A stretch of 64,000 bases of DNA from Herminiimonas contaminans (GTDB lineage: Bacteria > Pseudomonadota > Gammaproteobacteria > Burkholderiales > Burkholderiaceae_D): NCBI RefSeq assembly GCF_015645465.1, contig NZ_JADOEL010000001.1, forward strand, positions 248,001 to 312,000. The letters are read 5' to 3'. Shown in pieces: positions 1-64,000 of the stretch. The notes beneath the pieces are model-generated. The model did no database searches, was not told the origin of the DNA, and worked only from the letters and a program-made list of their open reading frames with translations. A program made the position numbers and the translations under genes. The first letter of the stretch is position 1, and each line of letters starts with the position of its first letter.

Positions 1-179
1 ATGCGCGCAACGATCCTTTCCTGCCCGCAAAATATTTACCATCCAAAGCATCAGATAAAGTCACGCTGGAATATCCGGCACATGGCGGGCATGTCGGCTT
101 TGCCGTCGGCACTATACCGGGTAAATTGAACTGGCTGCCACAACGTATGGTCAGATTCCTCGAAGGTACAGCCGCCTGA
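1..179 (+). CDS. alpha/beta hydrolase, YheT-like (3' part only)
   Basis: Only the last 58 codons are present; the gene enters from the left edge and stops at TGA 177-179. The fragment runs ARNDPFLPAKYLP, then an EYPAHGGHVGF segment, then a WLPQRMVRFLEG tail. This matches the C-terminus of the YheT/COG0429 family of alpha/beta-fold hydrolases, in which the His of the GGHVGF motif belongs to the Ser-Asp-His triad. The nucleophile elbow lies outside the window, so activity cannot be judged. The following gene starts 9 bases downstream on the same strand, which suggests an operon. The family substrate is not established. Confidence 0.75.
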   Translation, partial: ARNDPFLPAKYLPSKASDKVTLEYPAHGGHVGFAVGTIPGKLNWLPQRMVRFLEGTAA

Positions 180-188
180 GGAGGTGGA

Positions 189-788
189 ATGGATGCAATC
201 GTTGCACAAGCTTTGGCCAAGTGGCCCAATGTCCCGCATTGCTACGGCTGGCTGGCACTCGATGCGCGTGGCAACTGGCGCATGCGCAATGAGGCGGCAC
301 AAGCACAGCAACTACCGGGCGACAAAATCGCCCATCCCGCTTTAATCAGCTTCATACAGCGCAACTACGCTTGCGACACGCAAGGTCGCTACTATTTTCA
401 GAACGGCCCGCAACGCGTGTATGTCGATCTCGAAATCGCGCCATATATTGCGCACACTGATCCCGCTCATGGTTTTGTCCTGCATACAGGTGAGCCGCCG
501 AACAATATCAGTGCTGCTTATCTCAGTGCTACGGGAAGATTATTTCTGCATGGCGATGATAAATTTGCCGCGCTGGACGACCGGGATATGGCTTTGTGCT
601 TACCGCAGATTGAACTCGGGAATCTCCCGATTAAGGATGAGGAATTGCTGGCTTGGCTGGCAAGTGAAGGAAAGACCGGCGCTTTAAGTTTGCAAACAAA
701 CTCAGGCAACATCAGTCTGCAGTACATCAAGGATGATGAGCCAGCTACTCGCTTCGGTTTCATACTTCAGCCGCGCACGGCAGATTGA
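189..788 (+). CDS. conserved protein of unknown function (199 aa)
   Basis: The ATG at 189 is preceded by a very good Shine-Dalgarno (AGGAGGTGG), which decides the start. The protein is soluble-looking: no signal peptide and no membrane segment. It opens with a KWPNVPHCYGWLALD segment and has a GDKIAHPALISFIQRNY segment near residue 50. I recall similar proteins encoded beside YheT-type hydrolases in Burkholderiales but cannot name the family. It lies 9 bases after the hydrolase gene, so the two are probably co-transcribed. No catalytic motif is visible and I assign no function. Confidence 0.7.
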   Translation: MDAIVAQALAKWPNVPHCYGWLALDARGNWRMRNEAAQAQQLPGDKIAHPALISFIQRNYACDTQGRYYFQNGPQRVYVDLEIAPYIAHTDPAHGFVLHTGEPPNNISAAYLSATGRLFLHGDDKFAALDDRDMALCLPQIELGNLPIKDEELLAWLASEGKTGALSLQTNSGNISLQYIKDDEPATRFGFILQPRTAD

Positions 789-813
789 GTGCCGCCAGCC
801 AGCAGTTCGATAA

Positions 814-2388
814 CTATCCGGTATAGCCTTCTTTTTCCTGGCGTATTTCTTCCAGGCGCTGCGCTTTAATCTCACGTTCACGTGCATCGATAATCGACTG
901 ATCGTAGAACGAGGCATCGGGTGCTTTGCGTGCAATAGACAACTGATCCAGTGCCGCCGAGAGACTGCCGTTCAACGCATACGATTCAGCCAAAGCGAGA
1001 TGCTGCTGCGCCTGCATCTTCAATGCCGCATAGACTTTGGCTAGACGCTCATACAGCTGTGGCTCCTGCCGATACAACTGTGTCTGGTCACGCAAATAAG
1101 TCGCAGCATCTTCATAACGCCCGGCCGCAAACAGTGCATCCGCATACTGCAATGCGATGCCGCGCGAAATTGGGAATTGTGCACGCGCCGCGTCCGCTTC
1201 CTGCACTGCTTCGCGTGGCTGATGCGCTGCCAGCTTGATCTCGATAGCGAGGCTGGACAGCACTGCGCTCTTGGAACTCGGCGAGCCATTATTCAAGGCA
1301 GCACGAGCATCGTTCAACAGGCTTTGTGCTTTAGCAGGATTCCCCTGCCGCAGGGCAATCACAGCCAAACCATATTTACCAGCCACTATCGCGGTCCGTG
1401 TTTTCAGCTGTAACTGACGTTCAAACGCGGATGCTGCATCGATCAAACCTTGATGACTGGGATCTTGCAAGACTTTCACACGCGCCTGTATCAAAGGGAA
1501 ATCGAGACTATCCACATGTTGCCGGTAACGCAAATCACGGGTGCGCGCCTGAATATCGGCGATACGTTCCGTCGTCATCGGGTGTGAACGCAGGTAAGGC
1601 GGCGCGTTGTCGCTATAGTTGCGGCTGGCGGTTTGCAAACGGCCAAAGAAATTGATCATGCCGGTGGTTTCAAAACCTGCTTCGCGCATGATATCGAGCC
1701 CGACCCTATCGGCTTCACGTTCGGCTTCGCGGCTGAAATTGAGCTGACGCTGTATCGCCAGCCCTTGCCCACCCATAATCATCGCCATCCCCGCATCCGG
1801 ACTGGAACTGATGGCCAACGCACCCAACACCATGGCCGCCAGCGGAATCAACATGTCCTGCTTTTGCTTGCCTAGCATACGGGCAATATGACGCTGCGCC
1901 ACGTGGCCTATCTCATGCGCCATCACCGAGGCCAGCTCGGACTCATTCTGCGCCGCCAACACCAGTGCAGAATGCACACCTATGAAACCTCCCGGCAAGG
2001 CGAACGCGTTGAGCATGGGATCGCGTACCGCAAAGAAAAAGAAATCGTATTGCGCCTCGCCGCGCGCCTCAGGGCGCACGGTCAGCAGGCTGGCGCCCAG
2101 ATTATTCAAATATTCTTGCAACGGAGCATCGCTCAGATAATCACGATTACGCTTGATCTCGCGCATGATCTGTTCACCCAGCTTGCGCTCCATCAACGGT
2201 GACAAAGCCTCGCGTTCGGTATCACCCAGGCTGGGCAGCGATTGCGCGTGCACGGGCGCGACCAATCCCGGCATGCTCACGCATGCCAACAAGCCCGCCA
2301 TAGCCAGCGAGCGCAGCCATGGTCGCGGTGAGGAAATAGCAGAAGGAATAATGAATTTCAGTTTCACGATGCTATGATACCTGCTCAT
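814..2388 (-). CDS. M48 family metalloprotease with TPR repeats, BepA-like
   Basis: Start taken at ATG 2388 (MSRYHS), 43 bases from the divergent moaC; the open frame runs on into moaC but that part is shadow. A GTG eight codons in (VKLKF) is an alternative. Residues 1-49 form a signal peptide ending APVHAQ. The M48 domain has HEIGH at about 158-162 and the downstream EREAD zinc-ligand segment near 223-227. The C-terminal part (about 380-500) is helical and TPR-like. This is the layout of BepA/YfgC, a periplasmic protease and chaperone that removes stalled LptD and BamA substrates during outer-membrane assembly. Family assignment is firm; the exact substrates are inferred. Confidence 0.9.
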
Positions 2389-2431
2389 TGCAAACGTTCC
2401 ACCTCTGGCGCTTCCCCGCCCTTTTGTCACC

Positions 2432-2959
2432 ATGACTACAAATAAAGACAACACAGCCGCCAACGACGGCCTGACCCATTTCGATGCCACCGGCCAGGCG
2501 CATATGGTCGATGTCGGCAGCAAAAATGAAACCCACCGCATCGCAATAGCCAGCGGCATCATCCGCATGAAAGCAGAAACGCTGGCAATCATTACTTCGG
2601 GCACTGCAAAAAAAGGCGATGTACTGGGCATCGCACGCATCGCCGCCATCATGGGTGCCAAGCGCACCAGCGACCTGATCCCGCTATGCCACCCGCTCGC
2701 CCTGACCCGTGTCACGGTTGATTTCGCGGTCAACGAAGCGAACTCCAGTGTTACTTGTACTGCGCAAGTTGAAACCTTCGGCAAAACCGGGGTGGAGATG
2801 GAAGCACTGACCGCCGTACAAATCGGTTTGTTGACGATTTACGATATGTGCAAGGCGGTGGATAGAGGGATGGTGATGTCTGACGTCCGGGTGGAGGAAA
2901 AACATGGTGGGAAGTCGGGGAGCTGGTCGACTACTGATGGTAGCCTTAGCACACCGTAA
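2432..2959 (+). CDS. moaC: cyclic pyranopterin monophosphate synthase MoaC
   Basis: A 175-residue protein, slightly longer than the usual 160 or so because of an N-terminal extension (first ~17 residues). MoaC converts the cyclic dihydro-GTP made by MoaA into cyclic pyranopterin monophosphate, the first committed steps of molybdenum cofactor synthesis. Family motifs are all visible: [40 protein letters not shown] and [11 protein letters not shown], the last carrying the catalytic Asp and Lys. It is divergent from the BepA-like protease and convergent with the TPR membrane protein that ends 8 bases away. No other moa gene lies in the window. Confidence 0.97.
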
Positions 2960-2967
2960 ACAATGGA

Positions 2968-4686
2968 TTAATCAGGGCAAGCGCCGATTTCTGTGCCCTG
3001 CTTAACGGATTTGTGCGTAGCACTTTTCTTATCCAGATCACCAAGTTTCAGTTTTGCAATGCGGTTACCCAAAGCCAGACTGGTCGCATACGCATTTCTG
3101 GCTTGCTCAAAACATCCTTGCTCTTCAAGAATAAAACCCCGCGCGTACATTGCGGCTGCATTATTAGGGTCAAGCGATAGTGAGTAATCAACATCGGCGA
3201 GCGCTTCTTTATTCTGTTTTAGAAACGAGTAAGCCAGACCGCGATTATAGTAAGCATACGGAAACGTAGGATTTCGCTGAATCATCAAGGAATAGTCCGC
3301 AATTGCTTCCGCATATTTTTTCTCTGCCAAATACGCATTGCCTCGGTTATAAAAAATTCGATCGCTACCCACAAGCTCCGTTGACGTCAACTTTTGTGCA
3401 GCATCTTTCCATAGTGCGCTTTCGTCAGAAAAGCTATGCAGACGATCTCGCGCCAACAAAAAACAAATAATCAACAATGGTGTTGCTGCAATCATTAACC
3501 AACGGCTCGAAAAATGTGCACATACGGCCACCAGCATGATGAAGTAGCCCGGTGCCCATAAATAACTTCTGTATAAAACAAATGGCTCCTGAAAACGCAC
3601 CGCGGCCAATTCTGTCAAAAAAAGAAACCAGCTATACAAAAATCCACAGCAAAATAGCGCAATCAGCCCCTTTTTCCGCAAAAAATAAATAGCAATCAAC
3701 GGCGATAAAAAAAAGAGAATCGCCTTCAGATAAGTTGTCCACGAAAACCAGATGTCGACGAAATCAAACCGCATATCCGCCGAAAGCACCCTCACGTCGG
3801 GCACTATCCAATAAAAGAAATAGTCAAAAAAGAAACCCGCCTGCATTAATATACTGACCAGCCACCTCCCCCAAGGCTGATCCAGTATTGCCGTCTCATG
3901 TTGCAACACAACGGCCTTATTCATCTGCGCCACCATCGCCCCGACGGACGGCTCATAACTGGTTGCGACGACTTGTGTCGTCATAGACAAGACCAGCCAT
4001 GCGGCAGGAAAACACAACACAAGATAAAGCGAAATCCGCTTGTAAATTGAACCGAAATTCCGTTGATACAAAGCGGTCAGAAATATTCCTGTCAAAGGCA
4101 ACATGATTGCATGCTGTTTGGAAAAAATAGCCATCGAGTAAAACAACGCGGCAGTGAACAAATCCGCCACTCTATTTTTCTCGAATGCCCGTCGATAAAA
4201 CCAAAGTGAAAGAAGAGAGAACAGTGTTGCAAATAGAATCGTACGTTGGGCGAGATAGGCAACACCGTAAACAGCAATCGGATGAATTGTAAAAATGCAG
4301 GCACACAAGCCTGCAAGCAGCTGCGCACGTGCCGGATCTGGGCCGATGTCTATATGCTGGAAGTTTGACTCCCTTATAGCCTGCTGCAATAAATCTCTTA
4401 ACAGAAGAAATAGCGTGAAGGCACAAGCCAAATGCAGAGTGATGCTGAAAATGCGATTTACTTCGATACTTCCACTTAAGACGTGAATCAGTCCAAGCGT
4501 AAAATAGGGAAATGTTCGAGGCTGAAGATTAAACGGTAGCTGCGCGCTGTCATAGACCATCATGCTTGTGAACAAGCCATGATCGTCGAATACCAGACCG
4601 TTACCAAGAAAGGGGAAATAAAGCGTGGTGGCTAGTATGGTTATGCATAGCAAAACCAAAATTGGAAACACCTTACGGTTATACAT
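2968..4686 (-). CDS. polytopic membrane protein with C-terminal TPRs, possible GT-C glycosyltransferase
   Basis: 572 residues. About ten hydrophobic segments span residues 8-430. After the first of them comes a FDDHG motif (about residues 33-37) of the kind carrying catalytic acids in GT-C glycosyltransferases that use lipid-linked sugars. Three TPR units follow at about 445-545 (RIFYNRGNAYLAEKKYAEA, AYYNRGLAYSFLKQNKEA, AMYARGFILEEQGCFEQA). It lies directly downstream of pilA on the same strand, with the pilA terminator between, a position where pilin-modifying enzymes such as TfpW are found. DNA is visibly AT-richer than its neighbours. A pilin glycosyltransferase is plausible but inferred; the sugar and acceptor are unknown. 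Confidence 0.6.
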   Translation of the reverse strand: MYNRKVFPILVLLCITILATTLYFPFLGNGLVFDDHGLFTSMMVYDSAQLPFNLQPRTFPYFTLGLIHVLSGSIEVNRIFSITLHLACAFTLFLLLRDLLQQAIRESNFQHIDIGPDPARAQLLAGLCACIFTIHPIAVYGVAYLAQRTILFATLFSLLSLWFYRRAFEKNRVADLFTAALFYSMAIFSKQHAIMLPLTGIFLTALYQRNFGSIYKRISLYLVLCFPAAWLVLSMTTQVVATSYEPSVGAMVAQMNKAVVLQHETAILDQPWGRWLVSILMQAGFFFDYFFYWIVPDVRVLSADMRFDFVDIWFSWTTYLKAILFFLSPLIAIYFLRKKGLIALFCCGFLYSWFLFLTELAAVRFQEPFVLYRSYLWAPGYFIMLVAVCAHFSSRWLMIAATPLLIICFLLARDRLHSFSDESALWKDAAQKLTSTELVGSDRIFYNRGNAYLAEKKYAEAIADYSLMIQRNPTFPYAYYNRGLAYSFLKQNKEALADVDYSLSLDPNNAAAMYARGFILEEQGCFEQARNAYATSLALGNRIAKLKLGDLDKKSATHKSVKQGTEIGACPD

Positions 4687-5080
4687 ACATTAAGGCGCTC
4701 TATTGATATTCATATTGAATGAAGCTATGCGCGAGTGACGAATAGCCTTTCAGAAAAATAAACTCATCATAAACAATGCTGATCTGATAAGTATTTTTTG
4801 AGTAAGCGAGCGGTGTATCGTTCTGAAGTTACTCTGATACTCCAACCACATTCTCGTTCGCGACATTTTTGATTGAGCGAAGTCACCATGTGCTGACATA
4901 GACACGGCGACAAGACTTGTAATTTCTTGATTCTTGTACCACAAACCAGCGTAATTCATATTGCCGGTGCGTACGAAGTTGCTCTGCCACGTATTTACAT
5001 ACTCGTTTCAATAAAAAATGCCGTTCAATTTTAAATTGAACGGCATCACTCATTGCGCTTTTAACAAAAAAGACTATAAA
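4687..5080. other. 394-base intergenic region between pilA and the GT-C-like gene
   Basis: AT-rich. The right third holds the pilA terminator. The remainder (4687-5012) should contain the promoter of the minus-strand membrane-protein gene, but I could not pick out a convincing -35/-10 pair. A 69-codon open frame at 4750-4959 has no ribosome site or recognisable product and is not called. Confidence 0.5.
5013..5046 (-). terminator. rho-independent terminator of pilA
   Basis: Fourteen-base inverted arms (5018-5031 and 5033-5046, core GCCGTTCAA/TTGAACGGC) are followed on the minus strand by a T run (A run 5013-5018 on the plus strand). It begins 35 bases past the pilA stop and should separate pilA from the downstream membrane-protein gene. 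Confidence 0.85.
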
Positions 5081-5551
5081 TTAGCAACTCGCACCTACCG
5101 TACCAAATACTTTAGTCATAAGCGCAGTAGTTTTGGTTGTCTTCGTATAGGAGCAAGCGATTGTCCAGGTTATGCCCGTATCTGCAACTTGAGGAGCAAA
5201 TGTAACGGTACTGGTATCGAAAGGCGAGCCTATATTTGCGAGGGTTGTCTCAATTCCTCCTGCAGAATTAACCGTTACGCCACTAACTTCAGTAATCAAG
5301 GCCACACTTGCAATGCCCAAGCTCGACAAACTAGGGGATGGAGTACCGTTATTATTTTGCATGTATTCAGCTTGAGCGAGCTTAATTGAATCAACAACAG
5401 TATTGACTTTCGCCAACTTCGCACGTGTCACATAATCCTGATACTGTGGAATCGCCACTGCCGCCAAAATACCAATAATCGCCACAACGATCATCAATTC
5501 GATCAGCGTAAAACCGCTTTGTGCTTTCTTCATCATTTTCATCGATTTCAT
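5081..5551 (-). CDS. pilA: type IV pilin major subunit PilA
   Basis: Start chosen at MKSMKMMKK because AGGAG sits six bases upstream and it gives the usual short basic leader; the open frame extends 25 codons further without support. The 156-residue prepilin has a 13-residue leader ending in Gly, then [20 protein letters not shown], the class III N-terminus cut and N-methylated by PilD, with the conserved Glu at mature position 5. The globular part ends with two cysteines (near 130 and at the C-terminus) that would close the D-loop disulfide. The middle is rich in Ser, Thr and Asn, compatible with O-glycosylation. It is the subunit of type IV pili (adhesion, twitching, DNA uptake). A sigma-54 site lies upstream. 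Confidence 0.95.
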
Positions 5552-5604
5552 TTTTTTCTCCTGGTTTGGGAATACAGGTAGCTTTTCCACCCTGGCAGAC
5601 ATAC

Positions 5605-5620
5605 AGCAATCGCTGTGCCA
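5605..5620 (-). promoter_or_regulatory. sigma-54 (RpoN) promoter of pilA
   Basis: On the minus strand the sequence is TGGCACAGCGATTGCT, an exact fit to TGGCAC-N5-TTGC with both the -24 GG and -12 GC present. It lies about 55 bases before the pilA ATG, so the leader would be about 40 bases. PilR-activated RpoN transcription of pilA is established in other pilated proteobacteria. pilSR are not in this window. Confidence 0.85.
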
Positions 5621-5757
5621 CCCCAAATTCAGCCCAAACTTGCGGAATTGTCACAATTATTTAACGAAAAGTAACAATTTTGGTTAGAGCCGCGCCAAAA
5701 TTTGTCACATGGTGCGATAAATTTTGTCTTGCGGCAGTGCAGCGACGCAGGAATACG

Positions 5758-6426
5758 TCAGACCTCATGCAGAAAAACGATGTCAGTACCCGACAGGTGG
5801 ATTTGGTCGCCATTGTTCAGGCTCTGGGTCAGCATGCCTATCGATGCCCCGTTGACCACTGGATAATCTTCGCCTTCAACATGGGTCAGGCTATAGCCTT
5901 GCGGGCCTATCGCGAATACGGCGACATGCCGGCCCGGGCGACCTATGGTCGTCAGGACCTTGTTCAAGACCACTTCCTTGCCCGCACTGGCTCCGTTGAG
6001 GATTTTGATTACAGCTGTTGTACTCATGATTGCTTCTATTGAATCGCGATACGATGGTTCGGTAATTTGCTGGATATCGCCCAGATCTTCCATGCCACTT
6101 ATATTGTCAGCCAATACCATGATGGAATCGTCCATGCTGGCAGTCGCGCAATACTGAATGGTATGCGTAGCAAGTGCAATCACATCACTGTCTTCCAGCA
6201 AATGTTTCGTGACGACCCTGCCGTTAATCTGGCTGCCATTGGTACTGCCCAGGTCTTCAAAATAACATCCGACCGGATGTGAAATGATCACCGCATGTTC
6301 AGCGCTGATTCCGGCCGCATCTATGACGATGTCGTTATAGGAACGCCGGCCTATGCTGGTGCGCTCTTTCAACAACGGGAATTCCTGCAAGGCGATACCG
6401 TCTTTTGCCAAAATAATCGTAGGCAT
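5758..6426 (-). CDS. FHA domain protein (one clear and one degenerate FHA domain)
   Basis: 222 residues, no signal peptide. Residues 1-95 form a canonical FHA domain with SIGRRSYNDIVI, SAEHAVI and DLGSTNGSQING, which in this family reads phosphothreonine. Residues 130-222 look like a second FHA fold (TTIGRPGRH, PVVNGASIG) that lacks most phosphate-binding residues. It lies 85 bases downstream of a PP2C phosphatase gene on the same strand, so the pair is likely a phospho-Ser/Thr signalling unit; no Ser/Thr kinase is visible in the window. Targets are unknown. Confidence 0.85.
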   Translation of the reverse strand: MPTIILAKDGIALQEFPLLKERTSIGRRSYNDIVIDAAGISAEHAVIISHPVGCYFEDLGSTNGSQINGRVVTKHLLEDSDVIALATHTIQYCATASMDDSIMVLADNISGMEDLGDIQQITEPSYRDSIEAIMSTTAVIKILNGASAGKEVVLNKVLTTIGRPGRHVAVFAIGPQGYSLTHVEGEDYPVVNGASIGMLTQSLNNGDQIHLSGTDIVFLHEV

Positions 6427-6511
6427 TATTACTTTCCAGCTTTCTTCTTGCTTATCTGTTTACACCTGTTCAGGCGGGTTCAAGGACCACACTATCAATA
6501 TCTATGCCAAG

Positions 6512-7333
6512 TCAGGACTTGAAGCTGGCTGCCAGACGTTCCCACCACGCTTTAGGCGCGGGCATGCTTGATACAACCTGGACCAGGATGACGGAAATGT
6601 TATCGCGCCCGCCATTGTCATTTGCCGCTTGCACCAGCGAACTACATAATAATTCAAGATCCGTATCGTTATCAGCCAGCATCGCGCTCATCTGTTCACT
6701 ACCCAACATGTCGGACAGACCATCCGAGCACAGCAAGTAGATATCGCCGCCCTCGGTCTGGTAATCATGCACTTCTACATCAACTTGCGCAGCCACTCCT
6801 AACGCACGCGTAATCAGGTTCTTATTCGGTGCGAAACGTGCCCACTCCGGACTTACCAGTCCGGCATCGATCTGTTCCTGCAGTTGCGAATGATCGCGAG
6901 TGATTTGTGTCAGTTGTCCCCGCCGGAAACGATAGGCCCGGGAATCGCCGACGTGTGCGACAACAACCCGGTCATGATGGAATAAAGCAGCGACCAGTGT
7001 CGTACCCATGCCGCTGTACTGCGGCTGGATGCGTGCCACCTCAAGTATCTGCTCATTAGCAGCGCTGACTGAGTCCACTACCAGTCGCTGCAAAGACTTG
7101 CTGCTGGTGGCACGGCCTTTTTCCTGCACTTGCTGTAATTGCTGTTCCAGCGCGGCGCGGAAAACGGTAGTCGCGATGCCGCTGGCAATTTCGCCAGCGT
7201 TGTAACCGCCCATACCATCAGCCAAAACGACTGCTTTGTGTACCTCACTGATTTCCACCGCATCTTCATTATGCGCACGCACCAAACCCGTATCGGTTTT
7301 GGCGGCGAATTGAAGCTCGACGGAATACGTCAT
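6512..7333 (-). CDS. PP2C-type serine/threonine protein phosphatase
   Basis: 273 residues with all PPM/PP2C motifs: KTDTGLVRAHNEDA at the N-terminus, VLADGMGGYNAGEIAS (metal-binding Asp and Gly), VVAHVGDSRAYRFRRGQL, LLCSDGLSDML and RDNISVILV near the C-terminus. The family hydrolyses phosphoserine and phosphothreonine with two Mn or Mg ions. Size and motif spacing match the bacterial Stp/PppA group. No membrane segment is seen, so it is cytosolic. First gene of a probable two-gene unit with the FHA protein, divergent from the deacetylase gene. PP2C-FHA pairs also occur in type VI secretion loci, but no secretion gene is present here. Confidence 0.93.
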   Translation of the reverse strand: MTYSVELQFAAKTDTGLVRAHNEDAVEISEVHKAVVLADGMGGYNAGEIASGIATTVFRAALEQQLQQVQEKGRATSSKSLQRLVVDSVSAANEQILEVARIQPQYSGMGTTLVAALFHHDRVVVAHVGDSRAYRFRRGQLTQITRDHSQLQEQIDAGLVSPEWARFAPNKNLITRALGVAAQVDVEVHDYQTEGGDIYLLCSDGLSDMLGSEQMSAMLADNDTDLELLCSSLVQAANDNGGRDNISVILVQVVSSMPAPKAWWERLAASFKS

Positions 7334-7664
7334 AAAGATGGCAGATTAGCGGCTGGGTTTTAGGCGGTGAAAGTACGAATTACTCTTCTACAGGCGAACT
7401 TACATTCCTGACAGGAACAGATCATATCCTGCTTTCAGGCCAAAAATGGACGTTTACCGCTATCCGGCCACAGTCAACGCAATAAAACTGTCTTGCTTAC
7501 CGCATACCAGGAAGCCGTCGTTTAAATCGGCCGGCTGTAGTCGCCTGCCCGGGAATGCGCCTCTATAATGGCAGGCATGCACAGATCGGGGCGCAACGAC
7601 GCATCCGCTATTCAGGTTTTTATCAAGGAGAAGATGCCGCCACAGCGGGCATCAATAATTAAAT
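7334..7664. other. 331-base divergent regulatory region
   Basis: Separates the PP2C gene (minus) from the deacetylase gene (plus). A TATAAT at 7564-7569 is a fair -10 for the plus strand, without a good -35. A strong ribosome site (AAGGAG) at 7625-7630 serves an ATG at 7634 rather than the deacetylase ATG at 7665. No other structure was recognised. Confidence 0.4.
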
Positions 7665-7729
7665 ATGACCACAGTTATCTATACGCACGACGCCTGCCTG
7701 GAACACAAACCTGGCTCCGGACATCCTGA
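7634..7729 (+). CDS. possible leader ORF overlapping the deacetylase start
   Basis: A 31-codon frame beginning MPPQRASIIKY with AAGGAG four bases before its ATG. It is out of frame with the deacetylase gene, whose own ATG (7665) lacks a visible Shine-Dalgarno, and it overlaps the first 65 bases of that gene. It could couple or limit translation of the deacetylase. The peptide itself resembles nothing I know and may be fortuitous. Confidence 0.3.
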   Translation: MPPQRASIIKYDHSYLYARRLPGTQTWLRTS

Positions 7730-8597
7730 ATCTCCGGAGCGTTTGAAGGCTGTCCTGCGCGCCTTGCGCGTACCGGAATTCGCTGCGGCAGAGTGGCGCG
7801 AAGCGCCTATGGGCACACGTGAACAGGTGTTACTCATCCATACCGAAGACTTTGTGCTCGACGTCGAAGACGCTTCCCCCTACCGCGGCACCATGCCGCT
7901 GGATGGCGGCGATACCGTCATGTCGCCCGGCTCGCTGGAAGCAGTCATGCGTTGTGTCGGTGCTGCCTGCGCCGGCGTAGACCTGGTGCTGGACAATGAA
8001 GCGCATAACGTCTTCTGCGCCACCCGCCCATGTGGCCACCACGCCGAACCTAGCCGCGCAATGGGTTTCTGCATTTTCAATCAGGCGGCGATTGCTGCGG
8101 CCTATGCCTACGAAGTACACAAGCTGGAACGCGTAGCCGTCATCGATTTCGACGTCCATCACGGTAACGGTACGCAAGCAGCGTTTTATGACCGGCCGGA
8201 ATTGTTCTATGCATCCAGCCATCAGTCACATTTCTATCCGGGTACCGGCCTCGAAAAGGAAACCGGCGTGTCGCACAATATCGTCAACGTGCCGCTGCCA
8301 CGCGGTTGTGATTCGGCCTTGTTCCGCGAACAGACTGCAGCAAAAATGCTGCCCGCTATCCGTGCCTTCAATCCCGAACTGATCATTATTTCAGCCGGCT
8401 TTGACGCGCATCACCTGGATCCGCTGGCAGGTCTGAAGTTGCAGGATGATGACTTTGACTGGGTTACACGTGAATTGATGAAAATCGCTGACGAAACCTG
8501 CGCAGGACGCATCGTTTCTATACTGGAAGGTGGTTACAGCCTGGAAGGTTTGGCTTCAAGCACGGCAGTGCATGTCAAAGCCCTGATGGATCACTAA
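7665..8597 (+). CDS. histone deacetylase family protein (AcuC/acetylpolyamine amidohydrolase-like)
   Basis: 310 residues covering one complete arginase/deacetylase fold. The zinc amidohydrolase motifs are present: RPCGHHAEPSRAMGFC with the paired active-site His, VIDFDVHHGNGTQ with Asp and His zinc ligands, the SGFDAH-type motif as SAGFDAHHLDPLAG, and a late LEGGYSLEGL. Such enzymes deacetylate acetyl-lysine in proteins such as acetyl-CoA synthetase, or acetylated polyamines and other small amides; the sequence does not settle which. It stands alone, between the PP2C gene and the convergent recX. Translation may depend on the overlapping leader ORF. Confidence 0.92.
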   Translation: MTTVIYTHDACLEHKPGSGHPESPERLKAVLRALRVPEFAAAEWREAPMGTREQVLLIHTEDFVLDVEDASPYRGTMPLDGGDTVMSPGSLEAVMRCVGAACAGVDLVLDNEAHNVFCATRPCGHHAEPSRAMGFCIFNQAAIAAAYAYEVHKLERVAVIDFDVHHGNGTQAAFYDRPELFYASSHQSHFYPGTGLEKETGVSHNIVNVPLPRGCDSALFREQTAAKMLPAIRAFNPELIIISAGFDAHHLDPLAGLKLQDDDFDWVTRELMKIADETCAGRIVSILEGGYSLEGLASSTAVHVKALMDH

Positions 8598-8604
8598 TCA
8601 TGTC

Positions 8605-8639
8605 TGCCAGTCTGTGGTTCTTATAAACACAGACTGGCA
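8605..8639. terminator. bidirectional hairpin between deacetylase gene and recX
   Basis: Perfect 12-base arms TGCCAGTCTGTG and CACAGACTGGCA with an 11-base loop sit between two convergent genes. The T run on either side is short, so this is a likely but weak intrinsic terminator; it ends 2 bases before the recX stop codon. Confidence 0.6.
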
Positions 8640-8641
8640 TT

Positions 8642-9097
8642 TCAATCTTCGTCTGTATTTGTTGCACGCATCGCAGCCTGTATCGCCCGATGCGAAAATC
8701 CGCGCTGCATCAAAAAACGCATCTGCTTGGCCCGCTCTTCCTGACTCGTTGCCACCGTGCCGAACTTGCGCTCCCACACTCCGCGTGCACGCGCAAACTC
8801 ATCTGCTTCCAGATTCGCCTTGATGTCAGTCAGCGACTCCGGGGCTATGCCATGACTTTTTAATTCAGACATGATGCGGCTATTGCCGAAGCGAGCTGCA
8901 CGTCTGTGTACCAGCGATTCGGAAAAGCGACTTTGCGAAAGAAACTTCGCTGCTTCCAGCGTATCGAGCAAGGCTTCGACGTCGTCGCCCTCTTGCGCAT
9001 AGCGCGCCAGCTTGCGTCCCAACTCTTGCCGACTGTGTTCGCGTGCCGATAAATAGCGAAGCGCCCGCGCTTTCAGACTCACTTGCAGTTTTGCCAT
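8642..9097 (-). CDS. recX: regulatory protein RecX
   Basis: 151 residues, the normal size for a short RecX. It opens with [20 protein letters not shown], the first three-helix repeat, followed by [19 protein letters not shown] and, near the C-terminus, [17 protein letters not shown]. RecX binds RecA filaments and blocks their extension, dampening recombination and SOS induction. It lies 65 bases after recA on the same strand with AAGGA before its ATG, so it is probably made by read-through from the LexA-controlled recA promoter. Confidence 0.93.
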
Positions 9098-9162
9098 ATG
9101 AGTCCTTCAGCGCGGGCGCTCGTTAATATCAAACTTTGAATCAAGTGCAGCGACGCTGTACC

Positions 9163-10266
9163 TTATTCAACTTCTTTCAGTTCTTTGGCTTCTTTGCTTT
9201 CCTTGGCCGAAGATTTCTTTGCAGCTGGCTCATCCGACTTGATCGGGCTCAATTCAGGCACCCCCAGCGAAGCACGTACCTTGTTTTCGATTTCGCGTGC
9301 CAGTTCCGGACGCTCTTTCAGGTAATTACGTGCATTGTCTTTACCCTGGCCGATGCGTTCGCCGTTGTAGCTATACCAGGCGCCCGACTTTTCAACGATT
9401 TTGGCATCGGCGCCCAAATCGAGGATTTCACCTTCACGCGATGTGCCTTCGCCATACAGAATGTCGAAGTGCGCTTCCTTGAATGGTGGAGCGATTTTAT
9501 TTTTAACGACTTTGATCTTGGTTTCGTTACCTATCACTTCATCGCCAGATTTGATCGAACCGGTACGACGGATGTCCAGACGAACCGATGCGTAAAACTT
9601 CAATGCATTACCGCCGGTGGTGGTTTCAGGATTACCGAACATCACACCGATTTTCATACGAATCTGGTTAATGAAGATCACCAGCGTGTTGGTGCGATTG
9701 ATACTACCGGTCAATTTACGCAATGCCTGCGACATCAGACGTGCTTGCAAACCTGGCAGGGAATCACCCATGTCGCCTTCAATTTCAGCGCGTGGTGTCA
9801 GTGCCGCGACCGAGTCAATAACGATCAGGTCGACGCCGCCCGAGCGTACCAGCGCGTCGCAGATTTCCAGTGCCTGTTCGCCGGTATCTGGTTGCGAAAT
9901 CAGCAGCTCGGACAAATTGATACCCAGCTTCTGTGCGTAAGTCACGTCCAGTGCATGTTCTGCATCGATAAACGCACAAGTGCCACCCAGCTTTTGCATT
10001 TCTGCGATGGTTTGCAGGGTCAGCGTGGTTTTACCCGACGATTCAGGACCGTAGATTTCAACTACACGGCCACGTGGCAAGCCACCGACGCCGAGTGCGA
10101 TATCCAGTCCGAGGGAGCCGGTAGATACAACCTGCACTTCTTCGACGACCGCGCCATCTTCCATGCGCATCACCGAACCTTTACCGAACTGCTTTTCAAT
10201 TTGCGCTAGTGCAGCGGCGAGTGCTTTACTCTTGTCCGAGCTGGCAGCGATTTTTTTGTCGTCCAT
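9163..10266 (-). CDS. recA: recombinase RecA
   Basis: 367 residues, slightly longer than E. coli RecA because of a C-terminal tail rich in Lys and Glu, usual in Burkholderiales. Walker A is GPESSGKTT near residue 74; the Walker B strand [12 protein letters not shown], the L1 region [19 protein letters not shown] and the L2 region [22 protein letters not shown] are all intact. RecA forms filaments on single-stranded DNA, exchanges strands and triggers LexA self-cleavage. It is followed by recX. The upstream region carries a LexA box overlapping its promoter. Confidence 0.98.
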
Positions 10267-10332
10267 AAAGATTCTTTCGGCGGTTGGTTGTAACGAAACA
10301 GGGTTTATACAGTGTTTGGAGCCAGAAACCGT

Positions 10333-10361
10333 ACTGTATAAAAAAACAGTGCTTTATGCAA
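10333..10361 (-). promoter_or_regulatory. recA promoter with LexA (SOS) box
   Basis: Read on the minus strand: -35 TTGCAT (10356-10361), a 17-base spacer, then -10 TACAGT (10333-10338). Overlapping it is CTGT-N8-ACAG (10334-10349), flanked by A and T to give an 18-base operator, an exact match to the gammaproteobacterial/betaproteobacterial LexA consensus. Bound LexA would cover the spacer and -10. The recA ATG is 67 bases further on. Confidence 0.88.
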
Positions 10362-10535
10362 GCTGCTCTTGCGATATTTTTGAAAACAGTCAAAAAGATT
10401 GTTTTTTGACATGTATTCATATCTGCAAGCACGGTGCCTGAAAAGTAACCCACATACTAGCAAGAGCGACTATTTCCTTCCAGCCGCAAGCTGATTTCCA
10501 CGTAATATCTGCCTACCTGCTTACACCCTATCTAT

Positions 10536-11216
10536 ATGTGCACCGCCGCTGAATTATCCGAAATCGCTTATAAAAAAGAGAAGTCCGCCAGCCTGCGCCT
10601 GGCGAAACGCCTCGGCATCAGCGAGGAAGCAGCACTGAGCGAAATCTTGAGCAAAGTAGCAGGAAGCAGCCCTTTAAACGAACTGTTGACCCGACGACTG
10701 CAGGAAAAAGCACATATCGCTGCCAAGCTCGCCGCGCATAAACAGGCCAAACTCACAGCACGCGCACAGAAACAGGCGTCCCGGCAACCCGATGCCAGCG
10801 CATGGCTGGCCTGGTTCGATGGTTCCTGCCATCCAAATCCGGGCAAGATGGGCATAGGCGGCCTGCTCAAAAGCCCGCAAGGCACGGAGACCGAGATCAG
10901 TTTCCATGCCGGCATCGGTGATAGCAGCGAGGCGGAATACATCGCCCTCATCAGCGTACTGGAAACAGCCATCCAGGCCGGTGCCGATAAACTCATGATT
11001 TACGGCGACAGCCAGGTTGTCATCAACGATGTACTAAGCCAGAGCGGCGGTGCGACCATCCTCAGCGCACAGCGTTTAAAGGCGCAATGCCTGATCGCCC
11101 GCCTGCCGCAAGTGAGCCTGAACTGGATACCACGTCACCGGAATGCCCAGGCCGACGCCCTGTCACAACAGGCCATCCGTAACAGTGCGGCAGCGGCAAA
11201 CCCGCAACAGGCCTAA
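10536..11216 (+). CDS. RNase H-like protein with N-terminal extension
   Basis: 226 residues. Residues 88-218 form an RNase HI-type domain with the four catalytic carboxylates apparently in place: D95 in WFDGSCHPNPG, E134 in SSEAEYIAL, D158 in IYGDSQ and D207 in RNAQADALS. Residues 1-85 are a charged helical extension (KEKSASLRLAKRLGISEEAAL) unlike ordinary RnhA. Members of this group (COG0328, sometimes labelled reverse-transcriptase-like) probably cut the RNA strand of RNA-DNA hybrids. It is divergent from recA. I leave the symbol blank because the housekeeping rnhA is usually elsewhere. Confidence 0.8.
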   Translation: MCTAAELSEIAYKKEKSASLRLAKRLGISEEAALSEILSKVAGSSPLNELLTRRLQEKAHIAAKLAAHKQAKLTARAQKQASRQPDASAWLAWFDGSCHPNPGKMGIGGLLKSPQGTETEISFHAGIGDSSEAEYIALISVLETAIQAGADKLMIYGDSQVVINDVLSQSGGATILSAQRLKAQCLIARLPQVSLNWIPRHRNAQADALSQQAIRNSAAAANPQQA

Positions 11217-11311
11217 TATGTAAATAACAAGTCGCGCAGCATGACACTTGTCTTGCTGCTGCGAGCGAAACCCAATAGACTACGAGCCAACTTCCCCCTC
11301 CTGCCATTCCC

Positions 11312-12013
11312 ATGCGAATCCTGCTTGCCGAAGACGATAGTGTGCTTGCCGACGGTTTAACGCGTTCCCTGCGTCAGTCCGGTTATGCCACCGATTGCGT
11401 AAAAAATGGAGCAGAGGCGGACTCCGTCCTGTCCACCCAAGATTTCGATTTACTCATACTCGACCTGGGGCTGCCCAAGATGTCCGGCCTTGAGGTCTTG
11501 CAGCGCCTGCGCGCGCGCAATTCGCGCCTGCCAGTACTCATCCTGACCGCCGGCGACTCAATTGAACAGCGCGTCAAAGGCCTCGACCTGGGCGCCGATG
11601 ATTTCATGGCCAAGCCCTTTGCCTTGTCGGAACTGGAAGCACGCGTACGCGCACTGACCCGACGTGGCGCCGGAGGTGGTCCGACCGTCATCAAGCATGG
11701 TCCGCTCTCGTATGACCAGGTCGGTCGTATCGCTTATATCAACGATCAGATGCTGGATCTGTCCGCGCGCGAACTCGGCTTGCTCGAAGTTTTGCTACAA
11801 CGCAGTGGTCGCCTGGTTTCCAAGGAACAGCTGGTCGATCATCTGTGCGAATGGAGCGAGGAAGTCAGCAACAATGCGATCGAAGTCTATGTCCATCGCT
11901 TGCGCAAGAAGATAGAAATTGGCGGTTTGCGCATAGCCACCGTGCGCGGCCTCGGTTATTGCCTCGAAAAATTTACCGAGACAGCTCCTAACACCATCGC
12001 GCCACCCGGCTAA
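11312..12013 (+). CDS. OmpR-family response regulator (TctD/QseB-like)
   Basis: 233 residues. Receiver domain at 1-115 with acidic pocket AEDD, phospho-acceptor Asp in LLILDLGLPKMSG near residue 51, and the conserved Lys in DDFMAKPFALSEL. A winged-helix DNA-binding domain follows at about 130-220 (LDLSARELGLLEVLLQRSG; NNAIEVYVHRLRKKIE). It is 8 bases ahead of its sensor kinase and heads an operon that ends in a sodium/solute symporter, so it likely controls uptake of that solute. No operator could be identified. Confidence 0.92.
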   Translation: MRILLAEDDSVLADGLTRSLRQSGYATDCVKNGAEADSVLSTQDFDLLILDLGLPKMSGLEVLQRLRARNSRLPVLILTAGDSIEQRVKGLDLGADDFMAKPFALSELEARVRALTRRGAGGGPTVIKHGPLSYDQVGRIAYINDQMLDLSARELGLLEVLLQRSGRLVSKEQLVDHLCEWSEEVSNNAIEVYVHRLRKKIEIGGLRIATVRGLGYCLEKFTETAPNTIAPPG

Positions 12014-12021
12014 TCCAGCCT

Positions 12022-13572
12022 ATGCCTGACGCCCAACGACTCGATGCGCAAGCCGATGCCGGTACGCCGCACAAGCCTATGGCGACGCGCACCAATGCGA
12101 CCCAGCCGGAAGAACGCACGCAGCGTTCGCTGTTCGGTGAAATCCTCGACTGGATGCTGGTACCACTACTCTTGTTGTGGCCGCTCAGCATCGCCATCAC
12201 CTACCTGGTCGCAAAGTCCATTGCGAATGAACCCTTTGATCGCGCACTCGAAGACAAAGTTACGGTCGTCGCGCAACAGGTCAAGGAAGTCAACGGCAAG
12301 GTCGTCACGCGCCTGACCGGCGCCGCCACCGACATTCTGCATGCCGACGATGTCGACAATGTGTATTACCAAGTACGCAATGCGGTCGGTGACATAGTCG
12401 AAGGCGATGGAGAAATACCATTGCCGAAAGATCTGGAGCCACCACCGCCGTGGTCGACCCAATTCCGCTACGACTTTATACGCAATACTGAAGTACGTAT
12501 CGCCTACATTTATGTCGATTTGCATAAGACCCAGACCGCACCACAACTCAGCGTAGAGCCAAGAATGGCCCTGGTACAGGTAGCGGAGACGCTGGATAAA
12601 CGCTCGCAACTCGTCAATCAAATCATCAAGGGCGTCATCGTGCCCGAATTCATCATCCTGCCGATCGCGCTGGTACTGGTGTGGTTTGCGCTGACCCGTG
12701 GTTTGCGCCCGCTGGCTGAATTGCAGCAACGCATACGCGAACGCCGTCCCGATGATTTAAGCCCTATCGATTCCGGTTACGTGCCGGAAGAAATCCTGCC
12801 ACTGGTAGGCTCGCTGAATGAAATGCTGGAGCGTCTGTCGCAAAGTATCAAGATACAAAAACGCTTTATCGCAGACGCTGCGCATCAGATGAAAACACCG
12901 CTGGCCGGTATGCGCATGCAATCCGAACTGGCGCTGCGCCAGACCGATCAGGCTGAAATCCATAAATCACTGGAACAACTGGCCAAGAGTTCCAAATCGG
13001 CGACGCGCATGATCAACCAGTTGCTGGCACTGGCACGCGCCGAGAACCAGACGCCCACCACGCGCCCGCTGCTACCGCTGGAATTATCCGAACTGGCGCG
13101 CGACAACGTACAGGAATGGGTACAGACTTCATTCAACAAGAAAATCGATCTCGGCTTCGAGCAACCGGACTACCACATCATGGTCAATGGCGATGCCATC
13201 ATGTTGCGCGAATTGCTGAACAACCTGATCGACAATGCGCTTAACTACACGCCTGCCGGTGGCCATGCCACCGTACGTGTACGCGCTGACGATGAAGCAC
13301 GACTGGCCTTCCTCGAAGTCGAGGATACCGGCCCCGGCATCGCACCGCACGAACATAAACGCATCTTTGAACGCTTCTACCGCATCCTCGGCAGCAACGT
13401 CGAAGGCAGCGGACTGGGACTCGCCATCGTGCGTGAAATTGCACAGCAACATGGCGCAGAAATCGATATCCTTACTAATCCGAACTGCACCAATCCGAAA
13501 GCGCCGGGCTGCCTGATGCGTATCACGCTGCCACTGGAACAACCCGCACCATTCTTTGATGGCAGTATCTGA
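12022..13572 (+). CDS. sensor histidine kinase (TctE-like)
   Basis: 516 residues. A TM segment at about 45-70 and another near 205-230 enclose a periplasmic 2CSK_N-type domain, the sensor type seen in TctE/QseC relatives. A HAMP-like linker follows, then the H-box AAHQMKTPLAGMRMQSEL, N-box LLNNLIDNALNYTP, G1 VEDTGPGIAP, F-box ERFYR and G2 GSGLGLAIV. All kinase motifs are intact. TctE senses tricarboxylates, but the ligand cannot be predicted here. It is translationally close to the response regulator upstream and to the DUF4212 protein downstream. Confidence 0.92.
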   Translation: MPDAQRLDAQADAGTPHKPMATRTNATQPEERTQRSLFGEILDWMLVPLLLLWPLSIAITYLVAKSIANEPFDRALEDKVTVVAQQVKEVNGKVVTRLTGAATDILHADDVDNVYYQVRNAVGDIVEGDGEIPLPKDLEPPPPWSTQFRYDFIRNTEVRIAYIYVDLHKTQTAPQLSVEPRMALVQVAETLDKRSQLVNQIIKGVIVPEFIILPIALVLVWFALTRGLRPLAELQQRIRERRPDDLSPIDSGYVPEEILPLVGSLNEMLERLSQSIKIQKRFIADAAHQMKTPLAGMRMQSELALRQTDQAEIHKSLEQLAKSSKSATRMINQLLALARAENQTPTTRPLLPLELSELARDNVQEWVQTSFNKKIDLGFEQPDYHIMVNGDAIMLRELLNNLIDNALNYTPAGGHATVRVRADDEARLAFLEVEDTGPGIAPHEHKRIFERFYRILGSNVEGSGLGLAIVREIAQQHGAEIDILTNPNCTNPKAPGCLMRITLPLEQPAPFFDGSI

Positions 13573-13573
13573 T

Positions 13574-13858
13574 ATGACCGCAAGCCAGCGAGAACAGACT
13601 TCCGAACGCGCACGACTCTATTGGCGGCGCACGAAAGTCATGACCTTCTGGCTGATGCTGTTGTGGTTCATCGTGACATTTTCTGCGATCTTCTTCGCCC
13701 GTCAATTGTCGGTCTACACCTTCCTCGGCTGGCCTATTTCCTTCTTCATGGCGGCACAGGGCAGCATCCTGATTTTTGTCGCCATCATCGCCTTCTACGG
13801 CTGGCGCATGCACAGACTCGACGACGCCTATAACCACGATAGCGAACATGAAAGATAA
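13574..13858 (+). CDS. DUF4212 small membrane subunit of a sodium/solute symporter
   Basis: 94 residues with two TM helices (about 24-46 and 55-78). It matches the short DUF4212 proteins encoded directly before VC_2705-type symporters. ATG 13574 is one base after the kinase stop; ATG 13559, overlapping the kinase gene, is an alternative. Its end overlaps the symporter start by 11 bases, which suggests coupled translation. DUF4212 proteins are thought to be small partners of the transporter; the role is not established. Confidence 0.85.
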   Translation: MTASQREQTSERARLYWRRTKVMTFWLMLLWFIVTFSAIFFARQLSVYTFLGWPISFFMAAQGSILIFVAIIAFYGWRMHRLDDAYNHDSEHER

Positions 13859-15884
13859 GTCCTTCTTCCAGCGCCTGGTTCGCTACTACCTGCTATACAC
13901 GGTGGGTTTTGTGCTCTTCCTGTTTGGTGTCGCTATCCTTGAACACGAGGGCTTCCCGCGCGTCTGGATAGGCTACGTCTTCATGTTCTCCACCATCGTG
14001 GTGTACGCCACCATCGGTGTCATCAGTCGCACCTCCGACGTGCAGGAGTACTACGTCGCGGGACGTCGCGTGCCGGCATTCTTCAACGGCATGGCGACTG
14101 CGGCAGACTGGATTTCCGCCGCCAGCTTTATCAGCCTGGCCGGAGGCCTGTACTTATGGGGCTTTGACGGACTGGCCTACATCATGGGCTGGACTGGCGG
14201 CTTCGTGCTGGTTGCCTTATTGATCGCGCCTTATCTGCGCAAGTTTGGCCAGTACACCATCCCCGATTACCTGGCAGCGCGCTACACCGGACAGTTCAGC
14301 AACAATGTGGTGCGCGTCATCGCCGTGATCGCCACCATCATCGTTTCGTTTACTTATGTCGTCGCACAGATATACGGCGTCGGCCTGATTACCTCACGCT
14401 TTACAGGCGTCGACTTTTCGGTCGGCATCTTCCTGGGTCTCGCCAGCATCCTGGTGTGTTCCTTCCTCGGCGGCATGCGCGCCGTTACCTGGACCCAGGT
14501 AGCGCAATACATCATCCTCATCATCGCCTACATGATCCCGGTGGTCTGGCTGTCGATGAAGCATACGAATATGCCGGTCCCGCCTATCGCCTACGGCTCC
14601 GCGATTGCGCAATTGACCGAGCGTGAAAAAGTCCTGATTGACGATCCCAAGGAAAAAGAAGTACGGGCGATTTTCCGCCAGCGTGCCTATGACCTCGACG
14701 ACCGCCTGGCGACCCTGCCAGAGTCATGGGAAAACGGCCGTGCCGAAATCCAGCACAATCTGGAAGCACTCAAACTCGGCAATGCCGCGCTACAGGACAT
14801 CAAGCAAACCGCACGCGAACTGGCAGCCTACCCGCGTGATGCCGATGAAGCAGAACGATTATGGAAAGAGGAGCGGGCACTCAATCTCGAATTGGCCAAA
14901 CCTCCGACCAGACACACCGAGCCCTTCCCCGGCGACAGCAAGGAAGCCTCGGATATCAAGCGCAATAATTTCCTCGCACTAGTCTTTTGCCTGATGCTGG
15001 GCACGGCCGCAATGCCGCATGTGCTGGTGCGCTACTACACCACGCCCAGCGTCAAGGAAGCGCGGCATTCGGTGTTCTGGACCTTATTCCTCATCATGGC
15101 GCTGTACATCACCATCCCGGCGCTGGCGGTACTGGTCAAGTACGACATCTACAGTTCACTGGTCGGCACCAGCTTCTCGCAATTACCGGAATGGGTTTCC
15201 TACTGGGCCAGCATAGATAAACTGCATCCGCTGGTCAGCATCAATGACGTCAATCGGGACGGCATCGTACAGCTGGCAGAGATCGTGATGGACGTCGACA
15301 TCGTGGTGCTGGCAACACCGGAAATTGCTGGCCTGCCCTATGTCATCTCCGGGCTAATTGCCGCCGGTGGGCTGGCGGCTGCACTATCGACTGCTGACGG
15401 CTTGCTGCTCACCATTTCGAATGCGCTGTCGCACGACATCTATTACAAAACCGTAGATCCGCAAGCATCGACGCAAAAGCGCGTGACAGTGTCCAAACTG
15501 CTCCTACTCATGGTCGCATTGGTGGCCGCATATATTGCCTCCATGAAACCCGGCGATATCCTGTCGCTGGTCGGTGCCGCGTTCTCCCTCGCAGGGTCAG
15601 CCTTGTTCCCGGCACTGGTACTGGGCGTGTTCTGGAAGCGTGCCAATCAGCCGGGCGCCATCGCCGGTATGCTGGTCGGCTTCTCGGTATGCGCGTACTA
15701 CATGATTCACACCCTGCCCGCTTTCGGTGGCTCGGCAACTGGACAATGGTTCAACATTGCGCCAATTTCCGCAGGAGTTTTTGGTGTTCCTGCCGGATTT
15801 TGTGCCATTATTGTCGTGAGTCTGCTGACGCGCGCCCCCGATCAACGTACAGAAGACTTACTGAAACATCTGCGCTCACCGTAA
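13848..15884 (+). CDS. sodium:solute symporter, VC_2705 type (SSS family)
   Basis: 678 residues, with the start at MKDKSFFQ inside the DUF4212 gene. SSS features include VQEYYVAGRRVPAFFNGMATAADWISAASFI near the second TM and the AAALSTADGLLLTISNALSHDIYYK sodium-site region. A hydrophilic insert of about 130 residues (from LTEREKVLIDD to DSKEASDIKRN) separates helices in the middle, as is usual in this subfamily and unlike ActP or PutP. It presumably imports a small organic acid with Na+; acetate-like substrates are the usual guess. It ends the operon with the TctDE-like regulators, which probably sense its substrate. Confidence 0.9.
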   Translation: MKDKSFFQRLVRYYLLYTVGFVLFLFGVAILEHEGFPRVWIGYVFMFSTIVVYATIGVISRTSDVQEYYVAGRRVPAFFNGMATAADWISAASFISLAGGLYLWGFDGLAYIMGWTGGFVLVALLIAPYLRKFGQYTIPDYLAARYTGQFSNNVVRVIAVIATIIVSFTYVVAQIYGVGLITSRFTGVDFSVGIFLGLASILVCSFLGGMRAVTWTQVAQYIILIIAYMIPVVWLSMKHTNMPVPPIAYGSAIAQLTEREKVLIDDPKEKEVRAIFRQRAYDLDDRLATLPESWENGRAEIQHNLEALKLGNAALQDIKQTARELAAYPRDADEAERLWKEERALNLELAKPPTRHTEPFPGDSKEASDIKRNNFLALVFCLMLGTAAMPHVLVRYYTTPSVKEARHSVFWTLFLIMALYITIPALAVLVKYDIYSSLVGTSFSQLPEWVSYWASIDKLHPLVSINDVNRDGIVQLAEIVMDVDIVVLATPEIAGLPYVISGLIAAGGLAAALSTADGLLLTISNALSHDIYYKTVDPQASTQKRVTVSKLLLLMVALVAAYIASMKPGDILSLVGAAFSLAGSALFPALVLGVFWKRANQPGAIAGMLVGFSVCAYYMIHTLPAFGGSATGQWFNIAPISAGVFGVPAGFCAIIVVSLLTRAPDQRTEDLLKHLRSP

Positions 15885-15961
15885 GCAGCACTCGCTCGAT
15901 CTGGCATGCTTCTTGATATAGCTAGATTTCATCTCCATGAAAACTAAGAGTGAGCGACGCC

Positions 15962-17380
15962 ATGCGAAAATTTTTCGACGAGATGTATATAGATGGCGCA
16001 AGCAACAACGTACGCGACCATTACCGTGAATTCGAAGCCTGGCTGGCGACCCAGTCGCCCAAGACCGTAGCGCGCAAGCGAGCGGAAGCCGACCTGATTT
16101 TCCGCCGGGTCGGCATTACCTTCGCCGTCTACGGCAATGAAGCCGGTACCGAACGTGTGATCCCCTTCGACATCATTCCGCGCATGATCACCGCGCGCGA
16201 ATGGGCGCATATGGAAGCTGGCCTGGAGCAGCGTGTACGCACGCTGAATATGTTCATCCACGACATCTACCACGACCAGAACATCGTCAAGGCCGGCATC
16301 ATTCCGCCCGAGCAAATTTTCCGCAACGCACAGTACCGCCCTGAAATGCAAGGCATCTCGGTCGCATCTGACATCTACGCACACATCGCTGGCGTTGATA
16401 TCGTGCGCGCCGGGCAAGGTGAGTTCTACGTGCTGGAAGACAACCTGCGCGTGCCATCCGGCGTCTCCTACATGCTGGAAGATCGCAAGATGATGATGCG
16501 TCTGTTCCCCGAATTATTCGCCAAGCATCAGGTCGCACCAGTCGCACATTATCCCGACATGTTGCTGGACAATCTGCGCTCGGTTGCACCGATAGGTGTC
16601 ACTGATCCGACCGTCGTCGTGATGACACCGGGCATGTATAACTCCGCTTACTTCGAACACGCCTTCCTCGCGCAGCAAATGGGCGTCGAGCTGGTCGAAG
16701 GACAGGATCTCTTCGTCAACGACAATGCGGTGTATATGCGTACCACGCGCGGCCCAAAACGCGTCGACGTGATCTATCGCCGCATCGATGATGACTACAT
16801 GGACCCGCTCGCGTTCCGCGCTGATTCCACTCTCGGTGTGCCAGGCTTGCTCTCGGTGTATCGCTCCGGCCGTGTCACATTGGCGAATGCGATCGGCACT
16901 GGCGTCGCCGACGACAAATCGATTTATCCATATGTGCCGGACATGGTGCGCTTCTACCTGTCGGAAGAACCAATACTCAACAATGTCCCGACTTACCAAT
17001 GCCGCAAAAAGGATGAACTGTCCTATGTGTTGGCGAATCTGCCAGATCTGGTAGTCAAGGAAGTGCATGGTGCCGGTGGTTACGGCATGCTGGTCGGACC
17101 TGCATCGACCAAGGCAGAAATCGAGAGTTTCCGCCAGCGCATCATCGCGCGCCCCGACGGCTATATCGCACAGCCTACGCTGGCATTGTCGGCCTGCCCG
17201 ACCTTTGTCGAGTCAGGCGTGGCACCACGCCATATTGATTTACGCCCTTTCGTCCTGTCCGGCAAAACCATCTCTATGGTGCCCGGTGGCCTCACACGCG
17301 TCGCGCTGAAAGAAGGCTCACTCGTCGTCAACTCTTCACAAGGTGGTGGTACCAAAGACACCTGGATACTGGAGAACTAA
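15962..17380 (+). CDS. circularly permuted ATP-grasp type 2 protein (DUF404/DUF407)
   Basis: Start taken at ATG 15962 (MRKFFDEMY); GTG 15950 in the same frame would add four residues. About 472 residues with the hallmarks of the COG2308 family: LNMFIHDIYHDQNIV, EFYVLEDNLRVPSGVSYMLEDRK, DVIYRRIDDDYMDPLAF, VVKEVHGAGGYGMLVGP and HIDLRPFVLSGK, i.e. an ATP-grasp fold with swapped elements. Relatives are predicted amide- or peptide-bond-forming ligases acting with the alpha-E and transglutaminase partners encoded next. First gene of a four-gene cluster ending in anbu. The real substrate is unknown for the whole family. Confidence 0.9.
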   Translation: MRKFFDEMYIDGASNNVRDHYREFEAWLATQSPKTVARKRAEADLIFRRVGITFAVYGNEAGTERVIPFDIIPRMITAREWAHMEAGLEQRVRTLNMFIHDIYHDQNIVKAGIIPPEQIFRNAQYRPEMQGISVASDIYAHIAGVDIVRAGQGEFYVLEDNLRVPSGVSYMLEDRKMMMRLFPELFAKHQVAPVAHYPDMLLDNLRSVAPIGVTDPTVVVMTPGMYNSAYFEHAFLAQQMGVELVEGQDLFVNDNAVYMRTTRGPKRVDVIYRRIDDDYMDPLAFRADSTLGVPGLLSVYRSGRVTLANAIGTGVADDKSIYPYVPDMVRFYLSEEPILNNVPTYQCRKKDELSYVLANLPDLVVKEVHGAGGYGMLVGPASTKAEIESFRQRIIARPDGYIAQPTLALSACPTFVESGVAPRHIDLRPFVLSGKTISMVPGGLTRVALKEGSLVVNSSQGGGTKDTWILEN

Positions 17381-17381
17381 T

Positions 17382-18338
17382 ATGCTCAGCCGCACCGCCG
17401 ATCACCTGTTCTGGATGGCGCGCTACACCGAACGTGCCGAGAACACTGCACGCATGCTGGACGTGAATGTCCAGACTGCGCTGTTACCACAATCCGCCCG
17501 CAGCGCCGAACAAGGCTGGCGCGCCACGCTAGGTATTTCGGAATTGCAGGAAGCCTTCGACCTGAAATACGACAAGCTGACACCGCGTGATGTCCTGCAT
17601 TTCATGGCACTCGACACTTCACACTCGTCATCGATTACCTCCTGCCTGCGTTCCGCCCGCGAAAATGCACGTGCAGTGCGTGGCACCCTCACCACCGAAG
17701 TCTGGGAAACACACAATACGACCTGGCTCGAAATGCAAAACCAGATCGATGAAAGCGATTTTGCAAACGATCCCAGCCCATTCTTTGAATGGGTCAAGCA
17801 CCGTTCACACCTGTCACGTGGCGTCACGCTAGGCACCATGCTGCAGGATGAGGCATTGTTCTTCATCCGGCTCGGCACCTTTCTCGAACGCGCTGATAAC
17901 ACCGCGCGCATACTCGACGTCAAATTCCACGGTGCCAGTGCGCAAGCGGGCGAGAAGTCGAGCCACGAAAACCAGCTCGACTTTTACTACTGGGCCGCTA
18001 TCCTGCGTTCGGTCTCGGCCTTTGAAATCTATCGCAAGGTTTATCGTGATGCGATTACCCCGGCACGCGTCGCCGATCTGCTCATGCTGAAAGCCGATAT
18101 GCCGCGCTCACTGCTGGCCTCGCTCACCGAAGTGGTCAACAACCTGAGCATGGTCACAGGCGATCCGCATAACGACACCTTGCGCTTCGCAGGCAAGCTG
18201 CATGCAGAATTGAAATTCGCTACCATCAATGATGTCTTGCACGAAGGTTTGCACGACTACCTGACCGAATTCCTTGAAGACATTTACGAGCTGGGCAATC
18301 GCATCAGCCGTGAATTCCTCGTTCCATTGGCGGCATAA
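17382..18338 (+). CDS. alpha-E domain protein (DUF403)
   Basis: 318 residues, starting at MLSRTADHLFWMARYTERAENTAR, the characteristic alpha-E N-terminus; the open frame extends 13 codons into the ATP-grasp gene but the ATG lies one base after that gene's stop. Almost entirely helical, with two copies of an ERADNTAR-type motif (near residues 16 and 178) and a C-terminal DYLTEFLEDIYELGNRISREF. The family is always found with circularly permuted ATP-grasp and transglutaminase genes; it is presumed to be a partner in the same peptide-modifying reaction. No catalytic residues are known. Confidence 0.9.
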   Translation: MLSRTADHLFWMARYTERAENTARMLDVNVQTALLPQSARSAEQGWRATLGISELQEAFDLKYDKLTPRDVLHFMALDTSHSSSITSCLRSARENARAVRGTLTTEVWETHNTTWLEMQNQIDESDFANDPSPFFEWVKHRSHLSRGVTLGTMLQDEALFFIRLGTFLERADNTARILDVKFHGASAQAGEKSSHENQLDFYYWAAILRSVSAFEIYRKVYRDAITPARVADLLMLKADMPRSLLASLTEVVNNLSMVTGDPHNDTLRFAGKLHAELKFATINDVLHEGLHDYLTEFLEDIYELGNRISREFLVPLAA

Positions 18339-19145
18339 ATGAAACTAGCCATCCGTCACGAAACCTTATATCGCTATACCTCGCCACTGACGTATACGAT
18401 CCAGCAACTGCGTCTGACGCCGCGTGTGGAGACACACCAGCACTTGCTGTCATGGACCATAGACACATCCGGCCAACGCCATGCCTTTACCGATGCATAC
18501 GGCAATCTGTGCCACATGCTGACGATCACCGACAGCCACGATACGGTGCGCATCGTTGTCACCGGCGAAGTGGAAGTGCTGCCTCTGGATAGAGGACGCT
18601 TGCTGGACAACGGCACCTTATCGCCACTGGTCTTCACTGTGCCGACCCGTTTGACCGAAGCGACCGATTACATCCAGGCATTTGCGGAGAAAAACCTGCA
18701 CGGCACCGGGAGTAGCGAGCTGCTCAAACTGGCTGAAGCAATTTGTGGTGCGGTCGCGTACCAAAGCGGTGCGACTGCAGTTACCAGTACCGCCAACGAT
18801 GCACTGCAACTGGGTCAGGGCGTATGCCAGGACCATGCACATTTGTTCATCGCCTGCTGCCACACGCGCAATATTCCGGTGCGCTATGTCTCCGGCTATA
18901 TCGATTCCGGCAGCACCGGCCATGCCGAAAGCCATGCCTGGGTCGATGTCTGGGTCGAAGAACTGGATTTCACCGGCTGGGTCAGCATAGACGTCACGCA
19001 CGCCTGCTTTGCCAGCGATGCGCATTGTCGCCTTGCGGTGGCGCGCGATTACGACTCGGCAGCCCCGGTCAGCGGAGTGCGGCGCGGCGGCGGTGAAGAA
19101 TCGTTGGATGTAAGCGTCAAAGTGGTGCCCCTGTGTGCCCAGTAA
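18339..19145 (+). CDS. transglutaminase-like cysteine protease/amidase
   Basis: 268 residues. Residues 1-90 are the bacterial transglutaminase N-terminal beta region (KLAIRHETLYRYTSPLTYTI). The papain-like core has the triad C163 (LGQGVCQDHAH), H199 (AESHAWVDVWV) and D218 (WVSIDVTHA). Bacterial members usually hydrolyse or form amide bonds rather than cross-link proteins. The start codon directly abuts the alpha-E stop, so translation is coupled. Together with the ATP-grasp protein it suggests a ligase plus hydrolase pair acting on the same peptide bond. Confidence 0.93.
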   Translation: MKLAIRHETLYRYTSPLTYTIQQLRLTPRVETHQHLLSWTIDTSGQRHAFTDAYGNLCHMLTITDSHDTVRIVVTGEVEVLPLDRGRLLDNGTLSPLVFTVPTRLTEATDYIQAFAEKNLHGTGSSELLKLAEAICGAVAYQSGATAVTSTANDALQLGQGVCQDHAHLFIACCHTRNIPVRYVSGYIDSGSTGHAESHAWVDVWVEELDFTGWVSIDVTHACFASDAHCRLAVARDYDSAAPVSGVRRGGGEESLDVSVKVVPLCAQ

Positions 19146-19201
19146 ATGAACAAAAGCCGGGCTTCCTGTAAAATTCGCGTTTTGCTTTTTCTCTGCTCAC
19201 C

Positions 19202-20086
19202 ATGACTTATTGTGTTGCGATGCGGCTGGACGCCGGGCTCGTGTTTCTGTCAGATTCGCGCACCAACGCTGGCGTTGATCACGTCGGTACTTTCCGCAAA
19301 ATGAATGTTTTCGAGATCCCGGGCGAGCGCCTGATGGTCTTGATGACAGCTGGGAACTTGTCGATTTCGCAATCGGTCCGGCAAATCATTGCAGAACACA
19401 CAACAGCTGGTGGCAAGAGCATCTGGAATGTCTCGTCCATGTATGAAGCAGCACAAGTTGTCGGTGAAGCAATCCGCATGGTGCATGACCGTGATGCCGG
19501 TACGCTGAAAGAATTCGGCATCGACTTCAATGTCAGCATGGTGTTTGGCGGACAGATCAAGGGCGAACGTTGCCGCCTGTTCCAAATGTACTCGGCAGGC
19601 AACTTCATCGAATCGCAGGACGAAAACACCTACTTCCAGATCGGTGAATCGAAGTACGGCAAACCCATTATCGATCGCGTCGTCACACCAGACACACCAC
19701 TCGATGAAGCAGCGAAGTGCGCACTGATCTCGATGGACTCTACCCTGCGCTCGAATATCTCGGTTGGCCTGCCGCTGGACTTGCTGATCTACGAAACGGA
19801 CAAGCTGGCCGTGACCCGCTTCGTCACCATCGACGAACACAATCAATACTTCCAGATGATACGTAACACCTGGGCCAAGCAATTGAAGACTGTGTTTGAA
19901 AGCATCAACGATCCGGTATGGAATGCCGCACCGGAAACCACCAGCAATGTCCTGTCCAGCCAGGGCCACAAGAACCAGCCGCTACGCATACAGGCGCCGG
20001 CCCAGTTCGGTATGGATAAAACCGTCAGCGCACCGGGTCCCTTGCAAACACTGGCGCAGGACGAAGGCAATAACCAACAGCACTAG
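19202..20086 (+). CDS. Anbu, proteasome-type peptidase (COG3484)
   Basis: 294 residues. After removal of Met1 the new N-terminus is TYCVAMRLDAGL, giving the Ntn-hydrolase nucleophile Thr; D18 (FLSDSRTNAG) and K33 (FRKMNVFEI) are at the positions of the proteasomal Asp17/Lys33 pair. Length, the SDSRTNAGVDH segment and the C-terminal extension of about 50 residues mark it as Anbu, the ancestral beta-subunit relative of HslV and 20S proteasomes, which assembles as open helical rings. No ATPase partner is encoded nearby. It is 56 bases after the transglutaminase gene on the same strand and followed by a strong terminator. Peptidase activity of Anbu proteins remains uncertain. Confidence 0.93.
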   Translation: MTYCVAMRLDAGLVFLSDSRTNAGVDHVGTFRKMNVFEIPGERLMVLMTAGNLSISQSVRQIIAEHTTAGGKSIWNVSSMYEAAQVVGEAIRMVHDRDAGTLKEFGIDFNVSMVFGGQIKGERCRLFQMYSAGNFIESQDENTYFQIGESKYGKPIIDRVVTPDTPLDEAAKCALISMDSTLRSNISVGLPLDLLIYETDKLAVTRFVTIDEHNQYFQMIRNTWAKQLKTVFESINDPVWNAAPETTSNVLSSQGHKNQPLRIQAPAQFGMDKTVSAPGPLQTLAQDEGNNQQH

Positions 20087-20112
20087 CCCACACAAACGCC
20101 GTCCGGCAAATA

Positions 20113-20148
20113 AAAAAGGCTGCCACACTTGCGTGTCGCAGCCTTTTT
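20113..20148. terminator. bidirectional terminator between anbu and purM
   Basis: Arms AAAAAGGCTGC (20113-20123) and GCAGCCTTTTT (20138-20148), with an inner ACAC/GTGT extension and a small loop. T runs are available on both strands, fitting the convergent genes. Confidence 0.9.
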
Positions 20149-20173
20149 GCTATGCGCTGGTCAGCGCTGATCT

Positions 20174-21217
20174 TTACAGCACGATGGTTTGTGCCTGGCC
20201 TTCTGCGCGTTCACGAATTTCACCGATGCGCATTACGGTTTCGCCAGCGGCTTTCAATTGTGCCATCGCTGCATCTGCATTTTCTTTCGACACGATAACG
20301 GTCATGCCGATACCGCAGTTAAAGACGCGATGCATTTCTGCGTCAGCCACGCCGCCGTGTTCCTGCAACCATTTGAACAATGGCGGCATGTCCCATGCAC
20401 CGCTGTCCAGCACGGCAGTCAGATGCGGCTGCAACACGCGTGGAATGTTTTCGACCAGGCCACCACCGGTGATGTGCACCATGCCTTTGACTTCCATCGC
20501 GGCCATCAAAGCCAGCAATGGTTTAACGTAAATACGGGTAGGCTCCATCAATACATCAGCCAGCTTGCGACCATGGAAATCAGCGTTCAGGTCAGGATTG
20601 GCGACCGAGATGATTTTACGGACCAGCGAGTAACCGTTGGAATGTGCGCCCGACGAAGCCAGGCCCAGTACCACGTCGCCCGGGGCAATTTTGGTACCGT
20701 CGATGATTTTCGATTTCTCTACTGCGCCGACCGCGAAACCGGCCAGATCGTATTCACCTGCTGGGTACATGCTAGGCATTTCAGCGGTTTCACCACCGAT
20801 CAGCGCGCAACCGGCCTGTTCGCAACCCTTGGCCACACCCTTGATAACGTCGGTTGCAATGGCAACATCCAGCTTACCGCAGGCGAAGTAGTCGAGGAAG
20901 AACAACGGTTCTGCACCTTGGACCAGGATGTCGTTAACGCTCATCGCGACCAGATCGATGCCGACCGTGTCGTGGCGATTCAATTCAAAAGCCAGTTTCA
21001 GCTTGGTGCCGACACCGTCGGTACCGGAGACCAGTACCGGCTCCTTGTACTTCTTGCTGATCTCGAACATCGCGCCGAAACCGCCCAGGCCACCCATTAC
21101 GCCTTCACGCATGGTGCGTTTGGCAAATGGCTTGATCGCTTCGACCAGAGCATCTCCGGCATCAATGTCTACACCAGCGTCGCGGTAGGAAAGGGAAATA
21201 TTGGAATTGGAACTCAT
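20174..21217 (-). CDS. purM: phosphoribosylformylglycinamidine cyclo-ligase PurM
   Basis: 347 residues, normal for PurM (AIR synthetase), which closes the imidazole ring of formylglycinamidine ribonucleotide using ATP, step five of purine synthesis. Visible motifs: [19 protein letters not shown] at the N-terminus, [38 protein letters not shown] and [15 protein letters not shown]. It is divergent from hda across a 350-base gap, an arrangement common in betaproteobacteria, and convergent with anbu. Confidence 0.98.
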
Positions 21218-21567
21218 GATGGATAGTCAGCAGAGGCAGTAAAATAGACGGTTATGGCCAGATGGCTAGCCTGTGGATCATTAGTTCTGGAGGACGGATC
21301 GGATCAGGATCACAATGAGCGGGAGTCATCGCGGGCAAAATCACTAAGCGCGCTTCCAAAACAGGACGATTCAGGCTCTATAATTCGGATTAGCCCGTAT
21401 TCTAGCAAATCGATCCCCCTCCTCCGTCATTTGATGCCACTTTCTTTGCCTTGGGAACAAAATAAACCCGGATATGCTCGGGTATGCTGCACGGAATGGC
21501 GTTTTACCGGTTTTTCATACCGGTTGCGAACATTGCATTTTTTACAAATAAATATGACCAAACACGC
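21218..21567. other. 350-base divergent region between purM and hda
   Basis: A TATAAT at 21379-21384 (plus strand) could be the -10 of hda, but no good -35 lies at the right spacing. A five-codon minicistron (ATG 21554, MTKHA, TGA) overlaps the hda ATG by one base in an ATGA arrangement. No PurR-like palindrome was recognised. Confidence 0.4.
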
Positions 21568-22239
21568 ATGAGGCAGTTGTTACTCGATTTACCCGCCGAA
21601 AAGCCACAGACGCTGGACAGCTTCGTGGTCGGCACCAACGCCGAACTGGCGCAATTACTGCACCGCCTGGCCGCAGGCCAGCCAAATGGCCTGGATGAAC
21701 GCTTCGTCTACCTGTGGGGCGAGGCCGGCGCGGGCAAAACCCATTTGCTACGTGCGATGGCAGAAACGCCGCGGGCGCGCTACTTGGCGGCAAATGCCGG
21801 TACTGACGACTTCCTGTACGACCCGGCAACCACGCTATACCTGCTGGATGACAGCCACAAACTATCGCCGGAGGCACAAATCGCCGCGTTTGCCCTGTTT
21901 AACCAAGTGCGCGAACAAGGTGGCTGCCTGATTGCAGCGGGCAATGCCGCACCCACCAGCCTGGAGGTGCGGGAAGATTTGCGTACCCGTTTCGGCTGGG
22001 GTCTGATTTATCAGGTGCACGGCTTGAGTGATGAAGAGAAAATTGCCGCCCTTACGCATGCGGCCAACGCACGCGGGCTAACGCTGTCGCCCGGCGTGTT
22101 ACCCTATCTCATTACGCATTTTGCGCGCGACATGCGCTCTTTATCAGCGATGCTGGACGCACTCGACCAATATTCGCTGGAAACAAAACGCCCGATTACC
22201 CTGCCTTTGCTGCGCGAATTGCTGCAACGGCAAGACTGA
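21568..22239 (+). CDS. hda: DnaA regulatory inactivator Hda
   Basis: Start placed at MRQLLLDLPAEKPQTLDSF, the usual Hda N-terminus; the upstream 28 codons in frame lack family similarity. The 223-residue protein is a AAA+ module related to DnaA domain III without the DNA-binding domain IV: Walker A GEAGAGKTH, Walker B LYLLDDSHKL and the arginine-finger region RTRFGWGLIYQV. With the beta clamp it stimulates hydrolysis of DnaA-bound ATP to prevent re-initiation. The N-terminal QLLLDL is the clamp-binding motif. It heads a run of four co-directional genes, with the HAD gene 20 bases downstream. Confidence 0.93.
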   Translation: MRQLLLDLPAEKPQTLDSFVVGTNAELAQLLHRLAAGQPNGLDERFVYLWGEAGAGKTHLLRAMAETPRARYLAANAGTDDFLYDPATTLYLLDDSHKLSPEAQIAAFALFNQVREQGGCLIAAGNAAPTSLEVREDLRTRFGWGLIYQVHGLSDEEKIAALTHAANARGLTLSPGVLPYLITHFARDMRSLSAMLDALDQYSLETKRPITLPLLRELLQRQD

Positions 22240-22259
22240 ACAAACCGTTAAGCAGAAAC

Positions 22260-22934
22260 ATGAAAAACCTGGCTTTATTTGACCTCGACCACACGCTGAT
22301 CCCGCTCGATTCCGATTATGAATGGGGACAGTTCCTGGCCCGTACCGGCGCCGTTGATCGCGAGGCCTTTGCCAAGCGCAATGCCGAATTCTTCGCGCAA
22401 TACCAAAATGGCACGCTGGACCCGCATGAATACCTGGAGTTCGCGCTCGGCACCCTGGCGCAGTTCCCACGCACCCAGCTCGACGCCTGGCATCAGGAAT
22501 TCATGAATGAAGTCATCCACCCGGTACTCCTGCCATCTGCTCGTGATTTATTGAAAAAGCACCAGGATGCTGGCGACCTGGTCGCGATCGTCACCGCCAC
22601 CAACCGCTTCGTGACAGCACCTATCGCACAGGCGCTGAATGTCGAGCATTTGCTGGCCGCCGAGCCTGAAGTCAAGGCAGACGGCAACCTGACCGGAAAA
22701 CTAGTTGGCGTTCCGACCTCAGGCGCGGGTAAAATCGCACATACCAATGCGTGGCTGGCCGCGCGTGGCCTTACATTAAAGGATTTCGAACGCAGCTATT
22801 TCTATAGCGACTCGCAAGCCGACATTCCCTTGTTGTCCGTCGTCACTCATCCGATTGCAACCAACCCTAATGCCTTGCTGACTGCGCACGCTAAAGCGCA
22901 GGGCTGGCCGATCATCAATCTCTTCAATGATTAA
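22260..22934 (+). CDS. HAD-IB family hydrolase (SerB-like phosphatase)
   Basis: 224 residues. HAD motif I is FDLDHTLIPLDSD with both catalytic Asp residues; motif II is VTATNRF; motif III/IV is K (GAGKIAH) and YFYSDSQADIPLL. The helical cap at 20-90 is typical of subclass IB, which includes phosphoserine phosphatase and histidinol-phosphatase relatives. The substrate cannot be fixed from sequence. Its last codons overlap the pcnB start by 8 bases, so the genes are translationally linked. Confidence 0.88.
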   Translation: MKNLALFDLDHTLIPLDSDYEWGQFLARTGAVDREAFAKRNAEFFAQYQNGTLDPHEYLEFALGTLAQFPRTQLDAWHQEFMNEVIHPVLLPSARDLLKKHQDAGDLVAIVTATNRFVTAPIAQALNVEHLLAAEPEVKADGNLTGKLVGVPTSGAGKIAHTNAWLAARGLTLKDFERSYFYSDSQADIPLLSVVTHPIATNPNALLTAHAKAQGWPIINLFND

Positions 22935-24294
22935 AAAGCTTATCCGTCGCATCCTCGGCACCAAACAAAAAACCGGCGATACCAGCAAAGCTGTCGTATT
23001 GACTGCGAAAGAACATCGCATCGATCCCAAGCTGGTATCCGCCAATGCCGTGCGCGTCACCAGTACCCTGCAACAGGCTGGCTTCAAAGCCTTCCTGGTC
23101 GGCGGTGCAGTGCGCGACTTGCTGCTGGGCGTGAAGCCCAAGGATTTTGATATCGCAACCAATGCGACGCCGGAACAAGTCAAACGCCTGTTCCGCCGCG
23201 CCTTCATCATCGGCAAACGCTTCCAAATCGTACATGTCATGTTTGGCCAGGACCTGCTCGAAGTCACCACCTTCCGTGGTACCTCCACCGACGCAGCACC
23301 GAAGGATGAACATGGCCGCGTATTGCGCGACAACACTTTCGGCGAACAACATGAAGATGCGTTGCGCCGCGACTTCACCATCAATGCGATGTACTACGAT
23401 CCCGCCACGCAAACCGTGCTGGATTACCACGGCGGCATGGCCGACATCCGCAATAAAACCCTGCGCATCATAGGCATACCGGAAGCACGCTACCGCGAAG
23501 ATCCGGTGCGCATGCTGCGCGTCGTACGCTTTGCCGCCAAACTGAACTTCGTCATTGATCCGGCCACCAGCGCACCTATCCGTGTGATGGCACCGCTGAT
23601 CAACAATGTCCCGGCGGCGCGCGTATTCGATGAAATGCTCAAGCTGCTGATGAGTGGCTCTGCCCTCGCCTGCCTGCAGCAATTGCGCAAGGAAGGTTTG
23701 CACCACGGCTTGCTGCCTCTGCTGGACGTGGTACTCGAACAACCGCTGGGTGAGAAGTTTGTGCGCCTGGCGCTGGCCAGCACCGATGAACGCGTCAAAC
23801 AAGGCAAACCGGTTTCACCGGGCTTCCTGTTCGCATCATTGCTGTGGCATCAGGTACTGGAAAAATGGAAGGCTTACCAGGCAGCTGGCGAGTATCCGAT
23901 TCCGGCGCTGCACCTGGCGGCCGATGACGTGCTGAATACGCAAACCGACAAGCTCGCACTGCAACGCAAGATCGCATCCGACATGCGTGACATCTGGGCG
24001 ATGCAGCCACGCTTCGAACGCCGCATCGGCAAGTCGCCATACAAATTGCTCGAACACCTGCGCATGCGTGCCGGTTACGACTTCCTGTTGCTGCGTTGCG
24101 CATCAGGTGAAATCGATAGCGAGATTGGTGAATGGTGGACTGCCTTCATGGAAGCAGACGGCCCAGGTCGTGAAGCCTTGCTGGCAAAGAAACCAAGCAG
24201 CACTGCTGAAGCAGCTCCTGCCAAGAAACGACCACGCCGTCGTCGTTCGCGTTCCGGCGGTGGTGGCGCTAGCGGTACAGCCAAAGCCGAATGA
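22927..24294 (+). CDS. pcnB: poly(A) polymerase PcnB
   Basis: 455 residues. The class II nucleotidyltransferase core shows FLVGGAVRDLLLGVKPKDFDIATNA (GG and metal-binding DxD), followed by RRDFTINAMYYD and RYREDPVRMLRVVRFAAKLNF. The long N-terminal extension and the Arg/Lys-rich tail (KKRPRRRRSRSGG) distinguish a poly(A) polymerase from a CCA-adding enzyme. PcnB adds 3' A tails that target RNA for decay. It overlaps the HAD gene upstream and folK downstream (ATGA), which is the conserved pcnB-folK order. Confidence 0.95.
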   Translation: MIKKLIRRILGTKQKTGDTSKAVVLTAKEHRIDPKLVSANAVRVTSTLQQAGFKAFLVGGAVRDLLLGVKPKDFDIATNATPEQVKRLFRRAFIIGKRFQIVHVMFGQDLLEVTTFRGTSTDAAPKDEHGRVLRDNTFGEQHEDALRRDFTINAMYYDPATQTVLDYHGGMADIRNKTLRIIGIPEARYREDPVRMLRVVRFAAKLNFVIDPATSAPIRVMAPLINNVPAARVFDEMLKLLMSGSALACLQQLRKEGLHHGLLPLLDVVLEQPLGEKFVRLALASTDERVKQGKPVSPGFLFASLLWHQVLEKWKAYQAAGEYPIPALHLAADDVLNTQTDKLALQRKIASDMRDIWAMQPRFERRIGKSPYKLLEHLRMRAGYDFLLLRCASGEIDSEIGEWWTAFMEADGPGREALLAKKPSSTAEAAPAKKRPRRRRSRSGGGGASGTAKAE

Positions 24295-24785
24295 CCCCAG
24301 TGACAACAGCTGTTACTGCCTACATCGCGATAGGCTCGAACCTGGGCGATGCGCAGGATCATGTTTTGTACGCCTTGCGCGAGCTGGATCAGCTCGCCTC
24401 CACTCGCCTGCTGGCGCAGTCATCGCTGTTTCGCACCGCACCGATAGATTCCAGCGGCGACGATTACATCAACGCGGTTGCAGCTGTCAGCACCAGCCTG
24501 TCAGCCGAAGCATTGCTGCAGGCTTTGCTGGCGCTGGAACAAACGCGCGGCCGTGAACGTCCCTACTTCAACGCACCGCGCACGCTGGATCTCGACTTGC
24601 TGCTGTATGGTGATGCAGAGATCAACACCGACACCCTGACCGTGCCGCATCCCCGTATGACGAGTCGCGCCTTCGTACTCATTCCATTGCTGCAAATCGA
24701 TCCCTTCATCCAGATCCCGGGACTGGGTGCCGCACATCAGTTTGCTCCGGCAGTAGCTGATCAGGCCATCAGCAAGATAGCCTGA
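24291..24785 (+). CDS. folK: 2-amino-4-hydroxy-6-hydroxymethyldihydropteridine pyrophosphokinase FolK
   Basis: 164 residues, standard length. Signature motifs are AYIAIGSNLGDAQDHV, the EQTRGRERPYFNAPRTLDLD stretch with the metal-binding DLD pair, and VPHPRMTSRAFVLIPL. FolK transfers pyrophosphate from ATP to the pterin alcohol in folate synthesis. Its ATG overlaps the pcnB stop by four bases. The panB gene of the same pathway group lies further on, with the DUF486 and deoxynucleoside kinase genes between. Confidence 0.97.
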   Translation: MTPVTTAVTAYIAIGSNLGDAQDHVLYALRELDQLASTRLLAQSSLFRTAPIDSSGDDYINAVAAVSTSLSAEALLQALLALEQTRGRERPYFNAPRTLDLDLLLYGDAEINTDTLTVPHPRMTSRAFVLIPLLQIDPFIQIPGLGAAHQFAPAVADQAISKIA

Positions 24786-24847
24786 TATCTTTACCTGCAT
24801 CCATAGCGCCACATACACATACTGATTACTCCATACCCGAGGCCAGC

Positions 24848-25195
24848 ATGCAAATACCTGTAATCGTCCAAACCGTCGGCTTGCTGACGCTATCGAATAT
24901 TTTCATGACAGTAGCCTGGTACGGCCACCTCAAAGGTCTGGCATCCAAGCCATGGTGGATAGCGGCACTCATCAGTTGGGGCATTGCACTCTTCGAATAT
25001 TTGCTGCAAGTCCCGGCCAATCGCATCGGCTATACCCAGTTCAGTCTGGCCCAACTGAAAATTATGCAAGAAGCGATTACACTCACGGTGTTCGTGCCGT
25101 TTGCGATTGTCTTTATGGATCAGCCTTTCAAGCTGGACTACGTCTGGGCTGCACTCTGTCTGGTCGGCGCGGTGTACTTCATTTTCCGCACCTGA
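24848..25195 (+). CDS. DMT-family small membrane protein (DUF486)
   Basis: 115 residues with four TM helices, starting MQIPVIVQTVGLLTLSNIFMTVAWYGHL and ending AALCLVGAVYFIFRT. It fits the DUF486 family, which has the four-helix half-unit of drug/metabolite transporters. Transport activity and substrate are unknown. It sits between folK and the deoxynucleoside kinase gene, co-directional with both, with short gaps (62 and 56 bases). Confidence 0.88.
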   Translation: MQIPVIVQTVGLLTLSNIFMTVAWYGHLKGLASKPWWIAALISWGIALFEYLLQVPANRIGYTQFSLAQLKIMQEAITLTVFVPFAIVFMDQPFKLDYVWAALCLVGAVYFIFRT

Positions 25196-25251
25196 TAACA
25201 GCTGCAACGCCATCGCAACATCGCCTATAGAAAAGATCAGGAAAGCATCTT

Positions 25252-25893
25252 ATGGATTTAGAGAAATACAAATATATCGTGGTCGAAGGTGCTATCGGCG
25301 CTGGCAAAACCACGCTGGCACGCAAGCTCGCGACCCAGCTCGGCGCACAGACCTTGCTGGAATTGCCGGAAGAAAATCCCTTCCTCGAAAAGTTCTATCG
25401 CGATGCGGCGCGCTATGCATTGCCTACTCAAATGTTCTTCCTGCTGCAACGGATGAATCAGTTACGCGACCTGGCACAACCGGATTTATTCGATGCCCGC
25501 ATCGTGTCTGATTTCTTGCTGGACAAAGACCCTATCTTCGCGCGCCTGACCCTGAGTGATGACGAACTCGCGCTGTACCAGCAACTGTACGATCACCTGC
25601 GTCCGCAAGCACCATTACCTGACCTCGTGATCTACCTGCAGGCAGAACCGCAAACCCTGATCGATCGCATCAAGAAGCGTGGCATCCCGATGGAAGCAGG
25701 CATTTCGGAAAATTATATGCATCGCCTGTGCGACAGCTATAGCCGTATCTTTTACGAATACGACACCGCACCCTTGCTGATCGTCAACACCGAACATCTG
25801 AACCCGATTGATAACAATGAAGACTTTGCGCTGCTGCTGACGCGCATCGCCAACATGCGCGGAAAACGCGAATTTTTTAGCCGTGGAGAATAA
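25252..25893 (+). CDS. deoxynucleoside kinase (deoxyadenosine/deoxyguanosine kinase type)
   Basis: 213 residues. P-loop [17 protein letters not shown], the DRS-type region [16 protein letters not shown], and the lid [24 protein letters not shown]. Members phosphorylate deoxynucleosides for salvage. The arrangement folK-dNK-panB is common in beta- and gammaproteobacteria, although the reason is unknown. Only two bases separate its stop from the panB ATG, with a GGAG just inside its 3' end serving as the panB ribosome site. Confidence 0.9.
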
Positions 25894-25895
25894 GC

Positions 25896-26714
25896 ATGTC
25901 CAGCTATTTGCAAGAAGTACGTACCAAAGCCGTCACCGTTCCATCCCTGCTCGCAATGAAAGAGCGCGGTGAGAAAATCACCATGCTGACCGCCTACGAT
26001 GCCAGCTTTGCATCGATGATGGATACCTGCGGCGTAGAGATGATCTTGATCGGCGATTCGCTGGGTATGGTTTGCCAGGGACATAATTCCACGCTGCCAG
26101 TCACCATCGATGACGTCGCTTATCACACCGCTTGCGTGGCACGTGGTTCGAAGACCGCATTCGTGATGTCCGACATGCCTTTCGGCTCGTATGCAACCAA
26201 GGAAGACGCGTTCAAAAACGCCGTCAAACTGGTGCAAGCCGGTGCGCAAATGGTCAAGATAGAAGGCGGTGCATGGATGGCTGACACCGTGCGCTTTTTG
26301 ACCGAACGTGCGATCCCGGTCATGGTGCATCTCGGCCTGACACCGCAATTCGTACATCAGTTCGGTGGCTACAAAGTACAAGGTAAAACTGCGGAAGGCG
26401 CAGAACAAATGAAAAGCGATGCACTAGCATTGCAAGCAGCCGGTGCTGCGATGTTATTGCTGGAAGCTATTCCAGCTTCGCTCGGCAAGGAGCTCACCGA
26501 GCTGGTCGACATGCCGACCATAGGCATAGGTGCAGGCCCTGACTGCTCCGGACAAGTACTGGTACTGCACGACTACATCAACGTCTTCCCTGGCAAAAAA
26601 GCACGTTTCGTGCGCAACTTCATGGAAGGCCAGACCAGCATAGAAGGCGCGACCCGCGCTTATGTCGCAGCGGTCAAGGACGGATCATTTCCAGCCCCGG
26701 AACACTGCTTCTGA
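25896..26714 (+). CDS. panB: 3-methyl-2-oxobutanoate hydroxymethyltransferase PanB
   Basis: 272 residues forming a TIM barrel. Motifs: [37 protein letters not shown] (Mg-binding Asp), [18 protein letters not shown], and the late [18 protein letters not shown]. The enzyme adds a hydroxymethyl group from methylene-tetrahydrofolate to ketoisovalerate, the first step of pantothenate synthesis, so it uses the folate made downstream of FolK. It ends the operon at a strong terminator. panC is not in the window. Confidence 0.98.
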
Positions 26715-26719
26715 AAATA

Positions 26720-26751
26720 AAAAAGCCTGTTCGTAGTGGACAGGCTTTTTT
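26720..26751. terminator. bidirectional terminator after panB
   Basis: Arms AAAAAGCCTGT and ACAGGCTTTTT with the loop TCGTAGTGG; T runs on both strands. It lies between panB and the convergent zinc metallopeptidase gene. Confidence 0.9.
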
Positions 26752-26768
26752 CATAAGGCTACGGATAC

Positions 26769-27632
26769 TTACAGCTGTTGCGCCGCGAAGGTATTGCAGT
26801 CATTTAACTGACCACGTTGTATGCCACGCTGGAACCAGCGCACCCGCTGTGCCGATGTGCCATGCGTGAATGAATCCGGCACCACCACACCTTGCGACTG
26901 ACGCTGCAAGGCATCGTCACCTATCGCACTCGCTGCCTTTAATGCACTTTCCACATCGCCGTCTTCCAGAATACTGCGCGCCTGGTTCGCGTGGTAAGCC
27001 CAGACACCGGCGAAGCAATCCGCCTGCAACTCAACCTTCACCGACAAGGCATTCGCCTGCTTTTGCGTACCGCCGCGACGTGCCTGATCGACCTTGTCCA
27101 TGATGCCGCTGATGTGCTGTACATGATGACCGACTTCATGCGCGATCACATAGGCTTGCGCAAAGTTGCTGGAAACACGGAAACGATCACGCATGGTCTG
27201 GAAGAACTCCAGATCGATATAAACCTTCTGGTCACCCGGGCAATAGAATGGTCCGGCTGCCGTATCGCCGGTACCGCAAGCAGTCGGCGTCTGCCCGGAG
27301 AACAACACAAGTTTAGGCCTGCCGTAAGTACCGCCATTTTCACGGAAAATCTGACCCCAGACATCTTCGGTATCTGCCAGCACAGTGCCGACAAAGCGTG
27401 CCGTCTGGTCATCCGCTGGCGGCCGTTGCGCCGGTGCCTGCTGCGATTGCAACTGCCCCGGACCACCGCTGAGCAAACTGATGATAGTGGCCGGGTTAAT
27501 GCCGAGGAAATAAGAGCCGAGCAAGGCAATCACGATGGTGCCTATGCCTATCGAACGGCCGCCGAAGCCACCACCGCCACTGCCACGCCTGTCTTCCACG
27601 TTATCGCTTTCGCGATTACCTTCCCATTTCAT
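26769..27632 (-). CDS. neutral zinc metallopeptidase, YpfJ/KPN_02809 family
   Basis: 287 residues. The N-terminus is a charged and Gly-rich cytosolic stretch (MKWEGNRESDNVEDRRG) followed by one TM helix (IGIGTIVIALLGSYFLGI, about 27-45), so most of the protein is probably periplasmic. The catalytic helix is AYVIAHEVGHHVQHISG, the zincin HExxH, with ELQADCFAGVWA downstream supplying the third ligand. GTGDTAAGPFYCPGDQKVYID is the other family block. No substrate is known. It stands alone, convergent with panB, and is followed upstream by can on the same strand. Confidence 0.92.
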   Translation of the reverse strand: MKWEGNRESDNVEDRRGSGGGGFGGRSIGIGTIVIALLGSYFLGINPATIISLLSGGPGQLQSQQAPAQRPPADDQTARFVGTVLADTEDVWGQIFRENGGTYGRPKLVLFSGQTPTACGTGDTAAGPFYCPGDQKVYIDLEFFQTMRDRFRVSSNFAQAYVIAHEVGHHVQHISGIMDKVDQARRGGTQKQANALSVKVELQADCFAGVWAYHANQARSILEDGDVESALKAASAIGDDALQRQSQGVVVPDSFTHGTSAQRVRWFQRGIQRGQLNDCNTFAAQQL

Positions 27633-27667
27633 GTTGCCTCCCCCGGCTTAAAGCTTGTTTTGCTAGC

Positions 27668-28342
27668 TTAGCGTTTTTCCAATTGCTCGTAACGGGCAAA
27701 ACTATTTTTCAGTTTTTCGTCTGCCGCATCCGGACTATTGATGGTCACGTTCAGATCGTGCAGCAAACCGTCTTTCAAACCATATACCCAACCGTGTACC
27801 GTCAGGTCCTGGCCGTTTTCCCAGGCATCCTGCACGATGGTGGTCCGGCAAACGTTGGCGACCTGCTCTATCACGTTCAGCTCGCACAAGCGATCATGCT
27901 GGGCCTGGGTCGGTAAGGCATCGCCCAGATAACGACCATGCTTCTGATGCACATCCTGCACGTGGCGTAACCAGTTATCAGCCAGACCAACGCGGCGTCC
28001 TGTCATCGCGGCATGCACACCCGAGCAGCCATAGTGGCCACAGACGATCACATGTTTGACACGCAATACATCTATCGCAAACTGCAGCACGGACAGGCAA
28101 TTCAAATCCGAATGCGCGACCACGTTGGCCACATTGCGATGCACGAATAATTCACCCGGTTGCAGGTCGACGATCTCATTCGCGGGTACCCGACTATCGG
28201 AGCAACCTATCCATAAATATTCGGGAGATTGCTGGGCGGCAAGTTTGGCGAAGAAATCTGCATCCTGCGCCACCATCGCTGCTGCCCAATTACGGTTCTT
28301 CTGAAACAGTTGTTCCAATTCCAGCGGTTCTTTTTTAGTCAT
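27668..28342 (-). CDS. can: beta-class carbonic anhydrase Can
   Basis: 224 residues, as E. coli Can. The zinc ligands are C47 and D49 (IGCSDSRVPANE), H103 and C106 (CGHYGCSGVHA), the type II beta-carbonic anhydrase set. It interconverts CO2 and bicarbonate to supply carboxylating enzymes. It lies upstream of the metallopeptidase on the same strand with 35 bases between them, so co-transcription is possible. Confidence 0.96.
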   Translation of the reverse strand: MTKKEPLELEQLFQKNRNWAAAMVAQDADFFAKLAAQQSPEYLWIGCSDSRVPANEIVDLQPGELFVHRNVANVVAHSDLNCLSVLQFAIDVLRVKHVIVCGHYGCSGVHAAMTGRRVGLADNWLRHVQDVHQKHGRYLGDALPTQAQHDRLCELNVIEQVANVCRTTIVQDAWENGQDLTVHGWVYGLKDGLLHDLNVTINSPDAADEKLKNSFARYEQLEKR

Positions 28343-28400
28343 CTTTTTCTATCATGCTGCGGACTGGCCAGGCCGACGGCCTGGCTGCAATGGCTGCCAT

Positions 28401-28429
28401 TTTATCCGGTATTGGGCATCCCGGATAAA
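28401..28429. other. inverted repeat between can and the chalcone-isomerase-like gene
   Basis: Arms TTTATCCGG and CCGGATAAA (28401-28409, 28421-28429) with an 11-base loop. A second hairpin, GCCAGGCC/GGCCTGGC, lies at 28367-28385. Neither has a good T run on the minus strand, so they could be a weak terminator for the upstream gene or mRNA structure before can. Confidence 0.4.
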
Positions 28430-28465
28430 GAGCGTAGAACAGCATGGAACGATACGTATCCGGCT

Positions 28466-29053
28466 TTACTGCTCTGCCAATAGCTGTCGCTTGAGCTTGT
28501 CATCTACAGGTTTGTTACCCAGCCAGATGCGCAGTACGGCATTGTAGAAAGGAGCATCTAGCAGCGGCTCGAGTATGCGTTTGCCGTTCAGTTGCACGGT
28601 CATGCCGGTCGCCGGTACCCAATCCACCTGCAGGGCATCGCCTTCCTTCAACTGCGCAACAGATGCAAACATCGCATTGAATTTTGCCATCGATGGCGCC
28701 AGCGTCGCGCGTTCTGCCGCGTCGGTATTCTGCTCTATGCCCGTACTAAATGCCTTGGCGAATTCATCACTGGCAACATCGCGCAACATCACAATGCTGA
28801 CGCGTCGCGCTCCGATAGCAGCCAGCACCTCAACGGTCGAGGTTTTCTTTTCCGGCAAGTACAAACCCACCACATACACTTTGAAAATCAGCTTGCTGCG
28901 TATGCCCGCACCATTCAGACGTAAGTCCTGATTCGCCACTCGCACACTGTCGTCCAGCTTGACCCCGGCCAATTCGATTGCTGCTGCATTGCCGGAGAAG
29001 AACACGGCACTGCATAAGGCCAGGATGCAGCCTATCGCCTGTAACGGTTTCAT
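28466..29053 (-). CDS. periplasmic chalcone isomerase-like protein
   Basis: 195 residues with a signal peptide (MKPLQAIGCILALCSAVFF to NAAA, cleavage about residue 25). The rest follows the bacterial chalcone-isomerase-like family: IELAGVKLDDSV, FKVYVVGLYLPEKKTST, VSIVMLRDVASDEFAKAF and a late FYNAVLRIWLGNKPVDDKLK. These proteins lack known flavonoid substrates; bacterial members have been proposed to bind fatty acids or quinone-like lipids. It is monocistronic by context, after the dnaJ terminator and before the hairpins ahead of can. Confidence 0.85.
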   Translation of the reverse strand: MKPLQAIGCILALCSAVFFSGNAAAIELAGVKLDDSVRVANQDLRLNGAGIRSKLIFKVYVVGLYLPEKKTSTVEVLAAIGARRVSIVMLRDVASDEFAKAFSTGIEQNTDAAERATLAPSMAKFNAMFASVAQLKEGDALQVDWVPATGMTVQLNGKRILEPLLDAPFYNAVLRIWLGNKPVDDKLKRQLLAEQ

Positions 29054-29110
29054 GGTGTCTCCTGTAATGGATGTGGAACCAGCATAGAACCTTGTCGTCC
29101 GGCGATCAAC

Positions 29111-29144
29111 AAAAAAAAATGCCGGTCGAAATATCGACCGGCAT
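29111..29144 (-). terminator. rho-independent terminator of dnaJ
   Basis: Arms ATGCCGGTCGA and TCGACCGGCAT (29119-29129, 29134-29144) with a four-base loop, followed on the minus strand by a run of nine T (A run 29111-29119). It starts 20 bases past the dnaJ stop. Confidence 0.92.
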
Positions 29145-29164
29145 TTTGCTGGGATCAGGAAACC

Positions 29165-30289
29165 TTATTCAAAGAATTCCTTGACCTTATCTTTCCATGA
29201 TTTGGTTTGCGGGCTGTGCTTGGAACCGCCTTCCACCGTCAATTGTTCAAACTCACGCATCAATTCCTTCTGGCGTTCGGTCAGGGTGACAGGTGTTTCC
29301 ACAATCACGTGGCAGAACAGGTCACCAGCATAACCGGAACGTACGCCCTTGATCCCTTTGCTGCGCAGGCGGAAAGTCTTACCCGACTGCGTACCTTCAG
29401 GAATCGTGAACGAAGCCTTGCCATTCAGCGTCGGCACTTCAATTTCACCGCCGAGGGCTGCCTTCGCAAATGAGATAGGAATCTCGCAATGCAAGTCGTC
29501 GCCGTCGCGCTGGAACATCGCATGCTGCTTGATGCGGATTTCCACATACAAGTCACCTGGAGGACCGCCATTCATACCTGGTTCGCCGTTACCGGACGAA
29601 CGGATACGCATGCCGTCATCTATCCCTGCCGGGATTTTGACTTCCAGTGTCTTGTTGCGTTTGATCTTGCCAGCGCCGCTGCAGGTACCGCAAGGCGATG
29701 GATTGATCTTGCCGCTACCATGGCACTTGGGACAGGTTTGCAGCACGCTGAAGAAGCCTTGCTGCATGCGTACCTGGCCGTGGCCACCGCAAGTCGTACA
29801 GCTGACTGGCGAAGTGCCCGGCTTGGCACCGCTACCGTCACAGGTTTCGCAGTTATCCCACGAAGGAACACGGATAGTCGTGTCGTAACCGTGTGCAGCT
29901 TGTTCCAGTGTAATTTCGAGGTTGTAGCGCAAGTCTGCGCCGCGATATACCTGCGGGCCGCCGCGTCCACCGCGACCGCCGCCAGCCTGGCCAAAGATGT
30001 CGCCAAAGATATCGCCAAAGGCATCAGCAAAACCACCGCCGCCTCCGCCGCCGCCCATATTCGGATCAACACCGGCATGACCATAGCGATCATAGGCATC
30101 GCGCTTTTGCGGATCCGACAGCATCTCGTAGGCTTCTTTAGCCTCTTTGAATTTTTCTTCCGCGCTCTTGCTATCCGGATTGCGATCCGGATGGTGTTTC
30201 ATTGCAAGCTTGCGATACGCTTTCTTGATTTCTTCGTCGGAAGCGCTCTTCCCTACGCCAAGAATTTCGTAAAAATCACGTTTTGCCAT
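29165..30289 (-). CDS. dnaJ: chaperone protein DnaJ
   Basis: 374 residues with full type I architecture. J domain 1-70 carries HPD (KHHPDRNPD); a Gly/Phe-rich linker follows ([16 protein letters not shown]); the zinc region about 140-215 has all four CxxCxGxG repeats ([32 protein letters not shown]); then the substrate-binding C-terminal domains. It delivers substrates to DnaK and stimulates its ATPase. It lies 175 bases after dnaK on the same strand; I found no sigma-32 site in that gap, so it is probably expressed by read-through from the dnaK and grpE promoters. Confidence 0.98.
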
Positions 30290-30464
30290 TTTTGTAGGCG
30301 CCTTGTTCTATCTAAACTAAAACGCCGAATCGACGGTTTTTTTACAAAAACCATACGACCCGGCGAGTCTGCACAGTACAGACGATGGCAAGCGCAAGAC
30401 ACTCCAAGACAACAATTTGAAGTGACCAGCGGTGCCATGCATCAGACCGCTAGACCATTAAAAA

Positions 30465-32411
30465 TTACTTGTCTTTCACTTCTTTGAAGTCAGCATCCAC
30501 TACGTCATCTTGCTGTGGTTTGCTGTCAGCGTGGCTGTGACCGGCATCGCCTGCATCACCACCAGCTGCGCCTGCTGCTTGTTGCGCTTGCATGTCGGCG
30601 TACATTTTTTCGCCGAGTTTTTGCGCTGCAGTGGTCAGGGCTGCAGATTTTTCATCGATGATAGCCTTGTCGCTACCTTTCAATGCTTCTTCCAGTTCAG
30701 CAATCGCTGCTTCGATTTTTTCTTTCTCACCGGCTTCCAGCTTGTCGCCGTATTCGGTCAAGGCTTTACGCGTCGAATGCACCAGTGCATCGCCCTGGTT
30801 GTGCGCTTCCGCGACTTCTTTCAGGCGTTTGTCTTCTTCTGCATTCGCTTCTGCGTCCTGCACCATTTTTTGAATTTCTTCTTCAGTCAAACCGGAGTTT
30901 GCCTTAATGGTGATCTTGTTTTCCTTACCGGTTGCCTTGTCTTTCGCGCCGACGTGCAAAATACCGTTGGCATCGATGTCAAAGGTCACTTCAATTTGCG
31001 GCGTACCACGTGCTGCTGGTGGGATGCCTTCCAGATTGAATTCACCCAAAGCCTTGTTGCCAACTGCCATCTCGCGTTCACCCTGGAACACTTTGATGGT
31101 GACCGCAGGCTGATTGTCGTCAGCGGTCGAAAACACCTGGCTGAACTTGGTCGGAATGGTGGTGTTCTTCTGGATCATTTTGGTCATCACGCCACCCAGG
31201 GTTTCAATACCCAGCGACAGCGGAGTCACGTCGAGCAACAACAAATCTTTACGATCACCGGACAGAACCGAACCCTGGATTGCAGCACCGACAGCAACTG
31301 CTTCATCCGGATTCACGTCTTTACGTGGATCTTTGCCGAAGAAGTCTTTTACGGTTTCCTGCACTTTAGGCATACGGGTCATACCACCGACCAGGATGAT
31401 GTCATCGATGTCGGAAACTTTAACGCCTGCATCCTTGATCGCGGTGCGGCATGGCTCGATGGTTTTCGAGATCAGTTCTTCAACCAGCGATTCCAGTTTT
31501 GCACGGGTGATTTTCAAGTTCAAATGCACCGGTGCGCCGTTCGCCATCGCGATGTACGGTTCGTTGATTTCAGTTTGTTGCGACGACGACAATTCGATCT
31601 TCGCGCGCTCAGCCGATGCCTTGATACGTTGCAATGCAATCGCATCCTTGCTCAGGTCGAGGCCGTTGATTTTCTTGAATTCGTCGATGATGTAATCGAT
31701 GATGCGTTGATCGAAATCTTCACCGCCGAGGAAGGTGTCACCATTGGTCGACAACACTTCAAATTGCATTTCACCGTCTACGTCTGCGATCTCGATGATG
31801 GAGATATCAAAGGTACCGCCGCCCAGATCGTACACAGCGATCTTGCGGTCACCCTTGCCACCTTTGTCGAGGCCGAAAGCCAGCGCAGCTGCGGTAGGTT
31901 CGTTGATGATGCGCTTAACGTCCAGACCAGCAATACGGCCTGCGTCTTTGGTTGCCTGACGTTGTGCATCGTTGAAGTAAGCAGGAACCGTGATGACGGC
32001 TTCAGTCACTTCTTCACCGAGGTAGTCTTCGGCGGTTTTTTTCATTTTGCGCAGGATTTCTGCGGAGATTTGCTGTGCGGCCAGCTTTTTGTCGCGCACG
32101 GAGATCCATGCGTCGCCGTTGTCGGCTTTGACGATTTGATACGGCATCATGCCGATATCTTTTTGCACTTCTTTTTCGTCGAATTTACGGCCGATCAGAC
32201 GCTTGACTGCGTACAGCGTGTTTTTTGGATTGGTGACAGCCTGGCGTTTGGCAGGTGCGCCAACCAGAATTTCACCGTCTTCCTGATATGCGATCACGGA
32301 GGGCGTAGTACGCGCACCTTCCGAGTTTTCGATAACTTTTGGTTTACCGCCTTCCATGATTGCTACGCAGGAGTTGGTCGTACCTAAGTCAATACCGATA
32401 ATTTTGCCCAT
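30465..32411 (-). CDS. dnaK: molecular chaperone DnaK (Hsp70)
   Basis: 648 residues. The ATPase domain has [16 protein letters not shown] at the N-terminus, [15 protein letters not shown] and [13 protein letters not shown]; the linker [14 protein letters not shown] leads into the substrate-binding domain; the lid ends in the conserved acidic tail VVDADFKEV. It folds and refolds proteins with DnaJ and GrpE and regulates sigma-32 activity. The gene lies 89 bases after grpE; a second sigma-32-type promoter fills that gap, so dnaK has both its own and read-through transcription. Its ATG is preceded by AAGGGA. Confidence 0.98.
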
Positions 32412-32472
32412 GATGGAATTTCCCTTAATGTCTGTGATGCGAAACTGTTAAATACAAAATTTGTTAACGTCA

Positions 32473-32500
32473 ATATGTGGTGTAAACAGATGCTTTCAAG
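32473..32500 (-). promoter_or_regulatory. sigma-32 heat-shock promoter of dnaK
   Basis: On the minus strand CTTGAAA, 13 bases, then CCACATAT, one mismatch from the consensus CTTGAAA-N11-16-CCCCATNT. It starts at the base immediately after the grpE stop codon and lies about 60 bases before the dnaK ATG. Confidence 0.75.
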
Positions 32501-33040
32501 TTATTTTTCTTGTGCAACCGTTACCAGCGCTGGACGCAACAGGCGATCTGCAATCAGATAGCCCTTCTGCAGCGTGTTGACGACTGTGTTTGGCTCCTGA
32601 TCAGCAGGAACCAGGGACATCGCCTGATGCTTCATAGGGTCCAGTTTGTCGCCTTGCTGTGGTTTGATTTCCAGCAGGCGGTTCTTCTCGAAGGCAGCAT
32701 TCAGCTGTTTCAAGGTCATTTCCACACCCTCTTTCAAGGACTCGATGGAAGGTGTTTCTACTTGCAGCGCCATTTCCAGACTGTCTTTCACTGGCAGCAG
32801 CATTTCGGCAAAGCCTTCAATCGCGAATTTGTGTGCGCGGGTGACATCTTCCTGGGCACGACGACGGAAATTCTCGACTTCAGCTTTGGCACGCAAGAAT
32901 GAGTCCTGCAATTCCTGTACGAGCAATTGGGACGCCGCGAGCTGCTCCTCCACAGTAGGAGTAGGTGCAGTAGCCGCCTCAGCCGTTACCGGATCTTCGA
33001 TCGACGCTGCTTGCTCAGCGTATTTATCTTGGTCTTGCAT
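32501..33040 (-). CDS. grpE: nucleotide exchange factor GrpE
   Basis: Start at [10 protein letters not shown], where GGAGA lies eight bases upstream; the open frame continues 19 codons further into the promoter and is discarded. 179 residues: an acidic N-terminus, a long helix ([26 protein letters not shown]), and the beta domain ending with the family signature [34 protein letters not shown] region. GrpE releases ADP from DnaK and acts as a thermosensor. First gene of grpE-dnaK-dnaJ, under a consensus sigma-32 promoter. Confidence 0.95.
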
Positions 33041-33095
33041 GAAAAAATCTCCAACAATCAATGAGTTATGACAAAAAATGCCAATGCGACAGTGC

Positions 33096-33123
33096 ACATG
33101 GGGTTATCCCACACTATTTCAAG
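33096..33123 (-). promoter_or_regulatory. sigma-32 heat-shock promoter of grpE
   Basis: On the minus strand CTTGAAA, 13 bases, then CCCCATGT, an exact match to the RpoH consensus. It is 56 bases before the grpE ATG. No CIRCE element (the HrcA operator) is visible here although hrcA is encoded 5 kb away. Confidence 0.9.
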
Positions 33124-33290
33124 GGGTATTCCTGCAGGCTTAGCAAAAATTCACGAAACGCGATGATAAGCGCTGTGGCAGTGTCGTTGTTACAAAATTT
33201 CCCTGTTCATGGGATGGCATTTTTCTCTATACGGACTAGGCTGTAATTGGGTGGCTTGTGTGCCACCACTGCTACCGACAGGAGCCAGCC

Positions 33291-33371
33291 ATGAAACTGC
33301 CGCTTATTTCCATGTCGATTGTTGCCTATACCGCTATTGCGACCACGGTCATTTGTTATACGACATTGTAA
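33291..33371 (+). CDS. possible 26-residue membrane peptide
   Basis: MKLPLISMSIVAYTAIATTVICYTTL: ATG 33291 has GGAG six bases upstream, and the peptide is one hydrophobic helix with an N-terminal Lys. It sits alone between the grpE promoter and hemH. A GGTGGC/GCCACC hairpin lies just upstream (33251-33268) and another inverted repeat follows. Small single-helix proteins of this kind are often real but missed. Coding status is uncertain. Confidence 0.4.
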   Translation: MKLPLISMSIVAYTAIATTVICYTTL

Positions 33372-33403
33372 AACAATGCACCAGCCACTTAATAGCCGCA
33401 GCG

Positions 33404-33434
33404 GGGTAAAAGCATGTGCAGACCACTTTTACCC
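33404..33434 (+). terminator. hairpin after the small membrane ORF
   Basis: Arms GGGTAAAAG and CTTTTACCC with a 13-base loop, 32 bases past the small ORF. No T run follows, so termination is only suggested. Confidence 0.35.
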
Positions 33435-33475
33435 TCAATAAATAGGGGTTTATTGCAAAAAAACAAGGTTTTCTA

Positions 33476-33503
33476 ATGAAAAAGGCCCTCGCGGGCCATT
33501 TTT
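33476..33503 (-). terminator. rho-independent terminator of hemH
   Basis: GGCCC-TCGC-GGGCC (33484-33497) flanked by A and T runs, overlapping the last bases of hemH; on the minus strand the hairpin is followed by TTTTTC. Confidence 0.75.
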
Positions 33504-34608
33504 ATTGTTGGGCGCCCAGGCGCTGCGCCTCATCCAGCGAAACCTGCGCCTCGTGGACCTGCTCTTCGTGCTGCGCAGGCGAGACGATAGTCGGCCAGCC
33601 TACCAGATGCAACTCCGTAATTTCCGCCATTGCCTTAATCCACGCATCATCCTCGTTCAGGCAAGCGATGTAGTTGAAGTCTTTGCCACCGGCGCTCATG
33701 AAGTCATGGCGCGCCTCCATTGCGATCTCTTCCAGCGTTTCCAGGCAATCGCTGGTAAAGCCCGGGCAAATCACATCGACCCGGCCTATACCCTCTTGCG
33801 CCAGTTTCTTCAGCGTCGGTGCGGTGTAGGGTTGCAGCCACTCAGCCTTGCCGAAGCGCGACTGGAACGTGACCATGTATTGATCCGAAGTCAGCTCCAG
33901 CTCGTGGGCCAGCAGGCGTGCCGTTTTATGGCATTCGCAGTGATACGGATCGCCCAGCGTCAAGGTGCGCTTGGGCACGCCGTGGAAACTCATGACCAGC
34001 TTGTCCGGACGTCCGGCCATATCCCAATGCGCCTGCACCGATTTGCACAAGGCGCGGATGTAGGCATCGTGGTCGTGATAATGCTTAACGAAGCGCAACT
34101 CGGGGACATTGCGTTCTTGCGCGTAATGACTGAATACGGCATCGAAGATAGAAGCCGTCGTTGTCCCTGAATATTGCGGATAGGCAGGCAGGATCAGGAT
34201 GCGTTCACAACCGTCAGCTTTCAGCTCGCGCAAGACATCCGGCAACGCAGGCTGGCCATAACGCATCGCATACACCACTTTTACTTTGTGACCGCGGTCG
34301 CCCAGATAGCCCTTGAGCAGCCTGGCCTGTTTCTCGGTATGTACTTTGAGCGGCGAACCTTCATTACTCCAGATCGACGCATACTTCTTCGCCGACTGTC
34401 CGGACCGGAACGGCAGGATGATGAGATGCAGGATGAACCACCAGATCGCACGCGGGATTTCCACCACGCGCGGATCGGATAAAAACTGTTTGAGGTAACG
34501 CCTTACTGCCGAAGTCGTCGGTGCATCAGGGGTACCAAGATTAACCAGTACGACTGCTGTTTTCGGCAAACTGCCATGGGTGTACGGTGGTTCAGTTCTA
34601 AAGGACAT
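33502..34608 (-). CDS. hemH: ferrochelatase HemH
   Basis: 368 residues, typical for the proteobacterial enzyme that inserts Fe2+ into protoporphyrin IX. Motifs: [27 protein letters not shown] at the N-terminus, [31 protein letters not shown] with the catalytic His, [16 protein letters not shown] and the late [17 protein letters not shown] with the essential Glu. No membrane helix; peripheral. The terminator overlaps its 3' end. The previous step (protoporphyrinogen oxidation) may be done by the HemJ-like protein encoded at 48.6 kb. Confidence 0.97.
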
Positions 34609-34671
34609 GAGCTCTCAATATTATTGGTCTTATGGGAAGCGATGCCTGAGCATCGCAGGTATAAGCTTAGC

Positions 34672-36318
34672 TCAGTTTGCCAGCAATTCCCGTGCATGCG
34701 TACGTGTAGTGGCAGTAATTTCCAGTCCACCCAGCATACGCGCGATTTCTTCTACGCGCGCATTGCTATCCAGCGCAGCGATCGACGATGCGGTCTTGCC
34801 CTTGTTGTTTTGTTTGCTGACCTGGAAGTGCTGATTGGCCTGGCTCGCCACTTGCGGTAAATGTGTGACGCACAGTACTTGCCGGTCCTGCCCGAGACGG
34901 CGCAACAAACGGCCGACAACTTCGGCGACACCACCACCTATGCCACTGTCGACTTCATCGAAAATCAATGTGGGTGTCGCAGTCGCGCTGGAGGTAATGA
35001 CGGAAATTGCCAGCGCGATACGCGCCAGCTCACCACCCGATGCAACCTTGGCCAGTGGCCGCGGCGTGGTACCGGCATGACCAGCCACCATGAACTCAAT
35101 CTGTTCCAATCCGTACGAAGCGGGTTCGCATGGCTGCAGGGCGATTGCGAACTTGCCACCGCTCATGCTGAGGTCCTGCATCGCTGCAGTCACTGCATCA
35201 CCCAGCGCTTTGGCGGCTTTGGTACGTGCTTTGGTGAGTTTTTGCGCGGCACCGGTGTAGACCGCTTTCAGTTTTTCTTCCTGCGCACGCAAGGCATCAA
35301 GGTCGCTGGCATCAGCCAGTTGCTTCAATTGCGTGGATAGGGTTTCCAGTTCCTGCGGCAAATCATCGGCAGCGACATGGAATTTACGTGAGGCCGAATG
35401 GATGTTTTCCAGCCGCACTTCAACCTCACGCAAGCGCGCCGGATCCAGCTCGACCCGGCTCAGGTAATCGTTCAGCGCATAGACCGCTTCCTGTAACTGG
35501 ATACGCGCTGGCTCCAGTGCATCCAGCACCGGTTGCAAGCCCGCATCGAGATCGACCAGTTTGCCGATGCGGGTATTCAGCGACGACAGCTGCGACAGCA
35601 TCGGTGTGTCGGCTTCGGAGATCAGGCTGAGCGCTTCTTGCGCCCCCTCTATCAGACTGGCTGCATGTGACAAGCGGCTATGTTCATTGCTGATATCGGT
35701 CCACTCACCCGGTTTGACTGCGAGCTTTTCCAGTTCGCCGACTTGCCATTCCAGGCGCTCACGCTCCAACAAGACATTCTTGGCATTGGTTTCGAATTCT
35801 TCGCGTTGCCGCGCCAGCGCACGCCAGGCTTTATATGCGGCGGCGACTGCTTTCACTTCATCCTGCAAACCAGCCTGGTTATCCAGCAGCACGCGTTGCG
35901 CATCGGTTTTGAGCAGCGATTGGTGCGCATGCTGGCCGTGGATATCGACCAGTTGCTCACCCAGCTCACGCAATTGCGTGGCGGTAGCGGCGATGCCGTT
36001 GATGAAGGCTTTGGAGCGACCGGCATTGTCTATGACGCGGCGTAGCAATGCGCCGCCGTCTTCATTGCTGAATTCGTTTTCGGCGAGCCAGGCATCCAAC
36101 TCGGCACTGCTGGAAAACTCGGCCGTTATGTCAGCCTTGGCTGCGCCTTCGCGTACCACGCTGGCATCACCACGCCCGCCAAGCGCGAGTGCCAGCGCAT
36201 CGATCAGGATGGATTTACCCGCGCCGGTTTCGCCGGTGAAAACGGAGAAACCAGGCGAAAATTCCAGTTCGATGGCATCGACAATAACGAAATCACGGAT
36301 GGAGAGCGTGCGCAGCAT
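34672..36318 (-). CDS. recN: DNA repair protein RecN
   Basis: 548 residues. SMC-like ATPase: Walker A FTGETGAGKSILIDAL near residue 30, a central coiled coil (about 150-370), and ABC signature plus Walker B near the end (KVASGGELARIALAI, TLIFDEVDSGIGG). RecN holds DNA ends in double-strand break repair. Its ATG is two bases after the nadK stop, so it is translated from the nadK transcript; no LexA box is visible in front of nadK, unlike E. coli where recN is strongly SOS-induced. Confidence 0.97.
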   Translation of the reverse strand: MLRTLSIRDFVIVDAIELEFSPGFSVFTGETGAGKSILIDALALALGGRGDASVVREGAAKADITAEFSSSAELDAWLAENEFSNEDGGALLRRVIDNAGRSKAFINGIAATATQLRELGEQLVDIHGQHAHQSLLKTDAQRVLLDNQAGLQDEVKAVAAAYKAWRALARQREEFETNAKNVLLERERLEWQVGELEKLAVKPGEWTDISNEHSRLSHAASLIEGAQEALSLISEADTPMLSQLSSLNTRIGKLVDLDAGLQPVLDALEPARIQLQEAVYALNDYLSRVELDPARLREVEVRLENIHSASRKFHVAADDLPQELETLSTQLKQLADASDLDALRAQEEKLKAVYTGAAQKLTKARTKAAKALGDAVTAAMQDLSMSGGKFAIALQPCEPASYGLEQIEFMVAGHAGTTPRPLAKVASGGELARIALAISVITSSATATPTLIFDEVDSGIGGGVAEVVGRLLRRLGQDRQVLCVTHLPQVASQANQHFQVSKQNNKGKTASSIAALDSNARVEEIARMLGGLEITATTRTHARELLAN

Positions 36319-36320
36319 GT

Positions 36321-37238
36321 TTATTTCAAGCGACCTTCTACTGACGGGTATTCATTCCAATGCAGCTTTTCGCGCAAGGTATCGTAATAATTCCAGCCTT
36401 CCGGATGCAGGAAGGTAATCGTATGTTCGGAACGACGCACGGTAATCCGGTCATGTTTGAGCAGGCGCGCCACTGATTGCATATCGAAATTGACATTGGC
36501 TTCGCGACCACCGACGACTTCGATTTCGATCACGCTACTGTCCGGCACCACGATAGGACGATTCGACAAGGCGTGCGGCGCAATCGGCACCAGTCCGATC
36601 CCGGTCAGGCTGGGATGCAAAATCGGGCCACCGGCCGATAAAGCATACGCGCTGGAGCCAGTCGGTGTCGCCACAATCAGGCCATCCGAACGCTGGTTGT
36701 ACATGAAATGACCATCGACTTCGACGCGCAATTCCACCATGCCGGAACCCGAGCCACGCGACAAGACGACGTCATTGAAAGCCAGTGTGCTGTATACAGC
36801 CTCACCCTCACGTTCTATCGAGCCCTTCAGCAAGCTGCGCTGTTCGGAACGGACTTTCCCATTCAGCATTTCTTTCAGCAGCGGCATCATCTGGTCCAGC
36901 GAAATATCGGTCATGAAACCGAGACGTCCCTGGTTCACGCCTATCAGCGGCACATTGTATGGCGCCAATTGGCGCGCAATCCCCAGCATGGTACCGTCGC
37001 CGCCGACTACAATAGCGGCATCCGCGCACTCGCCGATTTCCGGCAAAGTCATGGAATCGTAATTGCTGAGCGAAAAGTTCAGTGCGGTTTCTGCTTCGAA
37101 AATGACTTTGCGGCCGGTCTTGCCCAGGCAATCGGCGATATCAGTCAACGATTTCGCAATCCCACCGGCCATATGTTTGCCGAAGATAGCGATCGTATTA
37201 AAACTGGAAGGGTGTGTAGAGTGTGAGGTAAGCGACAT
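36321..37238 (-). CDS. nadK: NAD kinase
   Basis: Start taken at [21 protein letters not shown]; the open frame runs 39 codons upstream into the divergent HAD gene. 305 residues with the NAD kinase signatures [52 protein letters not shown] and DSSVIEIEV. It phosphorylates NAD to NADP with ATP. First gene of nadK-recN, divergent from the HAD hydrolase gene (88-base gap). Confidence 0.97.
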
Positions 37239-37326
37239 GCTGCAGATTAGACCATAATTTGTCCTTCTTTTGGCCTTCTCGTGCGCTATGCAACGCATCA
37301 TCCATGCAAATGATTGAGTATCCAAC

Positions 37327-38043
37327 ATGACGTCCCTGCCTACACCGCATTCCACTCATCCGCCTGTGAAGGCCATCCTGTTCGATCTGGATGACACCTT
37401 GTGGCACCTGGCCCCGACTTTGGTCAAGGCAGAAGCCATTTTGTATGACTGGCTGAATGAGCACATTCCGGGTGTAACACAACGCTTCAGCAATGAGGAG
37501 TTACGCGAGCTGCGCATGGAATTGCTGCCTACCGATCCGCAATTCCAATTCAATGTATGGGCTTTACGCCACGCTGCACTGACACGCGCCTGTCATTTAA
37601 CGAGTGAAAACAAGGATCTGGTGGATCAGGCGATGGCGGTTTTTTCAGTCGCGCGCAACACCGTCAACCCGTTTGTAGATGTCACACCTGGTCTGGCCAG
37701 CCTGAGCGAACGTTTTGCCCTGGGCTCGGTGTCCAACGGTTTTGCCGACCTCGGCGAAATTGGCCTGGCATCTTATTTCCAGGTATCGATCGCGGCCCAT
37801 CAATTTGGCAGCGCTAAACCCGGCGCAGAGATTTTTCATGCGGCCTGCGCCGCACTGAACGTTGCGCCACACGAAGCCATTTACGTCGGTGACGACCCCA
37901 AACTGGATATCCAGGGTGCACAAAACGCCGGTTTGCGCGCGGTGTGGATGAATCGCTTCGACCACACATTGCCCGACCATATTGTGCCGACTGCCAGCGT
38001 CACCAATTTATATGAGCTCGATGCCTGGCTAAAGCGCGCATAA
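37327..38043 (+). CDS. HAD-superfamily hydrolase (YigB-like)
   Basis: 238 residues. Motif [16 protein letters not shown], motif [13 protein letters not shown], motif III Lys in SAKPGAEIF, motif [20 protein letters not shown]. The insertion between motif I and II is the helical cap of subclass IA. YigB in E. coli removes phosphate from FMN; whether this one does is unknown. It lies 68 bases upstream of hrcA on the same strand. Confidence 0.9.
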
Positions 38044-38110
38044 TGGGCAGCATGCCCCCTGTGGCCTTGCCCTTGCCGCCCGGCATGACCACTCATACAA
38101 TAGCGATACT

Positions 38111-39139
38111 ATGCAACTTGATAACCGCGCACAAACCCTGCTTAAAGCCCTCGTCGAACGCTATATAGCGGACGGCATGCCGGTCGGCTCGCGCGAGCTT
38201 TCCAAAATCTCGGGCCTCGACCTGTCACCCGCGACCATACGCAACGTGATGGCGGACTTGGAAGAGATGGGCTTTGTCGCCAGTCCGCACACCTCGGCTG
38301 GACGCGTACCTACGCCGCGCGGCTACCGTGTGTTTGTCGATACCTTGCTGACGGTGCAATCCATCGATGAAAGCGCACTCGAATCGAAACTGCAGAATTC
38401 GCTGCAAACCGGTTCGTCACAAAAAATTATCTCCAACGCCGCACAAATCCTGTCTTCGCTATCCGAATTCGCTGGCATCGTCATGACGCCGCGACACGAA
38501 TCGGTATTCCAGCAAATCGATTTCCTGCGCCTGTCCGAGAAACGCATACTGCTGGTCATCGTCAGCCCCAGCGGCGACGTCCAAAACCGCCTGCTGCTGA
38601 CCGATGTCGATTACACACCTAGCCAGTTGATACAGGCAGCGAATTACATCAACCAGAACTACGGCGGCCTCAGCTTCGACGAAGTAAGGATACGTTTGCA
38701 GGGTGAATTGAAGCAATTGCGCGACGATATGACGCGCCTGATGCAAGCTGCAGTCGAAGCCGGCAGCGATGCGATGAATGACAATAGCGATGATGTCGTC
38801 ATTTCCGGTGAGCGTAATCTGCTCAGCGTGAGTGACCTGTCATCGAACATGGTGTCCTTGCGCCAGCTGTTTGACCTGTTCGAACAAAAAACCAGCCTGA
38901 TGCAATTGCTCGACGTGTCAAACAAGGCGAACGGCGTACAAATCTTTATCGGTGGCGAATCCAAGCTGGTGCCTATGGACCAGATGAGCGTCGTGACCTC
39001 GCCCTACACCGTGAACGGCAAAGTCGTCGGCACACTGGGCGTTATCGGCCCGACACGCATGGCGTATGAACGCGTGATTCCTATCGTCGACATCACGGCC
39101 AAATTGCTGTCGAACGCACTCAGCCACAATCCTGGCTGA
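38111..39139 (+). CDS. hrcA: heat-inducible transcription repressor HrcA
   Basis: 342 residues. N-terminal winged helix ([58 protein letters not shown]), a GAF-like middle and a C-terminal dimerisation part ([18 protein letters not shown]). HrcA binds CIRCE elements to repress groESL-type genes and needs GroEL for activity. In this window the dnaK genes carry sigma-32 sites instead and I found no CIRCE, so HrcA targets presumably lie elsewhere. Confidence 0.97.
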
Positions 39140-39164
39140 AGCAGCCAAGAAAAAACTGCAAAAC

Positions 39165-39205
39165 GTAAAAAAACCATGCGGGTGTTTCCACCAGCATGGT
39201 TTTCG
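39165..39205. terminator. bidirectional terminator between hrcA and fur
   Basis: Arms AAACCATGC (39171-39179) and GCATGGTTT (39194-39202), A-rich before and T-rich after, between convergent genes. Confidence 0.8.
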
Positions 39206-39219
39206 TAAAACGTGACAGC

Positions 39220-39657
39220 TTACTTTTTAGCTTTTTGGCAACTCTTGCAATGCCCATACAAGGCAAGCGCATGGTCGGCGATTTCAAAACCATGCTCTTC
39301 AGCGATACGTACCTGGCGCTTTTCGATTTCAGCATCAAAAAACTCTTCTACCTTGCCGCAATCCAGGCAAACCAGATGGTCATGGTGCGAGCCTTCATTC
39401 AGTTCGAATACGGCTTTGCCGGTTTCAAAGTGATTACGCTGCAGCAAGCCTGCTTGTTCAAATTGCGTCAAAACACGGTAAACCGTTGCCAGGCCGACAT
39501 CCAGATTGTCAGCGAGCAACATCTTGTAGACGTCTTCTGCGCTCAGATGGCGTACTTCGGCAGTCTGGAAAATATCGAGGATTTTCAGACGTGGCAGCGT
39601 CGCTTTCAGGCCGCTGGCTTTTAACTCGGATGGATTGTTCGGCATGTTCTTGCTCAT
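39220..39657 (-). CDS. fur: ferric uptake regulator Fur
   Basis: Start placed at [24 protein letters not shown] four codons later is equally possible, the upstream 16 codons are not supported. About 145 residues: N-terminal winged helix ([37 protein letters not shown]) and a dimerisation domain with [19 protein letters not shown] and GHCKSCQ supplying metal sites and two CxxC pairs. Fur with Fe2+ represses iron-uptake genes. Divergent from bamE with a 64-base shared region, an order conserved across beta- and gammaproteobacteria. Confidence 0.96.
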
Positions 39658-39721
39658 ATTAAGGATATCTGCCTTATCATATAGTGTTTTCGTACAATTG
39701 CTCAATCCCTTGAGACCCCAT

Positions 39722-40399
39722 ATGCAAATGCTGCCCCGTCATTCTAATCGCGCTCCGCTCCTCGCTGGTACATTTTGCCTGGTATTGGCAGGTGTACTCA
39801 CAGGCTGCGCCTCGAAAAACCCATTGATAGACGAAACCGCACCGGTAGCCGCTGCGGCCAAACCTGCCGCCAAGCCAGCCGCACAGCCAGCACCAGTAGC
39901 AGCCAACGAAGAAAAAGTAGCCGTAGAAACAGCCGCACCTGCAAGCGAAGCAACGGAAACTGCAGCAGCTGCAGCCGCAACGACAACTGCTGCGGCCGAA
40001 GCCAAGCCAGCATTAGTCGCCGCCGCACCAGCCGCCGCCAGCAGCGGTGTGCAAGTCAAACGTGAAAAACGCTTCCTCGGCATTTTCTCCCCTTACCGTC
40101 CTGACATCCAGCAAGGCAACTTCGTTTCGCAGGAAATGGTCGCCCAGTTGAAAGAAGGCATGACGCAGGACCAGGTCGTCTTCCTGCTCGGCACACCTTT
40201 GCTGACCGACGTCTTCCACGCTGATCGCTGGGACTACGCGTTCCGCATGCAAAAGGGTAATGGCGAAATCACCAGCAGCCGCGTTACTGTCTACTTCAAG
40301 GACAAGCTGGTCTCGTCCTTCGAAGGCGGTGGCGACCTGCCAACTGAAAAAGACTACCTGGCGCGTATCGCAGACAAAGCCAAAGCAGCAAACAAATAA
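39722..40399 (+). CDS. bamE: outer membrane assembly lipoprotein BamE with long Ala-rich linker
   Basis: 225 residues, about twice the usual BamE. Signal peptide with lipobox LTGC (Cys29). Residues 31-108 are an Ala/Pro/Glu/Thr-rich low-complexity tether. The SmpA/OmlA domain (about 113-205) is conserved: [63 protein letters not shown]. BamE supports BamA/BamD in inserting outer-membrane beta-barrels. ATG 39722 chosen because it gives a normal signal peptide; the upstream 29 codons read into the shared fur promoter. It is followed by dapB 18 bases on. Confidence 0.92.
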
Positions 40400-40417
40400 T
40401 CAACCGAATCTGAACAC

Positions 40418-41224
40418 ATGAATCAACTGAAAATCGCGGTAGCGGGTGCGTCCGGCCGTATGGGCCATATGCTGATCGAAACCATCCTGGAAGCACCGGA
40501 TGCCAAACTCGCGGGCGCACTGGATATCGCAACATCACCAGCTATCGGCAATGATGCCGCAGCCTTCCTCGGCAAACCTAGCGGCGTATTGATCGCATCC
40601 GACTTCGCCCAGGGCCTGGCTGATTCCGACTTCCTGATCGACTTCACCCGCCCTGAAGGCACACTGAAGCACCTCGAATACTGCGCGGCGCACAACATCA
40701 AAATGATCATAGGCACCACCGGCTTCGACGCGGCTGGCAAAGCGGCAATCGCTGCTGCCGCAGAAAAAACCGCCATCATGTTTGCGCCAAATATGAGCGT
40801 AGGCGTGAACGTCACCATGAAGTTGCTGGAAATGGCGGCGAAGAATTTCTCCGAAGGCTATGACATCGAAATCATAGAAGCACACCACCGCCACAAGGTC
40901 GATGCACCATCCGGTACCGCGATCAAAATGGGCGAAGTGATAGCCGGAGCACTGGGCAAGGAACTCAACGATGTTGCAGTCTGGGCACGTGAAGGCGTGA
41001 CCGGTGCACGCGATCCGTCATCAATAGGCTTTGCCACAGTACGCGGCGGCGACATCATCGGTGACCATACCGTGCTGTTTGCCGGTACTGGCGAACGCAT
41101 AGAGATTTCGCACAAATCGTCGAGCCGTGTCAGCTATGCACACGGCAGCTTGCGTGCCGCCCGCTTCCTGGCTGACAAGAAAACCGGTTTGTACGATATG
41201 CAGGACGTGCTCGGCTTGCGCTGA
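40418..41224 (+). CDS. dapB: 4-hydroxy-tetrahydrodipicolinate reductase DapB
   Basis: 268 residues. Rossmann motif [13 protein letters not shown] at the N-terminus, [29 protein letters not shown], and the family signature [23 protein letters not shown] with the catalytic His pair and Lys. It reduces hydroxy-tetrahydrodipicolinate with NAD(P)H in lysine and diaminopimelate synthesis. It lies between bamE and exbB on one strand with small gaps, the standard order in Burkholderiales. Confidence 0.98.
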
Positions 41225-41263
41225 TCCCTGACTGACTAAAACAACTCTCCTCGGATAGACAAC

Positions 41264-41956
41264 ATGAATTCAACAGCAGCAGAGCAAAGCCTGGGACTCG
41301 CGCACTATTGGGCACAAGGCGATGCCGTTTCGCATAGCGTTGCGTACGTGCTGCTGATCATGTCCATCCTCAGCTGGTACTACATCCTGTCCAAAGCCTG
41401 GAGCTCATGGCGCATCCGTCGCAGCGCAGCCGCGCTGGATGGCTTCTGGCAGGCACCAACCTTGACAGATGCCATCGCGACCATCAAGCGTAGCGATAGC
41501 GAAAACGTCTACACGCCACTGGCCGCGCAAAGCGTCGAAGCCGCCAATATCAAACCGCATGCGAATTCGCTCAACGCCAACACCGATCCCGGCGAACTAA
41601 TCACCCGTACGCTGCGCCAGGAAATCAATCGCGTATCGTCGCGCCTGGAAACCGGCCTGACGCTGCTGGCATCGGTCGGCTCTACTGCGCCGTTTATCGG
41701 CTTGTTCGGTACGGTCTGGGGGATTTACCACGCGCTGGTTGCAGTCTCGTCGTCCGGCACCATACAAATCGACAAAGTCGCAGGCCCGGTTGGTGAAGCA
41801 TTGATCATGACTGCGCTCGGCCTGGCTGTCGCGATTCCTGCAGTACTGGCTTACAACGCCTTCACCCGCGTCAATCGCATCACGCTGGCTGAACTGGACG
41901 CCTTCGCGCATGATTTGCACGCCTACCTGACTACCGGCGCGCGCGTCGGCAAGTAA
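41264..41956 (+). CDS. exbB: MotA/TolQ/ExbB proton channel family protein
   Basis: 230 residues with three TM segments (about 25-45, 140-165, 185-205). The family core is LTLLASVGSTAPFIGLFGTVWGIYHAL and KVAGPVGEALIMTALGLAVAIPAVLAYN. With the ExbD-like protein 18 bases downstream it makes an inner-membrane proton motor that energises TonB or TolA. No tonB or tolA is in the window. ExbB versus TolQ cannot be settled beyond the pairing and context. Confidence 0.9.
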   Translation: MNSTAAEQSLGLAHYWAQGDAVSHSVAYVLLIMSILSWYYILSKAWSSWRIRRSAAALDGFWQAPTLTDAIATIKRSDSENVYTPLAAQSVEAANIKPHANSLNANTDPGELITRTLRQEINRVSSRLETGLTLLASVGSTAPFIGLFGTVWGIYHALVAVSSSGTIQIDKVAGPVGEALIMTALGLAVAIPAVLAYNAFTRVNRITLAELDAFAHDLHAYLTTGARVGK

Positions 41957-41974
41957 GCAAACCGGGAGAGCAAT

Positions 41975-42403
41975 ATGGCATTCGGCGGATTCAACGACAA
42001 GCAGCAAGCCGGTCCTATGGCCGACATCAACGTCACGCCTATGGTGGACGTCATGCTGGTATTGCTGGTGATCTTCATCATCACCGCCCCGCTGTTCACA
42101 CACGCCATCAAGCTCGACCTGCCTAGCGCCAAATCAGCACCGGCGCCGACCGAACCGACCACGATTTCGCTTTCCATCAATGGTGCGGGCGCAGTTTTCT
42201 GGAACAATGACCCGGTCACGCTGGATGATCTGACGACCAGGCTGTCAGCCGCTGCCAAGCAGCAACCACAACCACAGGTGCAGTTGCGCGCTGACAAAGG
42301 CACCCGCTATGAAGTCATTGCGCAAGTCATGGCTGCCGCGCAGGGCAATGGCATCACCAAGCTGGGTTTTGTCACCGAAACACCGCAATCCAACAAGAAA
42401 TAG
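41975..42403 (+). CDS. exbD: ExbD/TolR family protein
   Basis: 142 residues: a short cytosolic start (MAFGGFNDKQQAGPMADINVTPMVDVMLVLLVIFIIT region) containing the conserved channel Asp at the head of the single TM helix, then a periplasmic domain. The ADINVTPMVDVMLVLL block is diagnostic. It pairs with the ExbB-like protein. The barstar gene begins three bases after its stop, so it may be translated from the same message. Confidence 0.92.
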   Translation: MAFGGFNDKQQAGPMADINVTPMVDVMLVLLVIFIITAPLFTHAIKLDLPSAKSAPAPTEPTTISLSINGAGAVFWNNDPVTLDDLTTRLSAAAKQQPQPQVQLRADKGTRYEVIAQVMAAAQGNGITKLGFVTETPQSNKK

Positions 42404-42406
42404 TCG

Positions 42407-42733
42407 ATGGCTGTCGTACATTTAAACGGTGAAACCATCACCGACTGGCCATCCTTTCACAGCGCCTGCAAGACTGCCTTCGGCTTTCCGGATTTCTATG
42501 GCGACAATATGGATGCCTGGGTCGATTGCATGAGCTATCTGCGTGATGAAGACGGCATGACCAAATTCCGTTTAAAACCGGCAGAAAAACTCCAGATCAT
42601 CGTCGATCATGCAGATATTTTGCAGAAAAAAGCCCCGGACATCCTGGAAGACCTCGCTTTCTGCATAGAAGCCATCAACGAACGCTACGCCGATTACGGC
42701 GAAAATCCGGCGCTGGAACTCAAGCTGGCCTGA
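42407..42733 (+). CDS. barstar-family RNase inhibitor (orphan)
   Basis: 108 residues. The fold signature is INGETITDWPSFHSACKTAFGFPDFYGDNMDAWVDCMSYL-like: the GDNMDAW segment that plugs the barnase active site is intact. Barstar proteins bind and inhibit secreted or polymorphic-toxin RNases. No barnase or toxin gene lies next to it: it follows exbD by three bases and precedes leuS. It may guard against toxins of neighbours or an RNase encoded elsewhere. Confidence 0.88.
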   Translation: MAVVHLNGETITDWPSFHSACKTAFGFPDFYGDNMDAWVDCMSYLRDEDGMTKFRLKPAEKLQIIVDHADILQKKAPDILEDLAFCIEAINERYADYGENPALELKLA

Positions 42734-42810
42734 TTTAGCGACCATTAGCGACCACATAAGCGGCCACAGTCGCATACACACGCATTTAGGAAATGAGTTC
42801 TAGGTGGTGA

Positions 42811-45501
<2,691 letters not shown>

Positions 45502-45556
45502 TGATTGCTTAAACTTTGTGCACAACATTTGAAGTACAACTGACGCAGGATTATTC

Positions 45557-46081
45557 ATGTTAAAGAACCGTCGTCTCCTGACCCTGGTACTGGCTTCCAG
45601 CCTCTTGCTGAGTGCATGCGGCTTCAAGCTGCGCGGCACCATACTTGGCGGCGACCTGCCGTTCAAGTCGATCTACATCGCCGCACCGGCAAATTCCACA
45701 CTGGGCAGTGAATTGCGGCGCTATATACGCGGCAGCGGTGAGTTGGCCATCAAGGACAGGCCGGAAGAAGCGGAAGCGATCCTGGATATCGTCAGCGAGG
45801 TACGCAACAAAGTCATCCTGTCGCTGAACAGCCAGGGTCGCGTGCGTGAATACGTGCTGAACTACCAGGTCGCGGTACGCGTGCGTAACAATGCCGGCGT
45901 CGAATACATGCCGCCGACCACGATCATCCTGAAACGCGACCTCAGCTATAACGAAGCGCAAGTATTGGCGAAGGAAGCGGAAGAAGCCATGCTGTACCGC
46001 GACATGCAATCCGATCTGGTGCAACAAATCCTGCGCCGCATCGCCGCCATCAAGCCGGTCGACAATGCAACTGCGGATTGA
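45557..46081 (+). CDS. lptE: LPS assembly lipoprotein LptE
   Basis: 174 residues with a lipoprotein signal (MLKNRRLLTLVLASSLLLSACG, Cys21). The rest fits LptE: GFKLRGT, LGSELRRYIRGSGE, VLNYQVAVRVRN and SYNEAQVLAKEAEEAMLYRDM. LptE plugs the LptD barrel and helps deliver lipopolysaccharide to the outer leaflet. It overlaps the holA start by 17 bases and follows leuS by 55 bases, the usual proteobacterial order. Confidence 0.95.
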   Translation: MLKNRRLLTLVLASSLLLSACGFKLRGTILGGDLPFKSIYIAAPANSTLGSELRRYIRGSGELAIKDRPEEAEAILDIVSEVRNKVILSLNSQGRVREYVLNYQVAVRVRNNAGVEYMPPTTIILKRDLSYNEAQVLAKEAEEAMLYRDMQSDLVQQILRRIAAIKPVDNATAD

Positions 46082-47081
46082 TGCGCTAGACGCTCATCTG
46101 AACAAGCCCTTGTCCGGCTTGTATGTCATCACGAGCGATGAGCATTTGCTGGCACTGGAAGCCGCCGACAAGATACGCAAGGCGGCCCGTGCGCAAGCAT
46201 ATTCGGAACGCGAAGTGCTGGTCGTTGATCGCAGCTTCAAATGGGGCGAATTGCTGGCAGCGAATCAATCGCAATCGCTGTTTGGCGATAAGAAGCTGAT
46301 AGAACTGCGCATCCCTACCGGCAAACCGGGCAAAGATGGCGGCAAGGCATTGCAGGACTATGCGGCATCGCTTAGTCCGGACAATGTCACGCTGATCACC
46401 TTACCCAAACTCGATTGGGCAACGCAAAAGGCGGCCTGGGTTGCCAGCCTGCAGCAAGCCAGTGTGTACATCGACATTCCACTGATCGAACGTGCGCAAT
46501 TGCCAGCCTGGCTGGGCGTGCGACTGGCAGCGCAGCGCCAGAGCGCCAATCGCGAATGCCTGGACTTCATCGCGGATCGGGTCGAAGGTAACTTGCTGGC
46601 TGCACATCAGGAAATCCAGAAGCTGGCCCTGCTCTATCCGGAAGGGCCCTTAAGTTTCGAGCAAATCCACGATGCGGTATTGAACGTGGCGCGTTACGAC
46701 GTGTTCAAGCTGAATGAAGCCATGCTCAGCGGCGACGCCACCCGTCTGGTACGCATGCTGGAAGGTTTGAAAGGCGAAGGCGAAGCCTTGCCGCTGGTAC
46801 TGTGGGCGGTGGCAGAAGAGGTGCGCACCTTGTTGAAATTGAAATCTGGCGTGGCACAAGGCCGCCCGCTGAGTCAGTTGACGAAAGAATATCGCATCTG
46901 GGGGCCGCGCGAGCGCCTGATAGAACCTGCTCTGCGCCGCCTCAAATTATCGACACTGGAAAGCGCGCTGCAAGAAGCGGCACAAATCGATAAGATGGTG
47001 AAAGGTTTACGGGCGAAACAGTTTTCCGGCGATGCCTGGGATGCCATGTTGCAGTTAGGACTGAAAATCGCACGCGGTTAG
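46065..47081 (+). CDS. holA: DNA polymerase III subunit delta HolA
   Basis: 338 residues. Features include LSGLYVITSDEHLLALEAADKIRKAA at the N-terminus (the clamp-opening domain), VLVVDRSFKWGELLAANQSQSLFGDKKLIELRIPTGKP-like core, and the C-terminal collar helices (LWAVAEEVRTLLKLKSG; KGLRAKQFSGDAWDAML). Delta opens the beta clamp in the clamp loader. It begins inside lptE. Confidence 0.95.
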   Translation: MQLRIDALDAHLNKPLSGLYVITSDEHLLALEAADKIRKAARAQAYSEREVLVVDRSFKWGELLAANQSQSLFGDKKLIELRIPTGKPGKDGGKALQDYAASLSPDNVTLITLPKLDWATQKAAWVASLQQASVYIDIPLIERAQLPAWLGVRLAAQRQSANRECLDFIADRVEGNLLAAHQEIQKLALLYPEGPLSFEQIHDAVLNVARYDVFKLNEAMLSGDATRLVRMLEGLKGEGEALPLVLWAVAEEVRTLLKLKSGVAQGRPLSQLTKEYRIWGPRERLIEPALRRLKLSTLESALQEAAQIDKMVKGLRAKQFSGDAWDAMLQLGLKIARG

Positions 47082-47195
47082 TTTGCAGCTGTCACAACTT
47101 GCAATCGCGCGGAACGTCCAGCATATAGTTGTTCGGGCCTTAAGCATCAACAGTTAGTTATTCATTAATAGTCACACCAACCATTCCTTAGCAAA

Positions 47196-48461
47196 ATGGA
47201 TATCAAGCAATACATGAAAGAAGTTGGTCTGCGTGCACGCAAGGCATCACGCGCCATGGCCAAAGCTGACACCGCAGCCAAGAACCAGGCTTTGCTCTTC
47301 ATCGCAGCAGCGATACGACGCGAAGCGGACACCTTGCGCGCCGCCAACCAGCGTGATCTGGAAGCAGCCCGTGCCAACGGCCTGGCACCCGCCCTGCTCG
47401 ATCGCCTGACCTTGTCTGACAAAGCCATCGCCACCATGGCTGAAGGCCTGGAGCAAATCGTTGCGCTGCCGGATCCTATCGGCGAAATCTCGAACATGAA
47501 ATACCGTCCGACCGGCATCCAGGTCGGCCAGATGCGTGTGCCTCTGGGAGTAATCGGCATCATCTACGAAGCACGTCCTAACGTGACCGTCGACGCTGCC
47601 GGTTTGTGCATCAAGAGCGGCAATGCCACCATCCTGCGTGGCGGCTCCGAAGCCATTCATTGCAATCAAGCCTTGGCCAAATTGGTCAACGAAGGCCTGG
47701 CTGCCGCTGGCCTGCCAGCCGATGCCGTACAAATCGTCGAAACCACAGACCGCGCTGCAGTCGGTGAACTGATCACCATGCCGCAGTATGTCGATGTCAT
47801 CGTGCCACGCGGCGGCAAGGGCCTGATCGAACGCCTGATGCATGAAGCCACCGTGCCTATGATCAAGCACCTGGATGGCATTTGCCACGTCTATATCGAC
47901 GACAAGGCTGACCTTAAAAAAGCGCTGGATATCTGCTTCAACGCGAAATGCCATCGCTACGGCACCTGCAACACCATGGAAACCCTGCTGGTCGCACGCA
48001 GCATCGCCGCTGCAGTCTTGCCTGAACTCGCCAAACTGTACGCCACCAAAGAAGTGGAATTGCGTGGCGACGATGAAGCGCGTGCCATCCTGCAAGGTTA
48101 TCCGCATCTGGCCAGCGCCACCGAAGAAGACTGGAGCACCGAATACCTGGCCGCCATCCTGTCGGTCAAAATCGTCGGCAGCCTGGATGAAGCCATTGAT
48201 CACATCAACACCTATTCATCGCAACACACAGACGCCATCGTGACCGAGGATTACACCCGTGCGATGCGCTTCCTGCGTGAAGTGGATTCGGCATCGGTCA
48301 TGATCAATGCATCGACCCGTTTTGCTGATGGCTTTGAATATGGCCTGGGTGCCGAGATAGGCATTTCCAACGACAAACTGCATGCACGCGGACCTGTAGG
48401 TCTGGATGGACTGACGTCGCTGAAGTATGTCGTCTTTGGACACGGGGAAGTACGTGCTTAA
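47196..48461 (+). CDS. proA: gamma-glutamyl phosphate reductase ProA
   Basis: 421 residues. Aldehyde-dehydrogenase fold with catalytic Cys in [41 protein letters not shown] near residue 115, [13 protein letters not shown], and the C-terminal signature [18 protein letters not shown]. It reduces glutamyl phosphate to glutamate semialdehyde in proline synthesis. The last codons, GEVRA-stop, are repeated 103 bases downstream as GEVRV-stop (see the repeat entry), so the C-terminus may have been altered by a small insertion. Confidence 0.97.
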
Positions 48462-48565
48462 TGCCGTGCAAAGGAGTGTTGCCTTGCAAGGCAACATCGT
48501 TTCGCAGGCACAGGGCAGATGCCCTGTGAAATCCCTGCTGCACCACGGGGAAGTGCGCGTTTAAT
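48441..48565 (+). repeat. duplicated proA 3' end flanking two palindromes
   Basis: A 22-base imperfect direct repeat (48441-48462 and 48544-48565, 19 matches; the first 11 bases CACGGGGAAGT identical) encodes the end of ProA twice (HGEVR-A-stop, HGEVR-V-stop). Between the copies lie two perfect palindromes, GTTGCCTTGCAAGGCAAC (48478-48495) and CACAGGGCA-GA-TGCCCTGTG (48509-48528). The layout is that of a small palindromic element inserted in the gene end with target duplication, or of a slipped duplication. Confidence 0.6.
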
Positions 48566-48603
48566 AACGCACCTACGGCATTTATATTCAGCAGGAAAAT
48601 CAC

Positions 48604-49023
48604 ATGCTCTGGATCAAAGCGCTGCACATCGTATTCGTCATTTCCTGGTTCGCAGGCTTGTTTTACCTGCCGCGCATCTTCGTGAACCTGGCGATGGAAA
48701 CCGATGCCACTGCGACCACACGCCTGCTGCTCATGGCACGCAAACTGTATCGCTTCACCACCATCCTGGCGGTGCCGGCAGTACTGTTCGGTGCCGGCCT
48801 GCTGTTTTACGGCTTTGGTCAGGGTCCCGGTAATGGCTGGTTACACGCCAAGGTCGTATTAGTCATCCTGGTCATCGGCTACCAGCATGCGTGCAATTCC
48901 TTGCTGAAAAAATTTGAGCATGGCGTCAACAAGCGCAGTCATACCTGGTTTCGTTGGTTCAACGAAGTGCCTATCGTCCTGCTGCTCGCCATCGTGATCC
49001 TGGTCGTGGTCAAACCGTTTTAA
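48604..49023 (+). CDS. hemJ: HemJ-like protoporphyrinogen IX oxidase (CopD/UPF0093 family)
   Basis: 139 residues with four TM helices. It starts LWIKALHIVFVISWFAGLFYLPR, the HemJ signature with the conserved His, and has the Lys-rich loop and a second conserved Lys in LHAKVVLVILVI as in the family. HemJ oxidises protoporphyrinogen IX, the step before HemH. Size and motifs separate it from larger CopD copper proteins. It stands about 140 bases after proA. Confidence 0.85.
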   Translation: MLWIKALHIVFVISWFAGLFYLPRIFVNLAMETDATATTRLLLMARKLYRFTTILAVPAVLFGAGLLFYGFGQGPGNGWLHAKVVLVILVIGYQHACNSLLKKFEHGVNKRSHTWFRWFNEVPIVLLLAIVILVVVKPF

Positions 49024-49041
49024 ACATTCTTCGGAGCCTAC

Positions 49042-49644
49042 ATGGCCAAGATCTGCGAATACTATTTTGCGCCCCAGTCACCGTGGGCCTACTTCGGCCA
49101 TGCACGCCTGATCGCGCTGGCGAAGCAATATGATGTGCAAATCGATATGAAACCTATCGATCTACCCAAGTTGTTCAGCGTATCCGGCGGCTTGCCACTG
49201 GCCAAGCGTCCACCGCAACGCCAGGCGTATCGCCTGGTCGAACTCAAACGCTGGAGTGCGCACCTGGACTTGCCGCTGAATCTGCAGCCCAAGTTTTCAC
49301 CAGCCTCTGGTGATGCAGCATCCAAACTCATCATCGCGACCAAGTTTGCACATGGCACTGACGCCGCGCTGAAATTGACGGGTGACATCATGCATGCGTT
49401 CTGGGCCGACGATAAAAACATCATGGATGCCGAAACCCTGAGCGGGCTGGCAAGCGCCGCCGGCCATGACGGTAACGCGCTGGTCAAGGCATCAGAAACC
49501 ACCAGCGTACAAAACGAGTACGAACAATTTACCAACGATGCGATGGCGGCCAGTGTCTTCGGTGCACCGTGGTATATCGTCGACGGTGTAGCCTTCTGGG
49601 GCCAGGATCGGCTGGATTTCGTGGAACGCGCATTCCAAAAGTAA
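49042..49644 (+). CDS. 2-hydroxychromene-2-carboxylate isomerase-like (DsbA/kappa-GST fold)
   Basis: 200 residues, thioredoxin/kappa-GST fold. The active-site loop is YYFAPQSPWAYFGHARL: Ser rather than a CxxC, as in HCCA isomerases, which act in naphthalene-type catabolism with glutathione. VFGAPWYIVDGVAFWGQDRLDFVE is the cis-Pro and C-terminal block. Many members have no aromatic pathway nearby, as here, so the true substrate is unknown. Starts 18 bases after hemJ. Confidence 0.85.
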   Translation: MAKICEYYFAPQSPWAYFGHARLIALAKQYDVQIDMKPIDLPKLFSVSGGLPLAKRPPQRQAYRLVELKRWSAHLDLPLNLQPKFSPASGDAASKLIIATKFAHGTDAALKLTGDIMHAFWADDKNIMDAETLSGLASAAGHDGNALVKASETTSVQNEYEQFTNDAMAASVFGAPWYIVDGVAFWGQDRLDFVERAFQK

Positions 49645-49751
49645 AAGCAGCAACGCAGTATTTGGCAACACCAGTAGCAACAAGCTTCGCGCGACGCATC
49701 ACCATGATGTGGTCGCGCGTCTATTTTTATAACGGATAAAGGGTTCCCCAC

Positions 49752-50972
49752 ATGTCTTCATCGTATTCCTATTTTTGCCCATGCCCACGTGGCCTGGAAA
49801 TCGCCCTCGCGGAAGAGCTCAACGAAATCGCCCTGCTCGATAAAACCCTGAAGGTACACACCCAGGTTCCGGGCGGGGTACATTGCTCCGGCAGTTTGCA
49901 GGATGCGTATCGCATCAACCTGCACTCACGCATCGCATCTCGTGTATTAATGCGCATGGCACATGCCAGCTACACCACCGAAAACGATATCTATGACCTG
50001 ACACTGGCGCAGGCATGGGAAGACTGGTTTGAAGTCGACCACACCATACGCATAGACGTCACCGCCATCAAATCACCATTGCGCAGCCTGGAATTCACCA
50101 CGCTGAAAATCAAGGATGCCATCTGCGATCGCTTCCGCGACATCTACAATCGCCGCCCATCGGTCGATACCAAGATGCCGGACATGCGCATCGTCGGCTT
50201 CCTCGACGCGCGCACTTTCACCCTCTACCTGGACACCTCCGGCGAAGCGTTATTCAAACGCGGCTGGCGCATGGAAACAGGCGACGCACCATTGCGCGAA
50301 AACCTCGCAGCGGGCTTGCTGCGCACCTCAGGCTGGAAACCAGGCATGACCCTGTTTGATCCTATGTGTGGCTCCGGCACCATCCTGGCAGAAGCAGCAC
50401 AAATGCTGGCGGGCATCCCGCCCGGCTTGCATCGCGATTTCGCTTTTGAAAAATTCGCTGGTTTCAGCAAGGCGGAATGGGCCGCGATCAAAGCCAGCGT
50501 CAAACCAAATCCATTGCCGACCGAACCGACCATCTTCGGTAGCGACATCTCGGGCGACATGGTCTCCATGACACGCAACAACCTGAACAAGGCCGGCATA
50601 CGCTTCGAAGTTCCGCTCAAACAAATCGAAGCACAGGAAGTCAAAGCGCCTAGCGAAACACCGGGCATCCTGTTGACCAATCCGCCTTATGGCGAACGTA
50701 TCGGTGTGCGTGGTGATAGCACGATGGAAGCGGATGACATGGCGAAAGAATTCTTCAGCGCCTTCGGTACCACGCTCAAGCAACGCTTCGCTGGCTGGAA
50801 AGTATTCCTCTTCACTGCCGACCTCGGTTTGCCGAAATTGCTGCGCCTGAAAGAAGCGCGTAAAACACCTTTCTTCAACGGTGCACTGGAATGCCGCCTG
50901 TTCCGCTTCGATATGGTGGCTGGCTTCAACCGCCGTGAACAAGCAATCCCAAAAACCGAACCAAAACAGTAA
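49752..50972 (+). CDS. rlmL: THUMP domain 23S rRNA methyltransferase RlmL
   Basis: 406 residues. THUMP RNA-binding domain at about 55-160, UPF0020 methyltransferase domain after it: DPMCGSGTILAEAAQML (SAM site) and LLTNPPYGERIGV (catalytic NPPY), plus KTPFFNGALECRLFRFDMV. This matches the N-terminal half of E. coli RlmKL, which makes m2G2445 in 23S rRNA; the RlmK half is absent, as usual in betaproteobacteria. Monocistronic, followed by an inverted repeat. Confidence 0.92.
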   Translation: MSSSYSYFCPCPRGLEIALAEELNEIALLDKTLKVHTQVPGGVHCSGSLQDAYRINLHSRIASRVLMRMAHASYTTENDIYDLTLAQAWEDWFEVDHTIRIDVTAIKSPLRSLEFTTLKIKDAICDRFRDIYNRRPSVDTKMPDMRIVGFLDARTFTLYLDTSGEALFKRGWRMETGDAPLRENLAAGLLRTSGWKPGMTLFDPMCGSGTILAEAAQMLAGIPPGLHRDFAFEKFAGFSKAEWAAIKASVKPNPLPTEPTIFGSDISGDMVSMTRNNLNKAGIRFEVPLKQIEAQEVKAPSETPGILLTNPPYGERIGVRGDSTMEADDMAKEFFSAFGTTLKQRFAGWKVFLFTADLGLPKLLRLKEARKTPFFNGALECRLFRFDMVAGFNRREQAIPKTEPKQ

Positions 50973-50984
50973 AACTGCTGAAGT

Positions 50985-51008
50985 CTCCTGACAGTATGCT
51001 GTCAGGAG
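50985..51008. other. perfect inverted repeat after rlmL
   Basis: CTCCTGACAG-TATG-CTGTCAGGAG, ten-base perfect arms, 13 bases past the rlmL stop. No T run follows, so a factor-assisted terminator or a regulatory palindrome for the next gene are both possible. Confidence 0.5.
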
Positions 51009-51058
51009 CATCCGCGCATGATGCTATCTGCCATTTGGCCATTTCATGCGAGGACATC

Positions 51059-51433
51059 ATGCAAACAAAAATAAACTGGTTCGAAATCCCTTCCAACGAC
51101 TTTGCACGCGCCACACGTTTCTACGAAACCCTGTTTGATACCAAACTACAGATAGAAGGTGCGACTGCCGACCTGATGCAGATGGCTATCTTCACCAGCC
51201 CTGCCGGTGATAGCTGCGGCTGTGTCACCCACAGCGAGCATCAAAAGCCCAGCAGCAACGGCACCATGATTTATCTGGATGCAGGCGCATCTATCGATGC
51301 CGTCATACAACGCATCGCACCGGCCGGTGGCAAAGTCTATGTACCGAAAACACAGCTGCCGGACGACATCGGTTACATGGCGCACTTCGTCGATACCGAA
51401 GGCAATCTGATCGGCCTGCACGCCATGCAATAA
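51059..51433 (+). CDS. VOC (glyoxalase/bleomycin resistance) superfamily protein
   Basis: Start at MQTKINWFEIPSNDFARATRF, the standard first beta strand of a VOC domain; 21 codons upstream in the same frame cover the inverted repeat and are discarded. 124 residues with paired modules: WFEIPSNDFARATRFYETLFD and YMAHFVDTEGNLIGLH. Metal-ligand positions are partly occupied. Chemistry ranges from isomerases to antibiotic-binding proteins; function unknown. The YafY-type regulator follows on the same strand. Confidence 0.87.
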   Translation: MQTKINWFEIPSNDFARATRFYETLFDTKLQIEGATADLMQMAIFTSPAGDSCGCVTHSEHQKPSSNGTMIYLDAGASIDAVIQRIAPAGGKVYVPKTQLPDDIGYMAHFVDTEGNLIGLHAMQ

Positions 51434-51564
51434 ACCGAACTACGGGCAACTGGACGCTGGCGCTAGCATTTGTCAAAATGAAGCGCCTGTCGCGCCGCGC
51501 GCCCGGCCTTCCTGTCACTGGAGTATCTGTATGCTGCAGTTCCAATCAATTACCAAGAAACACC

Positions 51565-52254
51565 ATGCGCCGCGCTGAACGCCTGTTCCAGATCGCCCAA
51601 TATTTGCGTGGCCGCAGACTGACTACCGCCTTGCAATTATCGGAATGGCTGTACGTATCCGAACGCACCATATACCGCGATATACGCGACCTGTCATTGT
51701 CTGGCGTGCCGATCGAAGGCGAAGCTGGCGTCGGTTACCGCGTCAAGGCAGGCTTCGATTTACAACCGTTAATGTTCAGCTCCGATGAAATCGAAGCACT
51801 GGTCGCTGGTGTGCGCATGGTGCAAGCCTGGGGTGGTCCACAACTGGCAGCCTCCGGTGCTGCAGCACTGGCCAAAATCACCCTCGCCCTCCCGCGCGAG
51901 AAACGCGACTTCGTCGAAGCCACACCTTTGTTTGCACCGGATTTCCATATCGATGCCAGCCACGGCGAACGACTGGAAAACATACGCAAGGCGATAGGCA
52001 AACAAAACAAGCTCTTGCTCAATTACATTGATGCCAAACAGCAAGCCAGTTGCCGCACCATCTGGCCGTTGGCACTGTATTTCTGGGGCAATACCTGGTC
52101 TATCGCGGCCTGGTGCGAAACACGCAGCGATTTCCGCTCCTTCCGCCTGGATCGCGTGCAGACACTGGCCGATGGCGGCTCCTACACTGGTGTCAGCGGC
52201 CGTCGACTGCCGGATTTTGTGCGCGCGATGAAACGACAGATGGACTGCAACTAA
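51565..52254 (+). CDS. YafY-type transcriptional regulator (HTH_11 + WYL)
   Basis: Start at MRRAERLFQIAQYLRGRR; 29 codons upstream are unsupported. 229 residues: an N-terminal DeoR-like helix-turn-helix (TTALQLSEWLYVSERTIYRDIRDL) and a C-terminal WYL domain (about 130-200, with IWPLALYFWGNTWSIAAWCETRSDFRSFRLDR). WYL proteins bind nucleic acids or nucleotides as effectors in several stress systems. It lies between the VOC gene and gabD on the same strand. Its target may be its neighbours. Confidence 0.88.
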   Translation: MRRAERLFQIAQYLRGRRLTTALQLSEWLYVSERTIYRDIRDLSLSGVPIEGEAGVGYRVKAGFDLQPLMFSSDEIEALVAGVRMVQAWGGPQLAASGAAALAKITLALPREKRDFVEATPLFAPDFHIDASHGERLENIRKAIGKQNKLLLNYIDAKQQASCRTIWPLALYFWGNTWSIAAWCETRSDFRSFRLDRVQTLADGGSYTGVSGRRLPDFVRAMKRQMDCN

Positions 52255-52363
52255 AGTCATCCGCCGTCAACGTCCGTGTCGGATTCCCCAGCGCTTACGA
52301 GCGTCGTCAGCGCGTTCGCCTTGATTGGGCTATGCTTTTCCTTTTGCCACGCAGGAGCATGCC

Positions 52364-53836
52364 ATGTCGAACAACACCGCCTTACAGTTAAAAGACCCTA
52401 GCCTCTTGCGTAACCAGGCCTACATCAACGGCGCATGGGTAACGGCCAAGGCCAGCTTCGACGTGCACAATCCGGCCGATGGCAAACACATCACACAAGT
52501 ACCTAACATGGGCGCAGCCGAAGCCGAGCAGGCGATACAGGCCGCGCATGTCGCCTTTCCCGCCTGGGCTGCCAAAACCGCCAAGGAACGCGCGATTGTC
52601 ATGCGCGCATGGTTTGACCTCATCATCGCGCACACAGACGATCTGGCGGCGCTGATGACGGCAGAGCAAGGCAAGCCACTGATCGAATCACGCGGCGAAG
52701 TCATTTACGGGGCCAGCTTCATCGAATGGTTTGCCGAGGAAGCCAAACGCGTCAGCGGCGATGTAATGGCATCGACCTGGAGCGATAAACGCACGGTCAC
52801 GCTCAAGCAGCCCATAGGCGTGTGTGCATCGATCACGCCGTGGAATTTTCCGATTGCGATGATCACGCGCAAGGTCGCACCTGCCATCGCCGCGGGCTGC
52901 ACCATCGTCATCAAACCCGCCGAGCAAACCCCATTGTCAGCATTGGCCATCGCTGAGCTGGCGCACCGGGCTGGCATTCCCGCTGGTGTTGTCAACGTCG
53001 TGACGGCAGATTCCGAGCAATCTATCGTGGTCGGCAAGGTACTCTGCAGCAGCCCTATTGTGCGCCATGTCTCGTTCACAGGATCGACACCCGTCGGCCG
53101 CATTCTGATGGAACAATGCGCACCGACAGTGAAAAAGATAGGACTGGAACTCGGTGGCCATGCACCCTTCATCGTCTTTGACGATGCCGACCTGGATGCA
53201 GCCGTGGTCGGTGCCTTGCAATCCAAGTATCGCAATGCAGGACAAACCTGCGTCTGTACTAATCGCTTCTATGTACATGAATCCATCTACGATGCCTTCG
53301 TGCAGAAGCTGGGAGAAGGTGCGGCCAAGATCAAAGTCGGTAACGGCTTTGAACAAGGCGTGCTGCAAGGCCCGCTAATCGATGCGCAAGCTGTAAAGAA
53401 AGTAGAACAGCATGTGAGCGACGCCGTGAACAAAGGCGCACACCTCGTGACTGGCGGCAAACAGCATGCGCTGGGTGGCTATTTCTATGAACCGACCGTG
53501 CTATCCAATATCAGTAAAGACATGTTGATCATGCATGAAGAAACCTTCGGCCCGGTAGCCGCTGTCATCAAGTTCAAAACCGAAGAAGAAGCAATAGCCG
53601 CTGCCAACGACACCGACTTCGGCCTGGCCAGTTATTTCTACTCACGTGATATCGGCCGCGTCTGGCGTGTCGCCGAAAAGCTAGAGTACGGCATGGTCGG
53701 CATTAATACCGGCCTGATTTCGAATGAAGTCGCGCCCTTTGGCGGAGTCAAACAATCCGGTCTGGGCCGGGAAGGTTCGAAGTACGGTATAGAAGAATAT
53801 TTGGAAATCAAATATCTGTGCATGGGTGGCATCTAA
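52364..53836 (+). CDS. gabD: NAD(P)-dependent succinate-semialdehyde dehydrogenase
   Basis: Start at MSNNTALQLKDPSLLRNQAYINGAWV with GGAG seven bases upstream. 490 residues of the aldehyde dehydrogenase superfamily: GVCASITPWNFPIAMITRK, SFTGSTPVGRILMEQ, LELGGHAPFIVFDDADL (catalytic Glu) and NAGQTCVCTNRFYV (catalytic Cys). Closest type is GabD, which oxidises succinate semialdehyde; the related glutarate-semialdehyde activity is possible. No gabT lies nearby. Preceded by the WYL regulator on the same strand. Confidence 0.9.
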   Translation: MSNNTALQLKDPSLLRNQAYINGAWVTAKASFDVHNPADGKHITQVPNMGAAEAEQAIQAAHVAFPAWAAKTAKERAIVMRAWFDLIIAHTDDLAALMTAEQGKPLIESRGEVIYGASFIEWFAEEAKRVSGDVMASTWSDKRTVTLKQPIGVCASITPWNFPIAMITRKVAPAIAAGCTIVIKPAEQTPLSALAIAELAHRAGIPAGVVNVVTADSEQSIVVGKVLCSSPIVRHVSFTGSTPVGRILMEQCAPTVKKIGLELGGHAPFIVFDDADLDAAVVGALQSKYRNAGQTCVCTNRFYVHESIYDAFVQKLGEGAAKIKVGNGFEQGVLQGPLIDAQAVKKVEQHVSDAVNKGAHLVTGGKQHALGGYFYEPTVLSNISKDMLIMHEETFGPVAAVIKFKTEEEAIAAANDTDFGLASYFYSRDIGRVWRVAEKLEYGMVGINTGLISNEVAPFGGVKQSGLGREGSKYGIEEYLEIKYLCMGGI

Positions 53837-53940
53837 ACCCGCGCGGTTACATGGTTCCATCACATCGGTCACAAGCGTAGAACTCGTTTCATAAATATCC
53901 GTGAGATACGTTCTAATACCAACAATAAAGAGTAATACCG

Positions 53941-55218
53941 ATGTCTGAGATAAAAGAAACGAACACGCTGCCTGCAAGCACAGCCGCAGCCGTGGTCATC
54001 AATAGCAGCGCGCTGGCTATCATGCTGGCGGCCTTGTCCATGCTCGGCCCGTTTTCGATAGACACCTATCTGCCTGCGTTTCCGAATATCCAGGCATCAC
54101 TGAATGCGAGCGCACTGGAAGTGCAGCAAACGCTGACCGCTTATCTGTTTTCATTCGCGGTCATGATCCTGTGGCATGGCGCACTATCAGATGCGTTTGG
54201 CCGTCGCAACATCATCCTGGTCTCGCTCGCGGTCTTTGCGGTGGCAACGCTAGCCTGCGCGGCCGTGCATAGCATTGAATACCTGTGGGTGTTTCGTATG
54301 CTGCAAGGAATTTCTGCAGGTGCGGGTGTCGTAATCGGACGCGCCATCATCCGTGACCTGTATGCCGGATCGGCAGCAGAACGTTTGCTGTCGCTGGTGA
54401 CCATGATATTTTCCATTGCTCCGGCGATCGCGCCGATACTGGGCGGCTGGATAGTCAAGCATAGCGACTGGCGCACCATCTTCCTCGCGCTATTCGCGTA
54501 TGCGGTGCTGTTGCTGATTTATTGCTACAAGCGCTTACCCGAATCACTGCCACCAGAAAAACGACAGCCCTTCAACCCACACTTCCTGTACCACAGCTAT
54601 AAGCGCGTATTCCGTTCACCGCTGTTTCATTTGAAAGCCGGTGCAGTTGCATTTAACTTCGCGGGCATGTTCCTGTATGTCGCGGCAGCGCCTGTGTTCC
54701 TGGTCGAGCATCTCGGGCTGGGACCGGATCAGTTTGGCTGGCAATTCATCCCTACCGTGGCCGGTATTTTCTGTGGTGCGTTGGCAGCGAATCGACTGGC
54801 AGGCAATATTCCGATTTCACGTCAGGTCCTGATCGGCTTTGGCTTCCTGATCGGTGCCACAGTATTCAACGTGACTTACCATGCGCTGTTCCCGCCTGCT
54901 TTGCCGTGGTCGGTTGCGCCTTTGTTTTTCTATACCTTTGGCATGTCTATGGTGGCACCGGGTGCCACACTGCTGGTGCTGGATTTGTTTCCGAATATCC
55001 GTGGCATCGTCGCTTCCTGCCAATCCTTTGTGCTGACGATACTGGGTGCTCTGGTAGCAGGTGTGATTGCACCGGCACTCTCGCATACACCGATCGCGCT
55101 GGCAGCGGGACAGATGATATTTACGCTGATCGCACTGAGCTTGTGGTTAGGAGGTCGTACCTATCGACGCTTCCTCGATGCGCGACAGGAACCCAATGCA
55201 TGGGAAAGCGTGGAGTAA
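53941..55218 (+). CDS. MFS drug efflux transporter, Bcr/CflA subfamily
   Basis: 425 residues with twelve predicted TM helices. The N-terminus SMLGPFSIDTYLPAFPNIQASLNAS is the Bcr/CflA hallmark; the MFS motif A appears as GALSDAFGRRNIILVS, and motif C-like Gly-Pro-rich helix as SIAPAIAPILGGWIV. Members export bicyclomycin, chloramphenicol, sulfonamides or cysteine. Substrate here is unknown. It lies 104 bases after gabD and converges with the cyclase gene. Confidence 0.9.
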   Translation: MSEIKETNTLPASTAAAVVINSSALAIMLAALSMLGPFSIDTYLPAFPNIQASLNASALEVQQTLTAYLFSFAVMILWHGALSDAFGRRNIILVSLAVFAVATLACAAVHSIEYLWVFRMLQGISAGAGVVIGRAIIRDLYAGSAAERLLSLVTMIFSIAPAIAPILGGWIVKHSDWRTIFLALFAYAVLLLIYCYKRLPESLPPEKRQPFNPHFLYHSYKRVFRSPLFHLKAGAVAFNFAGMFLYVAAAPVFLVEHLGLGPDQFGWQFIPTVAGIFCGALAANRLAGNIPISRQVLIGFGFLIGATVFNVTYHALFPPALPWSVAPLFFYTFGMSMVAPGATLLVLDLFPNIRGIVASCQSFVLTILGALVAGVIAPALSHTPIALAAGQMIFTLIALSLWLGGRTYRRFLDARQEPNAWESVE

Positions 55219-55230
55219 GGCCAGACGGGG

Positions 55231-57360
55231 CTAGACCGCGACTGCGCGGTTCTTGCCCTGCTTTTTCGCTGCGTACATTGCACCGTCCGCCAGCGTAATC
55301 AATTGTTCCGGCGTGGTCGTGTCTTCCGGCCAATGCATGGCGATGCCTATGCTGGCTGATATCGATACCGTTGCTGCAGATAATGCAAACGGCTGTTGCA
55401 AGGTCTGCAGTATCTTGTCCGCGACCTCCATCGCATCCTGATCGCCATTCAACATTTCCAGTACCACGACAAACTCATCACCCGCCAGCCGCGCTACGGT
55501 ATCGGTCGTACGTACCGCACCTATCATGCGTTGCGCGATGGTACGCAGTAGCTCGTCGCCCGCTTCATGGCCATAACCATCGTTCACCCCTTTGAAGCCA
55601 TCAAGGTCGAGGAACAACACTGCGACAGGTTTGCCGAGACGCGCGCCGCGCGCGATAGATTCAGGCAGCTTTTGTATCAGTGCGCGCCGATTCGGCAGAT
55701 CAGTCAGCGGATCTTTCAGCGCCATGCCCATCAGCGACGCCTGCATCAGTTTTCTTTCCGTGATGTCGTGCAGGAAGGCGATGAATAAATAACCTTTACG
55801 ACGGGCGACGCAGCCCACCGCCAGTTCTATCGGGAATTCCACACCATCGCGACGCAAGGCAGTCAGTTCGACCCGACGATTGATGATGTTGCTCTGGCCG
55901 GTCTGCAAGAAGTGCTGGAAGTCTTTCCCATATCCTTCGCGCATCGCTGGCGGCACCACCAGTTCAGCCAGCGACTGGCCGACTGCTTCATTATGCGTCC
56001 AGCCCAGCAAATGTTCGGCCTGCTCGTTCCAGTCGACGATGATGCCGTCCTGGTCCATCGAGATGAAAGCGTCATTCGCATTTTGCAACGTGGCCCGGAG
56101 TTCCGCTTCACTCTCCTGCAATCTGTCCTGTATCACCAGTTGCTGTTGCAAGGCATCTTCCAGCGCCTGCGCTTTTTGTTCTATCTCCTGCGTGCGTTCA
56201 CGCACCAGGTTCTCAAGGTTTTCATTCAGGGTGCGTAGCTTGCCGATATGCTGCTGCTCACGTCCGACCATGTCGGCCAGTGTGCGCGAAAGCAAATGAA
56301 CTTCATGGTAACCATCAATCACCGGAATAGTCGCCGCGGTGCCTTCCTTGCGCTGCGTAATCGCGGCACTCAACTCATCCAGTGGCCGTGCCAGTTGTCG
56401 TGCCAGGGCGACCGCGATCAAGGCTAGCAGCACACCGATGGCACCGCCTACCCATAAGACCTGTTGCTGTAAATCGCGGAAGTCAGCCAGTGCAATTTCT
56501 TCCGGCTGCCGGATCAGGATGGCCCACTTCAAGGTCGGATGTCCGGGACGTGCCTGCGTACCGGTTAATGCATAGCCGGTCAGGTAACGTCGTCCGTCCG
56601 GCCATTTTTCTGCCACGGCACCAGTACTGCCAGTGCGCGCCAGATCCAGGCTGGTCGTGGCTATCGTGCTTTCCTCGAGATAATCCGGCCCCAGCATCAC
56701 CACGCCATCGTTGCGCACCACCAGCACTTCGACCAGGTATTGGCGGTCTGCCGGTATCAGCAAGCTATTCACCAAACCACGTGCCCAGCTCCAGCTCAGG
56801 TGTATGCCCAATACGCCGCGGTAGTGGCCGTCGCTATGCGTGACGGGTAAGGCGACATCGACAAAGCGCCAGCGGTCTTCGGTTTCCGGCAATTTATCTT
56901 CAAGTAACAAGGCCGGATGATAATCGCCGACAAATATCTGCTTTTCGCCGCCCTTGAACCACGGACGTTGGCTTACATCCACGCCTTCCAGCAAACCTCT
57001 GCTGGCGGCAACTACCTTGCCTTCAATATCGGTCAAACCTATCCAGGCGTAATTGGGGAAATTTTTATTGACGCTGTCAAAGACGCGCCGGATCTCGGCA
57101 GGATTCTGCCCGTCGCGCACAGGTGCCAGTTCGGCTATCACTTGCGCATGATCTATCATGCGGCTCATGCCGCGATCCATCGAATCACGCATTTGCCACG
57201 ATAGTTGTTGCAGTCGTTCTTGCGCTTGTTGCTTGGCGTAGGTCGCAGCGAAATGATCGATCAGTACCAGCAAGATCAGCATGGTCACGATCACGGTCGC
57301 GCACACGCCTATCGTCACTAGGGTAGCTAGTCGCAAGCGCTCCGGTGTTTTTGGTCGCAT
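55231..57360 (-). CDS. diguanylate cyclase with CACHE, HAMP-like and PAS domains
   Basis: Start taken at MRPKTPERLRLATL (57360), which has GGGA six bases upstream; ATG 57396 is an alternative adding 12 residues. About 709 residues: TM (about 10-33), periplasmic double-CACHE sensor to about 290, second TM, HAMP-like and coiled-coil segment, PAS (SEAELRATLQNANDAFISMD to HDITERKLMQ), then a GGDEF domain with the active-site motif RLAGDEFVVVL. It should make cyclic di-GMP in response to a small extracellular ligand. No EAL domain. Alone on its strand, after the MFS gene. Confidence 0.92.
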   Translation of the reverse strand: MRPKTPERLRLATLVTIGVCATVIVTMLILLVLIDHFAATYAKQQAQERLQQLSWQMRDSMDRGMSRMIDHAQVIAELAPVRDGQNPAEIRRVFDSVNKNFPNYAWIGLTDIEGKVVAASRGLLEGVDVSQRPWFKGGEKQIFVGDYHPALLLEDKLPETEDRWRFVDVALPVTHSDGHYRGVLGIHLSWSWARGLVNSLLIPADRQYLVEVLVVRNDGVVMLGPDYLEESTIATTSLDLARTGSTGAVAEKWPDGRRYLTGYALTGTQARPGHPTLKWAILIRQPEEIALADFRDLQQQVLWVGGAIGVLLALIAVALARQLARPLDELSAAITQRKEGTAATIPVIDGYHEVHLLSRTLADMVGREQQHIGKLRTLNENLENLVRERTQEIEQKAQALEDALQQQLVIQDRLQESEAELRATLQNANDAFISMDQDGIIVDWNEQAEHLLGWTHNEAVGQSLAELVVPPAMREGYGKDFQHFLQTGQSNIINRRVELTALRRDGVEFPIELAVGCVARRKGYLFIAFLHDITERKLMQASLMGMALKDPLTDLPNRRALIQKLPESIARGARLGKPVAVLFLDLDGFKGVNDGYGHEAGDELLRTIAQRMIGAVRTTDTVARLAGDEFVVVLEMLNGDQDAMEVADKILQTLQQPFALSAATVSISASIGIAMHWPEDTTTPEQLITLADGAMYAAKKQGKNRAVAV

Positions 57361-57558
57361 TCGATGTCCCGTGGCTACTTCATTGGTAGCATGCATCTTT
57401 TAGATGCACTGGTGCTTTAATAGTTTTAAGGAAAGATTTCTTTTTACGAAATTTTTCTTTATTAACAAGCGTATACCATGACGGCAGAAACTCACTTTAA
57501 ACGCAGTTTGCGCAAGTTGACAGATTTTATGTGTTGAAGAGCTGGATAAAACAGAAAT

Positions 57559-59328
57559 TTAGTGTAAATCGCGCAACACTTCCTGCAGCATCTCGGGTGC
57601 CAAAGGCTTATGCAATATACCTAGCTGGGCGCCGGCTATGCTCTGTATGCTTTCCACCGATGTGTCACCTGTAATCACCACGGCCGGGATGGCATAGCCA
57701 CTGGCTTGTCGTACTGCCTGCACCACATCCACCCCGCTGACATTCTCCGCCAGACGGAAGTCGCTCAGAATCAGGTCAAACGCCCGTCCGCTTGCACCCT
57801 GCTGTGTCTTTGCCGCCTGCAAAGCGTCGCCCAGCGATGCCACTGCCGTAACCTGATGCCCCCAGGATAACAGCAGTAAACGCATGCTATCCAATACGGC
57901 GGCATCGTCATCTATCACCAGGATGTTTTTCGCCGCGCCGGACGATGGCGTCTGCACAGGCATGGCAGCACCCGCTGCGGCGCTTACCTGCGGTGCCAAT
58001 GGCAGCCAGACGGAAAAGACCGAGCCACGCCCCGGCATCGAACGCAGGCCTATACGTATCTTCAGCAAATCAGCCGTACGTTTGACGATGGCTAATCCCA
58101 GACCCAGGCCATGCTCACGACGACGCGCTGCATTCCCGATCTGGTAAAACTCGCTGAAGATCAGCTGCGACTGCTCGGCAGCAATACCGATACCGGTATC
58201 CAGCACCTGCACTTCTATAAACTCGCCACGCCTGCGCGCGCCGACCAATACCTTGCCACTCTCGGTATAACGCAAGGCATTCGAAACGAAATTTGCCAAT
58301 ATGCTGTGCACCAGGGCGCGATCGGTTTGTACCAGTACCGCAGTTGGTCTGACGATGAAGCGCAATTTCTGCTCAACGGCAACGGCAGAGAATTGCTGGT
58401 CTATCGTTTCCAGCAAGTCCTGCAAGTCAAATACCTCGCGCTTGACCTTGACCGCGCCGGCGTCCAGCTTGGAAATATCCAGCAACACATCCAGCAATTG
58501 CACCAGACCTTTCAGCGCCGTCTGCAATTTACCGGCGATATTGCCAACCTCTGCCCCGCTCATCGCAGGCGTGCTGCACAGCGCACGCAGAGTAGCGATG
58601 TACAAACCCAGCGCGTGCGTAGGCTGCCGCAAATCGTGGCTGGCCGCGGCAAGAAACTGTGACTTGGAACGGCTGGCAGATTCGGCCCGTTCCTTCTCCT
58701 GTCGCAGTTGCGCTATCAACTGGGTGTTTTCGAAACGCAGGGATACGGCCTCACGCACCGTGCGATGCACGTTACGGCTGTAAGCCAGATTCACGCCCAG
58801 CAAAAAAAGCGACAACAAAGCGAATACGGAAAACAGGGGGCCGCCATACATAAAGCAACGGATGGCAAATGGCAGGACAGTAGGCAGCGCAAACGCGTAA
58901 TACGCTGGCGGAAATGAAGACTGCGACGCGACTGAACCGCCGGTCATCCCGGCCAACAGGATGCAGATGAAGACCGTAACTATCGTGCTGTCAGGCGCGA
59001 AGAAGAATATCCCGATAGAACCCCACAGGCAGCCGGAAAGTCCGGCGAACGCGGTATATACCCATGCCCGTCGCTCCGCCTGGTCCGGCGTATGGACTGC
59101 GCGCAAATCGCGGCGAACGATGACTATCCGGATCAGCGTCAGGACAAAGATCGCGCTCGCCCACGATAGCAGGACGCTGTGCTGCAGCTCATTCCACAGC
59201 AGGTAAACCGAGAGGATGACAACTGAAAAATTGCCAAAAAAGATAGGAGTTGCCTGTCGGTACAGGACATTCACCAGTTCGTCGAATATGCGCGTCTCCA
59301 CTGCGGATGCAGCTGGATGATTGTTCAT
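57559..59328 (-). CDS. hybrid sensor histidine kinase with C-terminal receiver
   Basis: 589 residues. Six or seven TM segments span residues 30-190. HisKA follows with SHDLRQPTHALGLYI, HATPase with NFVSNALRYTESG, DTGIGIA and HGLGLGLAIV. A receiver at about 470-589 has IDDDAAVLDSM and the acceptor Asp in FDLILSDFRLAENVSG. The DLRQP H-box group is typically paired with LuxR-type regulators, one of which is encoded divergently 116 bases away. Signal unknown. Confidence 0.9.
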   Translation of the reverse strand: MNNHPAASAVETRIFDELVNVLYRQATPIFFGNFSVVILSVYLLWNELQHSVLLSWASAIFVLTLIRIVIVRRDLRAVHTPDQAERRAWVYTAFAGLSGCLWGSIGIFFFAPDSTIVTVFICILLAGMTGGSVASQSSFPPAYYAFALPTVLPFAIRCFMYGGPLFSVFALLSLFLLGVNLAYSRNVHRTVREAVSLRFENTQLIAQLRQEKERAESASRSKSQFLAAASHDLRQPTHALGLYIATLRALCSTPAMSGAEVGNIAGKLQTALKGLVQLLDVLLDISKLDAGAVKVKREVFDLQDLLETIDQQFSAVAVEQKLRFIVRPTAVLVQTDRALVHSILANFVSNALRYTESGKVLVGARRRGEFIEVQVLDTGIGIAAEQSQLIFSEFYQIGNAARRREHGLGLGLAIVKRTADLLKIRIGLRSMPGRGSVFSVWLPLAPQVSAAAGAAMPVQTPSSGAAKNILVIDDDAAVLDSMRLLLLSWGHQVTAVASLGDALQAAKTQQGASGRAFDLILSDFRLAENVSGVDVVQAVRQASGYAIPAVVITGDTSVESIQSIAGAQLGILHKPLAPEMLQEVLRDLH

Positions 59329-59444
59329 GAATGTCCCGCCTAAAACGAGGAAAATGGATAGCTACTGCTGCGCAGTGTAATATTTGCCTATTATTACCGT
59401 GTAACAATATAAGTCCCAGCGGAAATTATCACGCGTCCGGCACC

Positions 59445-60056
59445 ATGACTAACATCATCATTGCAGAAGATCACACCCTGATCCGCGAAGGATTACGCTC
59501 CTTGCTGGCGCACGTCGACGGCATGCAGATCATTGCGGATACCGGCAGCGGTACGCAAGTCGAGGAGCTGCTGACCCGGCACGCTGCCGATTTGCTACTA
59601 CTAGACCTCGACCTGCCCGGTTGCCACGGCATCACCCTCACCGCACGCATCAAGCAACAACATCCGCACATCAAAATCCTGATCCTGACCGGATCAACTG
59701 ATCACAATAGCGTACGCCAGGCTTTCACTGCAGGTGCTGATGGTTATCTGCTGAAACTGGAAGATAGCAGCGAATTGCTGGAAGCCATCCCCACCGTGCT
59801 GCGCAATCAACGCTACGTCAGCAAACTGCTGGGACCGCTGACGCACTTCCAGGAGCAGGAAGACCAGGCCGTCACGCCACGTGAACAACAAATCCTGAAA
59901 CTGGTCGCCGCCGGCAAATCATCACAGGAAATTGCCGATGCACTGCAACTCAGCATCTTTACCGTGCGCAAACACAAACAAAACCTGATGGCCAAATTAT
60001 CGTTGCACAACGCGGTGGAACTGACGCGTTACGCCATGCATCAGGGGCTGCTCTAA
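59445..60056 (+). CDS. LuxR/NarL-family response regulator
   Basis: Start at MTNIIIAEDHTLIREGLRSL; 38 upstream codons are not supported. 203 residues: receiver (acidic pair AEDH, acceptor Asp in LLLLDLDLPGCHGIT, Lys in YLLKLEDSSE) and C-terminal GerE helix-turn-helix (LTPREQQILKLVAAGKSSQEIADALQLSIFTVRKH region). Divergent from the hybrid kinase, its probable partner; its 3' end meets the Slam-like gene tail to tail with seven bases between, so it may control nearby genes. Confidence 0.92.
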   Translation: MTNIIIAEDHTLIREGLRSLLAHVDGMQIIADTGSGTQVEELLTRHAADLLLLDLDLPGCHGITLTARIKQQHPHIKILILTGSTDHNSVRQAFTAGADGYLLKLEDSSELLEAIPTVLRNQRYVSKLLGPLTHFQEQEDQAVTPREQQILKLVAAGKSSQEIADALQLSIFTVRKHKQNLMAKLSLHNAVELTRYAMHQGLL

Positions 60057-60063
60057 ATCACGA

Positions 60064-61413
60064 TCAGAATTGCGTCTGCACACCCACGCTGAAGATATTG
60101 CGTGAGTAATTGCTGTAGCCGATATTCGACGGATTATCGATCTGCGTATATTGCGCCCGTACCACCATATTGCGTCCCGCCCATGCACTGATGTCCCACA
60201 AGCTGGTCAGGCTGGCAGTCTTTTGTGTATCTTCACGGGCCGGGAAAAAGAAGCTGCCTTCGTCGTACTTCACCTTGGAATAACTATAGTTGCCGACTAC
60301 CGTCCATTGCGGCTTGATGCGATAGGCGGCAAACACACTAGGCCCGTCCAGGCGACGTGAGTACACCGCCGCGTCGGCATGCTCACGTTGCATATTGTAA
60401 TCAGCACCCACCTGCAAATTCGGCTGCACTTGCGCGACTACGCCGACACTGCCGAGTACGCCATCGGCGTTTCTGTTGCTATCCAAATGCACGGTGCGGT
60501 TGATATAGCCTAGCGAACCGGTCAGCGACCAGGTCGAATTCAGATTGCGCGAAACACGCGTGATCACACCAGGCGTGGTTTCATTCATGCGATTCGCCTG
60601 CCGCGAAAAACCGATATTCGGCTGTATGCTGGCACTCCAGTCCTTATCGCGATAAATGAAAGCCGCGGACAAGGACATGTATTCATTATTGAAGTCTGAC
60701 GTATCGAAGTAACCATTCCCCAGCAATACGCCCTGGAACAGCACCGACCAGCGTTCATTCAGTGGCACCAGATAGCTGCCTGTCAGGCTGCCGCTGGCAC
60801 CCCATGAAGAACGTGGCATCGCATCGGGCGACAAAACGAAGTTACCCGGAAAGCCGCCAACCATCGCAGGAATGATATTCGACACCGGCCCGCCATTGAT
60901 ATTGCTGTCATGCACCAGCCCGGCATAGAACTCCAGTGACCACGGTTTGCCTGATGCCTGGCGCGCAAATGCAGCGGGGTCGTCACGTCCCAGTTGCTCG
61001 ATCAGGTTACTCATCTGGGTCGATACCTGCCCGGCTGGCAACAGGGGCAAGGTTTGCTTGTATAGCTGTGCCGCTTCATCCTTGCGATCCAGCGCAACCA
61101 TGATCGCCGCCAGTTCCACCCGCGGATTTGCTTCTGCCGGTTTCAAAGCGATCACGCGCTGATAGTAGACAATCGCCGTGTCTATCCGCTGCAAGGATGC
61201 ATTGCAACGCGCCAGCACATACAGGCGATCTGCATCCACACTGTTTACAGACGTATCTTCCAGCAATGCACATGCCATATCCGGCCTGCCGTTTTCCTGC
61301 ATCAAACGCGCGACCAATAATTCATTCCGACCATCGACTGCAGGGGTCGCAGCGTAAGCGACGGAAGAGGACAACATCAATACGACGACAAGCGAACGGA
61401 GCATATGATTCAT
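60064..61413 (-). CDS. Slam-like outer-membrane protein (N-terminal TPRs, DUF560-type barrel)
   Basis: Start chosen at MNHMLRSLVVVLML for a normal signal peptide (ending AYAA); an upstream ATG at 61446, four bases after the partner's stop, would allow coupling. 449 residues: TPR-like helices at about 30-145 (AIVYYQRVIALKPAEANPRVELA), then a C-terminal barrel beginning WSLEFYAGLVHDSNINGGP, the Slam/DUF560 hallmark, and ending in an outer-membrane Phe (VGVQTQF). Slam proteins move substrates with TbpB-like barrels across the outer membrane. The gene directly upstream encodes such a candidate. Confidence 0.82.
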   Translation of the reverse strand: MNHMLRSLVVVLMLSSSVAYAATPAVDGRNELLVARLMQENGRPDMACALLEDTSVNSVDADRLYVLARCNASLQRIDTAIVYYQRVIALKPAEANPRVELAAIMVALDRKDEAAQLYKQTLPLLPAGQVSTQMSNLIEQLGRDDPAAFARQASGKPWSLEFYAGLVHDSNINGGPVSNIIPAMVGGFPGNFVLSPDAMPRSSWGASGSLTGSYLVPLNERWSVLFQGVLLGNGYFDTSDFNNEYMSLSAAFIYRDKDWSASIQPNIGFSRQANRMNETTPGVITRVSRNLNSTWSLTGSLGYINRTVHLDSNRNADGVLGSVGVVAQVQPNLQVGADYNMQREHADAAVYSRRLDGPSVFAAYRIKPQWTVVGNYSYSKVKYDEGSFFFPAREDTQKTASLTSLWDISAWAGRNMVVRAQYTQIDNPSNIGYSNYSRNIFSVGVQTQF

Positions 61414-61450
61414 GGATGAAATGGGTAGGGAGTAAATATCTGGCATGACA

Positions 61451-63337
61451 TCAACGTGTAGCAGCAAAGCTACCGCCGCCACTTACGCTATTCGTCGTCA
61501 TATCCCAGGAACCTTTGACTGCGTTAGCAGCCGGGCCAAAGAATTGTCCGTTCCGGATAAAGCCATTCATGGCTGCACCGTTATACGTGCCATTCATGCC
61601 ACCGCCTACATATCCGCCGATGTAAGCGACACTATTAAAGCTCGCACTGCCTTTGTTATTGTCGAACTGGACGTTGCCGCCTATCGGTGTGCCATTGCCT
61701 ATATTGGCAAAGTTGACGTTCATGGTCAGGTTAGCGCCGACTGCCGAACTATCGCTCAGGGTTCCGGTCATGCGGCCATTGAAAGTTGCGTTCAGATTGG
61801 TGGGGAAATTCGCACGCGGTGTGACCACGGTATATTCAGTGCCCATTGTCACTGCGTTTGCCAGCGCAATATTGTTTGCACTGCTGGATGCTGCAATGGC
61901 AGCCGCCTGCGCAGCAGCTAAAGCTGCCTGTATGGCAGTGAGTCCTCCGCTTGTGATGCCGGCTATACCCGTTGCCACAACAGCTCCACCAGGCGGAGCG
62001 ACGATCTGCTCGACTGGCCGGATTGCGCCCAGTACAGGAACCTCGCCGTTAAACAGTGATGCAGCCGGTTTAACAGTCGGATTCATGGAGCCGAGTTTTG
62101 TGATTAACTTATCCAAGTCTTCCTGATTCACTTTTTCTTTGCTGAATGCCGCCAGCAATGCAAGGAAATCCACCGAAGATTTCTTGTCATCGGAAACCAC
62201 GGTGATCGTTTGCTTGCCGAGGCCCTCTATCGTGCCGATAGTCTGCGCTCCAGTCAGCTCACCCCAGGGCGAGCTCGGCATGTCAGAAAAGGTACCACCC
62301 GAGTTGGCCGCCAGATCCTTCAGCTTGTTCGCAATCATCGCGAATTGCGTGCGCGTCATTGTTGCATCCGGAACCAGTGTCCCGTCGCTGCCGGCAGAGA
62401 AGACACCTGCTTCCAGCAGCTTTTGATACTTCTCCTGCACGGTGCTTGCGGGAGATACCGGCGTCGCAGCTGGCAAGCTGGTTTGCTTGATCGGTAAAAT
62501 TTGTTTGGGCTGTTCCAGCACCGGCTTTTCGACTTGTTTGATTTCTTCTTTTAATTGCTGCTGTTGTGTTTTTTCCAGCAGTTTTTGTTGCTCCAGTTGC
62601 TGTGTCAACAGTAATTGTTTTTGTTGCTCAAGCGTCGGCCTCTCCACTTGCTTGATTTGTTCTTTGGTCTGCTCAGCTTGAACTTGCTCGAGCTGCTTTT
62701 TTTGCTCCAACTGCTGCGTCAATAAGAATTGCTTCTGCTGTTCAGGCGTCAGCGTCTCAGTCTTCCTGATTTCTTCCTTAAGCTGCTCTTGCTGCTGCAA
62801 AGTCTTGGACGGCAACTTTTGCTGCTCCATTGTCAGCTGTTCAGTTTTCTTCACTTCTTCCGGCACAGTCTGTTGCTGCGTCATTTCAGCCTGCGGCGCC
62901 GACATCAATTGCCTGCGCTGCTCCAGTGTTAACTCCTGCGGCTGAGGTTGCAGTGTGACTTCCTGCTGCTTGGTCTGGGACTGCATGTAGCCCAGGATCT
63001 GCTGTCTTTCCTCCGGCGTATACGTCTTGCTCAACAAGATGTCCCGCCCTGCAGGCGTAAGATTCTTCAGCATATTCGTGATACGCAACAATGTGCTGTC
63101 GGATAAAGGTATCGGCGTCTGCTGAGCACCCGACTGCTGTCCTCCTTGTTGTCCAGGAGGCTGCTTCTGCATGGCACGCCCCAGATCGACATCGATACCT
63201 TGCACATCTTGCGCTTGGACCGGCTCGACATGCGTGGCTACGAGTGTCAACAAGACAGAAGCAGCACAACACAGCCCCCATGTCTGCCGTAGCGGCATAA
63301 GCGGGTGGTACTTATATATAGAGGTAAATGAGTGCAT
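61451..63337 (-). CDS. exported Gln-rich repeat protein with TbpB-like C-terminal barrel, candidate Slam substrate
   Basis: Start at MHSFTSIYKYHPL, with GGGAG six bases upstream; 628 residues. Signal peptide to about 43 (VEPVQAQ, signal peptidase I type; no lipobox). Residues 44-186 are Gln-rich; 187-286 hold two full and one partial 38-residue Gln/Glu repeat (TLEQQKQLLLTQQLEQQK). An SLH-like segment is at 305-345 (AGVFSAGSDGTLVPDATMTR). An Ala-rich helix at 467-490 leads to a C-terminal domain (about 505-628) with strand-rich repeats and FFGPAANAVKGSWDM, the GxxFGPxAxxxxG tail of TbpB/Slam-type barrels. Same strand as the Slam gene, 37 bases before it. Function unknown. Confidence 0.75.
   Translation of the reverse strand: MHSFTSIYKYHPLMPLRQTWGLCCAASVLLTLVATHVEPVQAQDVQGIDVDLGRAMQKQPPGQQGGQQSGAQQTPIPLSDSTLLRITNMLKNLTPAGRDILLSKTYTPEERQQILGYMQSQTKQQEVTLQPQPQELTLEQRRQLMSAPQAEMTQQQTVPEEVKKTEQLTMEQQKLPSKTLQQQEQLKEEIRKTETLTPEQQKQFLLTQQLEQKKQLEQVQAEQTKEQIKQVERPTLEQQKQLLLTQQLEQQKLLEKTQQQQLKEEIKQVEKPVLEQPKQILPIKQTSLPAATPVSPASTVQEKYQKLLEAGVFSAGSDGTLVPDATMTRTQFAMIANKLKDLAANSGGTFSDMPSSPWGELTGAQTIGTIEGLGKQTITVVSDDKKSSVDFLALLAAFSKEKVNQEDLDKLITKLGSMNPTVKPAASLFNGEVPVLGAIRPVEQIVAPPGGAVVATGIAGITSGGLTAIQAALAAAQAAAIAASSSANNIALANAVTMGTEYTVVTPRANFPTNLNATFNGRMTGTLSDSSAVGANLTMNVNFANIGNGTPIGGNVQFDNNKGSASFNSVAYIGGYVGGGMNGTYNGAAMNGFIRNGQFFGPAANAVKGSWDMTTNSVSGGGSFAATR
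62480..62779 (-). repeat. 114-base tandem repeat in the Slam-substrate candidate gene
   Basis: Two in-frame units of 38 codons (62666-62779 and 62552-62665) plus a partial third (62480-62551) encode KEEIRKTETLTPEQQKQFLL-type Gln/Glu-rich sequence; a degenerate earlier unit lies just 5' of them. Such repeats can change number by slippage. Confidence 0.8.
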
Positions 63338-63639
63338 GTGCTTCTCCCGTGGCAGGCCGTATATAGAAACGGCTAATGGCGGCGAGAATAGCAATCGACT
63401 TGCCGGGAGTAAATACTGCAAATGCAGTAGTCGGACGCGACCAGAGGTGACGGCAAGGGATCAAAATTCGTCACGAATTCTTAACGATATCGTCACGCAA
63501 ATCACATGATTTTCACTCTGAAAATGATTTCAAAATATTTGTGTAATCGCGTCAACCGCATTAATTGGCTGGCGTTATATACGTACGAACTGACTAAGCA
63601 GTTCGCAAAATTTCCTAATACTTTAGAGAGAGCACTCAA
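63338..63639. other. 302-base divergent promoter region
   Basis: AT-rich, between the Slam-substrate gene (minus) and the Ala/Lys-rich gene (plus). Contains no ORF with support. GAGAGAG at 63626-63632 is the ribosome site for the right-hand gene; TTATAT at 63575-63580 might be its -10. No Fur-box-like 19-base palindrome was recognised. Confidence 0.4.
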
Positions 63640-63873
63640 ATGAATAAATTAATCGCTGCCCTGGTTGCCGGTCTGTTTGCCTCCACCGTTTTCGCACAAG
63701 CTGCTGCTCCAGCACCTGCTGCTGCCCCAGCTCCAGTAGCTGCAAAAACAGAAGCTGCAGCCCCAGCTAAAGCAACCAAAACACACGCTAAAAAACACAA
63801 AAAAGCTAAGAAAGCAAAAGCAGCGACTCCTGCAGCAGCACCTGCAGCAGCAGCGCCTGCAGCAGCTAAGTAA
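63640..63873 (+). CDS. small exported Ala/Pro/Lys-rich protein
   Basis: 77 residues. Signal peptide MNKLIAALVAGLFASTVFAQ, then low-complexity AAPAPAAAPAPV and a basic centre KTHAKKHKKAKKAKAA with an Ala/Pro tail. GAGAGAG lies eight bases before the ATG. The composition resembles acid-shock (Asr-like) and histone-H1-tail-like proteins, but similarity is compositional only, and the function is unknown. Two strong terminators follow. Probably monocistronic and well expressed. Confidence 0.7.
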   Translation: MNKLIAALVAGLFASTVFAQAAAPAPAAAPAPVAAKTEAAAPAKATKTHAKKHKKAKKAKAATPAAAPAAAAPAAAK

Positions 63874-63885
63874 TTCGCAGTAATT

Positions 63886-63915
63886 AAAAAAGACAGGTCT
63901 TGCCTGTCTTTTTTA
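63886..63915 (+). terminator. rho-independent terminator of the Ala/Lys-rich gene
   Basis: AAAAGACAGG (63888-63897) and CCTGTCTTTT (63903-63912) with loop TCTTG; a T run follows and an A run precedes, 13 bases past the stop. Confidence 0.93.
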
Positions 63916-63917
63916 TT

Positions 63918-63952
63918 GCCCGATCAGACCGGATACTGATCGGGCATTTTTA
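63918..63952. terminator. second hairpin, possibly for a gene entering from the right
   Basis: GCCCGATCAG (63918-63927) and CTGATCGGGC (63936-63945) followed by a T run (63947-63951). It is a back-up terminator, or serves a minus-strand gene beyond the window edge. The last 48 bases hold nothing I can call. Confidence 0.75.
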
Positions 63953-64000
63953 TGCGCGCTTGCTTTATGTATTGCTCAACGCGCACCAGACGCATCAAGC

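Follow-up and report, generated by a model that had tools for sequence, protein, structure and literature searches.

The window analysed here, a 64,000-nucleotide stretch of the Herminiimonas contaminans genome, contains two neighbouring minus-strand genes, one for an OMP of the type 11 secretion system (T11SS) and one for its putative cargo, next to genes for a hybrid sensor kinase and a LuxR-type response regulator. A palindrome and a candidate promoter lie upstream of the cargo gene (Table 1).

Table 1. Genes, protein regions and candidate regulatory elements of the locus, by position in the window.
Feature	Position	Strand	Evidence or remark
Hybrid sensor kinase (HisKA, HATPase, receiver), NahK/ErcS-like	57559..59328	-	
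LuxR-type response regulator	59331..60056	+	Response_reg 6e-27, GerE 1e-17; likely true start about 59445
T11SS OMP gene (Slam/DUF560, SlipAM barrel, TPR front), 449 aa	60064..61413	-	SlipAM match; 37 bases past cargo stop codon; start ATG at 61413
Cargo gene, 628 aa: apparent Sec signal peptide, Gln-rich region, SLH-like module, Ala-rich stretch, C-terminal TbpB-like barrel	61451..63337	-	Start ATG at 63337
C-terminal barrel of cargo (about residues 516-625)	61463..61792	-	Profile, AlphaFold2, Foldseek
SLH-like module of cargo (about residues 293-352)	62282..62461	-	Profile of four orthologues E 8e-9; Pfam sub-threshold
114-base (38-residue) tandem repeat, Gln-rich region	62583..62788	-	Self-comparison at lag 38; Tandem Repeats Finder
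Candidate promoter: -35-like TTTACT abutting palindrome, 17-base spacer, -10-like TATTCT	63385..63413	-	
Palindrome TACTGCATTTGCAGTA, candidate operator	63414..63429	.	

By its sequence, the OMP is a full-length Slam/DUF560 (T11SS) barrel. The original prediction had described a TPR/DUF560-type protein with the HDSNIN hallmark, and an HMM search bore this out: Pfam SlipAM (PF04575) matched at 5e-13 and 49.6 bits (cutoff 22) over the entire model (1-288 of 288), HDSNIN was found in the sequence, and the gene is the only PF04575 match in the genome at E values up to 0.001. Several Pfam TPR models, each under its own cutoff, matched ahead of SlipAM at residues 60-125; TPR_Slam reached only E 0.022, and the OMP profile (A3) matched TPR structures at values down to 9e-14.

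The cargo had been described as an exported protein with no lipobox. A Sec signal peptide is apparent by eye in all 11 cargo homologues; no lipobox was seen by eye in any of these, and cysteines, if present, are confined to the N-terminal signal region. The tail FFGPAANAVKGSW is present at the C-terminus, and the 38-residue repeats proposed for the Gln-rich region are real, with 49 identities in 122 positions at lag 38 (the highest among lags 20-59) and a 114-base period of 1.8 copies found by Tandem Repeats Finder in the gene. The cargo of H. fonticola is devoid of the Gln-rich part.

The SLH-like segment noticed earlier was recovered most clearly with a profile of four Herminiimonas orthologues, which matched SLH structures of S-layer glycoproteins (PDB 6cwr, 6cwc, 6cwm) at 8e-9 to 3e-8, followed by armadillo-repeat designs at 0.004; about 59 residues of the profile align with the S-layer domains, and a TRAQ-type motif is found in both. 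Pfam SLH fell just under its cutoff with the single protein (E 0.001, 19.4 bits; cutoff 20.8), exceeded it only when the neighbours of the frame were added, in one of the 13 genomes of the genus, and gave no match in the orthologues of G002 and G010. Unlike S-layer SLH proteins, the cargo is a diderm T11SS protein with one module and at most a partial second. Only the four Herminiimonas cargos show the module; in G275 a remnant can be made out by eye, and the aligned Herbaspirillum cargos have none. An anchoring role shared by every member of the cargo group was rejected because of this restricted distribution.

At the C-terminus, a TbpB-like barrel had been proposed, and both profile and fold comparisons agree with it. 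Pfam TbpB_B_D matched the cargo at E 0.096 and was found in all 10 cargos scanned, below cutoff in each, whereas a profile of eight cargo homologues matched TbpB and GNA2132/NHBA first (best E 0.0017). An AlphaFold2 model of residues 485-628 has eight strands, one of just three residues (pLDDT 68, pTM 0.64). Nine of its 11 top Foldseek matches were to TbpB, NHBA, HphA/hemophilin or LbpB, with probabilities of 0.90-1.00 and TM scores of 0.35-0.47, every E value being at least 0.02. The Ala-rich helix said to precede the barrel was predicted at residues 463-497, at very low confidence. The full-length model (mean pLDDT 44) was kept out of the fold searches. No beta-strand pedestal before the barrel appears in the model, where residues 264-511 lie below pLDDT 50.

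Among 392 genomes sampled from the family, the OMP subfamily was present in 10 (Herminiimonas and Herbaspirillum), and the cargo barrel in those same 10 with one weak match in another; the cargo gene adjoins the OMP gene in each of the 10. Family match, fold and this strict co-occurrence together support the central claim of the original prediction, a Slam relative beside a cargo that lacks a lipid anchor and ends in a TbpB-type tail. Separately, a search of genome contigs with a profile of the OMP alignment returned five loci, apparently all in genomes already sampled. G275 holds Herminiimonas-like copies of all four genes, the pair and both regulators, in other surroundings, and one Herminiimonas without the pair retains the promoter and the regulators. 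The neighbouring genes for a gamma-glutamyltransferase (named by eye), a diguanylate cyclase and an MFS protein were rejected as partners because they are still in place in G001, which lacks the pair.

The kinase and the LuxR-type regulator adjoin all 10 pairs, among which two gene orders occur, and in a Herbaspirillum genome (G171) a TpsB/TpsA pair stands beside the same regulators in place of the T11SS pair. The two regulators remain together where the locus is inverted, where it has been transferred and where TpsB/TpsA takes the place of the pair. The kinase core and receiver align with positions 1-369 of 370 of the NahK/ErcS-type hybrid kinase model (NCBIfam NF041832) at 338 bits; the score is under the family cutoff of 400, and the kinase here, in contrast to that family, is linked to genes for surface-protein export.

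Upstream of every cargo gene in the 10 pairs, the palindrome TACTRCANNTGYAGTA abuts a -35-like box. An exact copy was found in 12 of 13 kinase-bearing genomes, defined by a kinase match of E up to 1e-120 with at most three candidates scored per genome, against 6 of 379 without the kinase, the genomes being related but taken as independent in the Fisher value; the exception among the kinase-bearing genomes is G096. The H. contaminans genome has a single exact site. Promoter layout was judged with a simple match score calculated for 12 offsets and three spacers, and a -35 element abutting the palindrome with a 17-base spacer occurred at 19 of 19 exact sites in kinase-bearing genomes and at none of seven elsewhere; 18 of the 19 were scored only in the orientation towards the assigned gene and one (G275:C78) both ways. 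The 11 cargo promoters do not count as independent cases. Once a single mismatch is tolerated, the palindrome occurs no more often in its own genome than the reversed control (4 versus 6 sites), and the -35 position is missing at 17 of 23 such sites in kinase-bearing genomes. Where a one-mismatch site has the -35 element at offset 0 (six cases), the spacer is 16 bases long in three and 17 bases long in three. Two of the one-mismatch sites, G001:3246331 and G096:C42, were assessed in a single orientation.

Seven of the eight exact non-cargo sites precede type V genes, and the eighth, at G275:C78, faces a contig end, for which reason a nearby cupin/JmjC gene was rejected as its target. Five further sites, each with one mismatch and with the -35 element placed as at the exact sites, lie before autotransporters (two), TpsB/TpsA genes (two) and a TolC/HlyD/Ig-repeat locus (one). 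In 12 of 12 readable cases, non-cargo copies with the promoter layout stand before surface or export genes: those for autotransporters, for an inverse autotransporter, for two-partner exoproteins or, in the H. contaminans genome, for TolC/HlyD together with a giant Ig-repeat protein. FecR-type domain labels were given by eye at L033 and L036, and L028, L032 and L068 were scanned.

The shared promoter signal suggests that the cell may turn on the cargo at the same time as adhesins of several unrelated kinds, and it points to a putative adhesin or matrix role rather than to a scaffold. With a probability of roughly 0.7, we consider the cargo to be a T11SS protein of the surface or matrix that carries no lipid, is probably adhesive and is controlled by a regulator commanding adhesins exported by several routes. 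Together, OMP and cargo would make up a type 11 (Slam-type) secretion unit, in which the cargo would leave the cytoplasm through Sec, as its apparent signal peptide implies. Going by what is known of the family, the DUF560 barrel would then pass it outward, guided by the C-terminal TbpB-like barrel, so that it may finish, unlipidated, at the cell surface or in the matrix around the cell. The Gln-rich region could be a fast-changing spacer or a self-association region, and the SLH-like module of Herminiimonas may bind envelope or matrix polysaccharide. Distribution and layout are consistent with the adjacent kinase and LuxR-type regulator switching on the cargo gene through the palindrome by the -35 box. 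The same regulator would command type Va, Vb and Ve adhesins and the giant surface protein beside TolC/HlyD genes, and the cargo would therefore most likely serve attachment or biofilm formation. In the earlier idea of a soluble or cell-surface scaffold, "scaffold" is not specifically supported: the Gln-rich part is missing in H. fonticola and the SLH-like part in the aligned Herbaspirillum cargos. A broader reading, which we also favour if somewhat less firmly, is that one kinase/LuxR regulator and one conserved operator-promoter layout govern interchangeable adhesins exported by types Va, Ve, Vb and 11 and by TolC/HlyD-type systems. The T11SS would serve adhesin display with a Gln-rich, SLH-bearing cargo, and the regulators and the pair would be mobile between genera as a unit.

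Other explanations were weighed against these. That the OMP is an EpsL-type exopolysaccharide porin, its neighbour having no tie to export, is extremely improbable: NCBIfam EpsL matched weakly (37 bits; cutoff 275), whereas the SlipAM match is full-length and above cutoff and the TbpB-barrel neighbour co-occurs in 10 of 10 genomes. In other diderms, SLH modules attach to polymers of the wall from the periplasmic side. This, and the presence of Pfam PS_pyruv_trans genes in 12 of 13 genomes of the genus, could fit a cargo kept inside the envelope, tied to the wall by its SLH-like module while its barrel merely touches the OMP. However, these pyruvyl transferases are as frequent in genomes without the pair, the aligned Herbaspirillum cargos have no such module, and T11SS cargos with the same type of barrel were exported where tested, going by the accessible text of PMC12282271; retention is thus quite unlikely.

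Alternatively, the cargo could capture metal or haem in the manner of hemophilin or TbpB, its export by the T11SS serving nutrient uptake. This would match what the best known T11SS cargos do, as far as described in the accessible text (PMC12282271; PMC8406197), and the barrel does resemble those of HphA and TbpB. We nevertheless find this unlikely: the promoter signal is common to type V adhesins, not iron genes, the Gln-rich repeats are long, and no handle domain was predicted in the low-confidence model. No support for a haemophore role was found; receptors were looked for among the neighbouring genes by eye. It is also rather unlikely that the palindrome is read by another regulator, with the kinase and regulator as passengers, in which case the adhesin link would stand and two-component control would fall. 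In its favour, exact copies occur in six of the 379 kinase-free genomes, and G096 has the kinase and no exact site; against this stand the skewed distribution of exact sites (12 of 13 versus 6 of 379), the absence of the promoter layout from all seven sites in kinase-free genomes and the persistent linkage of the regulator pair.

The reading of the cargo as an adhesive surface protein can be set beside known systems. The neisserial heparin-binding antigen NHBA (GNA2132), whose C-terminal barrel matches that of the cargo by profile and fold, likewise has a disordered N-terminal part; it is a lipoprotein with an Arg-rich region and, unlike the cargo, has no SLH-like module. The soluble-cargo T11SS represented by HrpB of Xenorhabdus nematophila (second DUF560 subfamily), as described in the accessible text of PMC8406197, similarly combines a DUF560 barrel with a TPR front, adjacent genes and a cargo that is not lipidated and has a C-terminal barrel of TbpB type. 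The cargo here has a Gln-rich and SLH-like N-terminal part rather than a haem handle, and its locus has a linked two-component pair and a candidate operator common to type V adhesins. The Pls-like cargo of Haemophilus parahaemolyticus, whose export was shown to depend on a T11SS OMP, is paired with TepS and also joins a repeat-rich N-terminal part to a C-terminal barrel; its kind has EEARKA helix repeats and is mostly lipidated, whereas Gln-rich 38-residue repeats and no lipobox are found here, and the Pls repeats of S. aureus have been linked to biofilm (PMC12282271, accessible text). The layout had been called unfamiliar among Slam cargos, and the combination of Gln-rich repeats, SLH-like module and barrel is indeed not among the ten cargo architectures in the accessible part of Grossman et al. 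(2025), which places all experimentally verified T11SS OMPs in an animal-associated cluster. In the literature searched (most subscription journals excepted), no description was found of the pair, of an SLH-bearing T11SS cargo or of a T11SS under a two-component adhesin regulon, nor of a T11SS and type V adhesins under one promoter signal.

In summary, a T11SS would be tied to type V adhesins by one promoter signal, and an environmental T11SS would gain a cargo, a likely regulator, a candidate operator and a testable role in attachment. Because genomes can be scanned for the short candidate operator, the regulon is testable in harmless soil and water bacteria.

Both genes of the original prediction, a DUF560-type barrel gene (OMP) and, before it, the gene of a Gln-rich, exported-looking protein (cargo), were confirmed as open reading frames (see table). 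The DUF560 assignment also stood, as Pfam SlipAM/DUF560 (PF04575), the family of the T11SS or Slam barrels, was matched over the full length of the model by OMP at 5e-13; OMP is the only gene matched by PF04575 in the 4.0-Mb assembly of the window's genome, in which the window spans G000:C1:248001-312000. On the opposite side of the cargo gene and divergent from it lies a frame for a small Ala/Lys-rich protein that looks exported by eye (77 aa, 63640-63873, plus strand).

Features of the T11SS pair in the window and of a palindrome-associated locus on another contig of the same genome
Feature	Position	Strand	Description
OMP gene	ATG 61413 to 60064	(-)	449 aa; SlipAM/DUF560 match with TPR matches in front
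Cargo gene	ATG 63337 to 61451	(-)	628 aa; stop 37 bases before OMP start
Palindrome	63414-63429		Candidate operator, from alignment of cargo upstream regions
TolC/HlyD locus	G000:C3, about 111260-123052 (L106 with L113)		OEP, HlyD, M50/HlyD and giant DUF4347/Ig-repeat genes

The cargo anatomy proposed from the single sequence held up. A signal peptide is apparent by eye, and no lipobox was found in the cargo homologues, none of which (0/11) has a cysteine beyond the signal region. The Gln-rich region contains a true 38-residue repeat, with 49/122 identities at lag 38 and a DNA period of 114 bases. For the SLH-like segment, the Pfam score of the window protein was under the cutoff and Pfam SLH gave no match in the two orthologues scanned, but a profile of four Herminiimonas sequences matched SLH structures at 8e-9, with the next unrelated match at 0.004. 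The C-terminal barrel, predicted to be TbpB-like, matched Pfam TbpB_B_D in 10/10 cargos scanned (all except that of G011, a homologue), each under the cutoff; TbpB and GNA2132/NHBA were the first matches of an eight-sequence profile. An AlphaFold2 model of residues 485-628 (pLDDT 68, pTM 0.64) had TbpB, NHBA, HphA and LbpB among its top Foldseek matches, every one at an E value of at least 0.02.

Homologues differ mainly in the N-terminal part of the cargo; its barrel and OMP are conserved. Between the window and G011 cargos, identity is 91% over the C-terminal 139 residues, 60% over the SLH-like stretch and 72% overall. The Gln-rich part is absent from the H. fonticola (G010) cargo; Herbaspirillum cargos have it and lack the SLH-like module. 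One Herbaspirillum genome (G200) encodes two tandem cargos followed by one OMP (L029:3911-6810), and these cargos differ in their N-terminal parts.

The OMP subfamily (E up to 1e-15) occurs in 10 of the 392 sampled family genomes, and the cargo barrel was found in the same 10, adjoining OMP in each. A weak barrel match (E 4e-4) came from a lipoprotein-like protein of G153, a genome with no OMP of this subfamily at that threshold; this protein (L064:7662-9236) has a lipobox and lies among photosynthesis-type genes, both by eye, and its match to 'Slam-dependent surface lipoprotein' was sub-threshold (33.7 of 80 bits). A broader PF04575 search matched 13/245 genomes, 10 of them above the cutoff, and included a separate DUF560 group adjoining FecR-domain proteins (L028:7251-10142, L032:6929-9911, L033:5919-8404, L036:6928-11586; FecR assigned by Pfam for L028 and L032 and by eye for the other two). 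These FecR-domain neighbors are possibly a further cargo class. The L028 and L032 loci show a C-terminal G-x-F-A-G tail resembling T11SS cargo barrels by eye. In L032, which comes from a congener of the window's organism, the pair is directly preceded by a 1783-aa ORF (L032:1532-6883) that is haemagglutinin-like by eye, in which Pfam at 0.05 found no match.

A hybrid kinase and a LuxR-type response regulator flank 10/10 cargo-OMP pairs. In five Herbaspirillum loci cargo and OMP come after the regulator and share its direction; G275 and all four Herminiimonas loci have the pair turned round relative to the regulator, with the linkage still kept. Although G275 is placed in the Herbaspirillum genus, all four of its genes are Herminiimonas-like (74-80% identity to those of the window, against 45-60% to other Herbaspirillum) and stand in different surroundings, so pair and regulators appear to have moved together as one set. 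In another Herminiimonas genome (G001), the regulator, kinase and both flanks are present and the pair is absent; the intergenic stretch matches the sequence upstream of the window's cargo gene (63374-63640) at 75% over 271 columns and keeps the palindrome described below with one mismatch, for which loss of the pair is the simplest reading. The frame of the divergent 77-aa protein also persists beside this emptied site (L066). In G171, a two-partner type V pair (TpsB/TpsA) adjoins the same kinase and regulator at the place of the T11SS pair in other Herbaspirillum; it runs the opposite way, and the palindrome precedes TpsB. The two surface-protein export pairs seem to be substitutes for each other. 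The G096 kinase lies near a FecR-domain protein.

A TACTGCA-NN-TGCAGTA palindrome recurs in all 10 aligned cargo upstream regions, with two symmetry-preserving changes in H. fonticola, and a separate copy belongs to the second G200 cargo. Exact TACTRCANNTGYAGTA was present in 12 of the 13 kinase-bearing genomes (the exception being G096) vs 0/7 chosen others, and, across the sample, in 18/392 genomes, with 6/379 among those lacking the kinase (Fisher 1e-17). The kinase-bearing genomes hold 19 exact palindromes vs 7 occurrences of a reversed-pattern control. At all 19 the best -35/-10 match places the -35-like box in contact with the palindrome, with a 17-base spacer, a layout expected in uniform random sequence at 4% per orientation; 18 of these promoters are directed towards the assigned gene, whose start codon is 61-115 bases away, and one points at a contig end. 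Exact sites in kinase-free genomes lacked the layout in either orientation (0/7), and five of the seven are inside called ORFs. With one mismatch allowed, the palindrome was no commoner than the control, so the layout was needed as a filter: among 23 such sites in kinase-bearing genomes, the -35 box touches the palindrome in 6 and the layout is absent from 17 (13 of them inside called ORFs), vs 0/5 with the layout in the seven chosen kinase-free genomes.

Cargo promoters account for 11/19 exact sites; of the other eight, one faces a contig end and seven lead into type V genes, namely autotransporters (G002, G001, G275, G200), an inverse autotransporter with an autotransporter behind it (G171) and TpsB/TpsA (G269, G171). 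The six one-mismatch sites with the layout are the emptied G001 site, those before autotransporters (G275, G001) and TpsB/TpsA (G001, G011), and C3:123037 in the window's own genome, behind which lie the TolC-type OEP, HlyD and giant-protein genes. This locus reads as one for an exported surface protein; since no ABC transporter gene was identified in the stretch, 'type I' is only a guess. In total, surface-export genes lie behind 12/12 of the readable sites that have the layout and are not cargo promoters. Related Cupin_8/JmjC-type genes stand beside OMP in G335 (L063:6674-7651) and beside a palindrome in G275 (L089:294-1469), where the promoter layout faces away from the gene, which was rejected as a target.

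Gene structure, OMP family, co-occurrence, linkage and the palindrome with the genes behind it are direct observations. They suggest a route in which the cargo would leave the cytoplasm by Sec export, its barrel would guide passage through OMP, and it would end at the surface or in the matrix, with the regulator probably activating transcription from the palindrome that adjoins the -35 box. The role of the cargo may be adhesive, the main functional argument being that its promoter signal is found in the company of adhesins. T11SS with lipidated and soluble cargos has already been described (PMC8406197, PMC12282271, PMC11022072), and a Gln-rich and SLH cargo is not among the about ten architectures in section 15 of PMC12282271, a paper whose main text lacks the terms 'SLH', 'S-layer', 'glutamine' and 'two-component'. 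In our literature searches we recognized no paper that links T11SS to an adhesin regulon under two-component control, and the regulatory setting of this pair appears to be undescribed. The pair would therefore represent a variant cargo layout of the known T11SS in an apparently new regulatory setting.
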